In this document: positions 1 to 64,000 of the stretch, in pieces
Position numbering within the stretch: the first letter of the stretch is position 1
How the letters are laid out: each line of letters opens with the position of its first letter
Origin: Stenotrophomonas acidaminiphila
Lineage (GTDB): Bacteria; Pseudomonadota; Gammaproteobacteria; Xanthomonadales; Xanthomonadaceae
NCBI GenBank assembly: GCA_002951995.1
Contig: CP019797.1
Span: forward strand, 1,472,501-1,536,500
Reading direction: 5' to 3'
DNA: 64,000 bases
Made by a program: the position numbers and the translations under genes
The notes under the pieces: generated by a model
The model's database searches: none
What the model was told of the DNA's origin: nothing
The model's input: only the letters and a program-made list of their open reading frames with translations

Positions 1-319
1 AGGCCGTCACCGCGCGCGGGCTGCAGCAGTCCCACCCGCATGCGGCCGGTTTCCTGCTGGACAGCCACGCGCCGGGCGGCAGCGGCGGCAGCGGCGTGGC
101 GTTCGACTGGTCGCAGGTGCCAGCCGGCCTGCACCGGCCGTTCCTGCTGGCCGGCGGCATCCGCCCGGACAATGTGTTCGATGCGATCACCACGGTGCAG
201 CCATGGGGGTGGATGTCTCCAGTGGCATCGAGTCGGCGCCGGGCATCAAGGATGGCGAGCGCATGCGCCGCTTCGTCGAGGAAGTGCGCCGCGCGGACCT
301 GCACGACGCGCCCGCGTAA
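1..319 (+). CDS. trpF: Phosphoribosylanthranilate isomerase, 3' part, frame broken once
   Basis: C-terminal part of TrpF, which isomerises N-(5'-phosphoribosyl)anthranilate in tryptophan synthesis; the 5' end lies outside the window. Reading from base 3, the [14 protein letters not shown] stretch followed by VAFDW and the [11 protein letters not shown] phosphate-binding segment are typical of TrpF. The frame then fails at a G5 run (205-209). Adding one G restores the conserved family ending [20 protein letters not shown] and a stop at 317-319. A sequencing deletion is the likelier reading, since tryptophan genes surround it. Followed by trpI (opposite strand), trpB and trpA, the usual order in this family. 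Confidence 0.86.
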
Positions 320-327
320 ACGCGGGC
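310..327. terminator. Perfect hairpin over the trpF stop codon
   Basis: GCCCGCG at 310-316 pairs with CGCGGGC at 321-327 around a TAAA loop that contains the trpF stop. It lies between the convergent ends of trpF and trpI, so it could end transcription from both sides. There is no T-run, so this is a weak call. Confidence 0.35.
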
Positions 328-354
328 CTGCCGCGGCGCCCGCGTGGTGCCCGC

Positions 355-1248
355 CTACGCGGCCAATTGCCGCCGCAGCCAGTCCGCCAGCGCATCGACC
401 CGCGGGTGCCGGTCGCCGCCTGCGGTGCACAGCGCCCACTGTCCCTCGGTGTCGACGAACCCCCACGGCGCGACCAGGCGGCCATTGACCAGGTCGTCGG
501 CCACCAGCGGCTCGGGGGCGATGGCGATGCCCAGTCCGGCGACCGCCGCTTCGAGCAGGTAGTACAGGTGTTCGAAGCCAGTGCCCTGGCGCAGCGCCGC
601 AGGGTCCAGGTCGTTGAGCGTGGCCCAGGTGGGCCAGGCCTGGGGCCGCGAACGGGTGTGCAGCAGCGCGTGCTCGAGCAGCGCCTCCGGCGGCTGGTGC
701 ACGAGCCGCTGCGCGCCATGCATGGACGGGCTGAACACCGGGCCGATGCGCTCGCTGCCCAGGCCATGCACGCTCCACCCGGCCGGCCACGGCGCCTGGC
801 CGAGCAGCAGGGCGGCATCCAGTCCAGCCAGCCGTGGCGCGAAATCGCCGTCCTGCGCGGCCAGGTGCAGGGTCAGGCCCGGCAGGTCGCGCTGCAGCTG
901 CTGCAGGCGCGGGATCATCCAGCGCGCCAGCACGCTGCCCGGGCAGCCGAGCACGAAGGCGTCGTTGCGTTTGCCCCGGCGCAGCGCGGCCACGCAGTCG
1001 CGCAGCTGCGAAAACGCCCCGGAGGTGGCTTCCTGCAGGCGCCTGCCGGCGGCGGTGGGGCGGATGCCGCGGCCGTCGCGTTCGATCAGCGCCACTCCCA
1101 GTTCCTCCTCCAAGGCCCGCACCTGGCGGCTGACCGCGCCATGGGTCACGTGCAGTTCGTCGGCGGCAAGGCTGACGCTGCGCAGCCGGGCGGCGGCCTC
1201 GAAGGCGCGCAGGGCGTTGAGCGAGGGCAGGGCGTGATCGTCTTTCAT
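355..1248 (-). CDS. trpI: LysR-family transcriptional activator TrpI
   Basis: 297-residue LysR regulator. The N-terminus [20 protein letters not shown] with the following [21 protein letters not shown] is the winged helix-turn-helix (about residues 8-65). The C-terminal co-inducer domain carries [20 protein letters not shown]. These stretches match what I remember of Pseudomonas TrpI, which activates trpBA when bound to indoleglycerol phosphate. It is divergent from trpB, as in Pseudomonas. The ATG at 1248 is chosen because homology begins right there; further upstream the frame runs through the tandem repeats. Its start codon lies at the edge of the first repeat unit. The function is inferred from family and position. 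Confidence 0.85.
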
Positions 1249-1601
1249 GGCGCACACCTGACCGCCATGGATGGCGGGAATGCCGGTTCTGCAGGAGCAA
1301 CAGCCGGCCCCGCGCCACCCTGCGTGCGGCTTCGCCGTGAATAACGGCTGTCCTGCCGTTCTTTCATGGCGCACCCCAGACCGCCATGGATGGCGGGAAT
1401 GCCGGTTTTGCAGGAGCAAAAGCCGGCCCCGCGCCACCCTGCGGGCGGCTTCGCCGTGAATAACGGCTGTCCTGCCGTTCTTTCATGGCGCACACCTGAC
1501 CGCCATGGATGGCGGGAATGCCGGTTTGCAGGAGCGAAAGCCTGCCCCGCGCCACCCCGCGGGCCGTGTTGCCAAGAAGAACAGTTGCCCGGTTGTTTTT
1601 T
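1246..1601. repeat. Three tandem 118-119 bp repeats between trpI and trpB
   Basis: Units begin at 1246, 1365 and 1484 (period 119), each with CATGGCGCAC; the third is diverged in its last 45 bases and is 118 long. Every unit holds the inverted repeat CCGCCATGGATGGCGG (7-bp stem) and a GCAGGAGC-type segment, features I associate with dispersed repeats of Stenotrophomonas/Xanthomonas genomes. On the minus strand each unit recreates the trpI start context ATGAAAGA. The array fills most of the regulatory space between the divergent trpI and trpB genes, so it sets their spacing. Confidence 0.85.
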
Positions 1602-1609
1602 CATGTGAG

Positions 1610-1638
1610 TTTTTCTAACACATTACGGCGCATATATC
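1610..1638 (+). promoter_or_regulatory. Possible trpB promoter
   Basis: A short A+T-rich island lies just after the repeat array. TATATC at 1633-1638 could be a -10 element and TTTTTC at 1610-1615 a poor -35 with a 17-base spacer. A weak -35 would fit an activator-dependent (TrpI) promoter, but no TrpI box was identified. Confidence 0.25.
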
Positions 1639-1697
1639 GATTTTCACGGACGCGCGCGTGCGCTACGGTGCAGGCCTGTCCCGCCCCGCGTGATGCC

Positions 1698-2915
<1,218 letters not shown>

Positions 2916-3046
2916 GTGCCTGCCCACGCGCCCGCTGCGCCCAGCGCGGGTCCGCCACGTGCTGCCCGCAGTGCCCGCGCATCGCCTGTGCGCCGCGCCT
3001 GATCCGATCCGCCACCGACGGCAGGCAGGCGCCGCGCGCGCCGGTC

Positions 3047-3670
3047 ATGCGCGGCGTCGCGCTGGCCTGCCTCGCGCTGGCGCTGGCGGCGTGCACGCCG
3101 GCGCCGCCCGCGGCCACGCCGGCACCGGCCGCCGCGCCCGCCGCACCCGCACCGGCCGCCGCACCGGCCGCCGCACCGGAAGCGAGGGATGCAGCGGCGC
3201 AGCTGGCCGCCGTGGGCGACCTGCGGATCGGCGCCGCGTTCGGCAAGGCGCCGGGCGACGCGGCCTTCGTAGCGGCCGGCATGCGCGAGGCGATGGAGGG
3301 CGACTGCGAGTACTACGACCGCGGCTCGCTGCCCGAAGGCATGTCGATGATGGTGATCGCCGACCACATCGTGCGTTTCGACGTGGATGGCGAAGGCGAC
3401 CCGGGAGTGCGCGTGCACACGCGGCCGGCGGGTGCGCCCGTCGTGCCGTTCGGGCTGTGGGTGGGCATGGACGTGGCCGAGGCGAAGAAGCGCCTGCCGG
3501 CCGGCGTCGTGGTCAGCCCGCACGCCTACGTATCGCCCAACGGCGACTACCTGACCTGGACCGACGCGCAGGCCGACCTGGCGCTGCGCCTGGAAACCCT
3601 CGACGGCGTGGTGACCTCGATCTACTGGGGCCGGCCGGATGCGGTGGAACTGATTGAAGGATGTGCCTGA
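3047..3670 (+). CDS. Predicted lipoprotein between trpB and trpA
   Basis: 207 residues, not recognised as a named family. The start MRGVALACLALALAACTP is a lipoprotein signal with lipobox LAAC, followed by an Ala/Pro low-complexity linker (about residues 22-48). The rest is a soluble region with VVPFGLWVGMDVAEAKKRLP and a C-terminal SIYWGRPDAVELIEGCA, resembling small periplasmic proteins that monitor or bind a surface. It ends one base before trpA begins, so the two must be co-transcribed. The ATG at 3047 is chosen because it gives a complete signal; the frame is open upstream only as a shadow of trpB. It may simply be a passenger in the trp operon. Confidence 0.72.
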   Translation: MRGVALACLALALAACTPAPPAATPAPAAAPAAPAPAAAPAAAPEARDAAAQLAAVGDLRIGAAFGKAPGDAAFVAAGMREAMEGDCEYYDRGSLPEGMSMMVIADHIVRFDVDGEGDPGVRVHTRPAGAPVVPFGLWVGMDVAEAKKRLPAGVVVSPHAYVSPNGDYLTWTDAQADLALRLETLDGVVTSIYWGRPDAVELIEGCA

Positions 3671-3671
3671 G

Positions 3672-4481
3672 ATGACCGTGAACCGTATCGACGCGTGCTT
3701 TGCCCGCCTGCGCGCCTCCGGGCGCAAGGCGCTGATCCCGTTCATCACCGCCGGTGATCCTTCGCTGGAAGCCACCGTGCCGGTGATGCACGCGCTGGTC
3801 GCCGCCGGCGCCGACGTGATCGAGCTGGGCGTGCCGTTTTCCGACCCGATGGCCGACGGCCCGACGATCCAGCGCAGTTCCGAGCGCGCGCTGGCGCGCG
3901 GTGCCGGCCGCCGTTACGTGCTCGACAGCGTGGCCCGGTTCCGCATGCAGGACGCGCTCACTCCGGTGGTGCTGATGGGCTATCTCAACCCGGTGGAAAT
4001 CCGCGGTGCCGCCCGGTTCGCCAGCGAGGCGGTGGAGGCTGGCGTCGACGGCGTGCTGCTGGTCGACCTGCCGCCGGAAGAAGCCGCCGAGATCCGCGCC
4101 GCGTTCAGCGCCGCCGGGCTGGCGCTGATCCTGCTGGCCTCGCCGACCAGCAGCCAGGCGCGGCTCGATGGCCTGTGCGACGCCGCGCAGGGCTACCTTT
4201 ACTACGTCAGTTTCGCCGGCGTCACCGGCGCTTCGGAGCGGCTGGACAGTGCCGCCGCTGGCGAACGCCTGCGGTTGCTGCGCAGCCGCTCGAAGGTGCC
4301 GGTGGTGGCGGGGTTCGGGATCAAGGACGCGGCCAGTGCGGTGGCGATGGCGGCCGATGCCGATGGCGTGGTGGTGGGCAGCGCGCTGGTCGCGGCGATG
4401 GCCTCAGCCGACGCCGTGGAAGCGGCGGTGCACAGTGCTGGCGCTTTCCTGGCGCCGCTGCGGCAGGCGCTGGACGCCTGA
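3672..4481 (+). CDS. trpA: Tryptophan synthase alpha chain
   Basis: 269 residues. Cleaves indole-3-glycerol phosphate to indole and glyceraldehyde 3-phosphate and channels indole to TrpB. The motif VIELGVPFSDPMADGP carries both catalytic acids, E51 and D62 (E. coli E49 and D60). LILLASPTSS and the GFGIKDAASA phosphate-binding segment follow. The ATG at 3672 is preferred to one six codons earlier because the earlier one lies inside the preceding lipoprotein gene and adds no conserved residues. Confidence 0.97.
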   Translation: MTVNRIDACFARLRASGRKALIPFITAGDPSLEATVPVMHALVAAGADVIELGVPFSDPMADGPTIQRSSERALARGAGRRYVLDSVARFRMQDALTPVVLMGYLNPVEIRGAARFASEAVEAGVDGVLLVDLPPEEAAEIRAAFSAAGLALILLASPTSSQARLDGLCDAAQGYLYYVSFAGVTGASERLDSAAAGERLRLLRSRSKVPVVAGFGIKDAASAVAMAADADGVVVGSALVAAMASADAVEAAVHSAGAFLAPLRQALDA

Positions 4482-4563
4482 GCGACGCACCCGCCACGCG
4501 CGGGTGCCGGGCATGGATAATGCGGACCGGCCCGGGTCCGCAGGATGGCGCTTGAACGGTTCA

Positions 4564-5721
4564 ATGATGCAGGCCGGTGGCCGCAACCCCGGCATCGACG
4601 CCTTGCGTGGTGTCTCGATCGTGATGGTGGTGCTGCACCACCTGGCGCTGCGCATCCCGTTGCGCGATACCGCACTGGGCGACGTGCTGCCGCGGCGCCT
4701 GCTCGACGCGCTGAGCTACAACGGCTACGAGGCGGTCTTCGTGTTCTTCGTCGTGTCCGGGTTCCTGATCGCGTCGCATTCGTTGCGGCGCTGGGGCGCG
4801 CTGTCGTCCATCGACCTGCGCGCCTTCTACGTGCGCCGTGCCGCGCGCATCCTGCCATGCCTGTTGCTGCTGCTGGCGGTGTTGAGCGTGCTGCACCTGG
4901 CCGGCGTGCCGTCCTACGTGATCGACGGCGAAGGCCAGTCGCTGGGCGGCGCGCTGTTCTCGGCACTGGGCCTGCACCTGAACTGGTACGAGGGCCGCAC
5001 CGGCTGGTTGCCCGGCGGCTGGGACGTGCTGTGGTCGCTGTCGATCGAGGAAGTGTTCTACCTGGGGTTCCCGCTGCTGTGCCTGCTGCTGCGCCGGCGC
5101 ACGCCGCTGCTCGTGCTGCTGGCGCTGGCGGCGCTGTCACTGCCGTTCACCCGCGCCGCCCTGGCGGGCAACGCGATATGGCAGGAGAAGGCCTATCTGC
5201 CGGGCATGGCGGCCATCGCCACCGGCGTGCTGGCCGCGTTGCTCATCGAGCGCTGGCCGGCGCCGCCGCGGACCGCGCGGCTGCTGCGCGTGGCGGGCGT
5301 GCTGGGCCTGTTGGCGGTGCCGCTCCATGGGCGCGAGCTGTGGGCGTCGCTCGGCAACGGCTACATGCTGGTGCTGACCGGGTCGGCGGCGATGCTCATC
5401 GCCGGCCTGCACGCCGGCGGCGGCGCGGGCGCGCCGATGCGCGGACTGGGCTGGCTGCGTGCCTGCGGCCGGCTCAGCTACGAAATCTACCTGACCCACA
5501 TGTTCGTGGTGTTCGGTCTGGTGGCGCTGTACCGCCACGGTGGCAGCGATATCCGTTCCGGGTTCTGGTGGTACCTGCCGTTGCTGGGCCTGTGCTGGGC
5601 GCTCGGGGCGCTGCTGGCGCGGTTCTATTCGGACCCTTGCGATCGCGCCGTGCGGCGGCGCTGGCTGGGGGCGCACGACGCACCGGGCAGCGGCCTGCCG
5701 GGCGCGGTGCCAGCGCCCTAG
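4564..5721 (+). CDS. Acyltransferase 3 family membrane protein (OafA/YrhL-like)
   Basis: 385 residues with about ten hydrophobic segments, predicted inner membrane. The first segment IDALRGVSIVMVVLHHLAL carries the conserved Arg and His spacing of acyltransferase-3 proteins, and SLSIEEVFYLGFPLL is the other family hallmark. Such enzymes O-acetylate cell-surface sugars; the substrate here cannot be told. The start is either 4564 or the earlier in-frame ATG at 4513; 4564 is chosen because homology begins shortly after it and GATAAT near 4517 looks like a -10 element. A perfect inverted repeat (GCGGACC/GGTCCGC, about 4521-4541) lies in front. It sits between trpA and accD. Confidence 0.88.
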   Translation: MMQAGGRNPGIDALRGVSIVMVVLHHLALRIPLRDTALGDVLPRRLLDALSYNGYEAVFVFFVVSGFLIASHSLRRWGALSSIDLRAFYVRRAARILPCLLLLLAVLSVLHLAGVPSYVIDGEGQSLGGALFSALGLHLNWYEGRTGWLPGGWDVLWSLSIEEVFYLGFPLLCLLLRRRTPLLVLLALAALSLPFTRAALAGNAIWQEKAYLPGMAAIATGVLAALLIERWPAPPRTARLLRVAGVLGLLAVPLHGRELWASLGNGYMLVLTGSAAMLIAGLHAGGGAGAPMRGLGWLRACGRLSYEIYLTHMFVVFGLVALYRHGGSDIRSGFWWYLPLLGLCWALGALLARFYSDPCDRAVRRRWLGAHDAPGSGLPGAVPAP

Positions 5722-5744
5722 GGCGGCGCCCGCCCCTAAGACCG

Positions 5745-5797
5745 CGCGGACCTGTCCGCGGCGGACGCCGGCGGGTCCCGCGGCTGGCCCGCGGGAC
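5745..5797. other. Two G+C-rich inverted repeats after the acyltransferase gene
   Basis: CGCGGAC (5745-5751) pairs with GTCCGCG (5754-5760), and GTCCCGCG near 5775 pairs with CGCGGGAC ending at 5797. They could end acyltransferase transcription before accD, but neither has a T-run. A TAGACT at 5902-5907 could be the -10 element of accD, without a good -35. Confidence 0.3.
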
Positions 5798-5958
5798 GAC
5801 CCGTGGGGGAGGCCGATCGGGCAGGGCGGGGTGCCATCGCGTTTCCGGGCGATGCTGCCGGCCCGGGCTCTGTACGCTACCGTCGGTTTGCCGCCGCGCG
5901 CTAGACTGTCGGCCCTGTCGCGGCCCCCGGGCCGCCTAGAACGGAACCGTCATCCCGC

Positions 5959-6845
<887 letters not shown>

Positions 6846-6846
<1 letters not shown>

Positions 6847-8215
6847 TGGTGGCGCGCAGGTATTTCGGCACCGACGGCATCCGCGGCCGGGTCGGTGAAG
6901 GCGCGATTTCCGCCGATTTCGTACTGCGCCTGGGCAATGCCTACGGCCAGGCGCTGGTGCGCGCCACCCAGGCGCGCGTCGCCGGCCGCAAGCCGCTGGT
7001 GGTGATCGGCAAGGACACGCGCATCTCCAACTACATGTTCGAGGCCGCGCTGGAGGCCGGGCTGGTGGCGGCCGGGGTGCACGTGCAGCTGATGGGGCCG
7101 ATGCCGACCCGGCGGTGGCGCACCTGACCCGCTCGCTGCGCGCCGACGGTGGCATCGTCATCTCCGCCTCGCACAACCCGCACCACGACAACGGCATCAA
7201 GTTCTTCTCCGCGCAGGGCGAGAAGCTCGACGACGCCACCGAGCTGTCGATCGAGGCCGCGCTTGAGCAGCCGTTCGCGACCGTGGCCTCGGAGCAGCTG
7301 GGCAAGGCGGTGCGCACGCGCGATGCGATCGGCCGCTATGTCGAGGCCTGCAAGAATTCGGTGCCGCGCGACTTCGACCTGCAGGGCATGCGCATCGTGG
7401 TCGATTGCGCCAATGGCGCGACGTACCAGGTGGCGCCGCTGGTGCTGCGCGAACTGGGAGCCAGCGTCGAGGCGATGGGCGTCGAGCCCAACGGCGTGAA
7501 CATCAACGACGGGGTCGGCTCGATGTACCCGCAGGCGCTGGCCGCCCGGGTGCGCGCCAGCGGAGCCCACCTGGGCATCGCCTTCGACGGCGACGGCGAC
7601 CGCCTGCTGTTCGTGGACAGCGATGGCGTGGTGCACGATGGCGACGACCTGCTGTACCTGCTGGCGCTGGACTGGAAGGCCAGTGGCCGCCTGCACGGGC
7701 CGGTGGTGGGCACGCTGATGACCAACTACGGGTTCGAGCAGGCGCTGGCGCAGGCCGGCATCGGTTTCCTGCGCGCCGACGTCGGCGACCGCTACGTGCA
7801 CAAGGCGCTGCTGGAACACCATGGCGTGCTCGGCGGCGAAGCCTCGGGTCACCTGCTGTGCCTGGACCGGGCCACCACCGGCGACGGCATCATCAGCGCG
7901 CTGCAGGTGCTGGAGGTGCTCCGGCGCCGCGGCATCACCCTGCAGCAGGCGCTGGCCGGGCTCAGCCGGGTGCCGCAGCAGACCATCAATGTCCGGGTCG
8001 GGCAGGGCATGTCCGCCAAGGAGATCGTCCGCTCACCGGCGGTGGCCGCGGCACTGGCCGGCGCGCAGGTCGCGATCGTCGGGCGCGGACGCGCGTTTCT
8101 GCGTCCGTCCGGCACCGAGCCGGTGGTGCGGGTGACGGTGGAGGCCGACGACGCCGGGTTGATGCAGGCCACGCTCGAGCGCCTGGCCGACGCGGTCAAG
8201 GCCGCCGCAGCATGA
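6846..8215 (+). CDS. glmM: Phosphoglucosamine mutase, frame broken once
   Basis: Converts glucosamine 6-phosphate to glucosamine 1-phosphate for UDP-GlcNAc, hence for peptidoglycan and lipid A. FGTDGIRG opens the protein, the catalytic serine lies in ISASHNP (about residue 109 after repair), DGDGDR binds Mg, and FLRPSGTEP binds the sugar phosphate. The frame breaks at 7108-7110, where MGPMPT should continue as PAVAHLTRS; one more C in the CCC run restores a protein of about 456 residues, normal for the family. As the gene is normally essential and single-copy, an assembly error is likely. The start ATG overlaps the accD stop. Confidence 0.93.
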
Positions 8216-8217
8216 CC

Positions 8218-8250
8218 AAACGCCCCGGATCCCCGGGCGTTTTGCTTTGT
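8218..8250 (+). terminator. Intrinsic terminator of accD-glmM
   Basis: AAACGCCC (8218-8225) pairs with GGGCGTTT (8235-8242), then TTTGCTTTG. It begins three bases after the glmM stop and lies before the convergent deacetylase gene. Confidence 0.75.
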
Positions 8251-8329
8251 CTTCCCGCCATCCCTGAAGGCAGCCTGGCGTGCCGGCGGCATGTGCTGCC
8301 CCGCGGCGGTGCCGGGCGCCCGGCGCCGG

Positions 8330-9184
8330 TCACGGCCCGGCGACCATGCCCCGGCGCTGCGCCTTGAAGCGGTTGAACAGCGGCGCGATCAACGGGTGGT
8401 AGCTGCTGGCGATGCGCTTGCGCAGCCACTTCGCCGGCCGGTTGCGGATGGCGAAACGGTAGATGTGCTCCGGGTCCCCGCCCACCAGGTTGCGGCCGAA
8501 CGGATGGGTGGTGTGCAGGTAGCGGAAGCCGAGTTCGCGCGCGATCCGCACGTAGTCCTCGTCGAAATCGCCATAGGGCCAGCACAGGGTGTCGGAGGCC
8601 TCGCCCAGTTCCGTGCGCAGTTCATCGCGTGCGCGCACCAGGTCCTCGCGGATGCCCGCGCACTTCTGTTCGCGGCTGATTTCCATGCGCAGCCAGCGGG
8701 TATGGGTATGGGTATGGCAGTGCATCTCGAAGGTGCCGGCGGCGATGGCCGCGCGCGCCTCGCTCCAGCGCATCATCACCTCGTCGGGGCGGTCCAGGCG
8801 GAAGATCGCGTCCTCGCAGCCGCGGTGGTCCGGCGTGGGCGGCAGCGCCATGCCGGCTTGGCCGGCGTGCGGGCGTACCTCGCCCTGGCCCATCCAGCCG
8901 GTGACCAGGAACACGACCGCGTGCATGCCGTACTTCTGCAGGACAGGGTGGGCGTAGACCCAGTTGTCCAGGTAGCCGTCGTCGAAGGTGATGAGGATGG
9001 ATCTGCGCGGCACCGGCGCGCCGGCCAGGAAGCCGGCGTACTGCTGCATGGTCAGCGAGGTCCAGCCGTCGGCGGCCAGCCAGGCGATCTGGCTTTCAAA
9101 GTTTTCCGGTGAGACGGTGATCATGCCCGGCGACGGGCTGACGTGGTGGTGCATCAGCACCGGTACCGACTTGGCGTGGGCCAT
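8330..9184 (-). CDS. Polysaccharide deacetylase family protein
   Basis: 284 residues with a NodB-homology domain, which removes N- or O-acyl groups from polysaccharides with a divalent metal. The N-terminus VPVLMHHHVSPSPGMI is the usual opening, the ITFDDGYLDN motif (about residues 65-74) holds the catalytic and metal-binding Asp, and the HCHTHTHTRW cluster supplies the metal histidines. LCWPYGDFDEDYV follows as expected. No signal peptide or membrane segment is seen, so it may act on a cytoplasmic or lipid-linked glycan. Its start lies 89 bases inside the end of the upstream glycosyltransferase, so the two form one minus-strand operon. Confidence 0.86.
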   Translation of the reverse strand: MAHAKSVPVLMHHHVSPSPGMITVSPENFESQIAWLAADGWTSLTMQQYAGFLAGAPVPRRSILITFDDGYLDNWVYAHPVLQKYGMHAVVFLVTGWMGQGEVRPHAGQAGMALPPTPDHRGCEDAIFRLDRPDEVMMRWSEARAAIAAGTFEMHCHTHTHTRWLRMEISREQKCAGIREDLVRARDELRTELGEASDTLCWPYGDFDEDYVRIARELGFRYLHTTHPFGRNLVGGDPEHIYRFAIRNRPAKWLRKRIASSYHPLIAPLFNRFKAQRRGMVAGP

Positions 9185-10343
9185 GTCCCAATTCCTCGAG
9201 CCACTGGTGGTAAAGGTGTTCGGTGGCTTCGCAATGCCCCGCCGCCGTGAAGCGGTGTTCGCCGCGGATCCAGTCCAGGCCGGCGCGGCCCATCGCCTGG
9301 CGGAGTTCGCCGCAGGCTGCCAGCGTGCGCAGCGCGGCGGTCAACGCGGCCGGGTCCCCGGGCGCGACGAGAATAGCATTGGCCTGTTCGACCACCATTT
9401 CCGGAATGCCGCCCACGCGCGTGGCGACGATCGGCACGCCGGCCTGGGCGGCCTCCAGGAACACGGTCCCGGCGGCCTCCTTGTGGCTGGGCAGGGCGAA
9501 CACGTCGAAGCCGGCCATCAGTCGCGCCGCGTCGGCGCGGTAGCCGGGCAGGTGCACCTGGCTTTCGATGCCGTACTGCGCGCGCATGGCCTTCAGTCGC
9601 GTCATGACCGGCTCGCCGTCGCCGACGATCAGCAGGTGCAGTTTCGGGTCCGCCCGGCACAGCGGCGCGATCGCGTCGAGCAGGTCGAGGTGGCCCTTGG
9701 GCTCGCGCAGCACCGCCACGCACCCGACCACGACGTCGTCCTCGCCGAAACCCAGTCCGGCGCGGATCTCGGCGCGCAGTTGCCGCAGCTCCGCCCAGGA
9801 GCGCGCCGGCGGTTCATCGCCGCTGGGCAGCGGCGATTGCGCCATCGGCGGCACCACGCCGATCCGCCCCGGGGCGATGCCGCGTTCCTGCAGCAGGCGC
9901 TTGACGAACTGGCTGACGGTGATGACCCGCTGCGGCAGCCAGGTGTAGGTCAGCAGCGAGTGCACCGGGCTCATCAGGTGGCGCGAGCGCACCACCAGCG
10001 GAGCGCCCGCCAGGCGTGCCCCGGCGGCGGCGATCAGCGCATCGCGGCGGCTGGTGACGTTGACCACGTCATAGCGGTGCGTGCGCACCAGGTGGCGTAC
10101 CGCGGGGATGCCCCGCAGCAGCCGCGGCAGCCCGCCCATCTCCAGCGTGTGCACGACGAAGCCGTGGTCGCGCGCGGCCTCGGCCAGGCGCGCGCCGGGC
10201 TGGCACAGCAGGGACATGTCGTGTCCACGCGCGCGCATGGCCAGCAGGTGGCGCAGCAGGTAGATCTCCTGGCCACCCATGCCGCGCGCGGCCTCGGTAT
10301 GCAGGATCTTCAGCGGGCGGTCCGTCAGCGGGGCGGGTTCCAT
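9096..10343 (-). CDS. Family 4 glycosyltransferase (GT-B fold)
   Basis: 415 residues. The N-terminal domain starts KILHTEAARGMGGQEIYLLRH, the donor loop of GT4 enzymes. The C-terminal domain carries VGCVAVLREPKGHLDLLDA and the nucleotide-sugar motif FALPSHKEAAGTVFLEAAQAG, equivalent to E-x7-E. Such enzymes extend lipopolysaccharide or other surface glycans; the acceptor is unknown. The ATG at 10343 is preferred to a GTG three codons upstream. The last 40 or so residues are low-complexity and overlap the deacetylase start by 89 bases, so the natural end may be slightly different. The partner deacetylase suggests a de-N-acetylated sugar product. Confidence 0.9.
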   Translation of the reverse strand: MEPAPLTDRPLKILHTEAARGMGGQEIYLLRHLLAMRARGHDMSLLCQPGARLAEAARDHGFVVHTLEMGGLPRLLRGIPAVRHLVRTHRYDVVNVTSRRDALIAAAGARLAGAPLVVRSRHLMSPVHSLLTYTWLPQRVITVSQFVKRLLQERGIAPGRIGVVPPMAQSPLPSGDEPPARSWAELRQLRAEIRAGLGFGEDDVVVGCVAVLREPKGHLDLLDAIAPLCRADPKLHLLIVGDGEPVMTRLKAMRAQYGIESQVHLPGYRADAARLMAGFDVFALPSHKEAAGTVFLEAAQAGVPIVATRVGGIPEMVVEQANAILVAPGDPAALTAALRTLAACGELRQAMGRAGLDWIRGEHRFTAAGHCEATEHLYHQWLEELGHGPRQVGTGADAPPRQPVAGHDHRLTGKL

Positions 10344-10409
10344 GCAGGCCACGGGGTGGGGAAGGGACCGGGGCGGGTTGCCGGTCCGGCGCCCGCCGCG
10401 GGCGCTCGA

Positions 10410-10437
10410 ATTGTATCCTTTTGTATCAATGTGTCAG
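10410..10437 (-). promoter_or_regulatory. Promoter of the glycosyltransferase-deacetylase operon
   Basis: Read on the minus strand, CTGACA (10437-10432) and TACAAT (10415-10410) are separated by 16 bases, a good sigma-70 match, about 65 bases before the glycosyltransferase ATG. Confidence 0.5.
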
Positions 10438-10526
10438 CGACCGGCCACAAGGGCGATCTGTCACAATATTCAGACGGGCGGCAGGGTGCTGCCGGCCCGG
10501 CTATCCATGACAAGCCAGGAACCGCT

Positions 10527-11461
10527 GTGAGCAAGATCCCAACCCTCGACATCACCCGCTTCGACAGCGACCGCGAGGCCTTCGTGGCCGAGCTGGGCGC
10601 GGCCTATCGCCAGTGGGGGTTCGCGGGCATCCGCAACCACGGCATCCCGCAGGCCGACATCGACGCGGCCTACGATGCCTTCAAGGCGTTCTTCGCCCTG
10701 CCCGAAGAGGTCAAGCGCAAGTACCACGTGGCCGGCGGCGGCGGCGCCCGCGGCTACACCCCGTTCGGCGTGGAGACCGCCAAGGGCTCCAAGCACTTCG
10801 ACCTGAAGGAGTTCTGGCACATCGGCCGGGAAATCCCGACGACTCGCCGTACCGCGAGGTGATGCCGCCGAACCTGTGGCCCAGTGAGGTGCCCGGGTTC
10901 CGCGAGCGCGGCTATGGCCTGTACCAGGCGCTGGACAACCTGGGGTCGCGCGTGCTGTCGGCGCTGGCCCTGCACATCGGGCTGCCGCAGGATTTCTTCG
11001 CCGACAAGACCAACAACGGCAACTCGATCCTGCGTCCGATCCACTACCCGCCGATCACCACCGATGACATCCCGAACGTGCGTGCCGGCGCCCACGGCGA
11101 CATCAATTTCATCACCCTGCTGGTCGGCGCCAGCGCCGCGGGGCTGGAAGTGCAGTCGCGCGATGGCGAGTGGGTGCCGTTCACGTCCGATGCGGACACC
11201 ATCGTGGTCAACATCGGCGACATGCTGCAGCGCCTGACCAACCATGTGTACCCGTCGACCATCCACCGCGTGGTCAACCCCCCGGGCGAGCTGGCCCGCC
11301 AGCCGCGTTACTCGGTGCCGTTCTTCCTGCACCCGAACCCGGATTTCCTGATCGACGTGCTGCCCTCGTGCATCACCGCGGACAACCCGAGCCGGTACCC
11401 GGAGGCGATCACCGCCCATGGCTTCCTCGAGGAGCGCCTGCGCGAGATCAAGCTGAAGTAA
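10527..11461 (+). CDS. 2-oxoglutarate/Fe(II) oxygenase, isopenicillin N synthase-like, frame broken once
   Basis: About 311 residues after repair. N-terminal DIOX_N part: IPTLDITRF, then WGFAGIRNHGIP. The jelly-roll core supplies the iron ligands HGD in AGAHGDINFITLL and the distal H in YPSTIHRVVN, with the 2-oxoglutarate contact R-x-S in PRYSVPFF. Substrate unknown; relatives include isopenicillin N synthase and plant-type dioxygenases. The frame fails at the CCC run 10835-10837: IGREIP should continue DDSPYREVMPPNLWP, which one extra C restores. The GTG start at 10527 follows GCCAGGAACC, a reasonable ribosome site. It stands alone between the divergent glycan genes and tpiA. Confidence 0.88.
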
Positions 11462-11466
11462 GCAAC

Positions 11467-11490
11467 GAAGGCCGCCGCGAGGCGGCCTTC
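11467..11490 (+). terminator. Hairpin after the oxygenase gene
   Basis: GAAGGCCGCC (11467-11476) pairs perfectly with GGCGGCCTTC (11481-11490) around a GCGA tetraloop, five bases after the stop. The T-run is missing, so efficiency is uncertain. Confidence 0.5.
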
Positions 11491-11623
11491 GCCGTCATGC
11501 CGCCTGCGCACGGCGGGCGGTGTGCGGTCCCGCGGCGGGTGTCTCGTGTTGTCCGCCGGTTGTCCTGCGGCTGTCCGGAGTGGGCTATCCTTCGCCCACT
11601 TTTCACCTTGGAGTCGCTCCTGA

Positions 11624-12379
11624 ATGCGCCGCACCATCGTTGCCGGTAACTGGAAGCTGCATGGCAGCCGTCAATTTGCCACCGAGCTGGTGGGGCAGGT
11701 GGCTGCCGGCCTGCCGCTGCAGGGGGTCGAGCTGGTGATCCTGCCGCCGCTGCCTTACCTGGGGGATCTGGTCGAGGACTTCGAGGGCACCGCGCTGGCC
11801 TTCGGCTCGCAGGACGTCAGCAGCAACGAGAAGGGCGCCTACACCGGCGAGGTCTCGGCCGCGATGCTGGTGGACGTGGGGGCCAGGTACGGCCTGGTCG
11901 GCCACTCCGAGCGTCGCCAGTACCACCATGAAAGCAGCGAGCTGGTCGCGCGCAAGTTCGTGGCCGCGGTGCATGCCGGCCTGGTGCCGGTCTTGTGCGT
12001 CGGTGAGACGCTGGAGCAGCGCGAGGCCGGGCAGACCGAGCAGGTCATCGCCGCGCAGCTGGCACCGGTGCTGGAGCTGGCCGGGGTCGATGCCTTCGCC
12101 GGGGCGGTGGTGGCGTATGAGCCGGTCTGGGCCATCGGCACCGGCCGTACCGCCAGTCCGGAGCAGGCGCAGGCCGTGCACGCCTTCATCCGTGGCGAAG
12201 TCGCCGGGCGCGATGCTAGAATCGCTGATTCGCTGCCGATCCTGTATGGCGGCAGCGTGAAGCCCGACAATGCTGCAGAGCTGTTCTCACAGCCTGACGT
12301 CGATGGCGGGCTGGTAGGCGGCGCTTCGCTGGTGGCGGCAGATTTCCTGGCCATCGCGAGGGCGGCAGCCGGTCGCTAA
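11624..12379 (+). CDS. tpiA: Triosephosphate isomerase
   Basis: 251 residues, the usual length. Interconverts dihydroxyacetone phosphate and glyceraldehyde 3-phosphate in the cytosol. The active-site residues are all present: N9 and K11 in AGNWKLHG, H94 in LVGHSERR, E166 in AYEPVWAIGTG, and the phosphate loops YGGSVKP and VGGASL. A GGAG lies upstream of the ATG. Followed 28 bases later by secG, a standard pairing in gammaproteobacteria. Confidence 0.97.
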   Translation: MRRTIVAGNWKLHGSRQFATELVGQVAAGLPLQGVELVILPPLPYLGDLVEDFEGTALAFGSQDVSSNEKGAYTGEVSAAMLVDVGARYGLVGHSERRQYHHESSELVARKFVAAVHAGLVPVLCVGETLEQREAGQTEQVIAAQLAPVLELAGVDAFAGAVVAYEPVWAIGTGRTASPEQAQAVHAFIRGEVAGRDARIADSLPILYGGSVKPDNAAELFSQPDVDGGLVGGASLVAADFLAIARAAAGR

Positions 12380-12407
12380 CGGTGGAACTGTCCGGGACGG
12401 ATTTCAA

Positions 12408-12830
12408 ATGCTGATGTTGATCCTCAATGTGGTCTATGTGCTGGTGGCGGTCGCGATGATCGCGCTGATCCTGATGCAGCGCGGCTCCGGCGCGGCGGCG
12501 GGCTCGGGCTTCGGCGCCGGTGCTTCGGGTACGGTGTTCGGCGCCCGTGGCGCGTCCAACTTCCTGTCCAAGTCCACCAAGTGGCTGGCCGTGGTGTTCT
12601 TCGGCATCAGCCTGTTCATGGCCTGGTACGCCAGCCATGGCGCGCGCCCGGCCGAGCAGGGGCTGGGCGTCATGTCCCAGGCCCAGGCGCCGGCTCCGGC
12701 CGCCCCGGCGGGCGAGCTGCAGTCCGTTCCGCAGGCCGCGGCCGCGGGCGAAGTGCCGCAGGCGGCGCCTGCGGCAAATAATCCGGCGCAGAGCGAAGAA
12801 AAGCCCGCCGAGGGCTCGCATAAAGACTGA
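12408..12830 (+). CDS. secG: Protein-export membrane protein SecG
   Basis: 140 residues. Small subunit of the SecYEG translocon in the inner membrane. Two transmembrane segments (about 5-23 and 57-76) flank the Gly/Ala-rich cytosolic loop with QRGSGAAAGSGFGAGASGTV and FLSKSTKWLAV, the SecG hallmark. The tail after residue 80 is a long Ala/Pro/Gln-rich extension ending in EEKPAEGSHKD, longer than in E. coli. Lies between tpiA and tRNA-Leu, as in many relatives. Confidence 0.95.
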   Translation: MLMLILNVVYVLVAVAMIALILMQRGSGAAAGSGFGAGASGTVFGARGASNFLSKSTKWLAVVFFGISLFMAWYASHGARPAEQGLGVMSQAQAPAPAAPAGELQSVPQAAAAGEVPQAAPAANNPAQSEEKPAEGSHKD

Positions 12831-12882
12831 AGACGGTTACAATACGCGCCGCACTGCAGAGCCGGTGCGCTGACGTAAGTAA

Positions 12883-12967
12883 GCCCAGGTGGCGGAATTG
12901 GTAGACGCACTACCTTGAGGTGGTAGCGACGCAAGTCGTAGGGGTTCGAGTCCCCTCTTGGGCACCA
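12883..12967 (+). tRNA. tRNA-Leu (anticodon GAG)
   Basis: 85 bases with encoded CCA. The acceptor GCCCAGG pairs with the 3' CTTGGGC, with one G-U pair. The anticodon arm CTACC-TTGAGGT-GGTAG exposes GAG, there is a long variable arm typical of class II tRNAs, and the T-arm contains GGTTCGAGTCC. A TACAAT at 12838-12843 may be its own -10 element. The nuo operon starts 112 bases downstream with no terminator between them. Confidence 0.97.
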
Positions 12968-13079
12968 TGAGTTTGTTATGCGGGTATGCGGGATGCGGCA
13001 GCTCCCGCCGAGGCAAGTCCCGTCAATCCCCATGCGCGGGCGCCTGCAGGTGCCCGGGCAGAGGCAAGAGAGAATCGCT

Positions 13080-13436
13080 GTGCTGGCCGAATATTTGCCG
13101 TCCCTGCTGTTTCTGATCGTCGCCACCGGCATCGGCGTCGCCCTGATGCTGATCGGTCGTTTCCTTGGCCCCCGCAGCCCCGACGAGCAGAAACTGTCGC
13201 CGTACGAGTGCGGCTTCGAGGCGTTCGAGAACGCGCGCATGAAGTTCGACGTGCGCTATTACCTCATCGCCATCCAGTTCATCGTCTTTGACCTGGAAAT
13301 CATCTTCATCGTGCCCTGGACCCAGGTGTTCATGGAGCTGGGCGCCCGCTCGCTCGTCACCATGGGCCTGTTCGTGGGCATGCTGTTCCTCGGCTTTATC
13401 TACGTGTGGAAGAAGGGAGCGCTGGAATGGGAGTGA
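13080..13436 (+). CDS. nuoA: NADH-quinone oxidoreductase subunit A
   Basis: 118 residues with three transmembrane segments. Membrane-arm subunit next to the quinone site. Hallmarks are the loop [22 protein letters not shown] and [11 protein letters not shown]. The GTG start at 13080 gives the normal length and follows a purine-rich AAGAGAGAA; upstream the frame is open but unconserved. First gene of a 14-gene operon; its end overlaps nuoB by ten bases. Confidence 0.96.
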
Positions 13437-13981
13437 TTCAGACTCTCGATGGCCTGATGAACAACCCCATCCCGGAAGGGCGGGTTGACGACATCCTCCG
13501 GCCCGAAGGCGACAATCCGCTGCTCGAGAAGGGTTACGTCACCACCAGCGTCGACGCCCTGCTGAACTGGGCGCGCACCGGCTCGATGTGGCCGATGACC
13601 TTCGGCCTGGCCTGCTGCGCGGTCGAGATGATGCACGCCGGCGCCTCGCGCCTGGACCTGGACCGCTATGGCGTGGTGTTCCGCCCGTCGCCGCGCCAGT
13701 CCGACGTGATGATCGTCGCCGGCACCCTGGTCAACAAGATGGCCCCGGCGCTGCGCAAGGTCTATGACCAGATGCCCGACCCGAAGTGGGTCATCTCGAT
13801 GGGCAGCTGCGCCAACGGCGGTGGCTACTACCACTACTCGTACGCGGTGGTGCGTGGCTGCGACCGCGTGGTGCCGGTGGACGTGTACGTCCCGGGCTGC
13901 CCGCCGACCGCCGAGGCGCTGGTGTACGGCATCCTGCAGCTGCAGAAGAAGATCTGGCGCACCCAGACCATCGCCCGCTGA
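13427..13981 (+). CDS. nuoB: NADH-quinone oxidoreductase subunit B
   Basis: 184 residues. Carries cluster N2, the last iron-sulfur centre before quinone. The ligands C63 and C64 ([10 protein letters not shown]), C128 ([10 protein letters not shown]) and C158 ([10 protein letters not shown]) are all visible. The ATG at 13427 overlaps the end of nuoA and matches the family N-terminus. Confidence 0.97.
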
Positions 13982-14013
13982 TTCCCTTTCAAGTCAAGAG
14001 CACGCCAGCCCCC

Positions 14014-14766
14014 ATGGCCCAGCAAGCACCTTCACTCATCGACCGACTTCGCGCGCGTTTCGCCGGTGCGCAGGTCTCCGTGGTCGAACCGCGCGGCGAA
14101 GTGACGCTGGAGGTTCCGTCGGCCGACTGGCATGCCGTGGCCGTCGCCCTGCGCGACGAGTTCGGCTTCGAGCACGCCACCGACCTGTGCGGCGTCGACT
14201 ATCTCGGCTACGGCAGCGACGAGTGGGATACGTCCGACGTTTCCTCGCACGGCTTCAGTCGTGGCGTCGAAGGCAAGGGTGCCGGCCGCTTCGCCTGGGG
14301 TGAGTTCCCCAGCCACGAAACCGCCAATGGCGCGCAGCCCGACGCGCTGCCGAAGCAGCGCTTCGCCGTGGTCGTGCAGCTGCGTTCCTACCAGCACAAC
14401 CAGCTGCTGCGCATGCGCTGCTTCGCCCCGGACGAGGCGCTGCCGGTGGTCGCGTCGCTGACCAGCGTATGGCCGGGCCTGAACTGGTTCGAGCGCGAGG
14501 CGTTCGACCTGTACGGAGTGATCTTCGAAGGCCACCCGGACCTGCGCCGCATCCTGACCGACTACGGTTTCGTCGGCCATCCGTTCCGCAAGGATTTCCC
14601 GCTGATCGGCAACGTCGAAGTGCGTTACGACGAAGAAAAGAAGCGCGTGGTCTACGAGCCGGTGACTTCGGTCGAACCGCGCGTGGGCGTGCCGCGCGTG
14701 ATCCGCGACGACGCCCGCTTCCAGACCGCCGAAGGCGAGCGCGCGCAGACGGAGGCAAGCAAGTGA
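14014..14766 (+). CDS. nuoC: NADH-quinone oxidoreductase subunit C (30 kDa)
   Basis: 250 residues, separate from nuoD (in E. coli they are fused). Peripheral-arm subunit near the quinone site. Family signature: [27 protein letters not shown], with [13 protein letters not shown] after it. Between the first beta-sheet part (CGVDYLGYG) and the [11 protein letters not shown] strand is an insertion of about 40 residues rich in Gly, Ser and acidic residues (nt 14210-14355). Its stop overlaps the nuoD GTG. Confidence 0.96.
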
Positions 14767-16070
14767 GCGAGTTCCACCAGGCCACCGGGGCCTTTGCCAG
14801 CAATCCCGCCGAAGCCCGGCAGGAGATCCGCAACTACACCATGAACTTCGGCCCGCAGCATCCGGCCGCGCATGGCGTGCTGCGCCTGATCCTGGAGATG
14901 GACGGCGAGACCATCATGCGCGCCGACCCGCACGTGGGCCTGCTGCATCGCGCCACCGAGAAGCTGGCCGAGTCCAAGCCGTTCAACCAGTCGATCGGCT
15001 ACATGGATCGCCTGGACTACTGCTCGATGATGTGCAACGAGCACGCCTACGTGCGTGCGATCGAGACTCTGGCGGGCATCGAGGTGCCGGAACGCGCGCA
15101 GTACATCCGCACGATGTTCGACGAGATCACCCGCATCCTCAACCACCTGATGTGGCTGGGTTCGAACGGGCTCGACCTCGGTGCGATGGCGGTGATGCTG
15201 TATGCGTTCCGCGAGCGCGAGGAGCTGATGGACTGCTACGAGGCGGTGTCCGGCGCGCGCATGCACGCGGCCTACTACCGCCCGGGCGGCGTCTACCGCG
15301 ACCTGCCGGACACGATGCCGAAGTACAAGGAATCGCGCTGGCACAAGGGCAATGCGCTCAAGCGCCTGAACGCGGCCCGCGAAGGCTCGCTGCTGGACTT
15401 CCTGGAGAACTTCACCAACGAGTTCCCCAAGCGCGTCGACGAGTACGAGACCCTGCTCACCGACAACCGCATCTGGAAGCAGCGCACCGTCGGCATCGGC
15501 GTGGTCAGCCCGGAGCACGCGCTGGCGTGGGGCATGACCGGCGCCATGCTGCGCGGCTCGGGCATCGCCTGGGACCTGCGCAAGAAGCAGCCGTACGCCA
15601 AGTACGACGCGGTCGATTTCGACATCCCGCTGGGCACCAACGGCGACTGCTACGACCGTTACCTGGTCCGCGTCGCCGAGATGCGCCAGTCCAACCGGAT
15701 CATCCAGCAGTGCGTGCGCTGGCTGAAGGCCAACCCCGGCCCGGTCATGGTCCGCAATTTCAAGGTCGCCCCTCCGTCGCGTGCGGAGATGAAGGACGAC
15801 ATGGAAGCGCTGATCCACCACTTCAAGCTGTTCAGCGAAGGCTACTGCGTGCCGGCCGGCGAGACCTACGCCGCGGTCGAGGCGCCCAAGGGCGAGTTCG
15901 GCTGCTACCTGGTCTCCGACGGCGCCAACAAGCCGTTCCGCGTGCACCTGCGTGCGCCGGGCTTCGCCCACCTGTCCTCGATCGACTCGATCGTGCGCGG
16001 CCACATGCTGGCCGACGTGGTGGCGATGATCGGCACCTACGACCTCGTGTTCGGCGAGGTCGACCGGTAA
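14763..16070 (+). CDS. nuoD: NADH-quinone oxidoreductase subunit D (49 kDa)
   Basis: 435 residues. Forms the quinone-binding cavity with NuoB. Conserved [39 protein letters not shown] and the C-terminal [30 protein letters not shown] are present. GTG start at 14763 overlaps the nuoC stop by four bases. Followed not by nuoE directly but by a 91-base gap filled by a short open frame. Confidence 0.97.
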
Positions 16071-16165
16071 TGCCGGGCAAGCGCACAACGCCCGGTGCCA
16101 GCGCGGCCATGCTGCTGCAGGCACCGGTTTCCCAGGATCTGCTATTGGTTGAGGTCGGCCGATGA
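16070..16165 (+). CDS. Possible 31-residue protein bridging nuoD and nuoE
   Basis: The ATG at 16070 overlaps the nuoD stop (TAATG), and its TGA at 16163-16165 overlaps the nuoE ATG. A GAGGT lies nine bases before it and a second GAGGT six bases before nuoE. The product would start [15 protein letters not shown] and end DLLLVEVGR, with no recognised domain. It may be a real small protein, a translational coupling device, or chance in G+C-rich DNA. Only comparison with relatives can decide. Confidence 0.35.
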   Translation: MPGKRTTPGASAAMLLQAPVSQDLLLVEVGR

Positions 16166-16689
16166 AGGCGACAGGTAATTTCGAGGCGGCGCGCGACGTC
16201 GACCCGATGGTGGTGTTGAGCGACAAGACCCGTGCTCACATCGATCACTGGCTGACGAAGTTCCCGCCGGAGCGCAAGCGCTCGGCGGTGCTGCAGGGCC
16301 TGCACGCCGCGCAGGAGCAGAACCAGGGCTGGCTGAGCGACGAGCTGATCGCCGCGGTGGCCAAGTACCTGGACCTGCCGTTCGTGTGGGCCTACGAGGT
16401 CGCCACCTTCTATTCGATGTTCGAAACCCAGAAGGTCGGCCGCAACAACGTCGCCATCTGCACCAACATCAGCTGCTGGCTCAATGGCGCCGAGGACATC
16501 GTGCGCCATTGCGAGAAGAAGCTGGGCATCAAGCACGGCGAATCGACCCCGGACGGCCGCGTCTACCTCAAGCGCGAGGAAGAGTGCCTGGCCGGCTGCG
16601 CGGGCGCGCCGATGATGGTCATCAACGGTCACTACCACGAGCGCCTGACGCTGGACCAGGTCGACGCGCTGCTGGACGGGCTGGAGTAA
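16162..16689 (+). CDS. nuoE: NADH-quinone oxidoreductase subunit E (24 kDa)
   Basis: 175 residues. Thioredoxin-fold subunit of the NADH-oxidising module carrying the 2Fe-2S cluster N1a; ligands C100, C105, C142 and C146 lie in ICTNISCWLNG and ECLAGCAGAP. The helical N-terminal part has FPPERKRSAVLQGLHAAQEQNQGWLS. Good ribosome site GAGGT. Four bases before nuoF. Confidence 0.97.
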   Translation: MKATGNFEAARDVDPMVVLSDKTRAHIDHWLTKFPPERKRSAVLQGLHAAQEQNQGWLSDELIAAVAKYLDLPFVWAYEVATFYSMFETQKVGRNNVAICTNISCWLNGAEDIVRHCEKKLGIKHGESTPDGRVYLKREEECLAGCAGAPMMVINGHYHERLTLDQVDALLDGLE

Positions 16690-16692
16690 GGC

Positions 16693-18026
<1,334 letters not shown>

Positions 18027-18030
<4 letters not shown>

Positions 18031-20273
18031 GCGCGCAACCTGTAAATCCGAGCGAGGCGCCGGTGGTGCCGGAAGGACACGTCACCATCGAGATCGATGG
18101 GCAGACGCTGTTCGCGCCCAAGGGGTCGATGATCATCCAGGCCGCCGACAAGGCTGGCATCCCGATCCCGCGCTTCTGCTACCACGAGAAGCTGCCGATC
18201 GCGGCCAACTGCCGCATGTGCCTGGTCGACGTCGAGAAGTCGCCCAAGCCGTCGCCGGCATGTGCCACGCCGGTCATGGATGGCATGAAGATCCAGACCC
18301 GCAACGAGAAGGCGCTCAAGTACCAGCGTTCGGTCATGGAGTTCCTGCTGATCAACCACCCGCTGGACTGCCCGATCTGCGACCAGGGCGGCGAGTGCGA
18401 GCTGCAGGACGTGTCGCTGGGCTATGGCCGCTCTGTCAGCCGCTTCAACGAGCGCAAGCGCGTGGTGGCCGACGAGGACATGGGCCCGCTGGTCGCCACC
18501 GAGATGACCCGCTGCATCCAGTGCACCCGCTGCGTGCGTTTCACCGCGGAAATCGCCGGCACCTACGAGCTGGGCGGCATGTACCGTGGCGAGAACCTGC
18601 AGATCGGCACCTATGACGGCAAGCCGCTGACCACCGAGCTGTCCGGCAACGTGATCGACGTGTGCCCGGTGGGCGCGCTGACCAACAAGGTGTTCCAGTT
18701 CCGCGCCCGCCCGTGGGAGCTGACCGCGCGCGAATCGCTCGGCTACCACGACGCGATGGGCTCGAACCTGTTCCTGCACGTGCGTCGCGGCGAAGTGCTG
18801 CGTGCGGTGCCGCGTGACAACGAACTGGTCAACGAGTGCTGGCTGTCCGACCGCGACCGTTATTCGCACCAGGGCCTGTACGCCGCCGACCGCGCGCTCA
18901 AGCCGCTGCAGAAGGTCAACGGCGAGTGGAAGGAAGTGAGTTGGGCCGAAGGCCTGGCCGCCGCCCGCGAGATCCTGGACGGCAACCGTGGCGACGACCT
19001 CGGCGTGCTGGTGCACCCGTCGACCTCCAACGAGGAGGGCGCGCTGCTGGCCCGCCTGGCCGCCGGCCTGGGCTGCACCAACATCGACCACCGCATCGAC
19101 AACCGCGACTTCTCCGACGCCGCGTCCGCCGAAGTGTTCGGCGCCACGCTGGCCGAGATCGAAGGCGCCGACCGCATCGTGCTGCTGGGCAGCAACATCC
19201 GCCACGAGCTGCCGCTGCTGCACGCGCGCCTGCGCAAGGCGCAGACCAAGCATGGCGCGCAGGTGTTCGCGATCAACCCGGTCGACTTCGACTTCGCGTT
19301 CACGCTGGCCGGCAAGCAGATCGTCGCCCCGTCGAAGTTCGCCGACGCGCTGGCCAGTGCCGAGCTGCGTGCGGCGGTGCAGGGCGGTGGCAATACCGTG
19401 CTGATCGTCGGTGGCATCGCCGAGAACCATCCGCAGGCCGCCGCGATCCGTGCCGCCGCGCGCGAATTCGCCGCCGCCACCGGCGCCCGGCTGTGCCGCA
19501 TCCCGCAGGGCGCCAATGCCGTCGGCCTGTCCCGCGCCGGCGTGTTGCCGGCCGGCAAGGACGTCGCCACGATGCTGGCGCAGCCGCGCAAGGCGTACGT
19601 GCTGTACGGCATCGAGCCGGGCCTGGACTTCGCCGACAGCGCCGCCGCGCGCAAGGCGCTGGCCGCTGCCGGGGTGGTGGCGTTCAGCCACTTCGCCTGC
19701 GCTTCGACCCGCGACGTGGCCGACGTGATCCTGCCGATCGGCGCACTGCCGGAAATCGACGCGACCCTGACCAACCTCGACGGCCACGAGCAGCAGGCCC
19801 GTGCCGGGGGCAAGCTGCCGGGCGAGGCCCGCGAGGGCTGGCGCGTGCTGCGCGCCCTGGGTGGCGATCTGCAGCTGGCCGGTTTCGGCTTCACCGACCT
19901 GGCAGGCCTGCGTGCCGGCCTGCAGCCGGTGCAGGTGAAGGTGGCCGCGTCCGCGCAGCCGCAGGTCGCGGGCGAGGGCCTGGAAGTGGCGTCGACCGCC
20001 GCGATCTACCGCACCGACGCGGTGGTCCGCCGCGCCGCGGCGCTGCAGGCGCACCCGCTGAACAACGCGCCGCGCATCGTGCTCAACAGCGATGACGCCG
20101 CGCGCCTGCAGCTGGTGGAAGGGCAGATGGCCAAGGTCGGCACCGATGCCGGCAAGGCGACCCTGCCGGTCGTGGTCGACGCGTGCGTCGCCGCCGGTGC
20201 GGTCTGGATTGAATCGGGCCACGGCGCCACCGCGCCGCTGGGCGCCGCTCGGGTAACGGTGGTGGCTGCATGA
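18027..20273 (+). CDS. nuoG: NADH-quinone oxidoreductase subunit G
   Basis: 748 residues. Iron-sulfur subunit of the peripheral arm. An N-terminal 2Fe-2S ferredoxin domain ([15 protein letters not shown]), the His/Cys N5 site around [19 protein letters not shown], and a 4Fe-4S N4 site ([10 protein letters not shown] with [10 protein letters not shown]) are present. The C-terminal half is the molybdopterin-oxidoreductase-like domain without a cofactor. Overlaps both nuoF and nuoH by four bases. Confidence 0.96.
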
Positions 20274-21364
20274 ACGAGTTGCTGTTGAACGCGGTCGATC
20301 CGCTGCACCAGTGGTTGCTGGCACTGGGCGACATCGGCGTCGTGCTGTGGACGGTGCTGAAGATCCTGGTGATCGCCATGCCGATCATCGTGTCGGTGGC
20401 GTTCTACGTGTTGTGGGAGCGCAAGCTGATCGGCTGGATGCACGTCCGCCACGGGCCGATGTACGTCGGCCTCGGTGGCCTGCTGCAGGCCTTCGCCGAC
20501 GTCACCAAGCTGCTGTTCAAGGAAATCGTGCGCCCGGCCAACGCGCACAAGGCAATGTACGTGCTGGCGCCGCTGATCGTGCTGGCGCCATCGTTCGCCG
20601 CCTGGTCGGTGGTGCCGTTCGACTACAAGCTGGTGCTGTCCAACGCCAACGTCGGCCTGCTGTACCTGCTGGCGATGACCTCGCTGGGCATCTACGGCGT
20701 GATCCTGGCCGGCTGGGCGTCCAACTCCAAGTACGCCTTCCTCGGCGCGATGCGCTCGGCCGCGCAGATGGTCAGCTACGAGATCGCCATGGGCTTCGCG
20801 CTGGTCGGGGTGATGATCGCCGCCGGCAGCCTGAACCTGACCGAGATCGTGCTGGCGCAGAAGGGCAGCTCGGGCCTGTTCGACTGGTTCCTGCTGCCGC
20901 TGCTGCCGCTGTTCGTCGTGTACTGGGTGTCCGGCGTGGCCGAGACCAACCGCGCCCCGTTCGACGTGGTGGAGGGCGAGTCGGAAATCGTCGCCGGCCA
21001 CATGGTCGAGTATTCCGGCGGTGCGTTCGCGCTGTTCTTCCTGGCCGAGTACGCCAACATGATCCTGATCAGCTTCCTGATCTCGATCTTCTTCCTGGGC
21101 GGCTGGCTGAGCCCGATCCAGGGCTGGGTCACGGCGGACGTGTCGCCGTGGGTCGACTGGATCTGGAACGGTGGCTGGCCGTGGCTGCTGGCCAAGGTGT
21201 TCTTCTTCGCCAGTTCCTACATCTGGTTCCGCGCCACGTTCCCGCGCTTCCGCTACGACCAGATCATGCGTCTGGGCTGGAAGGTGTTCATCCCGCTGAC
21301 CATCGCGTGGATCGCGGTGACCGCACTGCTCGTGTTCTACGGCGTGATCCAGAGAGGCGTTTGA
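20270..21364 (+). CDS. nuoH: NADH-quinone oxidoreductase subunit H
   Basis: 364 residues, about eight to nine transmembrane helices. Connects the quinone cavity to the membrane arm. Conserved [14 protein letters not shown], the acidic loop [21 protein letters not shown] and [18 protein letters not shown] are present. Starts inside the end of nuoG; nuoI begins four bases after its stop. Confidence 0.97.
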
Positions 21365-21367
21365 TTC

Positions 21368-21856
21368 ATGAAAAAGATCACCCACTATTTCAAGAGCCTG
21401 CTGCTGCTGGAGCTCGTCTCCGGCATGTGGCTGACGCTGAAGTACGCGTTCAAGCCCAAGTACACCGTGCTGTACCCGATGGAGAAGTTCCCGCAGTCGC
21501 CGCGTTTCCGCGGCCTGCACGCGCTGCGCCGCTACCCGAACGGCGAGGAACGCTGCATCGCCTGCAAGCTGTGCGAAGCGGTGTGCCCGGCGCTGGCCAT
21601 CACCATCGACTCGGCCAAGCGCGAGGACGGTACCCGCCGCACCACGCGTTACGAGATCGACCTGTTCAAGTGCATCTTCTGCGGTTTCTGCGAGGAGAGC
21701 TGCCCGGTGGATTCGATCGTGGAAACCCACATCCTCGAGTACCACTTCGAGAACCGTGGCGAGAACATCGTCACCAAGCCGCAGCTGCTGGCCATCGGTG
21801 ATCGGCTGGAAGCCGAGATCGCCGAACGCCGTGCCGCCGACGCCGCCTTCCGCTGA
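21368..21856 (+). CDS. nuoI: NADH-quinone oxidoreductase subunit I
   Basis: 162 residues. Holds clusters N6a and N6b that pass electrons to NuoB. Two ferredoxin motifs are complete: [13 protein letters not shown] and [15 protein letters not shown] short N-terminal helix ([20 protein letters not shown]) anchors it at the membrane. Spaced ten bases from nuoJ. Confidence 0.97.
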
Positions 21857-21866
21857 GGACCGAAAG

Positions 21867-22526
21867 ATGGATTGGGTAAATATCGCCTTCTGGTTCTTCT
21901 CGGTCGTGGCGGGGCTGTCGGCCCTGTCGGTGATCAGCGTGCGCAACCCGGTGTATGCCGTGCTGTGCCTGATCCTGACCTTTTTCTCCGTCGCCTGCGT
22001 CTGGCTGCTGGTCGGCGCCGAGTTCCTCGGCGTCACCCTGGTGCTGGTGTACGTCGGCGCGGTGATGGTGCTGTTCCTGTTCGTGGTGATGATGCTGGAC
22101 GTCGAAACCGACAGCCTGCGCGAGGGCTGGGTGCGCTACCTGCCGGTCGGGCTGGTGGTGGCGGTGGTGATGCTGCTGCAGATGCTGACCCTGATCGGCA
22201 TCAAGGCCCGTGCGGCCGCCCCGTTCCCGGCGGACAACGCCGCCGCCGCGGCCGCCGACAGCTCCAACATCACCTGGCTGGCGCGCAGCCTGTTCACCGA
22301 GTACCTGCTGCCGTTCGAGTTCGCCGCGGTGATCCTGACCGTGGCGGTGATCGCCGCGGTGATGCTGACCCTGCGCCGCCGCACCGGCGTGAAGACGCAG
22401 AATCCCTCGGAGCAGACCCGTGTCCGCGCCAGCGACCGCCTGCGCATCGTGAAGATGGCGGCCGAGAAGCCGGTGCCGCTGACCGATACCCTGCACAACG
22501 AAGGCGGCGAGGAGGCCAAGCCATGA
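21867..22526 (+). CDS. nuoJ: NADH-quinone oxidoreductase subunit J
   Basis: 219 residues, five transmembrane helices. [19 protein letters not shown] and the pi-bulge helix [21 protein letters not shown] are diagnostic. The C-terminal 45 or so residues after [11 protein letters not shown] form a charged soluble tail. Stop overlaps nuoK start by four bases. Confidence 0.96.
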
Positions 22527-22828
22527 TTTCCCTGGGCCACATGCTCGCGCTCGGCGCGGTGATGTTCTGCATCTCCGTCGCCGGCATCTTCCTCAACCGC
22601 AAGAACATCATCGTGCTGCTGATGTCGATCGAGTTGATGCTGCTGTCGGTGAACATCAACTTCGTCGCCTTCTCGCGGCAGCTCGGCGACACCGCCGGCC
22701 AGCTGTTCGTGTTCTTCATCCTGACCGTGGCCGCGGCGGAAGCCGCCATCGGCCTCGCGATCCTGGTGACCCTGTTCCGTACCCGCCACACCATCAACGT
22801 TGGCGAAGTCGATTCGTTGAAGGGCTGA
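22523..22828 (+). CDS. nuoK: NADH-quinone oxidoreductase subunit K
   Basis: 101 residues, three transmembrane helices, normal length. The functional glutamates lie in [18 protein letters not shown] and [18 protein letters not shown]. Seven bases before nuoL. Confidence 0.97.
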
Positions 22829-22835
22829 CCCACAG

Positions 22836-24974
<2,139 letters not shown>

Positions 24975-24994
24975 CCTGTACGGAATAAGAAGAC

Positions 24995-26506
24995 GTGTCG
25001 AACTGGCCCCTACTCAGTATCCTCATCTGGCTGCCGATCCTCGGCGGTGCGTTGATTCTTGCCGTGCGCAACGCCCAGGCTGCCCGTTGGGCGTCCCTGG
25101 CGGTGGCACTGCTCACCTTCCTGTTGAGCCTCGGCCTGCTCACCGGCTATGACCGCACCGCCGCCGAGGTGATGCAGTTCGTCGAGCAGCATCCGTGGAT
25201 TCCCGCCTACGGCATCGGCTACAACCTGGCGGTGGACGGCATCGCCATCGCGCTGGTGCTGCTGACCACCCTGGTGGGCGTGCTGGCGCTGGTCGGCGCC
25301 TGGGGCGTGATCGACAAGCGCGTCAACCAGTACGTGGCCGCCTTCCTGATCCTGGAAGGCGTGACGGTGGGCATCTTCGCCGCCACCGACGCGATGCTGT
25401 TCTACGTGTTCTTCGAAGCCATGCTGATCCCGATGTTCCTGATCATCGGTGTCTGGGGTGGCCCGCGCCGCATCTATGCCGCGCTGAAGTTCTTCCTGTA
25501 CACCTTCCTCGGCTCGGTGCTGATGCTGGTGGCGCTGATCTACCTGTACATCAAGGGCGGCAGCTTCCAGCTGGCCGACCTGTACCAGCTGCAGCTGTCG
25601 GCCAGGGAGCAGACCTGGGTGTTCTTCGCGTTCCTGATCGCCTTCGCGGTCAAGGTGCCGATGTTCCCGGTGCACACCTGGCTGCCGGACGCGCACGTGG
25701 AAGCGCCGACCGCCGGTTCGGTGATCCTGGCCGCGATCGCGCTGAAGATCGGTGGCTACGGCTTCCTGCGCTTCAACCTGCCGATCGTGCCCGATGCCAG
25801 CCACGAGTGGGCCTGGCTGGTGATCGCGCTGTCGCTGGTGGCGGTGATCTACGTCGGCCTGGTGGCGCTGGTGCAGGATGACATGAAGAAGCTGGTGGCC
25901 TATTCCTCGGTCGCGCACATGGGCTTCGTCACCCTGGGCACGTTCACCGCGCTGTGGCTGGTGCGCGAGGCCGGCAACGCCGATGCCGCCCGCCTTGGCC
26001 TGCAGGGTGCGATGGTGCAGATGGTCTCGCACGGCTTCGTGTCCGGCGCGATGTTCTCCTGCATCGGCGTGCTCTACGACCGCCTGCACACCCGTCGCAT
26101 CGCCGACTACGGCGGCGTGGCCAACGTGATGCCGTGGTTCGCTGCATTCGCGCTGCTGTTCTTCATGGCCAACTCCGGCCTGCCGGGCACCAGTGGTTTC
26201 GTCGGCGAGTTCATGGTGGTGCTGGCCAGCTTCCAGTGGGAGCCGCTGGTGGCGCTGGCTGCGGCCACCACGCTGATCATCGGCGCGGCGTATTCGCTGT
26301 GGCTGTACAAGCGCGTGTTCTTCGGCGAGGTGGGCAACGCCCACGTGGCCGAGATGAAGGACATCAACGGGCGCGAATGGCTGGTGCTGGGCGTGTTCGC
26401 GGTCGGTACGCTGGCGCTTGGCGTGTATCCGCGTCCGCTGACCGAACTGATGGAGCCCTCCATCGCCAAGCTGGCGATGCAGATCGCATCGAGCAAGCTG
26501 CTGTAA
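24995..26506 (+). CDS. nuoM: NADH-quinone oxidoreductase subunit M
   Basis: 503 residues, about 14 transmembrane helices. Antiporter-like proton pump. FEAMLIPMFLIIGVWGG carries the channel Glu, KVPMFPVHTWLPDAHVEAPT the Lys, and AYSSVAHMGFVTLG is conserved. GTG start at 24995, 20 bases after nuoL. Confidence 0.97.
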   Translation: MSNWPLLSILIWLPILGGALILAVRNAQAARWASLAVALLTFLLSLGLLTGYDRTAAEVMQFVEQHPWIPAYGIGYNLAVDGIAIALVLLTTLVGVLALVGAWGVIDKRVNQYVAAFLILEGVTVGIFAATDAMLFYVFFEAMLIPMFLIIGVWGGPRRIYAALKFFLYTFLGSVLMLVALIYLYIKGGSFQLADLYQLQLSAREQTWVFFAFLIAFAVKVPMFPVHTWLPDAHVEAPTAGSVILAAIALKIGGYGFLRFNLPIVPDASHEWAWLVIALSLVAVIYVGLVALVQDDMKKLVAYSSVAHMGFVTLGTFTALWLVREAGNADAARLGLQGAMVQMVSHGFVSGAMFSCIGVLYDRLHTRRIADYGGVANVMPWFAAFALLFFMANSGLPGTSGFVGEFMVVLASFQWEPLVALAAATTLIIGAAYSLWLYKRVFFGEVGNAHVAEMKDINGREWLVLGVFAVGTLALGVYPRPLTELMEPSIAKLAMQIASSKLL

Positions 26507-26540
26507 GCGGCCCCGTCGAGAGTATTGATTCCAGGATTTG

Positions 26541-28004
26541 ATGATGACAACGCCGACGCTACTGCCGTTGACCGCCGCCGACCTCCCGCCGTTGCTGCCA
26601 GAACTGGTGGTGATCGGCGGGGCCTTCGCCCTGCTGATCCTCGACCTGTTCATCAGCAACCGCCACAAGGTCTGGACCCACTTCCTGTCGGTCGCCATCC
26701 TTGCCGTTGCTTTCGCCATGCTGCTTGGCGGCGTGGGCGGGCAGGGCGAGGTGTTCCATGGCATGTTCATCCGCGACAACGCCGCCGACGTCATGAAGAC
26801 GGTGGTGGTGCTGGTCAGCGGCCTGACCCTGATCTATGGCTGGAGCTACCTGCGCGAGCGCAACCTGTACCAGGGCGAGATCGCGGTGCTGGTGCTGTTC
26901 GCCACCGCGGGCATGATGCTGCTGGTCTCCGCCGGCAGCCTGCTGATGGTCTACCTGGGCCTGGAGCTGCTGGCGCTGTGTTCCTATGCGCTGGTGGCCA
27001 GCAACCGCGACAACAAGCTGGCCGCCGAAGCGGGCATGAAGTACATCGTGCTCGGCTCGCTGGCCTCTGGCCTGCTGCTGTACGGCATGTCGCTGGTGTA
27101 TGGCGCCACCGGTTCGCTGCACCTGGACGTGATCCATGCCGCCGCCACCCAGTCGGACGAGCGTGTGCTGCTGCTGACCGGCGCGGTGTTCATGGTCGCC
27201 GGCGTCGCCTTCAAGCTGGGCGCCGCGCCGTTCCACATGTGGCTGCCGGACGTCTACCAGGGTGCGCCGGCGCCGATCGCGCTGTTCATCAGTTCGGCCC
27301 CGAAGCTGGCCGCGTTCGGCATGGCCTATCGCCTGCTCGAAGCCGGCGTCGGCCCGTTGTCGAGCGAGCTGCAGTACGTGCTCGCGGGCCTTGCCGCGCT
27401 GTCGCTGGTGGTGGGTAACCTGATGGCCATCGCCCAGGTCAACCTCAAGCGCATGTTGGCCTATTCGACGGTCTCGCACATCGGCTTCCTGCTGATGGGC
27501 GTGGCCGGCGGCGGCGCCGCCGGCTATTCGTCGGCGATGTTCTACGCCGTGGCCTACGCGATCATGTCCACCGCCGCTTTCGGCGTGATCGTCGCGCTGT
27601 CGCGCTCGGGCTTCGAGGCCGAGAGCATCGACGACTTCAAGGGCCTGAATGCGCGCAATCCTTGGATGGCCGGGCTCATGCTGTGCGCCATGTTCTCGCT
27701 GGCCGGCATCCCGCCGTTCCTGGGCTTCTGGGCCAAGCTGGCGGTGCTGGGCGCGGCGGTCAACGGTGGCCTGCTGTGGCTGGTGATCCTGGGCGTGATC
27801 AGCGCGGTGGTGGGCTGCTTCTACTACCTGCGCGTGGTCAAGGTCATGTACTTCGACGAGCCGGTGGGCGAGCCGCTGCCGCGCAACAATGACCGTCTCC
27901 TGGGCATCGTGCTGGGCGTGAACTGCGTGGCGCTGCTGGTGCTGCCGGTTGCGCTGGGGCCGCTGCTGGCCTGGATGCGCAACGCATTTGCCCATTTGTC
28001 ATAA
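26541..28004 (+). CDS. nuoN: NADH-quinone oxidoreductase subunit N
   Basis: 487 residues, about 14 transmembrane helices, last gene of the complex I operon. Conserved VYLGLELLALCSYALVA (Glu), KLGAAPFHMWLPDVYQGAP (Lys) and AYSTVSHIGFLLMG. Start is one of two adjacent ATGs (26541 or 26544) after CCAGGA; the difference is one residue. No terminator follows before the structured leader of the initiator tRNA. Confidence 0.96.
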   Translation: MMTTPTLLPLTAADLPPLLPELVVIGGAFALLILDLFISNRHKVWTHFLSVAILAVAFAMLLGGVGGQGEVFHGMFIRDNAADVMKTVVVLVSGLTLIYGWSYLRERNLYQGEIAVLVLFATAGMMLLVSAGSLLMVYLGLELLALCSYALVASNRDNKLAAEAGMKYIVLGSLASGLLLYGMSLVYGATGSLHLDVIHAAATQSDERVLLLTGAVFMVAGVAFKLGAAPFHMWLPDVYQGAPAPIALFISSAPKLAAFGMAYRLLEAGVGPLSSELQYVLAGLAALSLVVGNLMAIAQVNLKRMLAYSTVSHIGFLLMGVAGGGAAGYSSAMFYAVAYAIMSTAAFGVIVALSRSGFEAESIDDFKGLNARNPWMAGLMLCAMFSLAGIPPFLGFWAKLAVLGAAVNGGLLWLVILGVISAVVGCFYYLRVVKVMYFDEPVGEPLPRNNDRLLGIVLGVNCVALLVLPVALGPLLAWMRNAFAHLS

Positions 28005-28055
28005 AAAGCGATACAAAACGGCGCGATTCATGTAATATGCGCGCACTGAGTTGAG

Positions 28056-28154
28056 GGCGGTGCCGGCAAGTCGGTATCGCCAGGCCATCGCAGGATGGTC
28101 AGCCGGAACGTGGAGCGTTCCGGGTTTCAGCGGAATCCCCGGATTCCCTGAAAC
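28056..28154 (+). other. Run of four hairpins upstream of initiator tRNA
   Basis: Four adjacent inverted repeats: 28056-28081 (ten pairs counting two G-U), 28085-28098 (CCATC/GATGG), 28103-28123 (CCGGAACG/CGTTCCGG), and 28124-28154 (GTTTCAG/CTGAAAC enclosing GGAATCC/GGATTCC). No coding frame is evident. The RNA would be almost fully paired. It could be a structured small RNA, a read-through barrier after nuoN, or a palindromic repeat. TAATAT at 28033-28038 could be a -10 element for it. Confidence 0.4.
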
Positions 28155-28171
28155 AATGAAGTAAAAAAGGC

Positions 28172-28200
28172 TTGCGGTAACGGTCCAATTACTTCATAAT
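28172..28200 (+). promoter_or_regulatory. Promoter of the initiator tRNA
   Basis: TTGCGG (28172-28177) and CATAAT (28195-28200) with an optimal 17-base spacer; expected start about five bases before the tRNA. The AAAAAAGGCT before the -35 resembles AAAAAGGCTG in the same place before the second tRNA-Gly. Confidence 0.65.
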
Positions 28201-28211
28201 TCCGCTTCTGC

Positions 28212-28288
28212 TGCGGGGTGGAGCAGTCTGGCAGCTCGTCGGGCTCATAACCCGAAGGTCGCAGGTTCAAATCCTGCCCCCGCTACCA
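28212..28288 (+). tRNA. Initiator tRNA-Met (CAT)
   Basis: 77 bases with CCA. The anticodon stem has the initiator-specific GGG/CCC pairs around CTCATAA, and the first acceptor position is unpaired (T1 against T72), both initiator features. It otherwise closely follows E. coli tRNA-fMet. Position before rimP-nusA matches the metY arrangement of gammaproteobacteria. Confidence 0.97.
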
Positions 28289-28295
28289 GTTCCGG

Positions 28296-28385
28296 CCTTC
28301 TTCAACATCTGTTGTGGAAGGCTGAATCTGGGCTCGCAGGAACGATTGCTTCCGTTCCTGCAACCGGAATCCAGTCACCGGATTC
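28296..28385 (+). other. Three hairpins between initiator tRNA and rimP
   Basis: CCTTC/GAAGG with an inner CAAC/GTTG (28296-28321), GCAGGAACG/CGTTCCTGC (28336-28361) and GAATCC/GGATTC (28367-28385). They may serve tRNA 3' processing or partial termination before the operon. Confidence 0.45.
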
Positions 28386-28392
28386 ATACCGG

Positions 28393-28424
28393 ACAAAGGG
28401 CCCAGTCGGGCCCTTTGTTGTTTC
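28393..28424 (+). terminator. Strong terminator-like hairpin before rimP
   Basis: ACAAAGGGCCC (28393-28403) pairs with GGGCCCTTTGT (28408-28418) around AGTC, followed by TGTTTCC. It resembles the partial terminators described downstream of metY, which let some transcription run on into rimP-nusA-infB. Confidence 0.75.
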
Positions 28425-28484
28425 CGCAAAACGAAAAGTCCGGCCGGTTCTTCCCGTTTCCCATTACCCAAATCAAGGCAGGCT

Positions 28485-29075
28485 GTGAGCGACAAGGCTA
28501 CTGAAATCGCGAATCTGCTGGGCCCCACCGTGCAGGCGTTGGGCCTGGATCTGCTGGGCGCCGAGTATCTGCCGGCGCCGGGCGGCGCCACGCTGCGTCT
28601 GTACATCGACGTGCCGCTGGCCGAGCAGCCCGAACGCGTGGTCAACATCGACGACTGCGAGCGGGTGAGCCGCGAGGTCTCCGCGCAGTTGGACGTCGAG
28701 GATCCGATCAGCGGCAACTACACGCTGGAGGTGTCTTCCCCGGGCGTGGACCGGCCGCTGTTCACCCTGGAGCAGTTCGAGCGCCACCTGGGCGAGTCGG
28801 CCAAGGTCGGGCTGAAGCTGCCGCAGGAGAACCGGCGCCGCCTGCAGGGCGAGATCGCCGCTGTGGATGCCGATGCCGGCACCGTGACCTTCGTGGTCGA
28901 TGGCAAGCCGTTCGTGGCGGCTTTCGACAATATCGACAAGGCGCGCATCATTCCGGACTGGGCCGCGCTTGGCCTGGCTCCGACCAAACCGACCGGCCCG
29001 GCCCCCAGGCAGGGGAGCGCGGCCAGGAACAAATCCAATAACGAAACCGCGGCCCGCAAGCCGCGCGCGGAGTAA
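28485..29075 (+). CDS. rimP: Ribosome maturation factor RimP
   Basis: 196 residues. Assists 30S subunit maturation. Conserved [62 protein letters not shown] and the C-terminal Sm-like domain with [17 protein letters not shown] basic tail of about 35 residues follows. GTG start at 28485 after AGGCAGGC. Four bases before nusA. Confidence 0.95.
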
Positions 29076-29079
29076 GCCG

Positions 29080-30590
29080 ATGAGCAAGGAACTTCTGCTG
29101 GTAGTCGACGCGGTCGCCAATGAGAAAGGCGTGCCGCGCGAAGTGATCTTCGATGCGATCGAGGCGGCGCTCGCCTCCGCGGCCAAGAAGCGCTATGTGG
29201 ACCAGGACGTGCTCGCGCGCGTTTCGATCGACCACAAGGACGGCAGCTACGAGACTTTCCGCCGCTGGGAAGTTGTGGCCGACGACGTGGTGATGGAGTC
29301 GCCGGACCGCCAGATCCGCCTGATGGACGCGATCGAGGAGGCCGACGGCGTCGAGGTCGGCGACTATATCGAGGAGCAGATCGAGAACCCGGACTTCGGG
29401 CGCATCGCCGCGCAGGCCGCCAAGCAGGTGATCGTGCAGCGCGTGCGCGAGGCCGAGCGCCAGCAGGTCGTGGACGCGTGGAAGGACCGTGTCGGCGAGC
29501 TGGTGACCGGCGTGGTCAAGCGTGCCGAGCGCGGCAACATCTACGTCGACCTGGGCGGCAACGCCGAGGCGTTCATCCCCAAGGATAAGGGCATTCCGCG
29601 CGACGTGCTGCGCGCCGGCGACCGCGTGCGCGGTTACCTGGCCGAGGTGCGTTCGGAGCCGCGCGGCCCGCAGCTGTTCATCAGCCGCGCCGCCCCGAGT
29701 TCATGATCGAGCTGTTCAAGCTGGAAGTGCCGGAAGTCGGCCAGGGGCTGGTCGAGATCAAGGCCTGCGCCCGCGACCCGGGTGACCGCGCCAAGATCGC
29801 GGTCATCGCCCACGACAGCCGCACCGATCCGATCGGCGCCTGCATCGGCATGCGCGGTTCGCGCGTGCAGGCGGTGAGCAACGAGCTCAACGGCGAGCGC
29901 GTGGACATCGTGCTGTGGAACGAGAATCCGGCCAATTTCGTCATCAACGCGATGGCGCCGGCCGAGGTGCAGTCCATCATCGTCGATGAGGAAAAGCACT
30001 CGATGGACCTGGCCGTGGCCGAAGAGCGCCTGGCCCAGGCGATCGGCAAGGGCGGCCAGAACGTGCGCCTGGCCAGCCGCCTGACCGGCTGGCAGCTCAA
30101 CGTCATGACCCAGGACCAGGTCGCCGCCAAGTCGGAGGCCGAGCAGGCCGTCGCCCGCCAGCTGTTCATGGACAAGCTGGAAGTGGACGAGGAAATCGCC
30201 GGCATCCTGGTCAGCGAGGGCTTCAGCACCGTCGAGGAAATCGCCTACGTGCCGATCGGCGAGCTGCTGGCGGTGGAGGGCTTCGACGAGGACATCGTCG
30301 AGGAACTGCGCGCCCGCGCCCGCGACGCACTGCTCAACGAGGCGCTGGCGGTGGAAGAGGGCGCCGAGGAAGGCGTGCCGGCGGCGGACCTGCTGGCGCT
30401 GCCGGGCATGGACGAGGCCACGGCCTATGCGCTGGCCGGGAACGGCGTGCGCACCAGCGAGGACCTGTCGGACCTGGCGGCCGACGAAGTCCTGGAGTTC
30501 GGCATCGAGGGCATGGACCTGGAGCGCGCCGCGGCGCTGGTCCTGGCAGCCCGCGCCGAGGAGATCGCCCGTCTGGAGCGCGGCGAATGA
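29080..30590 (+). CDS. nusA: Transcription elongation factor NusA, frame broken once
   Basis: About 503 residues after repair. Binds RNA polymerase and nascent RNA, controlling pausing, termination and antitermination. N-terminal polymerase-binding domain ([19 protein letters not shown]), S1 domain ([21 protein letters not shown]), two KH domains ([32 protein letters not shown]), and two acidic C-terminal repeats. The frame breaks at the CCCC run 29693-29696: FISRAAP should continue [13 protein letters not shown]; one extra C repairs it. NusA is normally essential, so an assembly deletion is likely. Confidence 0.94.
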
Positions 30591-30606
30591 GCCAGCGATG
30601 AACAGG

Positions 30607-30625
30607 GCCCTGAGCCGCTCAGGGC
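30607..30625 (+). other. Hairpin between nusA and infB
   Basis: GCCCTGAG (30607-30614) and CTCAGGGC (30618-30625) form a perfect 8-bp stem with a 3-base loop 60 bases before infB. No T-run; perhaps an RNase processing site or pause. Confidence 0.4.
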
Positions 30626-30685
30626 GTAGACTCCGCGCTGCCTTCGTCCGTATCGAGGGGGCGCCAACAAGATCATAGGATCCGA

Positions 30686-33319
<2,634 letters not shown>

Positions 33320-33331
33320 TGACGCCGTACC

Positions 33332-33366
33332 GGCCGGCCCGCGCGACGCGGGCCGGCCGCGTTTTC
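33332..33366 (+). terminator. Very stable hairpin between infB and rbfA
   Basis: GGCCGGCCCGCG (33332-33343) pairs with CGCGGGCCGGCC (33347-33358) around CGA, followed by GCGTTTTCC. A 12-bp all-G+C stem with a short T-run can act as a terminator or attenuator inside this operon. Confidence 0.6.
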
Positions 33367-33394
33367 CCCGCAACAACCAGACGAGCGAGATTCC

Positions 33395-33787
33395 GTGCCC
33401 AAGACTTTCCACCGTACCGACCGAGTTTCCGCGCAGATCCGCCGTGATCTGGGCACGCTGGTGCATGCCGCCGTGCGCGAGCATGGCCTGCCATCGGTCA
33501 GTGTCTCGGACGTGGAGGTCACCCGCGACATGGCCCATGCCAAGGTGTTCGTCACCGCGCTGATGCCGGAGCGTTCGGTCGAGGCGGTCAAGGGCCTGCG
33601 CGAACTGGCCGGCGAGCTGCGCATGGGCCTGGCCCGGGCGATGAAGCTGCGCCACGTGCCGGAGCTGCATTTCCATTACGACGATTCGGTGGACCGCGGC
33701 GAACGCATCGACAACCTGCTGCGCGACCTGCCGGATGTGCAGTCGGCGCAGCCCGGCACCGATGGCGAGGAAGGCGAGAAGGCCTGA
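33395..33787 (+). CDS. rbfA: Ribosome-binding factor A
   Basis: 130 residues, single KH-like domain. Needed for 16S rRNA 5' end maturation and cold growth. FHRTDRVSAQIRRDLGTLV, VTRDMAHAKVFVT and HVPELHFHYDDSVDRGERIDNLL are family hallmarks. GTG start at 33395 with GAGCGAGA upstream. A Glu/Gly-rich tail ends it. Confidence 0.95.
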   Translation: MPKTFHRTDRVSAQIRRDLGTLVHAAVREHGLPSVSVSDVEVTRDMAHAKVFVTALMPERSVEAVKGLRELAGELRMGLARAMKLRHVPELHFHYDDSVDRGERIDNLLRDLPDVQSAQPGTDGEEGEKA

Positions 33788-34219
33788 GCGTTCGAGCATG
33801 TGTCGTCTCCCGGCGGTAAGTATCCTCCGGGGGATGGATGCGAGCGAGGCGGGCGGGACCGAACCGGGCGGTGTTTCGCGGCCGCGGCAGCCCATGGCGC
33901 AAGCGGCTGGTTCCGCTCACGCGCAAGGAGCGGGTAGCTTTTCTTCGCCAGTGCAGAGACAGATAGTCCAGAGCGGTGCTCTGCCATTGCTGGCTGGCAA
34001 GCACGCCCTGCCAGCGCGCCCGGCGTGTTGCGCGCCACGGGCCGCTCCGCCGCATCCGATTGCCCGCCGGGACATCCGTGTCTCTTCCAGAACCGGTGCC
34101 ATCCCTGCGTGCCGGCCAGCGGGTTTGTCCGCGGCTGGGTCGCTGCGGAAGGACGCCCCAAGATCCAAGGCCGCAAGGCCACTGCAACCGCAGCAACAAG
34201 GCAGACCGAGGCAGAACTA
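33788..34219 (+). other. 432-bp gap between rbfA and truB, no gene recognised
   Basis: Unusually long for this operon, where truB normally follows rbfA closely. Open frames exist on both strands (for example plus 33735-34220), but their products are Pro/Arg/Ala/Ser-rich without any familiar pattern. No tRNA, terminator with T-run or convincing promoter was seen. Confidence 0.4.
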
Positions 34220-35131
34220 ATGCGTCCCCGTATCCAATTCCGCCGCCTGGATGGCATCGTCCTGCTCGACAAGTCTGCCGGCATGAGCTCCAACACCGCG
34301 CTGCAGGTGGCACGGCGGCTGTTCCGTGCCGAGAAGGGCGGGCATACCGGCAGTCTCGACCCGCTGGCCACCGGGCTGCTGCCGCTGTGCTTCGGCGAGG
34401 CAACCAAGATCGCCGGCCTGCTGCTGGGCTCGGCCAAGGCCTATGACGCGCAGATCGCGCTGGGCACGACCACCGATACCGACGATGCCGACGGTGCGGT
34501 GTTGCGGCAGCGTCCGGTCCCGGCGCTCGACGCGCAGGCGCTGCGCCAGGCGCTGGCGCCGCTGATCGGGCACATCCGCCAGCGCGCCCCGATCTACTCG
34601 GCGCTGAAGCAGGGCGGCGAGCCGCTGTATGTGAAGGCGCGCCGCGGCGAGGCCATCGAGGCGCCCGAGCGCGAGGTCCACGTACAGGCGATCGAGGTCC
34701 TGGACCAGCAACCTGAATGGCTGCGGCTGCGGGTGACCTGCGGCTCGGGCACCTATATCCGCAGCATCGCCCGCGACCTGGGCGAAGCGTTGGGCTGCGG
34801 TGCCCACATCACCGCACTGCGGCGGCTGTGGGTGGAGCCGTTCCTGGCGCCGCGCATGATCGGCCTGGACGCGCTGCGCGAGCTGGCCGAAGCCGGTGAC
34901 GACGCGGCGCTGTTGGAATGGCTGCTGCCGCTGGAGGCAGGGCTGGGCCATTTCGGCCGGGTCGAGCTGGATGCCCCGCGCGCGCAGCGCTTCTGCATGG
35001 GCCAGCGCCTGCGGGATCCGGCGTGGCCGCGCGGACAGGTGGCGGTGTTCGCCGACGACGGCAAGGCCCTGGGGCTGGGGCAGGTGGATGCGGCCGGCAT
35101 GCTGGCGCCGCAGCGCCGTTTCAACCTCTGA
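34220..35131 (+). CDS. truB: tRNA pseudouridine-55 synthase
   Basis: 303 residues. Makes the universal pseudouridine 55 in the T-loop of tRNAs. The catalytic aspartate is D47 in [42 protein letters not shown] and [23 protein letters not shown] are conserved, and the C-terminal part is the PUA-like extension. ATG start at 34220; upstream frame is open but unconserved. Confidence 0.96.
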
Positions 35132-35170
35132 CCCGTTGCGCCCGGCAGGGGCGCCGATACAGGTTGCGCC

Positions 35171-35199
35171 TTGTGGCCGCAGGCGCGGATCGTTACAAT
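35171..35199 (+). promoter_or_regulatory. rpsO promoter
   Basis: TTGTGG (35171-35176) and TACAAT (35194-35199), 17-base spacer. It would give rpsO its own start and a leader of about 110 bases. Confidence 0.6.
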
Positions 35200-35315
35200 T
35201 CTGCGGCCCTTTGCCGGGCACCGGTCCGCCGTCGGCGGGCCGCCTTCCTTAAACGGCGAGCTGCGCGGTGCGTCATCAGCACGTTCCTGCCGGCCACGCA
35301 TCCAGAGAAAACATC

Positions 35316-35576
35316 ATGTCGATCGACACCCAGAAAGTTATTGAAGACAACAAGCGCGGCGCCAACGACACCGGTTCGCCGGAAGTCCAGGTGGCCCTGC
35401 TGACCGCCCGCATCGAGCAGCTGACCGAACACTTCAAGGTCCACAAGAAGGACCACCACAGCCGCCGCGGCCTGCTGCAGCTGGTCAACCGCCGCCGCAG
35501 CCTGCTCGACTACCTGAAGAAGAAGGACGTCGAGCGCTACAAGGGCCTGATCGAAAAGCTTGGCCTGCGTCGCTAA
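35316..35576 (+). CDS. rpsO: 30S ribosomal protein S15
   Basis: 86 residues, standard length. Primary 16S rRNA binder at the 30S platform. Conserved [50 protein letters not shown] and a C-terminal KLGLRR. ATG start at 35316 after CCAGAGAAAA. Followed by a strong terminator, then pnp, the classic rpsO-pnp pairing. Confidence 0.98.
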
Positions 35577-35587
35577 GCAACAATCCC

Positions 35588-35621
35588 CCGCGGCGCAGCG
35601 ATGCGCCGCGGTTTTGTTTTT
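35588..35621 (+). terminator. Intrinsic terminator after rpsO
   Basis: CCGCGGCGCA (35588-35597) pairs with TGCGCCGCGG (35602-35611) around GCGA, followed by TTTTGTTTTT. Confidence 0.88.
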
Positions 35622-35721
35622 GCAGTTCAGCAACATCTCCAGGGCCGGAACTCCGGCCGCCCGCCGGTGACAAGGGTCGCCGACGGTCCATTCGCAGACA
35701 GCATCCCCAAGGACACCCTCC

Positions 35722-37830
<2,109 letters not shown>

Positions 37831-37854
37831 GCCCGGGTACCTGTGCTGCATCCG

Positions 37855-37886
37855 GAAAAGCGGGCCTCTGGCCCGCTTTTCTTTTG
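37855..37886 (+). terminator. Intrinsic terminator after pnp
   Basis: GAAAAGCGGGCC (37855-37866) pairs with GGCCCGCTTTTC (37870-37881) around TCT, followed by TTTTG. Confidence 0.85.
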
Positions 37887-38043
37887 CGTGGTTTCCGCGG
37901 CGGCGTTTTCCTGCAGGCCCGACGCTGCGGGCTGGCCCAAGCCACGGCACGGCATTTCCTGCATCGTGGATGCGTGACCGGCCTACGGCGGGCGCGCTAT
38001 CGCCCGGGCAGCATGGGGGCGGGCTGGCGGAAGGGGATGGGCC

Positions 38044-40457
38044 GTGTGCAAGCGACGCCGCGACTGGATTCGGGCGCTGCGCCCTGCCACCGGTACGCGG
38101 GCTTGCCCGCGCTTGGGCAAGGCTGCCGCGGCCTGCTTTCTGGCCGGCGTCGGCATGATGCTGTGGATGCCGGGGTTGCCGCCGCCCGGGGTGCGCTGGA
38201 GCGCGCTGCTGGCCGGGCTGGCACTCTGGGCGGCGGGCCGTGCACCGTGCTGCGGGGCGTTGCTGGCAGGGGCCGGCTGGGCGGCGCTGCAGGCCGGCTG
38301 GGCGCTGCAGGCGCAGTTGCCGCCGGCGCTGGAGCGCAGCGTGGTGTCCGTCGCCGGCACCGTGGCGTCGCTGCCGGAAGTGGAGTCCAGGCGGACGCGC
38401 TTCCGGTTCCGGGTCGACGGCGACGCGGCCCAGCCTGACGCGCTGCGCGGACGGCTGCTGCAGTTGGCCTGGTACGACGATTTCGGGAGCACCCAACCGG
38501 GCCCCGGTTGGCGCTGCAGGCCGGCGCCCGCTGGCGGTTCCAGGTGCGGGTGCGGGCCCCCGCGGGCTCGCCAACCCCGGCGGGTTCGACGCCGAGCGCA
38601 ATGCATTGGCGCGGCGGATCGCCGCTACCGGGCTGGTGGTGAGCGGCAGCGGGCGGCGACTGGCGCCCCCGCGTGGGATCGATGCCTGGCGCGAACGCAT
38701 CGCCGGGCGGATCGACGCCGCCATCGAAACCCCGGCCTCGCGCTACGTACGAGCGCTGGCCGTGGGCGATACCCGGGCGCTGGACGAGGGCGATTGGCAC
38801 ATGCTGCGCGCCACCGGCCTGACCCACCTGATCGCGATTTCAGGCTTCCACGTCGGCATGGTCGCCGGCTTCATCGCCCTGGCCGCCTCCGCGGCCTGGT
38901 GGTTGCTTCCCTGGCTGGGGCGGTATTGCCCGCGTTCCCATGCCGCGGCCCTCGCCGCGGTGGCCGGGGCCGTCGGCTACGCGGCCGTGGCCGGTTTCGC
39001 CCTGCCCACGGTGCGCACGGTGCTGATGGTGGCTGTGGTGGCACTGGCCAGGCTGTGGCGCCGCCCGGCCAGCGTTTTCGGTGCGCTGGCGCTCGCCGCG
39101 CTGCTGGTGCTCGGCTGGGATCCGCTGGCGATGCTGACCGCCGGGTTCTGGCTGAGCTTCGCCGGCGTGGCCTGGCTGGCCTGGTGCCTTCCGGAACGCA
39201 TGCACTGGCTGCGTGGCTTCCTGTCCGCGCAGTCGGTGGCAACGATAGGGCTGTTGCCGCTGACCGCGGTGCTGTTCGACCAGGCTTCGCTTGCCGGCCC
39301 GCTGGCGAATCTGCTGGCAATCCCGTGGTGGAGTCTGGTGGTGGTGCCGTTGGCACTGTTGGGGACGGGGCTGGAGGCGCTGCTGGCGGGGCCGGCAGCG
39401 GGCCGTGGCGCGCCTCGGCCTGGTGCTTCGAGCTGAGCTGGTCCGCGCTGTCGTGGCTGGGGGGCAGCCGCTTCGCCCTGTGGTGGCTGCCGGAGGCGGC
39501 CGGTCCCGCGCTGCCGCTCGCGCTGGCCGGCGCGGGCTGGCTGCTGCTGCCGCGTGCGATCCCGGGCAAATCACTGGCACTGCTGCTGTGGTTGCCGCTG
39601 CTGTGGCCGGGGCGCGAGCTTCCGCGGCATGGCGAGGTCGAGCTGGTGCTGCTCGACGTCGGCCAGGGGCTGTCGGTGCTGGTGCGTACCCGCGGCCACC
39701 GCCTGCTCTATGACGCCGGGCCGGCGGTGCACGACGGTTTCGACGCCGGTGCGCGGGTGGTGGTGCCGGCGCTGCGCGCCCTGGGCGTGGGGCGGCTCGA
39801 TGCGGTGGTCGTCAGCCATGGCGACAACGATCACGCCGGCGGCATCGCCGCCGTCCACACGGCGCTACCGGTCATGGCCTGGCATGCGCCGCCGGGCATG
39901 CAACCGTCGATACCGTCACGTCATTGCGTCGCCGGCCTGCGCTGGCAGTGGGATGGCGTGCAGTTCGAATACCTGCATCCGCCTGCCGGCTTTCCGTACC
40001 TGCGCAACGAATCCAGTTGCGTGCTGCGGATACGTTCCGCTCATGGCGCGATGCTGCTGGCAGGGGATATCGGCGAGGTCATCGAGGCCGGCCTGGTGCG
40101 TCGGCAGCGCCCGGCGCTGCGGGCCGAGGTGGTCGTGGCCCCGCACCATGGCAGCGCCGGCTCGTCCCGGCCGGGATTCGTGGCGGCCACCGGGGCGCGC
40201 CTGGTGCTGCTGTCGGCCGGGCACGGCAACCGTTTCGGCCATCCGCGGGCGGAGGTGGTCGAGCGCTGGCAGGGGGCGGGGCCGAGGTGCTGGCGACGCC
40301 GGCGAGCGGCGCGGTCAGGGTCTGGCTGGGGGCGCAGGGCCTGCAGGTGCGTGAGCGCCGGCCGTGGCGTCGTCGCCTGTGGGATGCTGCTGGGCGGGCG
40401 CGGGCGGCTGTTATCCTATCGGCGGATGAAAAGACGGCTGTCGTGCCGGAGGGTTGA
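38044..40457 (+). CDS. comEC: DNA uptake channel protein ComEC/Rec2, frame broken four times
   Basis: Inner-membrane channel that passes single-stranded DNA into the cytosol during transformation. In order: N-terminal hydrophobic helices, the OB-fold DUF4131 region (SVVSVAGTVASLPEVESRRTRF), the competence domain with ATGLTHLIAISGFHVGM and many helices, then a metallo-beta-lactamase domain (LVLLDVGQGLSVLV, SHGDNDHAGG, APHHGS). The frame changes at the C-runs near 38500 and 38563, at 39403-39404, and at the G-run 40278-40281. Each is repaired by adding one base, giving a protein of roughly 800 residues that ends at 40457. Taken literally it is a pseudogene, but the regular error type argues for assembly error. 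Confidence 0.87.
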
Positions 40458-40460
40458 AAC

Positions 40461-41120
40461 GTGTGGGAACTGGTCAAGGCCGGCGGTTGGCCGATGGTGC
40501 CGCTGCTGCTGTTGGGCGTACTGGCTTTGGCGATTGTCCTGGAGCGCTTCTGGAGCCTGCGGCGTAACGAGGTGCTGCCGCCCGGGCTGGGGCAGGAAGT
40601 GCGCAACTGGGCCGCGCGCGGCAAGCTGGACGCTTCCCACATCGAATCGCTGCGCGCGAACTCGCCGCTGGGCGCGCTGCTGGCCGCGGCGCTGGAAGCC
40701 CGCAACCGCCCGCGCGACCAGATCCGCGAGCGCATCGAGGACACCGGCCGCCACCTGGTGCACCGGATGGGGCGTTACCTCAACGCGCTGGGTACCATCG
40801 CATCGGCCGGCCCACTGCTTGGCCTGCTCGGCACGGTGATCGGCATGATCCAGATGTTCCTGGGCATCCTCGACCATGGCGTGGGCGACGTGAACCAGCT
40901 GGCCGGCGGTATCGGCAAGGCCCTGGTGTGCACCGCCACCGGCATGATCGTGGCCATCCCCGCGCTGATGTTCCACCGCTATTTCCGCGCGCGCGTGGAC
41001 GGTTACGTGATCGAGATGGAACACGAAGCCGGCGCGCTGCTGGATACCCTGGACGGCCGCCCTGCGGTGATGGCCGCGGCCAGGCCGGCCGCGCAGGCAG
41101 CGGCAGTGGCCAAGGCCTGA
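40461..41120 (+). CDS. exbB: MotA/TolQ/ExbB family proton channel protein
   Basis: 219 residues with three transmembrane segments, the ExbB topology. LVKAGGWPMVPLLLLGVLALAIVLERFWSL opens it; GTIASAGPLLGLLGTVIGMI and GIGKALVCTATGMIVAIPAL form the channel helices. It should use proton flow to energise a partner. No tonB is adjacent; its neighbours are comEC and the lipid A genes, an arrangement also seen in Pseudomonas and Xanthomonas. GTG start, three bases after comEC. Confidence 0.92.
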   Translation: MWELVKAGGWPMVPLLLLGVLALAIVLERFWSLRRNEVLPPGLGQEVRNWAARGKLDASHIESLRANSPLGALLAAALEARNRPRDQIRERIEDTGRHLVHRMGRYLNALGTIASAGPLLGLLGTVIGMIQMFLGILDHGVGDVNQLAGGIGKALVCTATGMIVAIPALMFHRYFRARVDGYVIEMEHEAGALLDTLDGRPAVMAAARPAAQAAAVAKA

Positions 41121-41126
41121 CCCCGC

Positions 41127-41549
41127 ATGCGCATCCGCAACGACCGGGCCCAGGAAGAGCCGCATATCGATCTGGTGCCGCTGATCGACGTGATCCTGGT
41201 GCTGATCATCTTCTTCGTGGTCACCACCACCTTCGACGCACGCTCCACCCTGCAGGTGCAGCTGCCGACCGCCAGCGACCAGCGCAATGCCGAGCCACCG
41301 CGCTCGCTCAGCGTGCTGGTCAATGCCGATGGCCGTTATTTCATCAACGACCGCGAGGTGCTGCGCACCGACGTGGAATCGGTGAAGCGGACCATCGTCC
41401 AGGTCGCCGGCGATGACCGCGGGCAGACCGTGCTGCTGCGCGCCGACGCGCGCACGCCGTACCAGGCGGTGGTCACCGTGCAGGACGCCCTGGGGCAGCT
41501 CGGCTTCCGCCGGATCGCCATCGCCACGGCACCGGAGGTGCAGCGATGA
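41127..41549 (+). CDS. exbD: ExbD/TolR family biopolymer transport protein
   Basis: 140 residues. One N-terminal transmembrane helix whose PLIDVILVLIIFFVVTTTF holds the proton-carrying Asp, then a periplasmic domain. Partner of the ExbB just upstream (6-base gap). Stop overlaps the msbA start by four bases. Confidence 0.93.
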   Translation: MRIRNDRAQEEPHIDLVPLIDVILVLIIFFVVTTTFDARSTLQVQLPTASDQRNAEPPRSLSVLVNADGRYFINDREVLRTDVESVKRTIVQVAGDDRGQTVLLRADARTPYQAVVTVQDALGQLGFRRIAIATAPEVQR

Positions 41550-43291
41550 GCCTCAGCGAAACACCCTGGCAGACCTACCGGCGCCTGCTGGGGTTCGCGC
41601 AGCCCTACCGCGGGCTGCTGATGATGGCCGCACTGGGCATGCTGATCGAGGCCGCGGCCGGTGGTGGCTTCCTCATGCTGATGAGCCCCATCACCAACAA
41701 CCTGGTGAATCCGAAGGACATCAACGGGTGGATGCCGCTGGCCATCATCGGCCTGTTCCTGCTGCGCGGCATCGCCGGTTACCTGACCGACATCGGCATG
41801 GGCAGGGCCGCGCGCAGCATCGCCCGCGACCTGCGCGTGCGGGTGCTGGACAAATACCTGCACCTGCCCGGACTGCAGTTCGATACCGAGCCGGTGCCGT
41901 CGATGCTGGTGCGGCTCGGTTCGGACAGCGACCAGGTGGCGCAGGCCGCGGTCGACGCCATGAAGGTGGTGCTGCAGCAATCCCTGCAGGTGCTGGTCTC
42001 GCTGGCGGCGATGCTGTGGTACAGCTGGCAGGTGACGCTGGCGATCTTCGTGCTGGCGCCGCCGCTGGCGTGGGTGATGAACAAGGTCGCCAAGCGCTAC
42101 CGGCGCATCAGCCACCGCATCCAGGAGAGCGGGGCGGAACTGCTGCAGGCCGCGGACCAGACCCTGTCCAGCCACCAGGAGGTGAAGATCTACGGTGCGC
42201 AGCGCAGCGAGCTGGCGCGCTACGGCGGCCTGGCCGACACCAACCTGAAGCTGGCGATGAAGGTGGAAGCCACGCGCAGCATCTCCTCGGCGATGGTGCA
42301 GTTGATCGGTGCGGTCGGCCTGGCGTCGCTGCTGCTGATCGCCGGCCACGAGGCCGCCGCCGGGCGCCTGTCGGTGGGCAACTTCGTGTCGATGATGCTG
42401 GCGATGATGACGATCATCCCCGCGCTCAAGCAGCTGACCAACGTGCAGAACATGACCCAGCGCGGCATCGCCTCGGCGCAGCGCCTGTTCGTGGTGCTCG
42501 ATGCCCAGGACGAGCCAGACGCGGGCACGCGCGGGCTGCAGCGGGCCGAGGGCCTGCTGGAATTCCGTAACGTCACCGCGCGCTACCCGGGCCAGGCCCG
42601 GCCGGCGATGGAGGGCGTCAGTTTCGTCGCCCGTCCCGGTACCGTGACGGCGATCGTCGGCCGCTCGGGCAGCGGCAAGTCGACCCTGATCAAGCTGATT
42701 CCGCGTTTCTACGAGCCCGAGTCCGGGCAGATCCTGCTCGATGGACATCCCGTGCAGGAGTACCGCCTGGCCGACCTGCGCCGGCAGATCGCGCTGGTCG
42801 GGCAGCAGGTTGTGCTGTTCGATGGCAGCATCGCCCAGAACATCGCCTACGGCGAACTGCAGGGCCGCAGCGCCGAGCAGTTGCAACAGGCCATCGCCGG
42901 CGCCAACGCGCGCGAATTCGTCGACCAGCTGCCGCAGGGCGTGGATGCCCAGGTCGGCGCCAAGGGCGGGCGCCTGTCCGGCGGCCAGCGCCAACGCCTG
43001 GCGATCGCCCGCGCCATGCTCAAGGATGCGCCGATCCTGATCCTGGACGAGGCCACCGCGGCACTGGACAACGAGTCCGAACGGCTGGTGCAGGATGCGC
43101 TGCAGCGGCTGATGCCCGACCGCACCACGCTGGTGATCGCGCACCGCCTGTCCACCATCGAACACGCCGACCAGGTGCTGGTGATGGACCAGGGGCGGAT
43201 CGTCGAGCGCGGCACCCACCAGGAGCTGCTGGCGCTGGGCGGGCTGTACGAACACCTGTACCGGATGCAGTTCCGGGAAAGGCAGGTCTGA
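41546..43291 (+). CDS. msbA: Lipid A export ATP-binding/permease protein MsbA
   Basis: 581 residues, a half-transporter that flips core-lipid A across the inner membrane. Six N-terminal transmembrane helices, then the nucleotide-binding domain: Walker [10 protein letters not shown] (about 371), Q-loop, [14 protein letters not shown] (about 477), Walker [13 protein letters not shown] and the H-loop [16 protein letters not shown]. Overlaps exbD and lpxK, so translation is coupled. Confidence 0.96.
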
Positions 43292-44313
43292 TGGCCGGCA
43301 AGGGAACGCAGACGCCGCCATGGTGGTATGACGGCGCCCCGGTGCCGTGGACGGCCCGCCTGCTGGCGCCGCTGTATGCCGCGGTCGCCGGCCTGCGCCG
43401 CGGGCTGTACCGCCGCGGCTGGCTGCGCGGCCGCCAGGTGCCAGTGCCGGTGATCGTGGTCGGCAACATCACCGCCGGCGGCACCGGCAAGACGCCGCTG
43501 ACCATCGCGCTGGTCGAGCGCCTGCGCGAGGCGGGCTGGAAGCCGGGCGTGGCCAGCCGCGGTTACGGCCGCGACGATGCCGGCAGCGCCCGCTGGGTCA
43601 CCCCGGAACTGGCGCCGGAACTGGCCGGCGACGAGCCGCTGCTGATCGCCTGGAAGACGGGCGTGCCGGTACGCGTGGACCGGGATCGCGTCGCCGCGGC
43701 GCGGGCGCTGCTCGAGGCCGGCTGCGACGTGGTGGTCTGCGACGATGGCCTGCAGCACTACCGGCTGGCGCGCGACATCGAGATCGAAGTGGTCGATGCG
43801 CAGCGGCGCTACGGCAACGGCCTGCTGATGCCGGCCGGCCCGCTGCGTGAACCGGTGGCGCGGGCGCGCGACTGCGATTTCCGGGTGGTCAACCTGGGCC
43901 AGGCCAGCGATGCCGGTGAGGTCCCGCCGGGGGCCGGGTTCGGTGAATGGACGATGCGCCTGCGCATCGACAGCGCCCGCCCGCTGCGTGGCGGGCGCGA
44001 GCGTTCGCTGCAGGGTTTCGCCGGGCAGCGGGTGCATGCCGTGGCCGGCATCGCCCATCCGCAGCGCTTCTTCCAGATGCTGCGCACCCGCGGCATCGGC
44101 GTGGTGCCGCATGCGTTCGCCGACCACCACCGCTACCAGGCATCGGACCTGTTCTTCGGCAGCGAGCTGCCGGTGCTGATGACCGAGAAGGACGCGGTGA
44201 AGTGCAAGGCGTTCGCCACCGACTGGCACTATGCGGTGCCGTTGCAGGCCGAACTGCCTGCGGCGTTCTGGGTCGCGCTGCTGGACCGCCTGGGCAAGCT
44301 GGCGCGGGCGTGA
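43291..44313 (+). CDS. lpxK: Tetraacyldisaccharide 4'-kinase
   Basis: 340 residues. Phosphorylates the 4' position of the lipid A precursor at the inner membrane. WWYDG and a membrane-associated N-terminal helix are followed by Walker [14 protein letters not shown] (about 57-69), then [45 protein letters not shown] and [14 protein letters not shown] overlaps the last base of msbA. Confidence 0.96.
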
Positions 44314-44527
44314 TGCGTGCGCCGCGCGCGGCGGCGCCGGTGCAGGCCGCCGGCGGGCAGGGCTGGCGTGCGCGGCAAATGCGAACCCGGTCGAAGCCTG
44401 GCCATGCGGGCGTACGCCGCGGTGGTGGCAACGCTTATCCTCAGCGGCGATCTCCGTCCCCGCGCGGGCATGCGCGTCGCGCCGTGCGGGGCCATCCAGT
44501 GCAGCCCGGAGCGGGCAAGGAGTACAG

Positions 44528-45301
44528 ATGAACGCGGTTCCTGAATTCGTCGTGGCGATCCCGGCGCGCCATGCGTCCACCCGCCTGCCCGGCAAGCCCC
44601 TGGCCCTGCTGGCCGGGCAGCCGATGGTCGTGCACGTGGCGCGGCGCGCCCTGGACGCCGGCGCGCGCGAAGTGTGGGTGGCCACCGACGACCGGCGGAT
44701 CGCCGACGCGCTCGATGGCCTGGACGGCATCCGCGTGGCAATGACCCGCGATGACCATGCGTCGGGCACGGACCGGCTGGCCGAATGCGCGCGCCACGCC
44801 GGCTGGGACGAGCAGGCCATCGTGGTCAACCTGCAGGGCGACGAGCCGTTCGCGCCGACGGCCGGCATCCGCGCGGTGGCGGCGACGCTGGCGGCCAGCG
44901 AGGCGCCGATGGCGACCCTGGCCACGCCGGTGGAGGACGCCGCGACCCTGTTCGACCCCAACGTGGTCAAGCTGGTGCGCAACGCGCGGGGCGATGCGCT
45001 GTACTTCAGCCGCGCGCCCATTCCCTGGCACCGCGACGCCTTCGCCCGCTCGACCGCGCAGTTGCCGCAGGCGCAATGGCTGCGCCATATCGGCATCTAC
45101 GGCTACCGCGCCGGCTTCCTGCAGCAGTTCGCGGCGATGCCACCGGGAACACTGGAGCAGATCGAGTCGCTGGAACAGCTGCGGGTGCTGGAGGCGGGCT
45201 TCCGTATCGCCGTGGCGCTGTCGCCGGAGCCGTTCCCGCCGGGCATCGATACCCCGGAAGACCTGGCGCGTGCCGTCGCACGGCTGGAGGGCGCGCGTTG
45301 A
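44528..45301 (+). CDS. kdsB: 3-deoxy-manno-octulosonate cytidylyltransferase
   Basis: 257 residues. Activates Kdo with CTP for lipopolysaccharide inner core. Conserved [48 protein letters not shown] and [12 protein letters not shown]. The start at 44528 follows GCAAGGAGTAC, a good ribosome site. The 214-base gap after lpxK lacks the small Trm112-like gene often found here. Confidence 0.96.
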
Positions 45302-45786
45302 AGCTGCTGGTGGTGTGCCTGGGCAACATCTGCCGCTCGCCGATGGGCGAGGGCGCCCTGCGCGCGCGGATCGCGCGTTCGCCGCTGGCCGGGCGGGTCG
45401 AGGTGGACTCGGCGGGGACCGCCGGCTGGCACCGCGGCAAGGCGCCGGATCCGCGGGCGGTGGCCTGCGCGCGCCGCCACGGGGTGGACATCTCCGGGCT
45501 GCGCGCGCGCCAGCTGCAGCCCACCGACTTCCTCCGCTTCGACCACATCCTGTGCGCGGACCCGGACAACCTGGAGCAGGCCCGGGCGCTGGCGCCGCCG
45601 CAGGCGCGCGCCAGGGCCGCCTTGCTGCTGCCCTGGGCCGGGGGCGCCAGCGCCAGCGCGGTACCCGATCCCTATTACGGCGGCGAGGCGGATTTCGAGC
45701 ACAGTTGGGCGCTGCTGGAGGCGGCGGCCGAGGCGGTGGTCAGGCGCCTGTCGGCCGCGCCCGACTCCGGCATAATCGGCCCATGA
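45298..45786 (+). CDS. Low molecular weight protein-tyrosine phosphatase
   Basis: 162 residues. The P-loop CLGNICRS (C7, R13) and the general-acid Asp in DPYYGG (about D124) are intact. Cytosolic; similar enzymes (Wzb, Ptp) dephosphorylate tyrosine kinases of polysaccharide export, but no such kinase is nearby. The TTG at 45298 is taken as start because it overlaps the kdsB stop (TTGA) and gives [15 protein letters not shown] exactly as in relatives; the frame upstream is the kdsB shadow. Confidence 0.9.
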
Positions 45787-47198
45787 ACGCTCAGCCTGCG
45801 ATGGATCTTCCCAAGTCCGGCATCTGGCTCAATGCGGCGCCGTCCACGTTGCAGGACCACGCCGGCCGCCCGTTGGTGCTGGCCTTCGTCAACGCCGCCT
45901 CGGTCTGGTGCGTGCAGCGGCTGCTCGAGGTGCTGCAGTGGCAGGCGCGCAACCCCGGGCGCGTGCAACTGCTGGTGGTGCAGGTGCCGCGCTTCGATTT
46001 CGAACGTGAGCCGCAGCCGGCGCTGAAGCTGCTGCGCCGGCATGGCGTCGGCGCACCGATCCTGCTCGACGCGCAGTGGGAAACATGGCGCCGTTTCGGC
46101 ATCGAGGCATGGCCGACGCTGCTGCTGATCGATGCCCAGGGCCAGGAACGCGAGCGCCTGGTGGGCGCCGCCGGCGACCTGGAGCGCAGCCTCAACGCGC
46201 TGTGCGAAGGACTGGCGCGGCCTGCCGACGAGGACCTGCGCGCGGTTGCGGAAACCAACGTGGAACCACGCCTGCCACTGCGCTTCCCCGCTGGCCTGGC
46301 GGCCAGCGCCGACCGGCTCTATGTCGCCGATACCGGCCACCACCGCATCCTCGAATGCACCCATGGCGGGCGCGTGCTGCGCCAGTTCGGCGTCGGCAGC
46401 GCGGACCTGGTCAACGGGCCGGCGGCCGAGGCGGCGTTCAACCGGCCGCATGGGTTGGCGCTCGAGCGCGAGATGCTCTACGTCGCCGATACCGGCAACC
46501 ATGCCGTGCGCCGCATCCACCTGCCGAGCGGGCAGGTCGACACCCTGTGCGGCACCGGCCGCGCCGGCGATCCGGTAGCCGGCGTGCTGGCGCAGCCCTG
46601 GGACAGTCCGCTGAGCCACCCGCTGGACATCGCCATCGCCGACAACCAGCTGCATATCGCCATGGCCGGTGACAACCACATCTGGAGCTACGACCTGGGC
46701 ATCCGCGCGCTGCGCTGGCGCGCCGGCGCCGGTGCGCTGGAAGTGCGCGACGGCGGTGGCCATCTGGCCGCGTTCGCCCAGCCCTGCGGCGTGGTGGCGG
46801 TGCAGCAGGTGCTGTATGTCTGCGACGCGCTGGGGTCGGCGATCCGCTCGGTGCAGCTGCGCGGCGACGTGGTGCAGACCCTGGTGGGGCAGGGGCCGTG
46901 GGAGTTCGGCAATACCGACGGACCGCGCGCCCGCGCGCACCTGCAGTATCCGCAGGCCATCGCGATGGGCAGCGAATCGCCGCTGCTGTGGATCGCCGAC
47001 GCCGGCAACGGCTGCCTGCGCATGCTGCGCCTGGGGGGCGGTGACCTGACCACCGTCAACCTGCCGCGGCGCCTGCACGGCCCGGCCGCGCTGGCAGTGG
47101 CCGCCGGCGCGGTGTGGATCGCCGAGACCGATGCCCATGCGATCCTGCGGTTCGATCCGGTCAGCGGCGAACTGGGCCACGTGCCGATCGAGGAATGA
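45783..47198 (+). CDS. Thioredoxin-like domain plus NHL-repeat protein (NHLRC2-like)
   Basis: 471 residues. The first 140 or so resemble a thioredoxin-fold domain (PLVLAFVNAASVWCVQRLLEVL, then FGIEAWPTLLLIDAQGQE), but only one Cys remains where a CxxC is expected. The rest is NHL beta-propeller repeats: LYVADTGHHRILECTHGG, LYVADTGNHAVRRIHLP, LHIAMAGDNHIWSYDL, LWIADAGNGCLRML and VWIAETDAHAILRFD. No signal peptide, so probably cytosolic. Function unknown. Overlaps the phosphatase end and, by four bases, uvrC. Confidence 0.85.
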   Translation: MNAQPAMDLPKSGIWLNAAPSTLQDHAGRPLVLAFVNAASVWCVQRLLEVLQWQARNPGRVQLLVVQVPRFDFEREPQPALKLLRRHGVGAPILLDAQWETWRRFGIEAWPTLLLIDAQGQERERLVGAAGDLERSLNALCEGLARPADEDLRAVAETNVEPRLPLRFPAGLAASADRLYVADTGHHRILECTHGGRVLRQFGVGSADLVNGPAAEAAFNRPHGLALEREMLYVADTGNHAVRRIHLPSGQVDTLCGTGRAGDPVAGVLAQPWDSPLSHPLDIAIADNQLHIAMAGDNHIWSYDLGIRALRWRAGAGALEVRDGGGHLAAFAQPCGVVAVQQVLYVCDALGSAIRSVQLRGDVVQTLVGQGPWEFGNTDGPRARAHLQYPQAIAMGSESPLLWIADAGNGCLRMLRLGGGDLTTVNLPRRLHGPAALAVAAGAVWIAETDAHAILRFDPVSGELGHVPIEE

Positions 47199-49114
47199 GC
47201 GGCACGGTGACAAGCGGGTTCGACGGCCGGGCGTACGCGGCGGCGCTGAGTACCGCGCCGGGCGTGTACCGCATGTACGCGGCCGACGACACGCTGCTGT
47301 ACGTGGGCAAGGCCGGCGCGCTGCGCAAGCGCGTGGGCAGCTATTTCAACGGCTCGCCGAAGAGCCGGCGCATCATGATGATGCTTGCGCAGGTGGCGCG
47401 GATGGACGTGACCGTCACCCGCACCGAGGCCGAGGCGCTGCTGCTCGAGAACCAGCTGATCAAGTCGCTGGCACCGCGCTACAACGTCTCCCTGCGCGAC
47501 GACAAGACCTATCCGCAGGTGCTGCTCACCCGCGAGCAGTGGCCGCGCATCGCCCTGCATCGCGGTCCGCGCTCGGTGCCGGGACGCTATTACGGGCCGT
47601 ATCCGGGCGTGGGTGCGGTGCGCGAGACGCTGAACCTGATGCACAAGCTGTTCAAGCTGCGCAGCTGCGAGGACAGCGTGTTCCGCAACCGCTCGCGGCC
47701 CTGCCTGCAGTACCAGATAGGCCGCTGCAGCGCGCCGTGCGTGGAGCTGGTGGCGCAGGCGGAGTACGACGAATCGGTACGCCGCGCGGCGTTGTTCCTC
47801 GAAGGCCGCAGCGACCAGCTGGCCGATGAACTGGTGCAGGCGATGCAGCAGGCCAGCGACGCCCTGGAGTTCGAGCGCGCCGCGCGCCTGCGCGACCTGG
47901 TCGCCTCGCTGCGCAGCATGCAGAACCGGCAGTACGTGGACGGCCGCGCCGCCGACCTGGACGTGCTGGCCTGCGCGACGCAGGGCGCCAGTGCGTGCGT
48001 GCTGCTGCTGGCCTTCCGCGATGGCCGCAACCTCGGCACGCGCGCGTTCTTCCCGCGCACCAACGGCGAGGACAGCGCCGAGGAAGTGCTGGGCGCGTTC
48101 GTGTCGCAGTACTACGCCGAGCACGCGCCACCGCCGGAAGTGCTGCTGGACCGCGAAATTCCCGACGCCGGGATGATCGAGGCGGCACTGGCCAGCGCCG
48201 CCGAGCGCAAGGTGGTTCTGAAATGGAACGTGCGCGGCGAGCGTGCCGGCTATGTCGAACTCGCCAGCCGCAACGCGCAGATCAGCCTGGTCAGCGAGCT
48301 CGACAGCCGTGGTGCGCAGCATGCGCGCAGCGAGGCGTTGCGGCAGATGCTGGGCCTGGCCGAACCGGTCCGGCGCGTGGAGTGTTTCGACATCAGCCAC
48401 ACCATGGGCGAGGCCACGGTGGCGTCGTGCGTGGTGTTCGACGCGGCCGGCCCGGTGCGCGCGCAGTACCGGCGCTACAACATCAGCGGCATCGAGCCCG
48501 GCGACGATTACGCGGCGATGCGCCAGGCCATCGACCGCCGGTTCCGGCGCGCGCTGGAGGCCGCGGAGATGGCGGCGCCGGACGCCGATGCCAGCGACGG
48601 CGGGCGTTCCCGCGCCGCGTCGCGCAGTGGCGACCTGCCGGCCTTGCCGGACGTGCTGCTGATCGATGGTGGCGCCGGGCAGCTCGCGCAGGCGCAGGCC
48701 GCGCTGGCCGACCTGGGGGTCGAGGGCGTGCTGCTGCTGGGCGTCGCCAAGGGCGTCGAGCGCCGCGCCGGCCACGAGGCGCTGGTGTTGCCCGACGGGC
48801 GCGAGATCCGCCCGGGCGCGGCGTCGCCGGCGCTGCAGTTCATCCAGCAGGTGCGTGACGAAGCGCACCGTTTCGCGATCACCGGGCACCGTGGACGCCG
48901 GCAGAAGGCGCGCATGACCAGCCGGCTGGAGGATATTCCCGGCATCGGCCCGCGGCGCCGCGCCAGCCTGCTCAAGCATTTCGGTGGACTGGCCGGGCTG
49001 AAAGCGGCCGGCGAGGCCGAGATCGCGCGCGTGGAAGGCATCAATGCCGCCCTTGCAACGCGCATCTACGCTAACCTTCACGGACTGTCGATCCCGGATC
49101 CGGCAGCGGAGTAA
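47195..49114 (+). CDS. uvrC: UvrABC system protein C
   Basis: 639 residues. Makes both incisions in nucleotide excision repair. GIY-YIG nuclease (GVYRMYAADDTLLYVGKA), UVR motif that binds UvrB (LVQAMQQASDALEFERAARLRDLV), an RNase H-like domain (VECFDISHTMGEATVASCVVFD, LLIDGGAGQLAQAQAAL) and C-terminal helix-hairpin-helix (LEDIPGIGPRRRASLLKHFGG). An inserted Ala/Asp/Ser-rich stretch around nt 48570-48640 is not conserved. Confidence 0.97.
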   Translation: MSGTVTSGFDGRAYAAALSTAPGVYRMYAADDTLLYVGKAGALRKRVGSYFNGSPKSRRIMMMLAQVARMDVTVTRTEAEALLLENQLIKSLAPRYNVSLRDDKTYPQVLLTREQWPRIALHRGPRSVPGRYYGPYPGVGAVRETLNLMHKLFKLRSCEDSVFRNRSRPCLQYQIGRCSAPCVELVAQAEYDESVRRAALFLEGRSDQLADELVQAMQQASDALEFERAARLRDLVASLRSMQNRQYVDGRAADLDVLACATQGASACVLLLAFRDGRNLGTRAFFPRTNGEDSAEEVLGAFVSQYYAEHAPPPEVLLDREIPDAGMIEAALASAAERKVVLKWNVRGERAGYVELASRNAQISLVSELDSRGAQHARSEALRQMLGLAEPVRRVECFDISHTMGEATVASCVVFDAAGPVRAQYRRYNISGIEPGDDYAAMRQAIDRRFRRALEAAEMAAPDADASDGGRSRAASRSGDLPALPDVLLIDGGAGQLAQAQAALADLGVEGVLLLGVAKGVERRAGHEALVLPDGREIRPGAASPALQFIQQVRDEAHRFAITGHRGRRQKARMTSRLEDIPGIGPRRRASLLKHFGGLAGLKAAGEAEIARVEGINAALATRIYANLHGLSIPDPAAE

Positions 49115-49121
49115 AGCTGTA

Positions 49122-49736
49122 ATGACCCTGACCGTACCCACCTGGCTGACGTTGCTGCGGATCGTGATGATCCCGGTGCTGGTGCTGGTGTTCTACCTGC
49201 CGTACACGTGGACGAACTTCGCGTCGGCCGCGGTGTTCGGCCTGGCGGCGATCACCGACTGGCTCGATGGCTGGGTCGCGCGCCGCTACCAGATGCATTC
49301 GGCGTTCGGCGCCTTCCTCGACCCGGTGGCCGACAAGCTGATGGTGGCCGTGGCGCTGTTCCTGATCGTGCAGGGCCACCCGACCGCATGGATGGCGTTC
49401 TGGGCCGCGGTGATCGTCGGTCGCGAGATCGCGGTATCCGCGCTGCGCGAGTGGATGGCCGAGATCGGCCAGCGCGCCAAGGTGCGGGTGGCGATGATCG
49501 GCAAGATCAAGACCACCGCGCAGATGATCGCGCTGCTGTGCCTGCTGTACTCGGTATCGCCCAACACGCCGGTGACCGACATCTGGCTGGGCGGGCCGAT
49601 ATTCCACATCGGCGACTGGATGCTGGCGATCGCCGCGCTGCTCACGCTGGTGTCCGCCGTGCAGTACCTGCGCGCGGCCTGGCCGAGCCTGCGCGAGGAC
49701 GAAATCGCCGCGCGCTCGCAGTCGAAAAAAAGATGA
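49122..49736 (+). CDS. pgsA: CDP-diacylglycerol-glycerol-3-phosphate 3-phosphatidyltransferase
   Basis: 204 residues, about five transmembrane helices. Makes phosphatidylglycerol phosphate. The CDP-alcohol phosphatidyltransferase motif D-G-x2-A-R-x8-G-x3-D-x3-D is seen in DWLDGWVARRYQMHSAFGAF and the following LDPVADK. uvrC-pgsA followed by tRNA genes is the common gammaproteobacterial order. The ATG at 49122 follows a weak site seven bases after uvrC. Confidence 0.96.
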   Translation: MTLTVPTWLTLLRIVMIPVLVLVFYLPYTWTNFASAAVFGLAAITDWLDGWVARRYQMHSAFGAFLDPVADKLMVAVALFLIVQGHPTAWMAFWAAVIVGREIAVSALREWMAEIGQRAKVRVAMIGKIKTTAQMIALLCLLYSVSPNTPVTDIWLGGPIFHIGDWMLAIAALLTLVSAVQYLRAAWPSLREDEIAARSQSKKR

Positions 49737-49746
49737 AACAGGGCTG

Positions 49747-49774
49747 TTGACAGGTAGGCGATTGCATGTAGAAT
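49747..49774 (+). promoter_or_regulatory. Promoter of first tRNA-Gly
   Basis: Consensus TTGACA (49747-49752) and TAGAAT (49769-49774) with a 16-base spacer, 12 bases before the tRNA. It begins only ten bases after pgsA. Confidence 0.75.
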
Positions 49775-49786
49775 TTCGCCTCCCAA

Positions 49787-49862
<76 letters not shown>

Positions 49863-50003
49863 AGTCGATGAAGCTTCCGGGTTTTCAACGGAGCTGAATC
49901 AGGGAATTCACCTCATGTAGATCGACGCGATCAGCTGATTGCAGGCGGTATGCGGGGAAGCTGGAAAGCTTCCCGGAAGCGTGAAGAAAGTTGTTAAAAA
50001 GGC

Positions 50004-50032
50004 TGGCGCAATTCCTACGAAGTCTGTAGAAT
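50004..50032 (+). promoter_or_regulatory. Likely promoter of second tRNA-Gly
   Basis: TAGAAT at 50027-50032 matches the first copy's -10; TGGCGC at 50004-50009 is a weak -35 at 17 bases. The preceding TTAAAAAGGCTG resembles the region before the initiator tRNA promoter. Confidence 0.5.
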
Positions 50033-50045
50033 GCACGGCTCCCAA

Positions 50046-50121
<76 letters not shown>

Positions 50122-50132
50122 GATTACGAAAA

Positions 50133-50153
50133 GGCCCGCGAGCGGGGTTTTTT
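50133..50153 (+). terminator. Short terminator after tRNA-Gly copy 2
   Basis: CCCGC (50135-50139) pairs with GCGGG (50142-50146), followed by GTTTTTT. Short stem but a good T-run. Confidence 0.55.
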
Positions 50154-50198
50154 CATATCGGGAAGAGGTTTTTCTTCCTGTACGATCGACAAGATTGT

Positions 50199-50272
50199 GG
50201 CCTGGTAGCAGAGTGGTTATGCAGCGGATTGCAAATCCGCGTACGCCGGTTCGATTCCGACCCAGGCCTCCA
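50199..50272 (+). tRNA. tRNA-Cys (GCA)
   Basis: 74 bases with CCA. Acceptor GGCCTGG/CCAGGCC, anticodon arm GCGGA-TTGCAAA-TCCGC showing GCA, T-arm with GGTTCGATTCC. Preceded by TACGAT, a possible -10. Confidence 0.97.
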
Positions 50273-50277
50273 TTTGA

Positions 50278-50308
50278 AGCCCTGATGATTCAGGGCTTTT
50301 TCTTTTTC
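50278..50308 (+). terminator. Intrinsic terminator of the tRNA cluster
   Basis: AGCCCTGA (50278-50285) pairs with TCAGGGCT (50290-50297) around TGAT, followed by TTTTCTTTTTC. Confidence 0.88.
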
Positions 50309-50706
50309 TGGATTCGCAGCGCGCCGGGTGCCGGAAGTGTGCGCCGGTGGCGCGCGCGGTCGGCAGCTCGCGATCAGTGCCATTTGCCGTGCCGTCGCCG
50401 GGCGCGTGTGCCGCCGTCATCCACGGCGCACAGGATCGCGCGCGGGCGGCGCCACCAGTCGGCCCTTGTGGCACCGCGCGGCGCCTGCTGTCCGCGCATG
50501 CGCTGAAGCGCCCGGATGCGGCCCGACGACCGTGAGCGCGGCCTTTGCCGCGGTGGTTTCAGTGCGGCGCACGCGCTCCGCGACTGCGCCCGTGGCGACA
50601 GTCAGCGTCGTGATCCTGGTGTTGACGGCCGCGCACAACGTGCCAACGGTGCCGGCGGGATGCTCGTCCCACCACGGCAACCGGCCGCGGCAATCAGGAG
50701 ACCGTC
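50309..50706 (+). other. About 400 bp with no recognised gene
   Basis: Between the tRNA-Cys terminator and the 47-residue gene. Open frames on both strands are compositional only. TTGACG near 50623 could be part of a promoter for the downstream small gene, without a clear -10. Confidence 0.4.
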
Positions 50707-50850
50707 ATGACCCAGCAGCGCGACCAGAACCCGAAGCAGAACGTCGGGCAGCAGAACCCGGACAACCCCAACCAGAAACAGCAACCCGGGCAGCAGGATC
50801 AGGGCCAGCAGCGCAAGGCGCCGGGCCAGGGCAACGACGAAGAAGAGTAA
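50707..50850 (+). CDS. 47-residue Gln/Asn-rich hydrophilic protein
   Basis: Starts MTQQRDQNPKQ and ends PGQGNDEEE. About a third of the residues are Gln; there are no hydrophobic stretches, Cys or aromatic residues, so the chain should be disordered and soluble, like hydrophilins. A strong ribosome site (AGGAG, six bases before ATG) and a near-perfect terminator 33 bases after the stop support a real gene despite its size. Function unknown; a stress or desiccation role is only suggested by composition. Confidence 0.72.
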   Translation: MTQQRDQNPKQNVGQQNPDNPNQKQQPGQQDQGQQRKAPGQGNDEEE

Positions 50851-50882
50851 GCCGCAGCGTTGCGCCAGCGCGCATGCAACCC

Positions 50883-50916
50883 AGGCCCGGCCATCACACT
50901 GATGGCCGGGCCTTTT
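50883..50916 (+). terminator. Terminator after the 47-residue gene
   Basis: AGGCCCGGCCATCA (50883-50896) pairs perfectly with TGATGGCCGGGCCT (50900-50913) around CAC, then TTTCG. Could also stop minus-strand transcripts from dxs. Confidence 0.8.
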
Positions 50917-51102
50917 CGCGGGTGTGCTTGGCGCCAGGCCGGTACGCGCGCCGGCAGGAGGCAGTCGGGAAACGCGGGAAACGGCGGTGCCTGCGCACCC
51001 GTGGAAGGCCGCGACGGAACGCCGGGAGCCCGCCGCCTGCGCAGGCACCGGCTCGTCCCGCTGCCGGCAGGGCAACGGGTGCGCGCATCCAGAGGACGTC
51101 AG

Positions 51103-53013
51103 TCAGCCGGCTACGCTCAGCGGCGCGGTGGTGCCGCGCACGTCCGGCCAGCGCCGCAGGATCGCGTCGCGGATGCCGGCCGCATCGATGCCGGCTTCGG
51201 CCAGCAGGTCTTCGCGGCTGGCATGGTGCTGGAAGCTGTCCGGCAGGCCCAGGTGCAGCACCGGCAGCACCACGGCCTCGGCGTTGAGCAGTTCGGACAC
51301 GCCCGAGCCGGCACCGCCGGCGACCACGTTGTCCTCGACGGTGACGAAGCCTTCGTGGGTGCGGGCGAGGTCGAGCAGCAGGGCGCGGTCCAGCGGCTTG
51401 ACGAAGCGCATGTTGACCACGCTCAGGCCCAGTTCGCGCCCCACCTGCTCGGCGGCCGCGACGGTCGAGCCGAAGGCCAGGATGGCCAGGCGCTGGCCCT
51501 GTGCGCGCAGCTGCGCCTTGCCGATCGGCAGGGTGGACAGATCCACGCCGGGCGCGACCCCCGGGCCGGTGCCACGCGGGTAGCGCACCGCCGCCGGTCC
51601 ACGGTATTGCAGGCCGGTGCTGAGCATCTGCCGGCACTCGGCCTCGTCGGCCGGCGCCATCACCAGCATGTTCGGCACGCAGCGCAGGAAGCTCAGGTCC
51701 AGGTTGCCGGCATGGGTGGCGCCGTCCGGGCCGACCACGCCGGCGCGGTCGATGGCGAACAGCACGTCCAGGTCCTGGATGGCGACGTCGTGCACCAGCT
51801 GGTCGTAGGCGCGCTGCAGGAAGGTGGAATAGATCGCCACCACCGGCTTTGCGCCCTGGGTGGCCATGCCCGCGGCCAGGGTCACCGCGTGCTGCTCGGC
51901 GATGGCCACGTCGAAGTAGCGCTGCGGGTACTCCCTGCTGAAACGCACCAGGCCCGAGCCCTCGCGCATGGCCGGGGTGATGCCCATCAGCTGCGGCTCG
52001 GCGGCGGCGGCATCGCACAGCCAGTCGCCGAACACGTCGGTGTAGGTCGGCTTCTTCGGCGCGCTCTTGGCCGGCAGGCCCTTGCTCGGGTCGAACGGGC
52101 CGACGGCGTGATAGCCGATCTGGTCGCCCTCGGCCGGCTCGTAGCCCTTGCCCTTGGTGGTCATGATGTGCAGCAGGTGCGGCCCCTTCTTGCCCTTGAG
52201 GGTCCTGAGGGTGGACAGCAGCAGCGGCAGGTCGTGGCCGTCGATCGGGCCGGTGTAGTGGAAGCCCATCTGCTCGAACGCGGTGGACGGCACGAACATG
52301 CCCTTCCACTGCTCCTCCCAGCGCTTGACGAAGCGCGCCGGCGGGCTGTGGCGCTTGTCGCCGAGGATCTTCTTGCCGCCCTCGCGCAGCGCGTTGAGGG
52401 TACGGCTGGCGGTGGCGCGGCCGAGCATCTTGGTCAGCCCGCCCACCGCCTCGGAGATGGACATGTTGTTGTCGTTGAGGATGACCAGGATGTTGGGCTC
52501 CTCGTCCATGCCGCCGGCGTGCGCCAGCGCCTCGAACGCCATGCCCGCGGTCATCGCGCCGTCGCCGATCACCGCCACCATGCGGCGCTCGTCGCCCTGG
52601 CGCTGGCGCGCGATTGCCATGCCCAGCGCCGCCGAGATCGAGGTCGAGGAATGGCCGACGCCGAACGTGTCGTACTCGCTTTCCTCGCGCTTGGGGAACG
52701 GCGCCACGCCGTCCTTCTGCTTGACCGTGTGGATGGTGTCGCGGCGGCCGGTCAGGATCTTGTGCGGGTAGGTCTGGTGGCCGACGTCCCACACCAGCTG
52801 GTCGACCGGGGTGTCGTAGAGGTAGTGCAGGGCGACGGTGAGTTCGATCACGCCCAGCCCGGCGGCGAAGTGGCCGCCGCTCCGGCCCACGGATTCGATC
52901 AGGTAATCGCGCAGCTCGCCGGCGACCGCGGTCAGTTCGGTTTCCTCGAACGTGCGCAGATCGTGCGGGGTCTGGATGCGCGACAGGCGCGGATAGCGGA
53001 CGGAGTCGATCAT
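51103..53013 (-). CDS. dxs: 1-deoxy-D-xylulose-5-phosphate synthase
   Basis: 636 residues. Joins pyruvate and glyceraldehyde 3-phosphate, first step of the MEP isoprenoid pathway, using thiamine diphosphate. [17 protein letters not shown], the ThDP motif [14 protein letters not shown] followed by NDNNMSIS, the catalytic Glu in [12 protein letters not shown], and [15 protein letters not shown] are all intact, as is the C-terminal domain. Normal length. ATG at 53013. It stands alone with long non-coding stretches on both sides. Confidence 0.97.
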
Positions 53014-53554
53014 GTTCTTCGCGTTTCAGCTGGACCGGTATTTTCGCCCCCATTCCGGGGTGGGGCAAGCAAACCACCGGTGGCGTGGGCCGCCGATGAC
53101 GGCTTCCGCGGCAGGAGTGCGGGTGGGGTTCAGCTTGCGCCGTGGCGGCGCTCGCCCGATGCGTGTGCGCTGGGTGCTTGGGCCTGGCGATGGCACGCCG
53201 CGGTGCGCGGGTGGTGGCCGTTTCAGGCACTGGGACCGCGAGGGGTGCATGCGTTCGGTGCCTGCCTGGGCCTGCGGCAACGGCGTCGGGTCGGCCAGGA
53301 ACGGGGTGCGGTCGTGACATGCGCGGGCGGGAGCACACGTCCATGTATGCCCGCGCGACACGCGGGCCGCACATCAGTCAGAGCGCAAGGCGCCGGTGCT
53401 GCGTCGCGGTGCCTGCCCGGGGCGCCTCAGGGGCAACGCCCTCGGGCGCGGTGCGGGTGAACGGACGCTGGCGCGCGTCGCGGGCGGGCGAACGCGTCGA
53501 TGAATCCCCGCACGCTGGACATGTCCGGCAGTCGTGCACCGGCACCGCGCCGGC
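53014..53554 (-). other. 541 bp upstream of dxs with no recognised gene
   Basis: Open frames such as minus 53026-53361 give Arg/Pro/Thr-rich products without pattern. No tRNA or clear T-run terminator was seen; the dxs promoter should lie near 53014-53100 but no confident -35/-10 pair was found. Confidence 0.4.
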
Positions 53555-54219
53555 TCAGGCGCTGCGGCGCGGGGCCTTCTTGGGCAGCTGTGCCTGCAGG
53601 AACGCCATCTGGTCGGCCAGGATGTTGCGGTTGGACAGGATCAGGTGCTCGATCCAGCTCGGCCGGTACGGCACCGCCAACAGCGGCATGTTGGCCTGCT
53701 GCGGGGTGCGGTTGCTCTTGCGCGAATTGCACTGGAAGCAGGCGCTGACCACGTTCTCCCAGATGTCGCGGCCACCCTTGGACAGCGGCATCACGTGGTC
53801 GCGGGTCAGGTGCGGGCGGCTGAACTGCTGGCCGCAGTACAGGCACAGCTGGGCGTCGCGGGCGAACAGCGCGGTGTTGGTGAGGTTGGGGTCGGGTCGA
53901 TGGCGCGCGAACGGGCATGGCCGCGCGAGGCGATGATCGGGTGCAGGTCCAGGCCGCTGCGCAGGCCGCTGGCGCGGTTGATGGCGCCGTGCACATGCAG
54001 GCAGGGGTCGCCCAGGGTCCAGGCCACCGCGCCGCGCGCGTAGAGGCAGGACGCTTCCTGCCAGTTGATCCAGTCGAGCACGCGGCCGTGCGCGTCCAGC
54101 GACAGCAGGCGCACGGAACCAAGGCGGTGCAGGGAGGGCGGGAGCGAAAACTCCACGTCCGGAGCGGATGCGGCGACTCCGGTATCGATCAGACCACGCG
54201 GTGTAGTGTCTGTCTCCAT
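53555..54219 (-). CDS. HNH endonuclease family protein, frame broken once
   Basis: About 221 residues after repair. The N-terminal half (VRLLSLDAHGRVLDWINWQEA, YARGAVAWTLGD) is the part common to this family, and the C-terminal HNH module has CLYCGQQF, LTRDHVMPLSKGG, WENVVSACFQCNSRKSNRTP with two CxxC zinc pairs. The frame breaks at the G4 run 53888-53891 (plus strand); one extra base joins AIDPTP to NLTNTALFARD. These small HNH proteins are widespread and not tied to a restriction system; role unknown. Confidence 0.85.
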
Positions 54220-54306
54220 CGGGAAAACAGCTTATACACGAAGCGTGACAATTTGTGTAAACCCGGCCGCCATCGACGATGGCGGCCGGGCCGGGCCGGG
54301 CCGGGC

Positions 54307-56096
54307 TCACTCGCCGAAGCGCGCGGCGTCCATGGCCATCAGCGGCGCGGCGCCGCTTTCCATGCTGGCGGCATGGGCCAGGGTGCGCGGCAGGATGCGC
54401 GCGTAGTAGAAGCGCGCGGTTTCCAGCTTGGCCTGCTTGAAGGCGTCGGGATGGGCCGATGCCTGCGCCGCGGCTACCGCGCGCGCCCACCAGTAGGCCA
54501 GGGCGACGTAGCCGCTGTAGAACAGATAGTCCCAGCTGGCCGCGCCCAGCTCCTCGGGATTGGCCGCAGCGCGCTGCAGGACGCTGCGGGTCAGCGTGCC
54601 CCATTCGTTGGCCCGGGCGCCGAGCACCGGCAGGAATTCGGCGACGGCGGGATTGTCGCCGTTGGCGGCGATGAACGCCTGGATCTCGGCCAGGAACAGC
54701 TTCAGCCCCGCGCCCTGCGACAGGGCGGTCTTGCGCCCGATCAGGTCCAGCGCCTGGATGCCGGTGGTGCCTTCGTACAGGGTGGTGATGCGGGCGTCGC
54801 GGGCCAGCTGCTCCATGCCGTGCTCGGCGATGTAGCCGTGGCCGCCGAAGCACTGCTGGGCGTTGTAGGTGCACTCGATGCTCCACTCGGTCAGGCAGGC
54901 CTTGACGATGGGCGTGAGGAAACTGACCAGGGTCTCGGCATCGGCGCGCACCTGTGCGTCGCCGGCGCTCTGCGCGGCGTCGAGCTGGGTATAGGCGTGC
55001 GCGGCCAGCAGCCGCCCGCCTTCGGTCAGCGCCTTGATCGACAGCAGCATGCGCCGCACGTCCGGCTGGGCGATGATCGGGTCGGCCGGCTTGTCGGCCA
55101 GCTGCGCGCCCTTCGGCGCGCGCGACTGCAGGCGCTCGCGGGCGTAGGCCAGGGCGCCCTGGTAGGCGCGCTCGGACTGCGCCAGGCCCTGGATGCCGAC
55201 GCCGAGGCGGGCGGAGTTCATCATCACGAACATCGCCTGCAGGCCCTTGTGCGGCTGGCCCACGAGGTAGCCCTGGGCGCCGTCGAAGTTCATCACGCAG
55301 GTGGACGAGCCGTGGATGCCCATCTTGTGTTCCAGCGCGCCGCAGCGCAGGGCATTGCGCTCGCCCATCGTGCCGTCGCGGCCGACCTTGTACTTGGGGG
55401 TGACGAACAGCGAGATGCCCTTCGGCCCGGGCGGGGCGTCGGGCAGCTTGGCCAGCACCAGGTGGACGATGTTCTCGCTCAGGTCGTGCTCGCCGGCGGT
55501 GATGAATATCTTGGTGCCGGTGATGGCATAACTGCCATCGGCGTTGGGCTCGGCGCGGGTCTTGAGCAGGCCCAGGTCGGTGCCGGCATGCGGCTCGGTC
55601 AGGCACATGGTGCCGGTCCAGTTGCCGGCCACCAGCGGCTTCAGGAAGGCTTCCTTCTGCCAGTCCTCGCCGTAGTGCTTGAGTGCCTCGACCGCGCCGT
55701 GCGACAGCATCGGGAACAGGCTCCAGGCCAGGTTGGCCGAGGACACCATCTCGCTCAGCGCCATGCCAGGGTTTCGGGCATGCCCTGGCCGCCGAACTCC
55801 GGCGCGGCGGTCAGGCCGGTCCAGCCGCCGTCGACGAACTGCGCGTACGCTTCCTTGAAACCGGGCGCGGTGGTGACCTCGCCGGTGGCCTTGTCCAGCG
55901 TGCAGCCGTTCTGGTCGCCCACTGCGTTGAGCGGCGCCAGCACGCTGGCGCTGAAGCGGCCGGCTTCCTCCAGCACGGCGTCGATGACGTCGGCGCTGGC
56001 GTCGGCGTGGCCCATCGCGGCGAACAGGGACTCGGCCTTGAGCACGTCGTGCAGGGCGAAGCGGAGGTCGGTAACGGGTGCCTTGTAGTTGCTCAT
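54307..56096 (-). CDS. Acyl-CoA dehydrogenase (long form with C-terminal extension), frame broken once
   Basis: About 596 residues after repair. FAD enzyme that introduces the first double bond in fatty acid beta-oxidation. N-terminal helical part (MSNYKAPVTDLRFAL), the core with GTMCLTEPHAGTDLG, KIFITAGEHD, CFGGHGYIAEHGMEQLARDARITTLYEGTTGIQALDLIGRK, and the C-terminal extension typical of the 600-residue class. The frame breaks at 55766-55767 (plus strand CC): MPETL should continue GMALSEM, restored by one extra base. Monocistronic; a G+C-rich run follows the stop. Confidence 0.9.
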
Positions 56097-56133
56097 CGGT
56101 GCGATCTCGGATGAAACGGAAAGGGGAGGCGGA

Positions 56134-56610
56134 TCAGCGCAGCACGCCGGGCAGGCCCGGCGCCTGGTTCAGGGTGTTGCGTGCGCTCACCTCGAAGCTG
56201 CGCTGCTTTTTTTCTTCCGGGGTGGCCTTGACCGTGCCCTCCAGCTCGTAGAACAGCGAGCGGCCGCCGGCCAGGGCGTCGGCCACGACGATGCGCGCCG
56301 GCGAGGCCGGCTGCAGGCGGACCTTGATCACGTCGGCCGATTCCGGGCCGATCGACAGCCCCGGGGTGGCGGCCAGGGTACCGGCGGCCTGGTCACCGAC
56401 CTTGATCCGCAGGGCGACGTCGTCGAAGCGCATCGGCATCGAACTGTAGTTGCGCAGCCGCAGCTCGACTTCCCAGCTGCCGTCGTTGGCGACGGTGAGC
56501 TGCTGGATGCCGGCGGCGGGTTCGGAAACCCGCTTCACCATGCCGCCGCCGCACGCGGCCAGGGCGAGGCTGAGAACTGCGGTCAGGACGTACTGTGGGC
56601 GAAAACGCAT
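56134..56610 (-). CDS. LEA14-like (LEA_2) lipoprotein
   Basis: 158 residues. MRFRPQYVLTAVLSLALAACGGG is a lipoprotein signal with lipobox LAAC. The mature part (IQQLTVANDGSWEVELRLRNYSSMPMRFDDVALRIKV, then LSIGPESADVIKVRL) has the beta-sandwich pattern of LEA type 2 / water-stress domains. Likely anchored in the outer or inner membrane facing the periplasm. The ATG at 56610 is chosen over one 12 codons upstream because it starts the signal. Function unknown. Divergent from the TonB-dependent receptor gene. Confidence 0.78.
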   Translation of the reverse strand: MRFRPQYVLTAVLSLALAACGGGMVKRVSEPAAGIQQLTVANDGSWEVELRLRNYSSMPMRFDDVALRIKVGDQAAGTLAATPGLSIGPESADVIKVRLQPASPARIVVADALAGGRSLFYELEGTVKATPEEKKQRSFEVSARNTLNQAPGLPGVLR

Positions 56611-56784
56611 ACTGCTCGGTCCTCGGGATCCGGAGGGGTTGACCAAAGGATACTACGCCGTATGGCGGGCATGGCCGGGGGGCGAAGGTGCGGCCGATGG
56701 CGGAACTTCCGCGCAGGCTCATCTAGGCAGGTGAGGAGACCGACAACGTCGCCGCATTCGCATATACCGGAGAGGGGTTCATCA

Positions 56785-59700
56785 ATGCGTTCATTCAAGT
56801 TGTTGCCGCTGGCCAGCGCCATCCGTGGCGGCCTGGCCGCCGCGGCGCTGTGCGTGGCCATGCCGGCGCTCGCCGCACCGCCGCAGTTCGATATCGAAGG
56901 CGGTCGCATCGAGGAAGTGCTGCCTGAATTCGCCCGCCAGGCGGGCCTGCAGATCATCGCGCCGGCCGCCATGGGCGACGAGGGGCGGATCGAGGTCGGG
57001 CAGCTGAAGGGGCAGATGGACCCGCGGCAGGCGTTGAACCGCCTGCTCAATGGCACCGGGCTGGCCATCGCCTCGGACGACGGCCGTACGATCACCCTGC
57101 GCGCCGCCGCGCCGATGCTGGCCTCGCTCGGTGGCCTGGGCGGGCTGGCGGTGGCGCAGGCCGCCGAACCCGAACCGGTGGCCCCGGCGCCGCAGCCGGC
57201 GCCGGCCAGCGGCCCGGTCAATACGCTGGACCAGGTCACCGTGGTCGGCAGCCAGATCAAGGGCAGCAAGTCGGCGGCGATCCTGCCGGTGGCGACGCTG
57301 CAGGCCGAGCAGATCGAAGCCACCGGCGCGGTCTCCGGCGACGACCTGTACCGCTCCATCCCGCAGATGGGCAATGTCTCCTTCAGCGGCACCAACGGCG
57401 GCAACAGCTCCAACTACGCGCGCGGCGACATCGCCTCGGTCAACCTGCGCGGGCTCGGCGTGGGCAACACGCTGCTGCTGATCAACGGCCGCCGCACCGT
57501 GGTGCACCCGACCAGCCAGGCCGACGGCAACCTGGTGCCGGTGCTGACCTACAACGCCAACACCGTGCCGGTGGCCAACCTGCGCCGGGTCGAGGTGCTG
57601 CTGGACGGCGCTGCCGCGATCTACGGCACCGACGCGGTGGCCGGCGTGGTCAACAACGTGCTGCGCGACGACATGGACGGCGGCACGCTGAGCGTGCAGA
57701 AGGGCGTGGGCGAGGGCACCCACCTGAGCGATGTGTCGGTCAACGGCATGTGGGGCCGCAATTCGCAGGACCTGCGCTCCAACGTCACCGTGGCCTTCAA
57801 TTACTACAACACCACCGGCCTGAATTCGCTGGACCAGGACTGGACCCGCAGCGGCAACCGCATCGACGACTTCGCCGGTACCCCGTACGCAGGCCTGGCC
57901 GGGGTGGACAACCGCAACACCAACAGTCCGTGGGGCAATTTCACCGCCAATGGCGCGCGCGTGTCGCAGAACGGCAAGTGGTTGACCACCGCCGCCGGCG
58001 CCTTCCACGTCAAGCCGACCAGCAACGGCAACTGCGCCGCGACCCTCGGCGACGGCCTGTGCGTGCAGTCCGGCAGCAAGGCCACCTCGGGTGCCGACGC
58101 CAACCTGCGCGACAACCACCAGTCGTTGTACCCGGTGTCTATCGCGCCGGACGTGCGCCGCATCAACCTGTTCGCCACCGGCAAGCATGATTTCGAGAAC
58201 GGCATCTCGCTGTTCAGCGAGGCCGGCCTGTACGACTCGCGCGCCTACAGCCTGCAGAATGGCGTGAACACCATTTCCTCGCTGCCGATGACGGTCGCCG
58301 CCAGCAATTACTGGAACCCGTTCGGCGCGATGTACCTGCCCGACGGCACGCTCAACCCGAACCGGCTGCAGGGCCTGAACATCGGTCCCAACGGCCTGCC
58401 GGTGACGATCACCAGCTACCGCTTCGAGCGCCCGACCCGGATCGAGGTCAAGAACACCCAGGTGCGCGCGCTGGCCGGCCTGCGCGGCTACCACTTCGGT
58501 TTCGACTGGGAAAGCGCGGCGCTGTACTCCAAGGCCAGGGTCGAGGACACCCAGGACGCGGTGAGCATGACCCTGTTCCAGCAGGCGCTGGCCGATTCGA
58601 CCGCGGCGGCCTACAACCCGTTCTGCGGCGGCTGCAACGACTGGAGCAAGCTCGACCGGTTCTTCTACAAGGCCAAGCGCCAGAGCGAGACCGAACTGTA
58701 CCTGTGGGACGTCAAGGCTTCGCGCCCGGACCTGTTCCGCACCTGGGCCGGCGACGTCGGCATGGCGGCCGGCATGGAAGTGCGCCATGAGACCCAGCGC
58801 GACGACCGCGACGCCCACGTCGACGGTTCGTTGACCTTCACCGACGCGATCACCGGGGTCCAGTACCCGAGCGACATGTATGGCGTCAGCCCGACCCCGG
58901 ACACCTACGGGTCGCGCACCGTCGCCGGCGTGTTCGCCGAGTTCTCGGTGCCGCTGGTCGCGCCGGGGATGGACATCCCGCTGGTGCGTTCGCTGGACCT
59001 GCAGGTGGCCGGCCGCGCCGAGCGCTACAACGACTTCGGCAGCGTGGCCAAGCCGAAGCTGGCGCTGGGCTGGCAGATCATCGACGGCCTGACCGTGCGC
59101 TCGTCCTGGGCCAAGGGCTTCCGCGCGCCCAACCTGGAGCAGGTCAACGCCACCATGGTCAGCCGCTCCAACAACCGCACCGACTGGGTCCAGTGCCTGG
59201 CCGACGTGCGCAGCGGCGCGCAGGCCTCGATGGCGGGCTGCAAGGGCTACACCGCCTCGACCACCGCGCGCCGTTCGGGCAACCCGGACCTGAAGCCGGA
59301 AACCTCGACCAACACCAGCGCCGGCATCGTGTTCCAGCCGCAGTTCATCCCCGAGGACTTCGGCCGCTTCACCTTCGCGGTGGATTACTACAAGTACGCG
59401 CAGGAAGGCATCATCGGCCTGTTCGGCGAGGGCAACGCGCTGATCCTGGACTACGTGCTGCGCCAGCAGGGCGGCAGCAACGCCGACGTGGTGCGCGCCG
59501 ACCCCACCGCCGACGACATCGCGCGCTACGCCGGTACCGGGCTGGAGGCCGCGGGCAAGGTGCTGTACGTCAAGGACCAGTACGTCAACCTCGAACCGCA
59601 GACCGTGCGCGGCGTGGATTACAGCTTCAGCTGGGCCTCGCCGGAAACCCGCGCCGGTCGTTTCGACGTGTCGCTCAACGGCACCCGCCTGATCGAGTTC

Positions 59701-60144
59701 TACCGCCAGCGCTCGCCGGCGCTGCAGGCGCTGGAAGACGCCAAGGGCAGCGGCCTGGTCGATCCGTCGATCCGGGTCACCGGCGGCGGCAACCTGATCG
59801 GCAACGGCGGCAACCCGCAGTGGAAGTGGTCCGGCACCCTCACCTGGCGTTACCAGCAGCTGTCGGTCGGCGCCAGCGCGCGCTACAGCAGTGCGTTCGT
59901 CGAGAACGGCCTGGTGCTGGCCGACGGCACGCCGTGGACGGTGAAGTCGCAGACCCTGGCCAATGCCTTCGTCAAGTACGACTTCCGCGGCGACGGCTGG
60001 ATGGACGGACTGTCGCTGAAGGTCGGCGCCAACAACCTGGCCGACAAGCGGCCGCCGGTGTCCAGCGACGCGTTCGGCTATTCCTCGGCGGTGTACCAGG
60101 CGTATCCGCGCTACTGGTACGTCAACGTGACCAAGGCGTTCTGA
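56785..60144 (+). CDS. TonB-dependent signalling receptor (FecA-like transducer)
   Basis: 1119 residues. Signal peptide to about residue 30 (ALCVAMPALA). A secretin/TonB N-terminal (STN) domain follows (residues about 33-108, FDIEGGRIEEVLPEFARQAG, GQMDPRQALNRLLNGTGLAI), which marks receptors that signal to an anti-sigma factor. Then a Pro/Ala linker, a TonB-box-like DQVTVVGSQ (about 149-157), the plug domain (VNLRGLGVGNTLLLINGRR, AAIYGTDAVAGVVN) and the barrel, ending in the required terminal Phe (YWYVNVTKAF). The plug and barrel style resembles the large peptide or carbohydrate receptors of Xanthomonas and Caulobacter. Ribosome site GGAGAGGGG. Downstream sigma and FecR genes complete the circuit. 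Confidence 0.93.
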   Translation: MRSFKLLPLASAIRGGLAAAALCVAMPALAAPPQFDIEGGRIEEVLPEFARQAGLQIIAPAAMGDEGRIEVGQLKGQMDPRQALNRLLNGTGLAIASDDGRTITLRAAAPMLASLGGLGGLAVAQAAEPEPVAPAPQPAPASGPVNTLDQVTVVGSQIKGSKSAAILPVATLQAEQIEATGAVSGDDLYRSIPQMGNVSFSGTNGGNSSNYARGDIASVNLRGLGVGNTLLLINGRRTVVHPTSQADGNLVPVLTYNANTVPVANLRRVEVLLDGAAAIYGTDAVAGVVNNVLRDDMDGGTLSVQKGVGEGTHLSDVSVNGMWGRNSQDLRSNVTVAFNYYNTTGLNSLDQDWTRSGNRIDDFAGTPYAGLAGVDNRNTNSPWGNFTANGARVSQNGKWLTTAAGAFHVKPTSNGNCAATLGDGLCVQSGSKATSGADANLRDNHQSLYPVSIAPDVRRINLFATGKHDFENGISLFSEAGLYDSRAYSLQNGVNTISSLPMTVAASNYWNPFGAMYLPDGTLNPNRLQGLNIGPNGLPVTITSYRFERPTRIEVKNTQVRALAGLRGYHFGFDWESAALYSKARVEDTQDAVSMTLFQQALADSTAAAYNPFCGGCNDWSKLDRFFYKAKRQSETELYLWDVKASRPDLFRTWAGDVGMAAGMEVRHETQRDDRDAHVDGSLTFTDAITGVQYPSDMYGVSPTPDTYGSRTVAGVFAEFSVPLVAPGMDIPLVRSLDLQVAGRAERYNDFGSVAKPKLALGWQIIDGLTVRSSWAKGFRAPNLEQVNATMVSRSNNRTDWVQCLADVRSGAQASMAGCKGYTASTTARRSGNPDLKPETSTNTSAGIVFQPQFIPEDFGRFTFAVDYYKYAQEGIIGLFGEGNALILDYVLRQQGGSNADVVRADPTADDIARYAGTGLEAAGKVLYVKDQYVNLEPQTVRGVDYSFSWASPETRAGRFDVSLNGTRLIEFYRQRSPALQALEDAKGSGLVDPSIRVTGGGNLIGNGGNPQWKWSGTLTWRYQQLSVGASARYSSAFVENGLVLADGTPWTVKSQTLANAFVKYDFRGDGWMDGLSLKVGANNLADKRPPVSSDAFGYSSAVYQAYPRYWYVNVTKAF

Positions 60145-60170
60145 TGATTCCAGACGTTGTCCGTGAAAAC

Positions 60171-60188
60171 GCCCGGCACGCGCCGGGC
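60171..60188 (+). other. Hairpin between receptor and sigma factor genes
   Basis: GCCCGGC (60171-60177) pairs with GCCGGGC (60182-60188) around ACGC. No T-run. It might reduce expression of the sigma factor relative to the receptor or stabilise the upstream mRNA. Confidence 0.35.
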
Positions 60189-60205
60189 ACCGCGGGGGTG
60201 CGGCG

Positions 60206-60793
60206 ATGAGCGCGGCACTGGGCGCGGCGCGTGCGTTGTGGCTCGCCGAGCACGTGCTGCCGTGCGAGCCGGCGCTGCGCGACTGGCTGCAGCGCCGGCT
60301 GCCGGTGCGCCAGGACGTGGATGACGTGATCCAGGAAACCTACGCCATCCTGGCGGCGCTGGCGGACGTGTCCCACGTGCGCCAGCCGCGCGCCTACGTG
60401 TACTCGGTGGCGCAGTCGGTGGTGCTGCAGCAGCTGCGGCGTGCGCAGGTGGTGTCGATCGAGGCCGTGGCCGAGATCGAGCGGGTGGCCATCGGCGGCG
60501 AGGAGGCGTGCCCGGAGCGGACCGCGTCCTCGCGGCAGGAACTGGCGCGGATCGGCGCGTTGATCGACAGCCTGCCGGACAAGTGCCGGCAGGCCTTCGT
60601 CCTGCGCCGGATCGAGGGGTACTCGCAGCGCGAGATCGCCCAGCGGATGCAGATCAGCGAGAACACCGTGGAGAAACACATCTGCAAGGGAATCCGGGTA
60701 TTGATGGATTCGATGAAGCGTGACGGGAAAGACGCGGACGAGGGCAGGGAACGGCCTGCGGCAGGAGGAACACGCCATGCGCGCACGCGATGA
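60206..60793 (+). CDS. ECF RNA polymerase sigma factor (FecI-like)
   Basis: 195 residues. Region 2 (LQRRLPVRQDVDDVIQETYAIL, QPRAYVYSVAQSVVLQQLRR) and region 4 (IDSLPDKCRQAFVLRRIEGYSQREIAQRMQISENTVEKHICKG) of FecI-type sigma factors. Should direct transcription of the receptor gene on signal. The stop lies 17 bases inside fecR, so the two are translationally linked. The last 25 residues are a shadow-like basic tail caused by this overlap. Confidence 0.93.
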   Translation: MSAALGAARALWLAEHVLPCEPALRDWLQRRLPVRQDVDDVIQETYAILAALADVSHVRQPRAYVYSVAQSVVLQQLRRAQVVSIEAVAEIERVAIGGEEACPERTASSRQELARIGALIDSLPDKCRQAFVLRRIEGYSQREIAQRMQISENTVEKHICKGIRVLMDSMKRDGKDADEGRERPAAGGTRHARTR

Positions 60794-61787
60794 GCACAGC
60801 ATCGACGATATCGCCGCGGCCTGGGTCGCGCGCGAGGACCGGGCCCCGCTGACGGCCGCCGACGCGGTCGCGCGCGATGCCTGGCTGCAGGCCGATGTGC
60901 GCCACTTCGGCGCCTATGCGCGGGCGCATGCAGTGCTGGCGCGCACCGCGCGTGCGCGCGCGTTGTCCAATGGCACGGCCGCGATCGCCGCGGCTCCTGT
61001 GCCGCCGCGTTTCCGGCGGTCGCGACGGGTGCTGCGCTGGGCGGCCGGCATGGCCGCGGCACTGAGCCTGCTGGTGATCGGCGTGCACCGCCAGCAGGAT
61101 GATGCCGAGTACTACGCCACGCGCCGCGGCGAAATCCTGCGGGTGCCGCTGGAGGACGGTTCGGCGATCACCCTGGACTCGGATTCGCAGGTACGCGTGC
61201 GCTACGACGACGCGCGCCGCAGCATCACCCTGCTGCAGGGCGAGGCGCTGTTCGACGTGGCCAAGAACCCCGGCCGCCCGTTCGTGGTGCGTGCGCAGGA
61301 AACCGACGTGACCGCGGTCGGCACCAGTTTCGCGGTCAGCCTCACCGAGCGTCGCAGCGGCGGTGTCGAGGTGCTGGTGCGCGAAGGGGTGGTGGACGTG
61401 GCCGACACCCAGGGCGCGGTGGCGCCGGCGCGCCTGCTGGCCAACTACCGCGCGCTGGCCAATCGCAGCCACGGCATCCGCATCGAGGCCGTGCCCGCCG
61501 AGGACCTGGAGCAGCAGCTGGCCTGGCGCGAGGGCATGCTGTCGTTCAACGGCGACACGCTGTCGGTGGCGGCCGCGCAGTTCCTGCGCTACAGCGACAC
61601 CCGCATCGTCATCGACGATCCGCTGGTCGGCAGCCGCCGCATCGTCGGCCTGTACTCGGCCAGCGATCCGCTGGGCTTCGCCCGCAGCGTCGCCCTGAGC
61701 CTGGGGCTGGTGGTCGAACAGCAGGGCAAGGTGGTGCGCCTGCGCACCCCGCAGAGCGCGCCGCAGGCGGCGCATTCCATGCAATGA
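60777..61787 (+). CDS. FecR-family anti-sigma factor
   Basis: 336 residues. A cytosolic N-terminal FecR_N part (DIAAAWVAREDRAPLTAADAVARDAWLQAD) is followed by one transmembrane helix (about 86-103) and a periplasmic FecR domain (RRGEILRVPLEDGSAITLDSDSQVRV, LLQGEALFDVAKNPGRPFVV, GTSFAVSL). The C-terminal DUF4974-like/STN part (NGDTLSVAAAQFLRYSDTRIVIDDP) should contact the receptor STN domain. The ATG at 60777 follows GCAGGAGGAAC, a strong ribosome site. Confidence 0.93.
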   Translation: MRARDEHSIDDIAAAWVAREDRAPLTAADAVARDAWLQADVRHFGAYARAHAVLARTARARALSNGTAAIAAAPVPPRFRRSRRVLRWAAGMAAALSLLVIGVHRQQDDAEYYATRRGEILRVPLEDGSAITLDSDSQVRVRYDDARRSITLLQGEALFDVAKNPGRPFVVRAQETDVTAVGTSFAVSLTERRSGGVEVLVREGVVDVADTQGAVAPARLLANYRALANRSHGIRIEAVPAEDLEQQLAWREGMLSFNGDTLSVAAAQFLRYSDTRIVIDDPLVGSRRIVGLYSASDPLGFARSVALSLGLVVEQQGKVVRLRTPQSAPQAAHSMQ

Positions 61788-61802
61788 CTCTGGATTGAAT
61801 AC

Positions 61803-63623
61803 ATGAACATCACTCCCCGCCGCGCCCGCGCGCTCGCCCTGCTCACCGCGTTGCTGCTGTCCTCCGGGCAGGCCAGCGTGGCCGCCACGTCCGCCGATAC
61901 GGCGCTGCTGATCCGCGATGCCATGGTGTTCGATGGCACCGGGCGCCCCGCGTATCCGGGCAGCGTGCTGGTGCTGGACGGCCGCATCGCGGCGGTCGCC
62001 GGTGCCGGCCAGGCCCTGGCCGCGCCCCGCGGTGCGCGGGTGATCGACGCCCGTGGCCAGGCGCTGCTGCCGGGGCTGTTCGACCTGCACACCCACTGGA
62101 CGCCCAATGCGCGCCCGGCCGAGCTGCCGCAGATCGCCAACCTGTACATGGCCGCCGGCGTGACCACCGTCAGCGATTTCCACGAGCCGCCCGAGGCCTA
62201 TGCGCCGCGCCGCGCCTGGCTGGCCGACATCGCCGCGCCTGACGTGAAATTCGCCGCGCGCATGAGCACGCCGCTCGGCCACGGTGCCGACTGGGGTGAC
62301 GAGAACACCACCCGCTGGGTGAATTCGCCGGAGGCCGCGCGCGCCGGCGTGCGTGCGGTGGCGGCCTACAAGCCGGACTTCATTAAGGCCTTCACCGACG
62401 GTTGGCGCTATTCCAACGCTGCCGACAACAGCAGCATGGACGAGGAGACCCTGGCCGCGCTGGTGGACGAGGCGCACCGGCACGGGCTGAAGGTGTTCTC
62501 GCACACGGTGATGGTCAAGCGCGGCAAGGTCGCCGCGCGCGCCGGCGTGGACGTGATCGCGCACAGCGTGCAGGACATGCCCGTGGACGCCGAACTGGTG
62601 CGGCTGATGCGTGAGCATGGCACCGCCTACGCGCCGTCGCTGGCGGTGTACCTGCCCGCGCGCGTGGATGGCAGCGGTGCCGCCGGTACCCGCCCGGAGG
62701 TGCTGCGGCAGCGCGAGCGCAATTTCGCCGATGCCCTGCGCAACGTGAAGGCGCTGCACGATGCCGGCATCCCGGTGGTGGTCGGCACCGACGCCGGCAT
62801 GACCGGCACGCCGCACGGGGCCTCGACCCTGCGTGAACTGGAGCTGCTGGTCGACGCCGGGCTGACCCCGGCCGAGGCGCTGGTCGCCGGCACCGCCAAC
62901 AGCGCCCGCGCGCTGGGCGTGGACGACCGCGGCACCGTCGAGGTCGGCAAGCGTGCCGACCTGCTGCTGGTGAAGGGGCGGCCCTGGGAGCGCATCGCCG
63001 ATATCCGCAACACCCAGCGGGTCTACGTCGCCGGCCGCCAGGTGCACGGGCCGGGCACGGTGTTGCCGGCCGGCAACCGCGCGCTGGCGCTGCCGGCGCA
63101 GGCGGTGGCGCCGCTGGTCGACGACTTCGAGCGCGCCGACGGGCGCACCGCGCTGGATACGCTGCGCATCGACGAGGCCGATGGTGGCAACGACCGCACG
63201 CTGCAGGTCAGCGAGACCGTCGCCCGCGAGAGCGGCGGCCACGCGCTGTCGGTGCAGGCGCGGCTGTCCACCAAGCCCAACGCCTATGCCGCGGCGATCC
63301 TGCCGCTGAGCCGCGGTTCGGTCGCGCCGGTGGACCTGCGCGGCTACCGCGGCATCCGCTTCGACGTACGCGGCGGCACGCCGGCGCTGCGGCTGGAGGT
63401 GCGGGCACTGGGCGACCGCCGTTTCATCGCTCCGGTCCAGGCCGCGCCGCAGTGGCGCAGCGTGGAGATCCCGTTCTCCGCGCTGCAGGGACAGCCGCCC
63501 TACCGCGGCAAGGGCCCGGTGGCCGCATGGCAGGGCGACGACGTCCAGCAGCTGGTGTTCTCCGCCGGCGGCGAGGCCGGCGGCAAGGTGTGGTTCGAGA
63601 TCGACAACGTGGGCTTCTACTGA
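61803..63623 (+). CDS. Exported amidohydrolase with C-terminal CIA30-like domain
   Basis: 606 residues. Signal peptide to about residue 28. The metal-dependent amidohydrolase domain carries H96 and H98 (DLHTHW), a carboxylated-Lys candidate about K196 (FIKAF), His about 234 (FSHTV) and 253 (AHSVQD), and Asp about 330 (GTDAG), a complete two-metal set. Beta-strand ends VLVLDGRIAAV and GKRADLLLVKGRP frame it. From about residue 440 a second module (LVDDFERADGRTALDT, YRGIRFDVRGG, WRSVEIPFSAL, VWFEIDNVGFY) resembles the CIA30/galactose-binding-like fold. Probably periplasmic; imidazolonepropionase, prolidase and ochratoxinase-type enzymes are relatives. Substrate unknown. 15 bases after fecR. Confidence 0.88.
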   Translation: MNITPRRARALALLTALLLSSGQASVAATSADTALLIRDAMVFDGTGRPAYPGSVLVLDGRIAAVAGAGQALAAPRGARVIDARGQALLPGLFDLHTHWTPNARPAELPQIANLYMAAGVTTVSDFHEPPEAYAPRRAWLADIAAPDVKFAARMSTPLGHGADWGDENTTRWVNSPEAARAGVRAVAAYKPDFIKAFTDGWRYSNAADNSSMDEETLAALVDEAHRHGLKVFSHTVMVKRGKVAARAGVDVIAHSVQDMPVDAELVRLMREHGTAYAPSLAVYLPARVDGSGAAGTRPEVLRQRERNFADALRNVKALHDAGIPVVVGTDAGMTGTPHGASTLRELELLVDAGLTPAEALVAGTANSARALGVDDRGTVEVGKRADLLLVKGRPWERIADIRNTQRVYVAGRQVHGPGTVLPAGNRALALPAQAVAPLVDDFERADGRTALDTLRIDEADGGNDRTLQVSETVARESGGHALSVQARLSTKPNAYAAAILPLSRGSVAPVDLRGYRGIRFDVRGGTPALRLEVRALGDRRFIAPVQAAPQWRSVEIPFSALQGQPPYRGKGPVAAWQGDDVQQLVFSAGGEAGGKVWFEIDNVGFY

Positions 63624-63634
63624 GGGTGCGGGCG

Positions 63635-64000
63635 ATGGGCATGCGGCGGGCGCGGTTCGGGATCCGGCTGGGCGCCGGGCTGGTGGCCTGCGCGGCCGGC
63701 GTGGCCTGGGCGGCCGAGCCCGGGGTACTGGCGGCGTTGGACGCCTATGCACCACGCCAGGCGCAGGTCGCCCAGGCGCTGTGGCGGCAGCCCGAGCTGG
63801 GCTACCTGGAAGAGCGCTCCTCGCGCCTGTTGCAGCAGGAACTGCGCCAGGCCGGCTTCCGCATCGAAGCCGGCGTGGCCGGCATGCCGACCGCGTTCGT
63901 CGCCTCGTACGGCACGCGCGGCAGCGGACCGGTGATCGCGCTGCTGGCCGAGATGGACGCGCTGCCGGGCATGGCGCAGGCGGCCGGGCCGGTGCGCATG
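63635..64000 (+). CDS. M20-family amidohydrolase, exported, 5' part
   Basis: Runs off the window; the first 122 residues are visible. A signal peptide (LGAGLVACAAGVAWAAEPG) precedes a typical M20D start: LWRQPELGYLEERSSRLLQQELRQAGF, then GPVIALLAEMDALPG, where the Asp belongs to the metal-binding region. Relatives hydrolyse N-acyl amino acids, aminobenzoyl-glutamate or dipeptides. Start at 63635 or two codons later. It follows the other amidohydrolase by 11 bases, so the two are likely co-transcribed with the receptor module. Confidence 0.85.
   Translation, partial: MGMRRARFGIRLGAGLVACAAGVAWAAEPGVLAALDAYAPRQAQVAQALWRQPELGYLEERSSRLLQQELRQAGFRIEAGVAGMPTAFVASYGTRGSGPVIALLAEMDALPGMAQAAGPVRM

Follow-up and report, generated by a model that had tools for sequence, protein, structure and literature searches.

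Five genes at the 3′ end of the window (the whole 64,000-nucleotide stretch of Stenotrophomonas acidaminiphila DNA analyzed here) probably constitute a substrate-inducible, autoregulated, self-contained cell-surface-signaling operon for an amide-linked molecule, a reading to which we give a probability of about 60%. It is supported by the conservation of a promoter-like motif, by the lack of a second exact copy of that motif in the genome, and by the pairing of the receptor's STN domain with the sigma/FecR genes. The features, in window coordinates, are as follows.

56698..56723, + strand: candidate ECF-type promoter motif, conserved TGGCGGAAC-N13-CATC; putative function
56785..60144, + strand: TonB-dependent receptor, 1119 aa, with an STN-type domain (Pfam Plug and barrel; STN by homology)
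60171..60188, + strand: hairpin GCCCGGC-N4-GCCGGGC between the receptor and sigma genes; conserved pairing
60206..60793, + strand: FecI-like ECF sigma factor, 195 aa (Sigma70_r4_2, Sigma70_r2)
60777..61787, + strand: FecR-like transmembrane anti-sigma or sigma regulator, 336 aa from ATG (FecR domain, one hydrophobic segment)
61803..63623, + strand: putatively exported two-metal amidohydrolase, 606 aa (Pfam, conserved ligands, AF2 model, structural matches)
63635..65095 (63635..64000 inside the window), + strand: M20D amidohydrolase, 486 aa (TIGR01891)

The five open genes span positions 56785-65095, with intergenic gaps, in module order, of 61, -17, 15, and 11 bases. This layout agrees with the first-pass annotation, which had described genes in one direction with gaps or overlaps of at most about 60 bases. 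That annotation had also advised reading the rest of the M20 gene and the sequence after it. The gene, completed from the same contig, ends at 65095, 1095 bases past the window end, and is adjoined downstream by a convergent lipocalin gene; the module therefore ends at the M20 gene.

The amidohydrolase is found in 16 of 91 Stenotrophomonas genomes, and the complete five genes in 15 of these 16, the remaining one being cut by its contig. The same gene order is present in Xanthomonas massiliensis and in Luteimonas, Lysobacter, and Pseudoxanthomonas relatives. Because the order is conserved in such diverged genomes, a chance arrangement of the five genes appears very unlikely. Among the named loci, which are the best 80 of 144, 14 carry the five-gene order (counting L035, whose M20 gene is cut by a contig end), and L030 and L033 are short of the M20 gene only. 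In 17 of these 80 loci the fetched stretch has no receptor of the module's family, though it is truncated by the contig in L029 and short in some others. The flanking genes lie side by side in all 24 module-free loci among the 30 loci inspected (drawn from the 90 genomes that had a lipocalin match), indicating that the module is a present-or-absent cassette. The first-pass annotation had advised searching Xanthomonadaceae and Caulobacterales for the five-gene neighborhood; several Caulobacter loci (e.g., L059-L061, L065, and L068) have the hydrolase without the receptor.

The ECF-like motif ends 61 bases ahead of the receptor ATG (in FecI/FecR/TonB-transducer systems, an ECF-type promoter used by the sigma factor precedes the receptor gene) and has one exact match in the whole 3.66 Mb genome. 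This count covered the exact form only, for which 13 fixed bases give ∼0.1 expected chance matches, so the single copy indicates simply that no other target is visible. The sequence GGCGGAA-N14-CATC occupies the equivalent position in 13 named loci, and same-spacing variants occur in L052 and L081, with L035 judged by eye. The family search, whose genomes overlap in part with the named loci, shows the motif in every one of the 20 loci whose sequence extends over the region upstream of the receptor. The motif is absent ahead of the three alphaproteobacterial STN receptors. The motif may serve as the promoter for the module's own sigma factor. The earlier description of the module as self-contained is supported by this dedicated motif, the empty sites, and the conserved order.

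The hairpin that follows the receptor gene has no T run behind it. Its pairing is conserved, with 90.2% of cells paired as compared to 27-44% when the alignment is slid. Covariation was not clearly above shuffles (one pair changed on both sides, as many or more in 125 of 500 shuffles; 78 of 500 shuffles attained the covariation score), and we therefore claim conserved pairing alone.

The three signaling and two hydrolase genes could instead be adjacent by descent and belong to separate regulons, with the hydrolases transcribed from their own promoter. The hairpin would suit such a division, as would L107-L109, three Lysobacteraceae genomes (3 of 9 non-own genomes in the family search) that keep the hydrolase pair without receptor and sigma factor. 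These genomes, together with the 17 of the best 80 of 144 loci that show no receptor of the module's family in the fetched stretch, are partly the kind of unlinked relatives that the first-pass annotation had named as evidence against its reading. Nonetheless, we consider separate regulons unlikely: the genes behind the hairpin are separated by 11-15 bases or overlap by 17, no intrinsic-terminator-like site was seen on the + strand within the module, and the genes are co-present at one site across the genus. Within the module, moreover, the motif has a single exact copy, and the two other + strand matches (≤2 changes) both lie inside the sigma gene.

The signaling genes encode the components expected of a surface-signaling pathway. 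The sigma factor exceeds the Pfam cut-offs for Sigma70_r4_2 (60.7 bits) and Sigma70_r2 (29.3 bits). The FecR protein, whose ATG is preceded by AGGAGG, has a FecR domain (74.7 bits), a DUF4880 score below the cut-off (17.5 versus 25 bits), and a single strong hydrophobic segment at residue 85 (19-residue hydropathy 1.91). These domains, and a single-span FecR adjoining the sigma factor, confirm the earlier FecI-like and FecR-like assignments. In the receptor, Plug and TonB barrel both score above Pfam cut-offs, whereas STN (about residues 31-111) falls just below (26.8 versus 28.4 bits). However, residues 5-106 align at 46% with the STN of a paralogous receptor, L140, which passes Pfam at 37.2 bits, and on this basis we accept the STN domain that had been proposed. 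The genome holds four other FecI/FecR-type systems, and the module is the sole receptor-first one of the five; the first-pass annotation had described its order as opposite to fecIRA. The receptor, amidohydrolase, and M20 protein each have a basic, then hydrophobic N-terminus with an A-x-A-like site (best 19-residue hydropathy 1.75, 1.62, and 1.59, respectively). These two properties, rather than a dedicated signal-peptide predictor, suggest export.

The STN domain and the sigma/FecR genes travel together. Among 71 homologous receptors, 19 have both STN and sigma/FecR within 1.5 kb, 52 have neither, and none is discordant; the 52 include nine with <1.5 kb on one side (L085, cut at its 5′ end, among them) and nine distant receptors. 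In a receptor tree built without four cut receptors and, for independent pairs, also without the nine distant ones, four of four pairs change STN and sigma/FecR together (sign test, 0.125; four pairs are too few for significance). The pairing is less clean when the limit is wider than 1.5 kb. In L049, L050, L053, L054, and L063, a receptor lacking STN is followed about 3.4 kb later by a sigma/FecR pair, but a second receptor comes immediately after that pair and is its more likely partner.

Iron is the role of most described FecI/FecR systems and STN receptors, according to the available portions of PMC1790865 and PMC9249621, and the closest solved structures to the receptor are ferric enterobactin receptors, which match the plug and N-terminal barrel only. 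The module could accordingly serve siderophore or heme uptake, with the hydrolases acting in the periplasm to release iron bound to an amide-linked carrier. However, it contains no iron reductase or iron transporter, and eight of ten neighbors hand-picked in other loci are, by Pfam, peptidases, a transpeptidase, or amidohydrolases. Against the X. campestris consensus, the best Fur box match upstream of the receptor reaches 10/19, whereas shuffles average 9.95 and peak at 13. This result counts weakly, since of the genome's four other sigma genes one is preceded by a 15/19 match and three by matches of 9-10. Overall, an iron function seems improbable.

The amidohydrolase (Amidohydro_1, 97.6 bits) is of the Xaa-Pro/Xaa-Arg/ochratoxin hydrolase kind by Pfam, AF2 model, and structural matches. 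Its putative metal ligands H96, H98, K195, H234, H254, and D330 are invariant in an alignment of 32 and follow the subtype I pattern of the superfamily (HxH, Lys, His, His, Asp), Lys carboxylation being putative; the AnOTA ligand scheme in the available text of PMC11342369 is the same. The enzyme scores 149.6 bits against a cut-off of 500 for the Caulobacter Xaa-Pro dipeptidase family NF051886. At about residues 438-606 lies a CIA30-like beta domain, a tentative fold assignment because the structural-match (VIA) list hardly reaches beyond residue 540; PF08547 (CIA30) scores 17.3 bits there, below its cut-off of 24. Precomputed Pfam places PF08547 in nine and PF03425 in two of 120 listed homologs. 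A metal-dependent bile salt hydrolase of 945 aa was considered from its description only; the available text of PMC13081902 makes no mention of CIA30. Ochratoxin hydrolysis was dropped as the leading function; the genome's ADH3-like gene sits elsewhere (L138:5900-7183) and is 34% identical to the module enzyme over residues 171-403 only.

The M20 protein belongs with the M20D amidohydrolases (TIGR01891, 247.1 bits versus a cut-off of 153.75), its nearest structures being HmrA and PM20D2. It has 486 aa, as compared to 438 aa for the CW117 NA enzyme, a comparison by length alone; that enzyme is described in PMC9430628, whose available text reports 53 screened hydrolases. Enzymes related to the two module hydrolases cleave amides such as dipeptides and N-acyl amino acids, as the available text of PMC11342369 also indicates, and we favor short peptides or N-acyl amino acids as the probable substrate class. 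The first-pass proposal that the receptor takes up an amide-linked molecule cut by both enzymes is thus upheld as to the amide-cutting families, but its list of substrates is one that these relatives cannot settle.

In the other, mostly alphaproteobacterial loci, the amidohydrolase has M14 carboxypeptidases nearby in 12 (same gene run in eight), met-zincins in 13 (all in the gene run), and gamma-glutamyltranspeptidase in six (four in the gene run). Such peptidases suggest nutrition rather than detoxification or signal quenching, in which the receptor would sense an amide toxin, a bacteriocin-like peptide, or a neighbor's signal and induce hydrolases that destroy it. We give this last explanation little probability; importing a toxin through the receptor would be an odd defense, and the ADH3-like gene is unlinked.

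From the gene content, order, and conservation, we infer the following course of events for the operon. The receptor would bind a small amide-linked molecule outside the cell, for which a short peptide or an N-acyl amino acid is the likeliest candidate, and its STN domain would signal through FecR to the sigma factor. The sigma factor would then bring RNA polymerase to the motif ahead of the receptor gene, jointly raising receptor, sigma factor, FecR, and both exported hydrolases. The molecule would be imported to the periplasm, cut there, and used as carbon and nitrogen.

A broader and more tentative proposal is that STN, sigma factor, and FecR are a plug-in sensing unit gained or lost about four times on a widespread receptor-amidohydrolase pair. 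The Xanthomonadaceae version might then be a private regulon driven from a single promoter and devoted to an amide nutrient or signal, so far undescribed, that this family shares with Caulobacteraceae. A new subfamily of exported amidohydrolase bearing a sugar-binding-like domain would cut this molecule. The receptor ligand would reveal this nutrient or signal. To study how a transporter becomes a sensor, receptors that have STN can be set against those that lack it, with the sisters L090/L095 versus L082 as a natural comparison. The module itself appears to be an autoregulated circuit that puts the receptor first and does not serve iron; with a single target in view, it is compact enough for whole-system testing.

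Among known enzymes, the module amidohydrolase is about 25-31% identical to the Arg/Lys carboxypeptidase Cc2672 (3MTW), Xaa-Pro dipeptidases, and the ADH3 ochratoxin hydrolase, from which it differs by its extra C-terminal beta domain and by conserved subfamily-specific loops around GHGADW and FTDGWRY. It also has HTV where LlADH, ADH3, and Cc2672 have HAHG, and its specificity may therefore differ. The M20 protein is about 30% identical to HmrA and PM20D2 and looks exported by its own N-terminus.

The pairing of the two hydrolases had been thought undescribed, and no description of it was found among the titles and abstract starts listed (one listing covered 15 of 32 matches), most subscription journals lying outside that scope. 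The kind of cluster nevertheless has a precedent. Isopeptidase-containing lasso peptide clusters of the astexin, sphingopyxin, and rubrinodin type likewise group genes for a TonB transporter, for a sigma factor with its anti-sigma partner, and for an amide-bond hydrolase (PMC9266682, available portion). Those clusters use a serine alpha/beta-hydrolase and make their own peptide, whereas both module hydrolases are of metal families, and no lasso maturation enzyme or serine isopeptidase occurs among the gene calls and Pfam matches of the module and its immediate neighbors.

Within the same genome, L140 (970-986 kb) is the nearest of the four other systems (sigma 45%, FecR 37%, STN 46%). Its order is sigma-FecR-receptor-PhoD; the sigma gene comes first, the barrel differs and carries a CarboxypepD_reg domain, and a phosphatase replaces the amide hydrolases. 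With E. coli FecA-FecI-FecR, the module shares an STN-bearing TonB receptor, a FecR membrane regulator, a FecI-type ECF sigma factor, and, as a candidate, an ECF-type promoter before the receptor. It has hydrolases where the fec system has iron transporters, and no Fur box was seen in its upstream region. The fecIR genes are under Fur control and not autoregulated, according to the available text of PMC9249621, whereas the module places its receptor first and its sigma/FecR genes behind the same motif, an arrangement that would make it autoregulated by layout.

The five genes that the first-pass annotation had read as a self-contained receptor–sigma–antisigma module with two exported amide hydrolases follow one another on the + strand, spaced by 61, −17, 15, and 11 bases, and their order is kept in relatives; the module is real. 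In the complete contig (3,660,864 bases, of which the window covers 1472501–1536500), the layout is as follows.

Features of the module and its upstream side, from gene calls unless noted (window coordinates; the M20 gene ends beyond the window)
56134–56646, divergent from the module, upstream: small gene with a LEA_2 domain (domain match)
56785–60144, +: receptor
60171–60188: hairpin GCCCGGC-N4-GCCGGGC, after the receptor stop codon
60206–60793, +: sigma factor
60777–61787, +: FecR, start taken at ATG 60777 with AGGAGG ahead of it
61803–63623, +: amidohydrolase
63635–65095, +: M20 hydrolase

The mechanical FecR reading frame begins earlier, at a GTG at 60720. Downstream lie a convergent lipocalin gene and tRNA-Phe. 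No intrinsic-terminator-like site was found on the + strand across the module. The hairpin cells are paired in 90.2% of cases (16 sequences) versus 27–44% when slid, with covariation not clearly above shuffles. The accessible text of PMC9249621 describes trimming of the E. coli fecABCDE mRNA to a stable fecA piece; one might speculate that the hairpin plays a comparable role, raising receptor over sigma. The amidohydrolase shares 94% identity with a Stenotrophomonas protein, to which the nearest named locus among the best 80 of 144 is that of S. acidaminiphila JCM 13310 (L021, 99%).

Among named loci with the amidohydrolase (best 80 of 144), 14 contain all five genes in the same order (L021–L028, L031, L032, L035, L046, L052, and L081), counting L035, whose contig ends inside M20. 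L030 and L033 lack M20 alone, and a contig end interrupts the cluster in L029. The amidohydrolase occurs in 16 of 91 Stenotrophomonas genomes, own genome included; 15 carry the full set and the remaining one is cut by its contig. A family search found it in 10 of 198 genomes: the source genome, six with five genes (L101–L106), and three with the hydrolase pair only (L107–L109). Hydrolases and receptor are not always linked: L037, like L107–L109, carries the two hydrolases alone. M20 adjoins lipocalin in 6 of 30 Stenotrophomonas lipocalin loci examined, all from module-bearing genomes (one locus cut), whereas in the other 24, from module-free genomes, acyl-CoA dehydrogenase, LEA_2, and lipocalin are consecutive. 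The module is therefore a self-standing cassette, either present or absent at a single site. Amidohydrolase/lipocalin identities to the window's proteins in five module genomes are 95/95, 87/81, 82/75, 74/76, and 75/73%, a similar divergence that would fit inheritance with losses.

The pairing of STN with sigma/FecR was examined in 71 receptors of one homology cluster from the named loci (best 80 of 144). In all 19 receptors with an STN-like domain, sigma and FecR are encoded no more than 1.5 kb away. The other 52 have neither; among these are nine with flanking sequence shorter than 1.5 kb to one side (including one receptor that is itself 5′-cut) and nine distant relatives. On a tree built from the last 950 residues, hence excluding STN, each character undergoes four changes, with agreement in all four independent pairs, where a sign test has a floor of 0.125. 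Sphingomonas sp. CFBP 8760 (L082) lacks sigma/FecR, and a Pfam search of its receptor found no STN; its sisters L090 and L095 carry sigma/FecR as well as STN. Three sphingomonads (L088, L090, and L095) encode sigma and FecR on the opposite strand, so the pairing is preserved but the layout is not. In five Caulobacter loci (L049, L050, L053, L054, and L063), a sigma/FecR pair lies ~3.4 kb past an STN-free receptor and ~90 bases ahead of a second receptor from a different cluster. The order there (L049:12058–14850, similarly in the others) is receptor–amidohydrolase, a 388-aa protein with no Pfam match, sigma/FecR, and a second receptor-sized gene.

Eleven aligned pre-receptor regions (window, L021–L028, L031, and L032) share two blocks, TGGCGGAA and CATC, the former appearing in L032 as GTGGCGGAA. 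Besides the window, 13 named loci contain GGCGGAA-N14-CATC; GGAGGAA stands in its place at unchanged spacing in L052 and L081, and a further variant was noted by eye in L035. GGNGGAN-N14-CATC matches 20/20 loci with a covered receptor upstream, a set in which several genomes are also represented among the named loci. The motif is absent ahead of three alphaproteobacterial STN receptors. Genome-wide, TGGCGGAAC-N13-CATC has a single exact match (window 56698–56723); a motif with that many fixed positions (13) should arise ~0.1 times by chance, so the single match shows only that no second exact target can be seen. One mismatch yields 20 more matches versus 1 for a reversed control. A second block, AAGGATACTACG(G/C)CGTATGG (window ~56645–56665, ~120–140 bases ahead of the receptor start), is kept in the window and L021–L025, has one change in L026, and is not in L027, L028, L031, or L032; this block might serve the divergent LEA_2 gene as its promoter. 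Scored against the Fur consensus in the accessible text of PMC1790865, the module upstream yielded no Fur box (best 10/19, shuffle mean 9.95); the four other own sigma genes give one match of 15/19 and three of 9–10. Conserved motif, empty sites, and STN pairing together strengthen the self-contained reading.

Sigma, FecR, and an STN receptor occur together at five of six FecR-domain places in the source genome. Only the window module has the receptor-first order noted in the first-pass annotation; L137, L139, and L140 run sigma–FecR–receptor and L136 is divergent. Among these, L140 supplies the sigma, FecR, and STN nearest to the module's, while tblastn of the two receptors gave no match outside the STN part, a combination that would fit exchange of signaling parts between receptors. 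In the L140 receptor, STN is accompanied by a CarboxypepD_reg domain, and the paralogous operon there (L140:1934–8605) runs sigma–FecR–receptor with a PhoD-like phosphatase as its last gene; Caulobacter L049 likewise has a gene of receptor size and PhoD after a sigma/FecR pair. Elsewhere in the genome, a stand-alone gene (L138:5900–7183, 427 aa), with no receptor gene among the surrounding calls, begins almost as does the S. acidaminiphila ochratoxin amidohydrolase ADH3.

Four window genes are split across two frames: 6846–8215, 10527–11461, 29080–30590, and 54307–56096. From their protein starts, we take these to be glmM, an isopenicillin-N-synthase-like oxygenase, nusA, and an acyl-CoA dehydrogenase, respectively. 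Since intact nusA and glmM are normally required for viability, the splits probably reflect sequencing errors in the assembly. Tandem repeats outside the module occur at window 1241–1564 (119 bases, 2.7 copies) and L009:18772–19187 (160 bases, 2.6 copies).

The module belongs to a known kind, cell-surface signaling; a literature search did not find a non-iron, receptor-first, hydrolase-bearing version described. Lasso-peptide clusters, as presented in the accessible text of PMC9266682, likewise join such signaling to an amide hydrolase.
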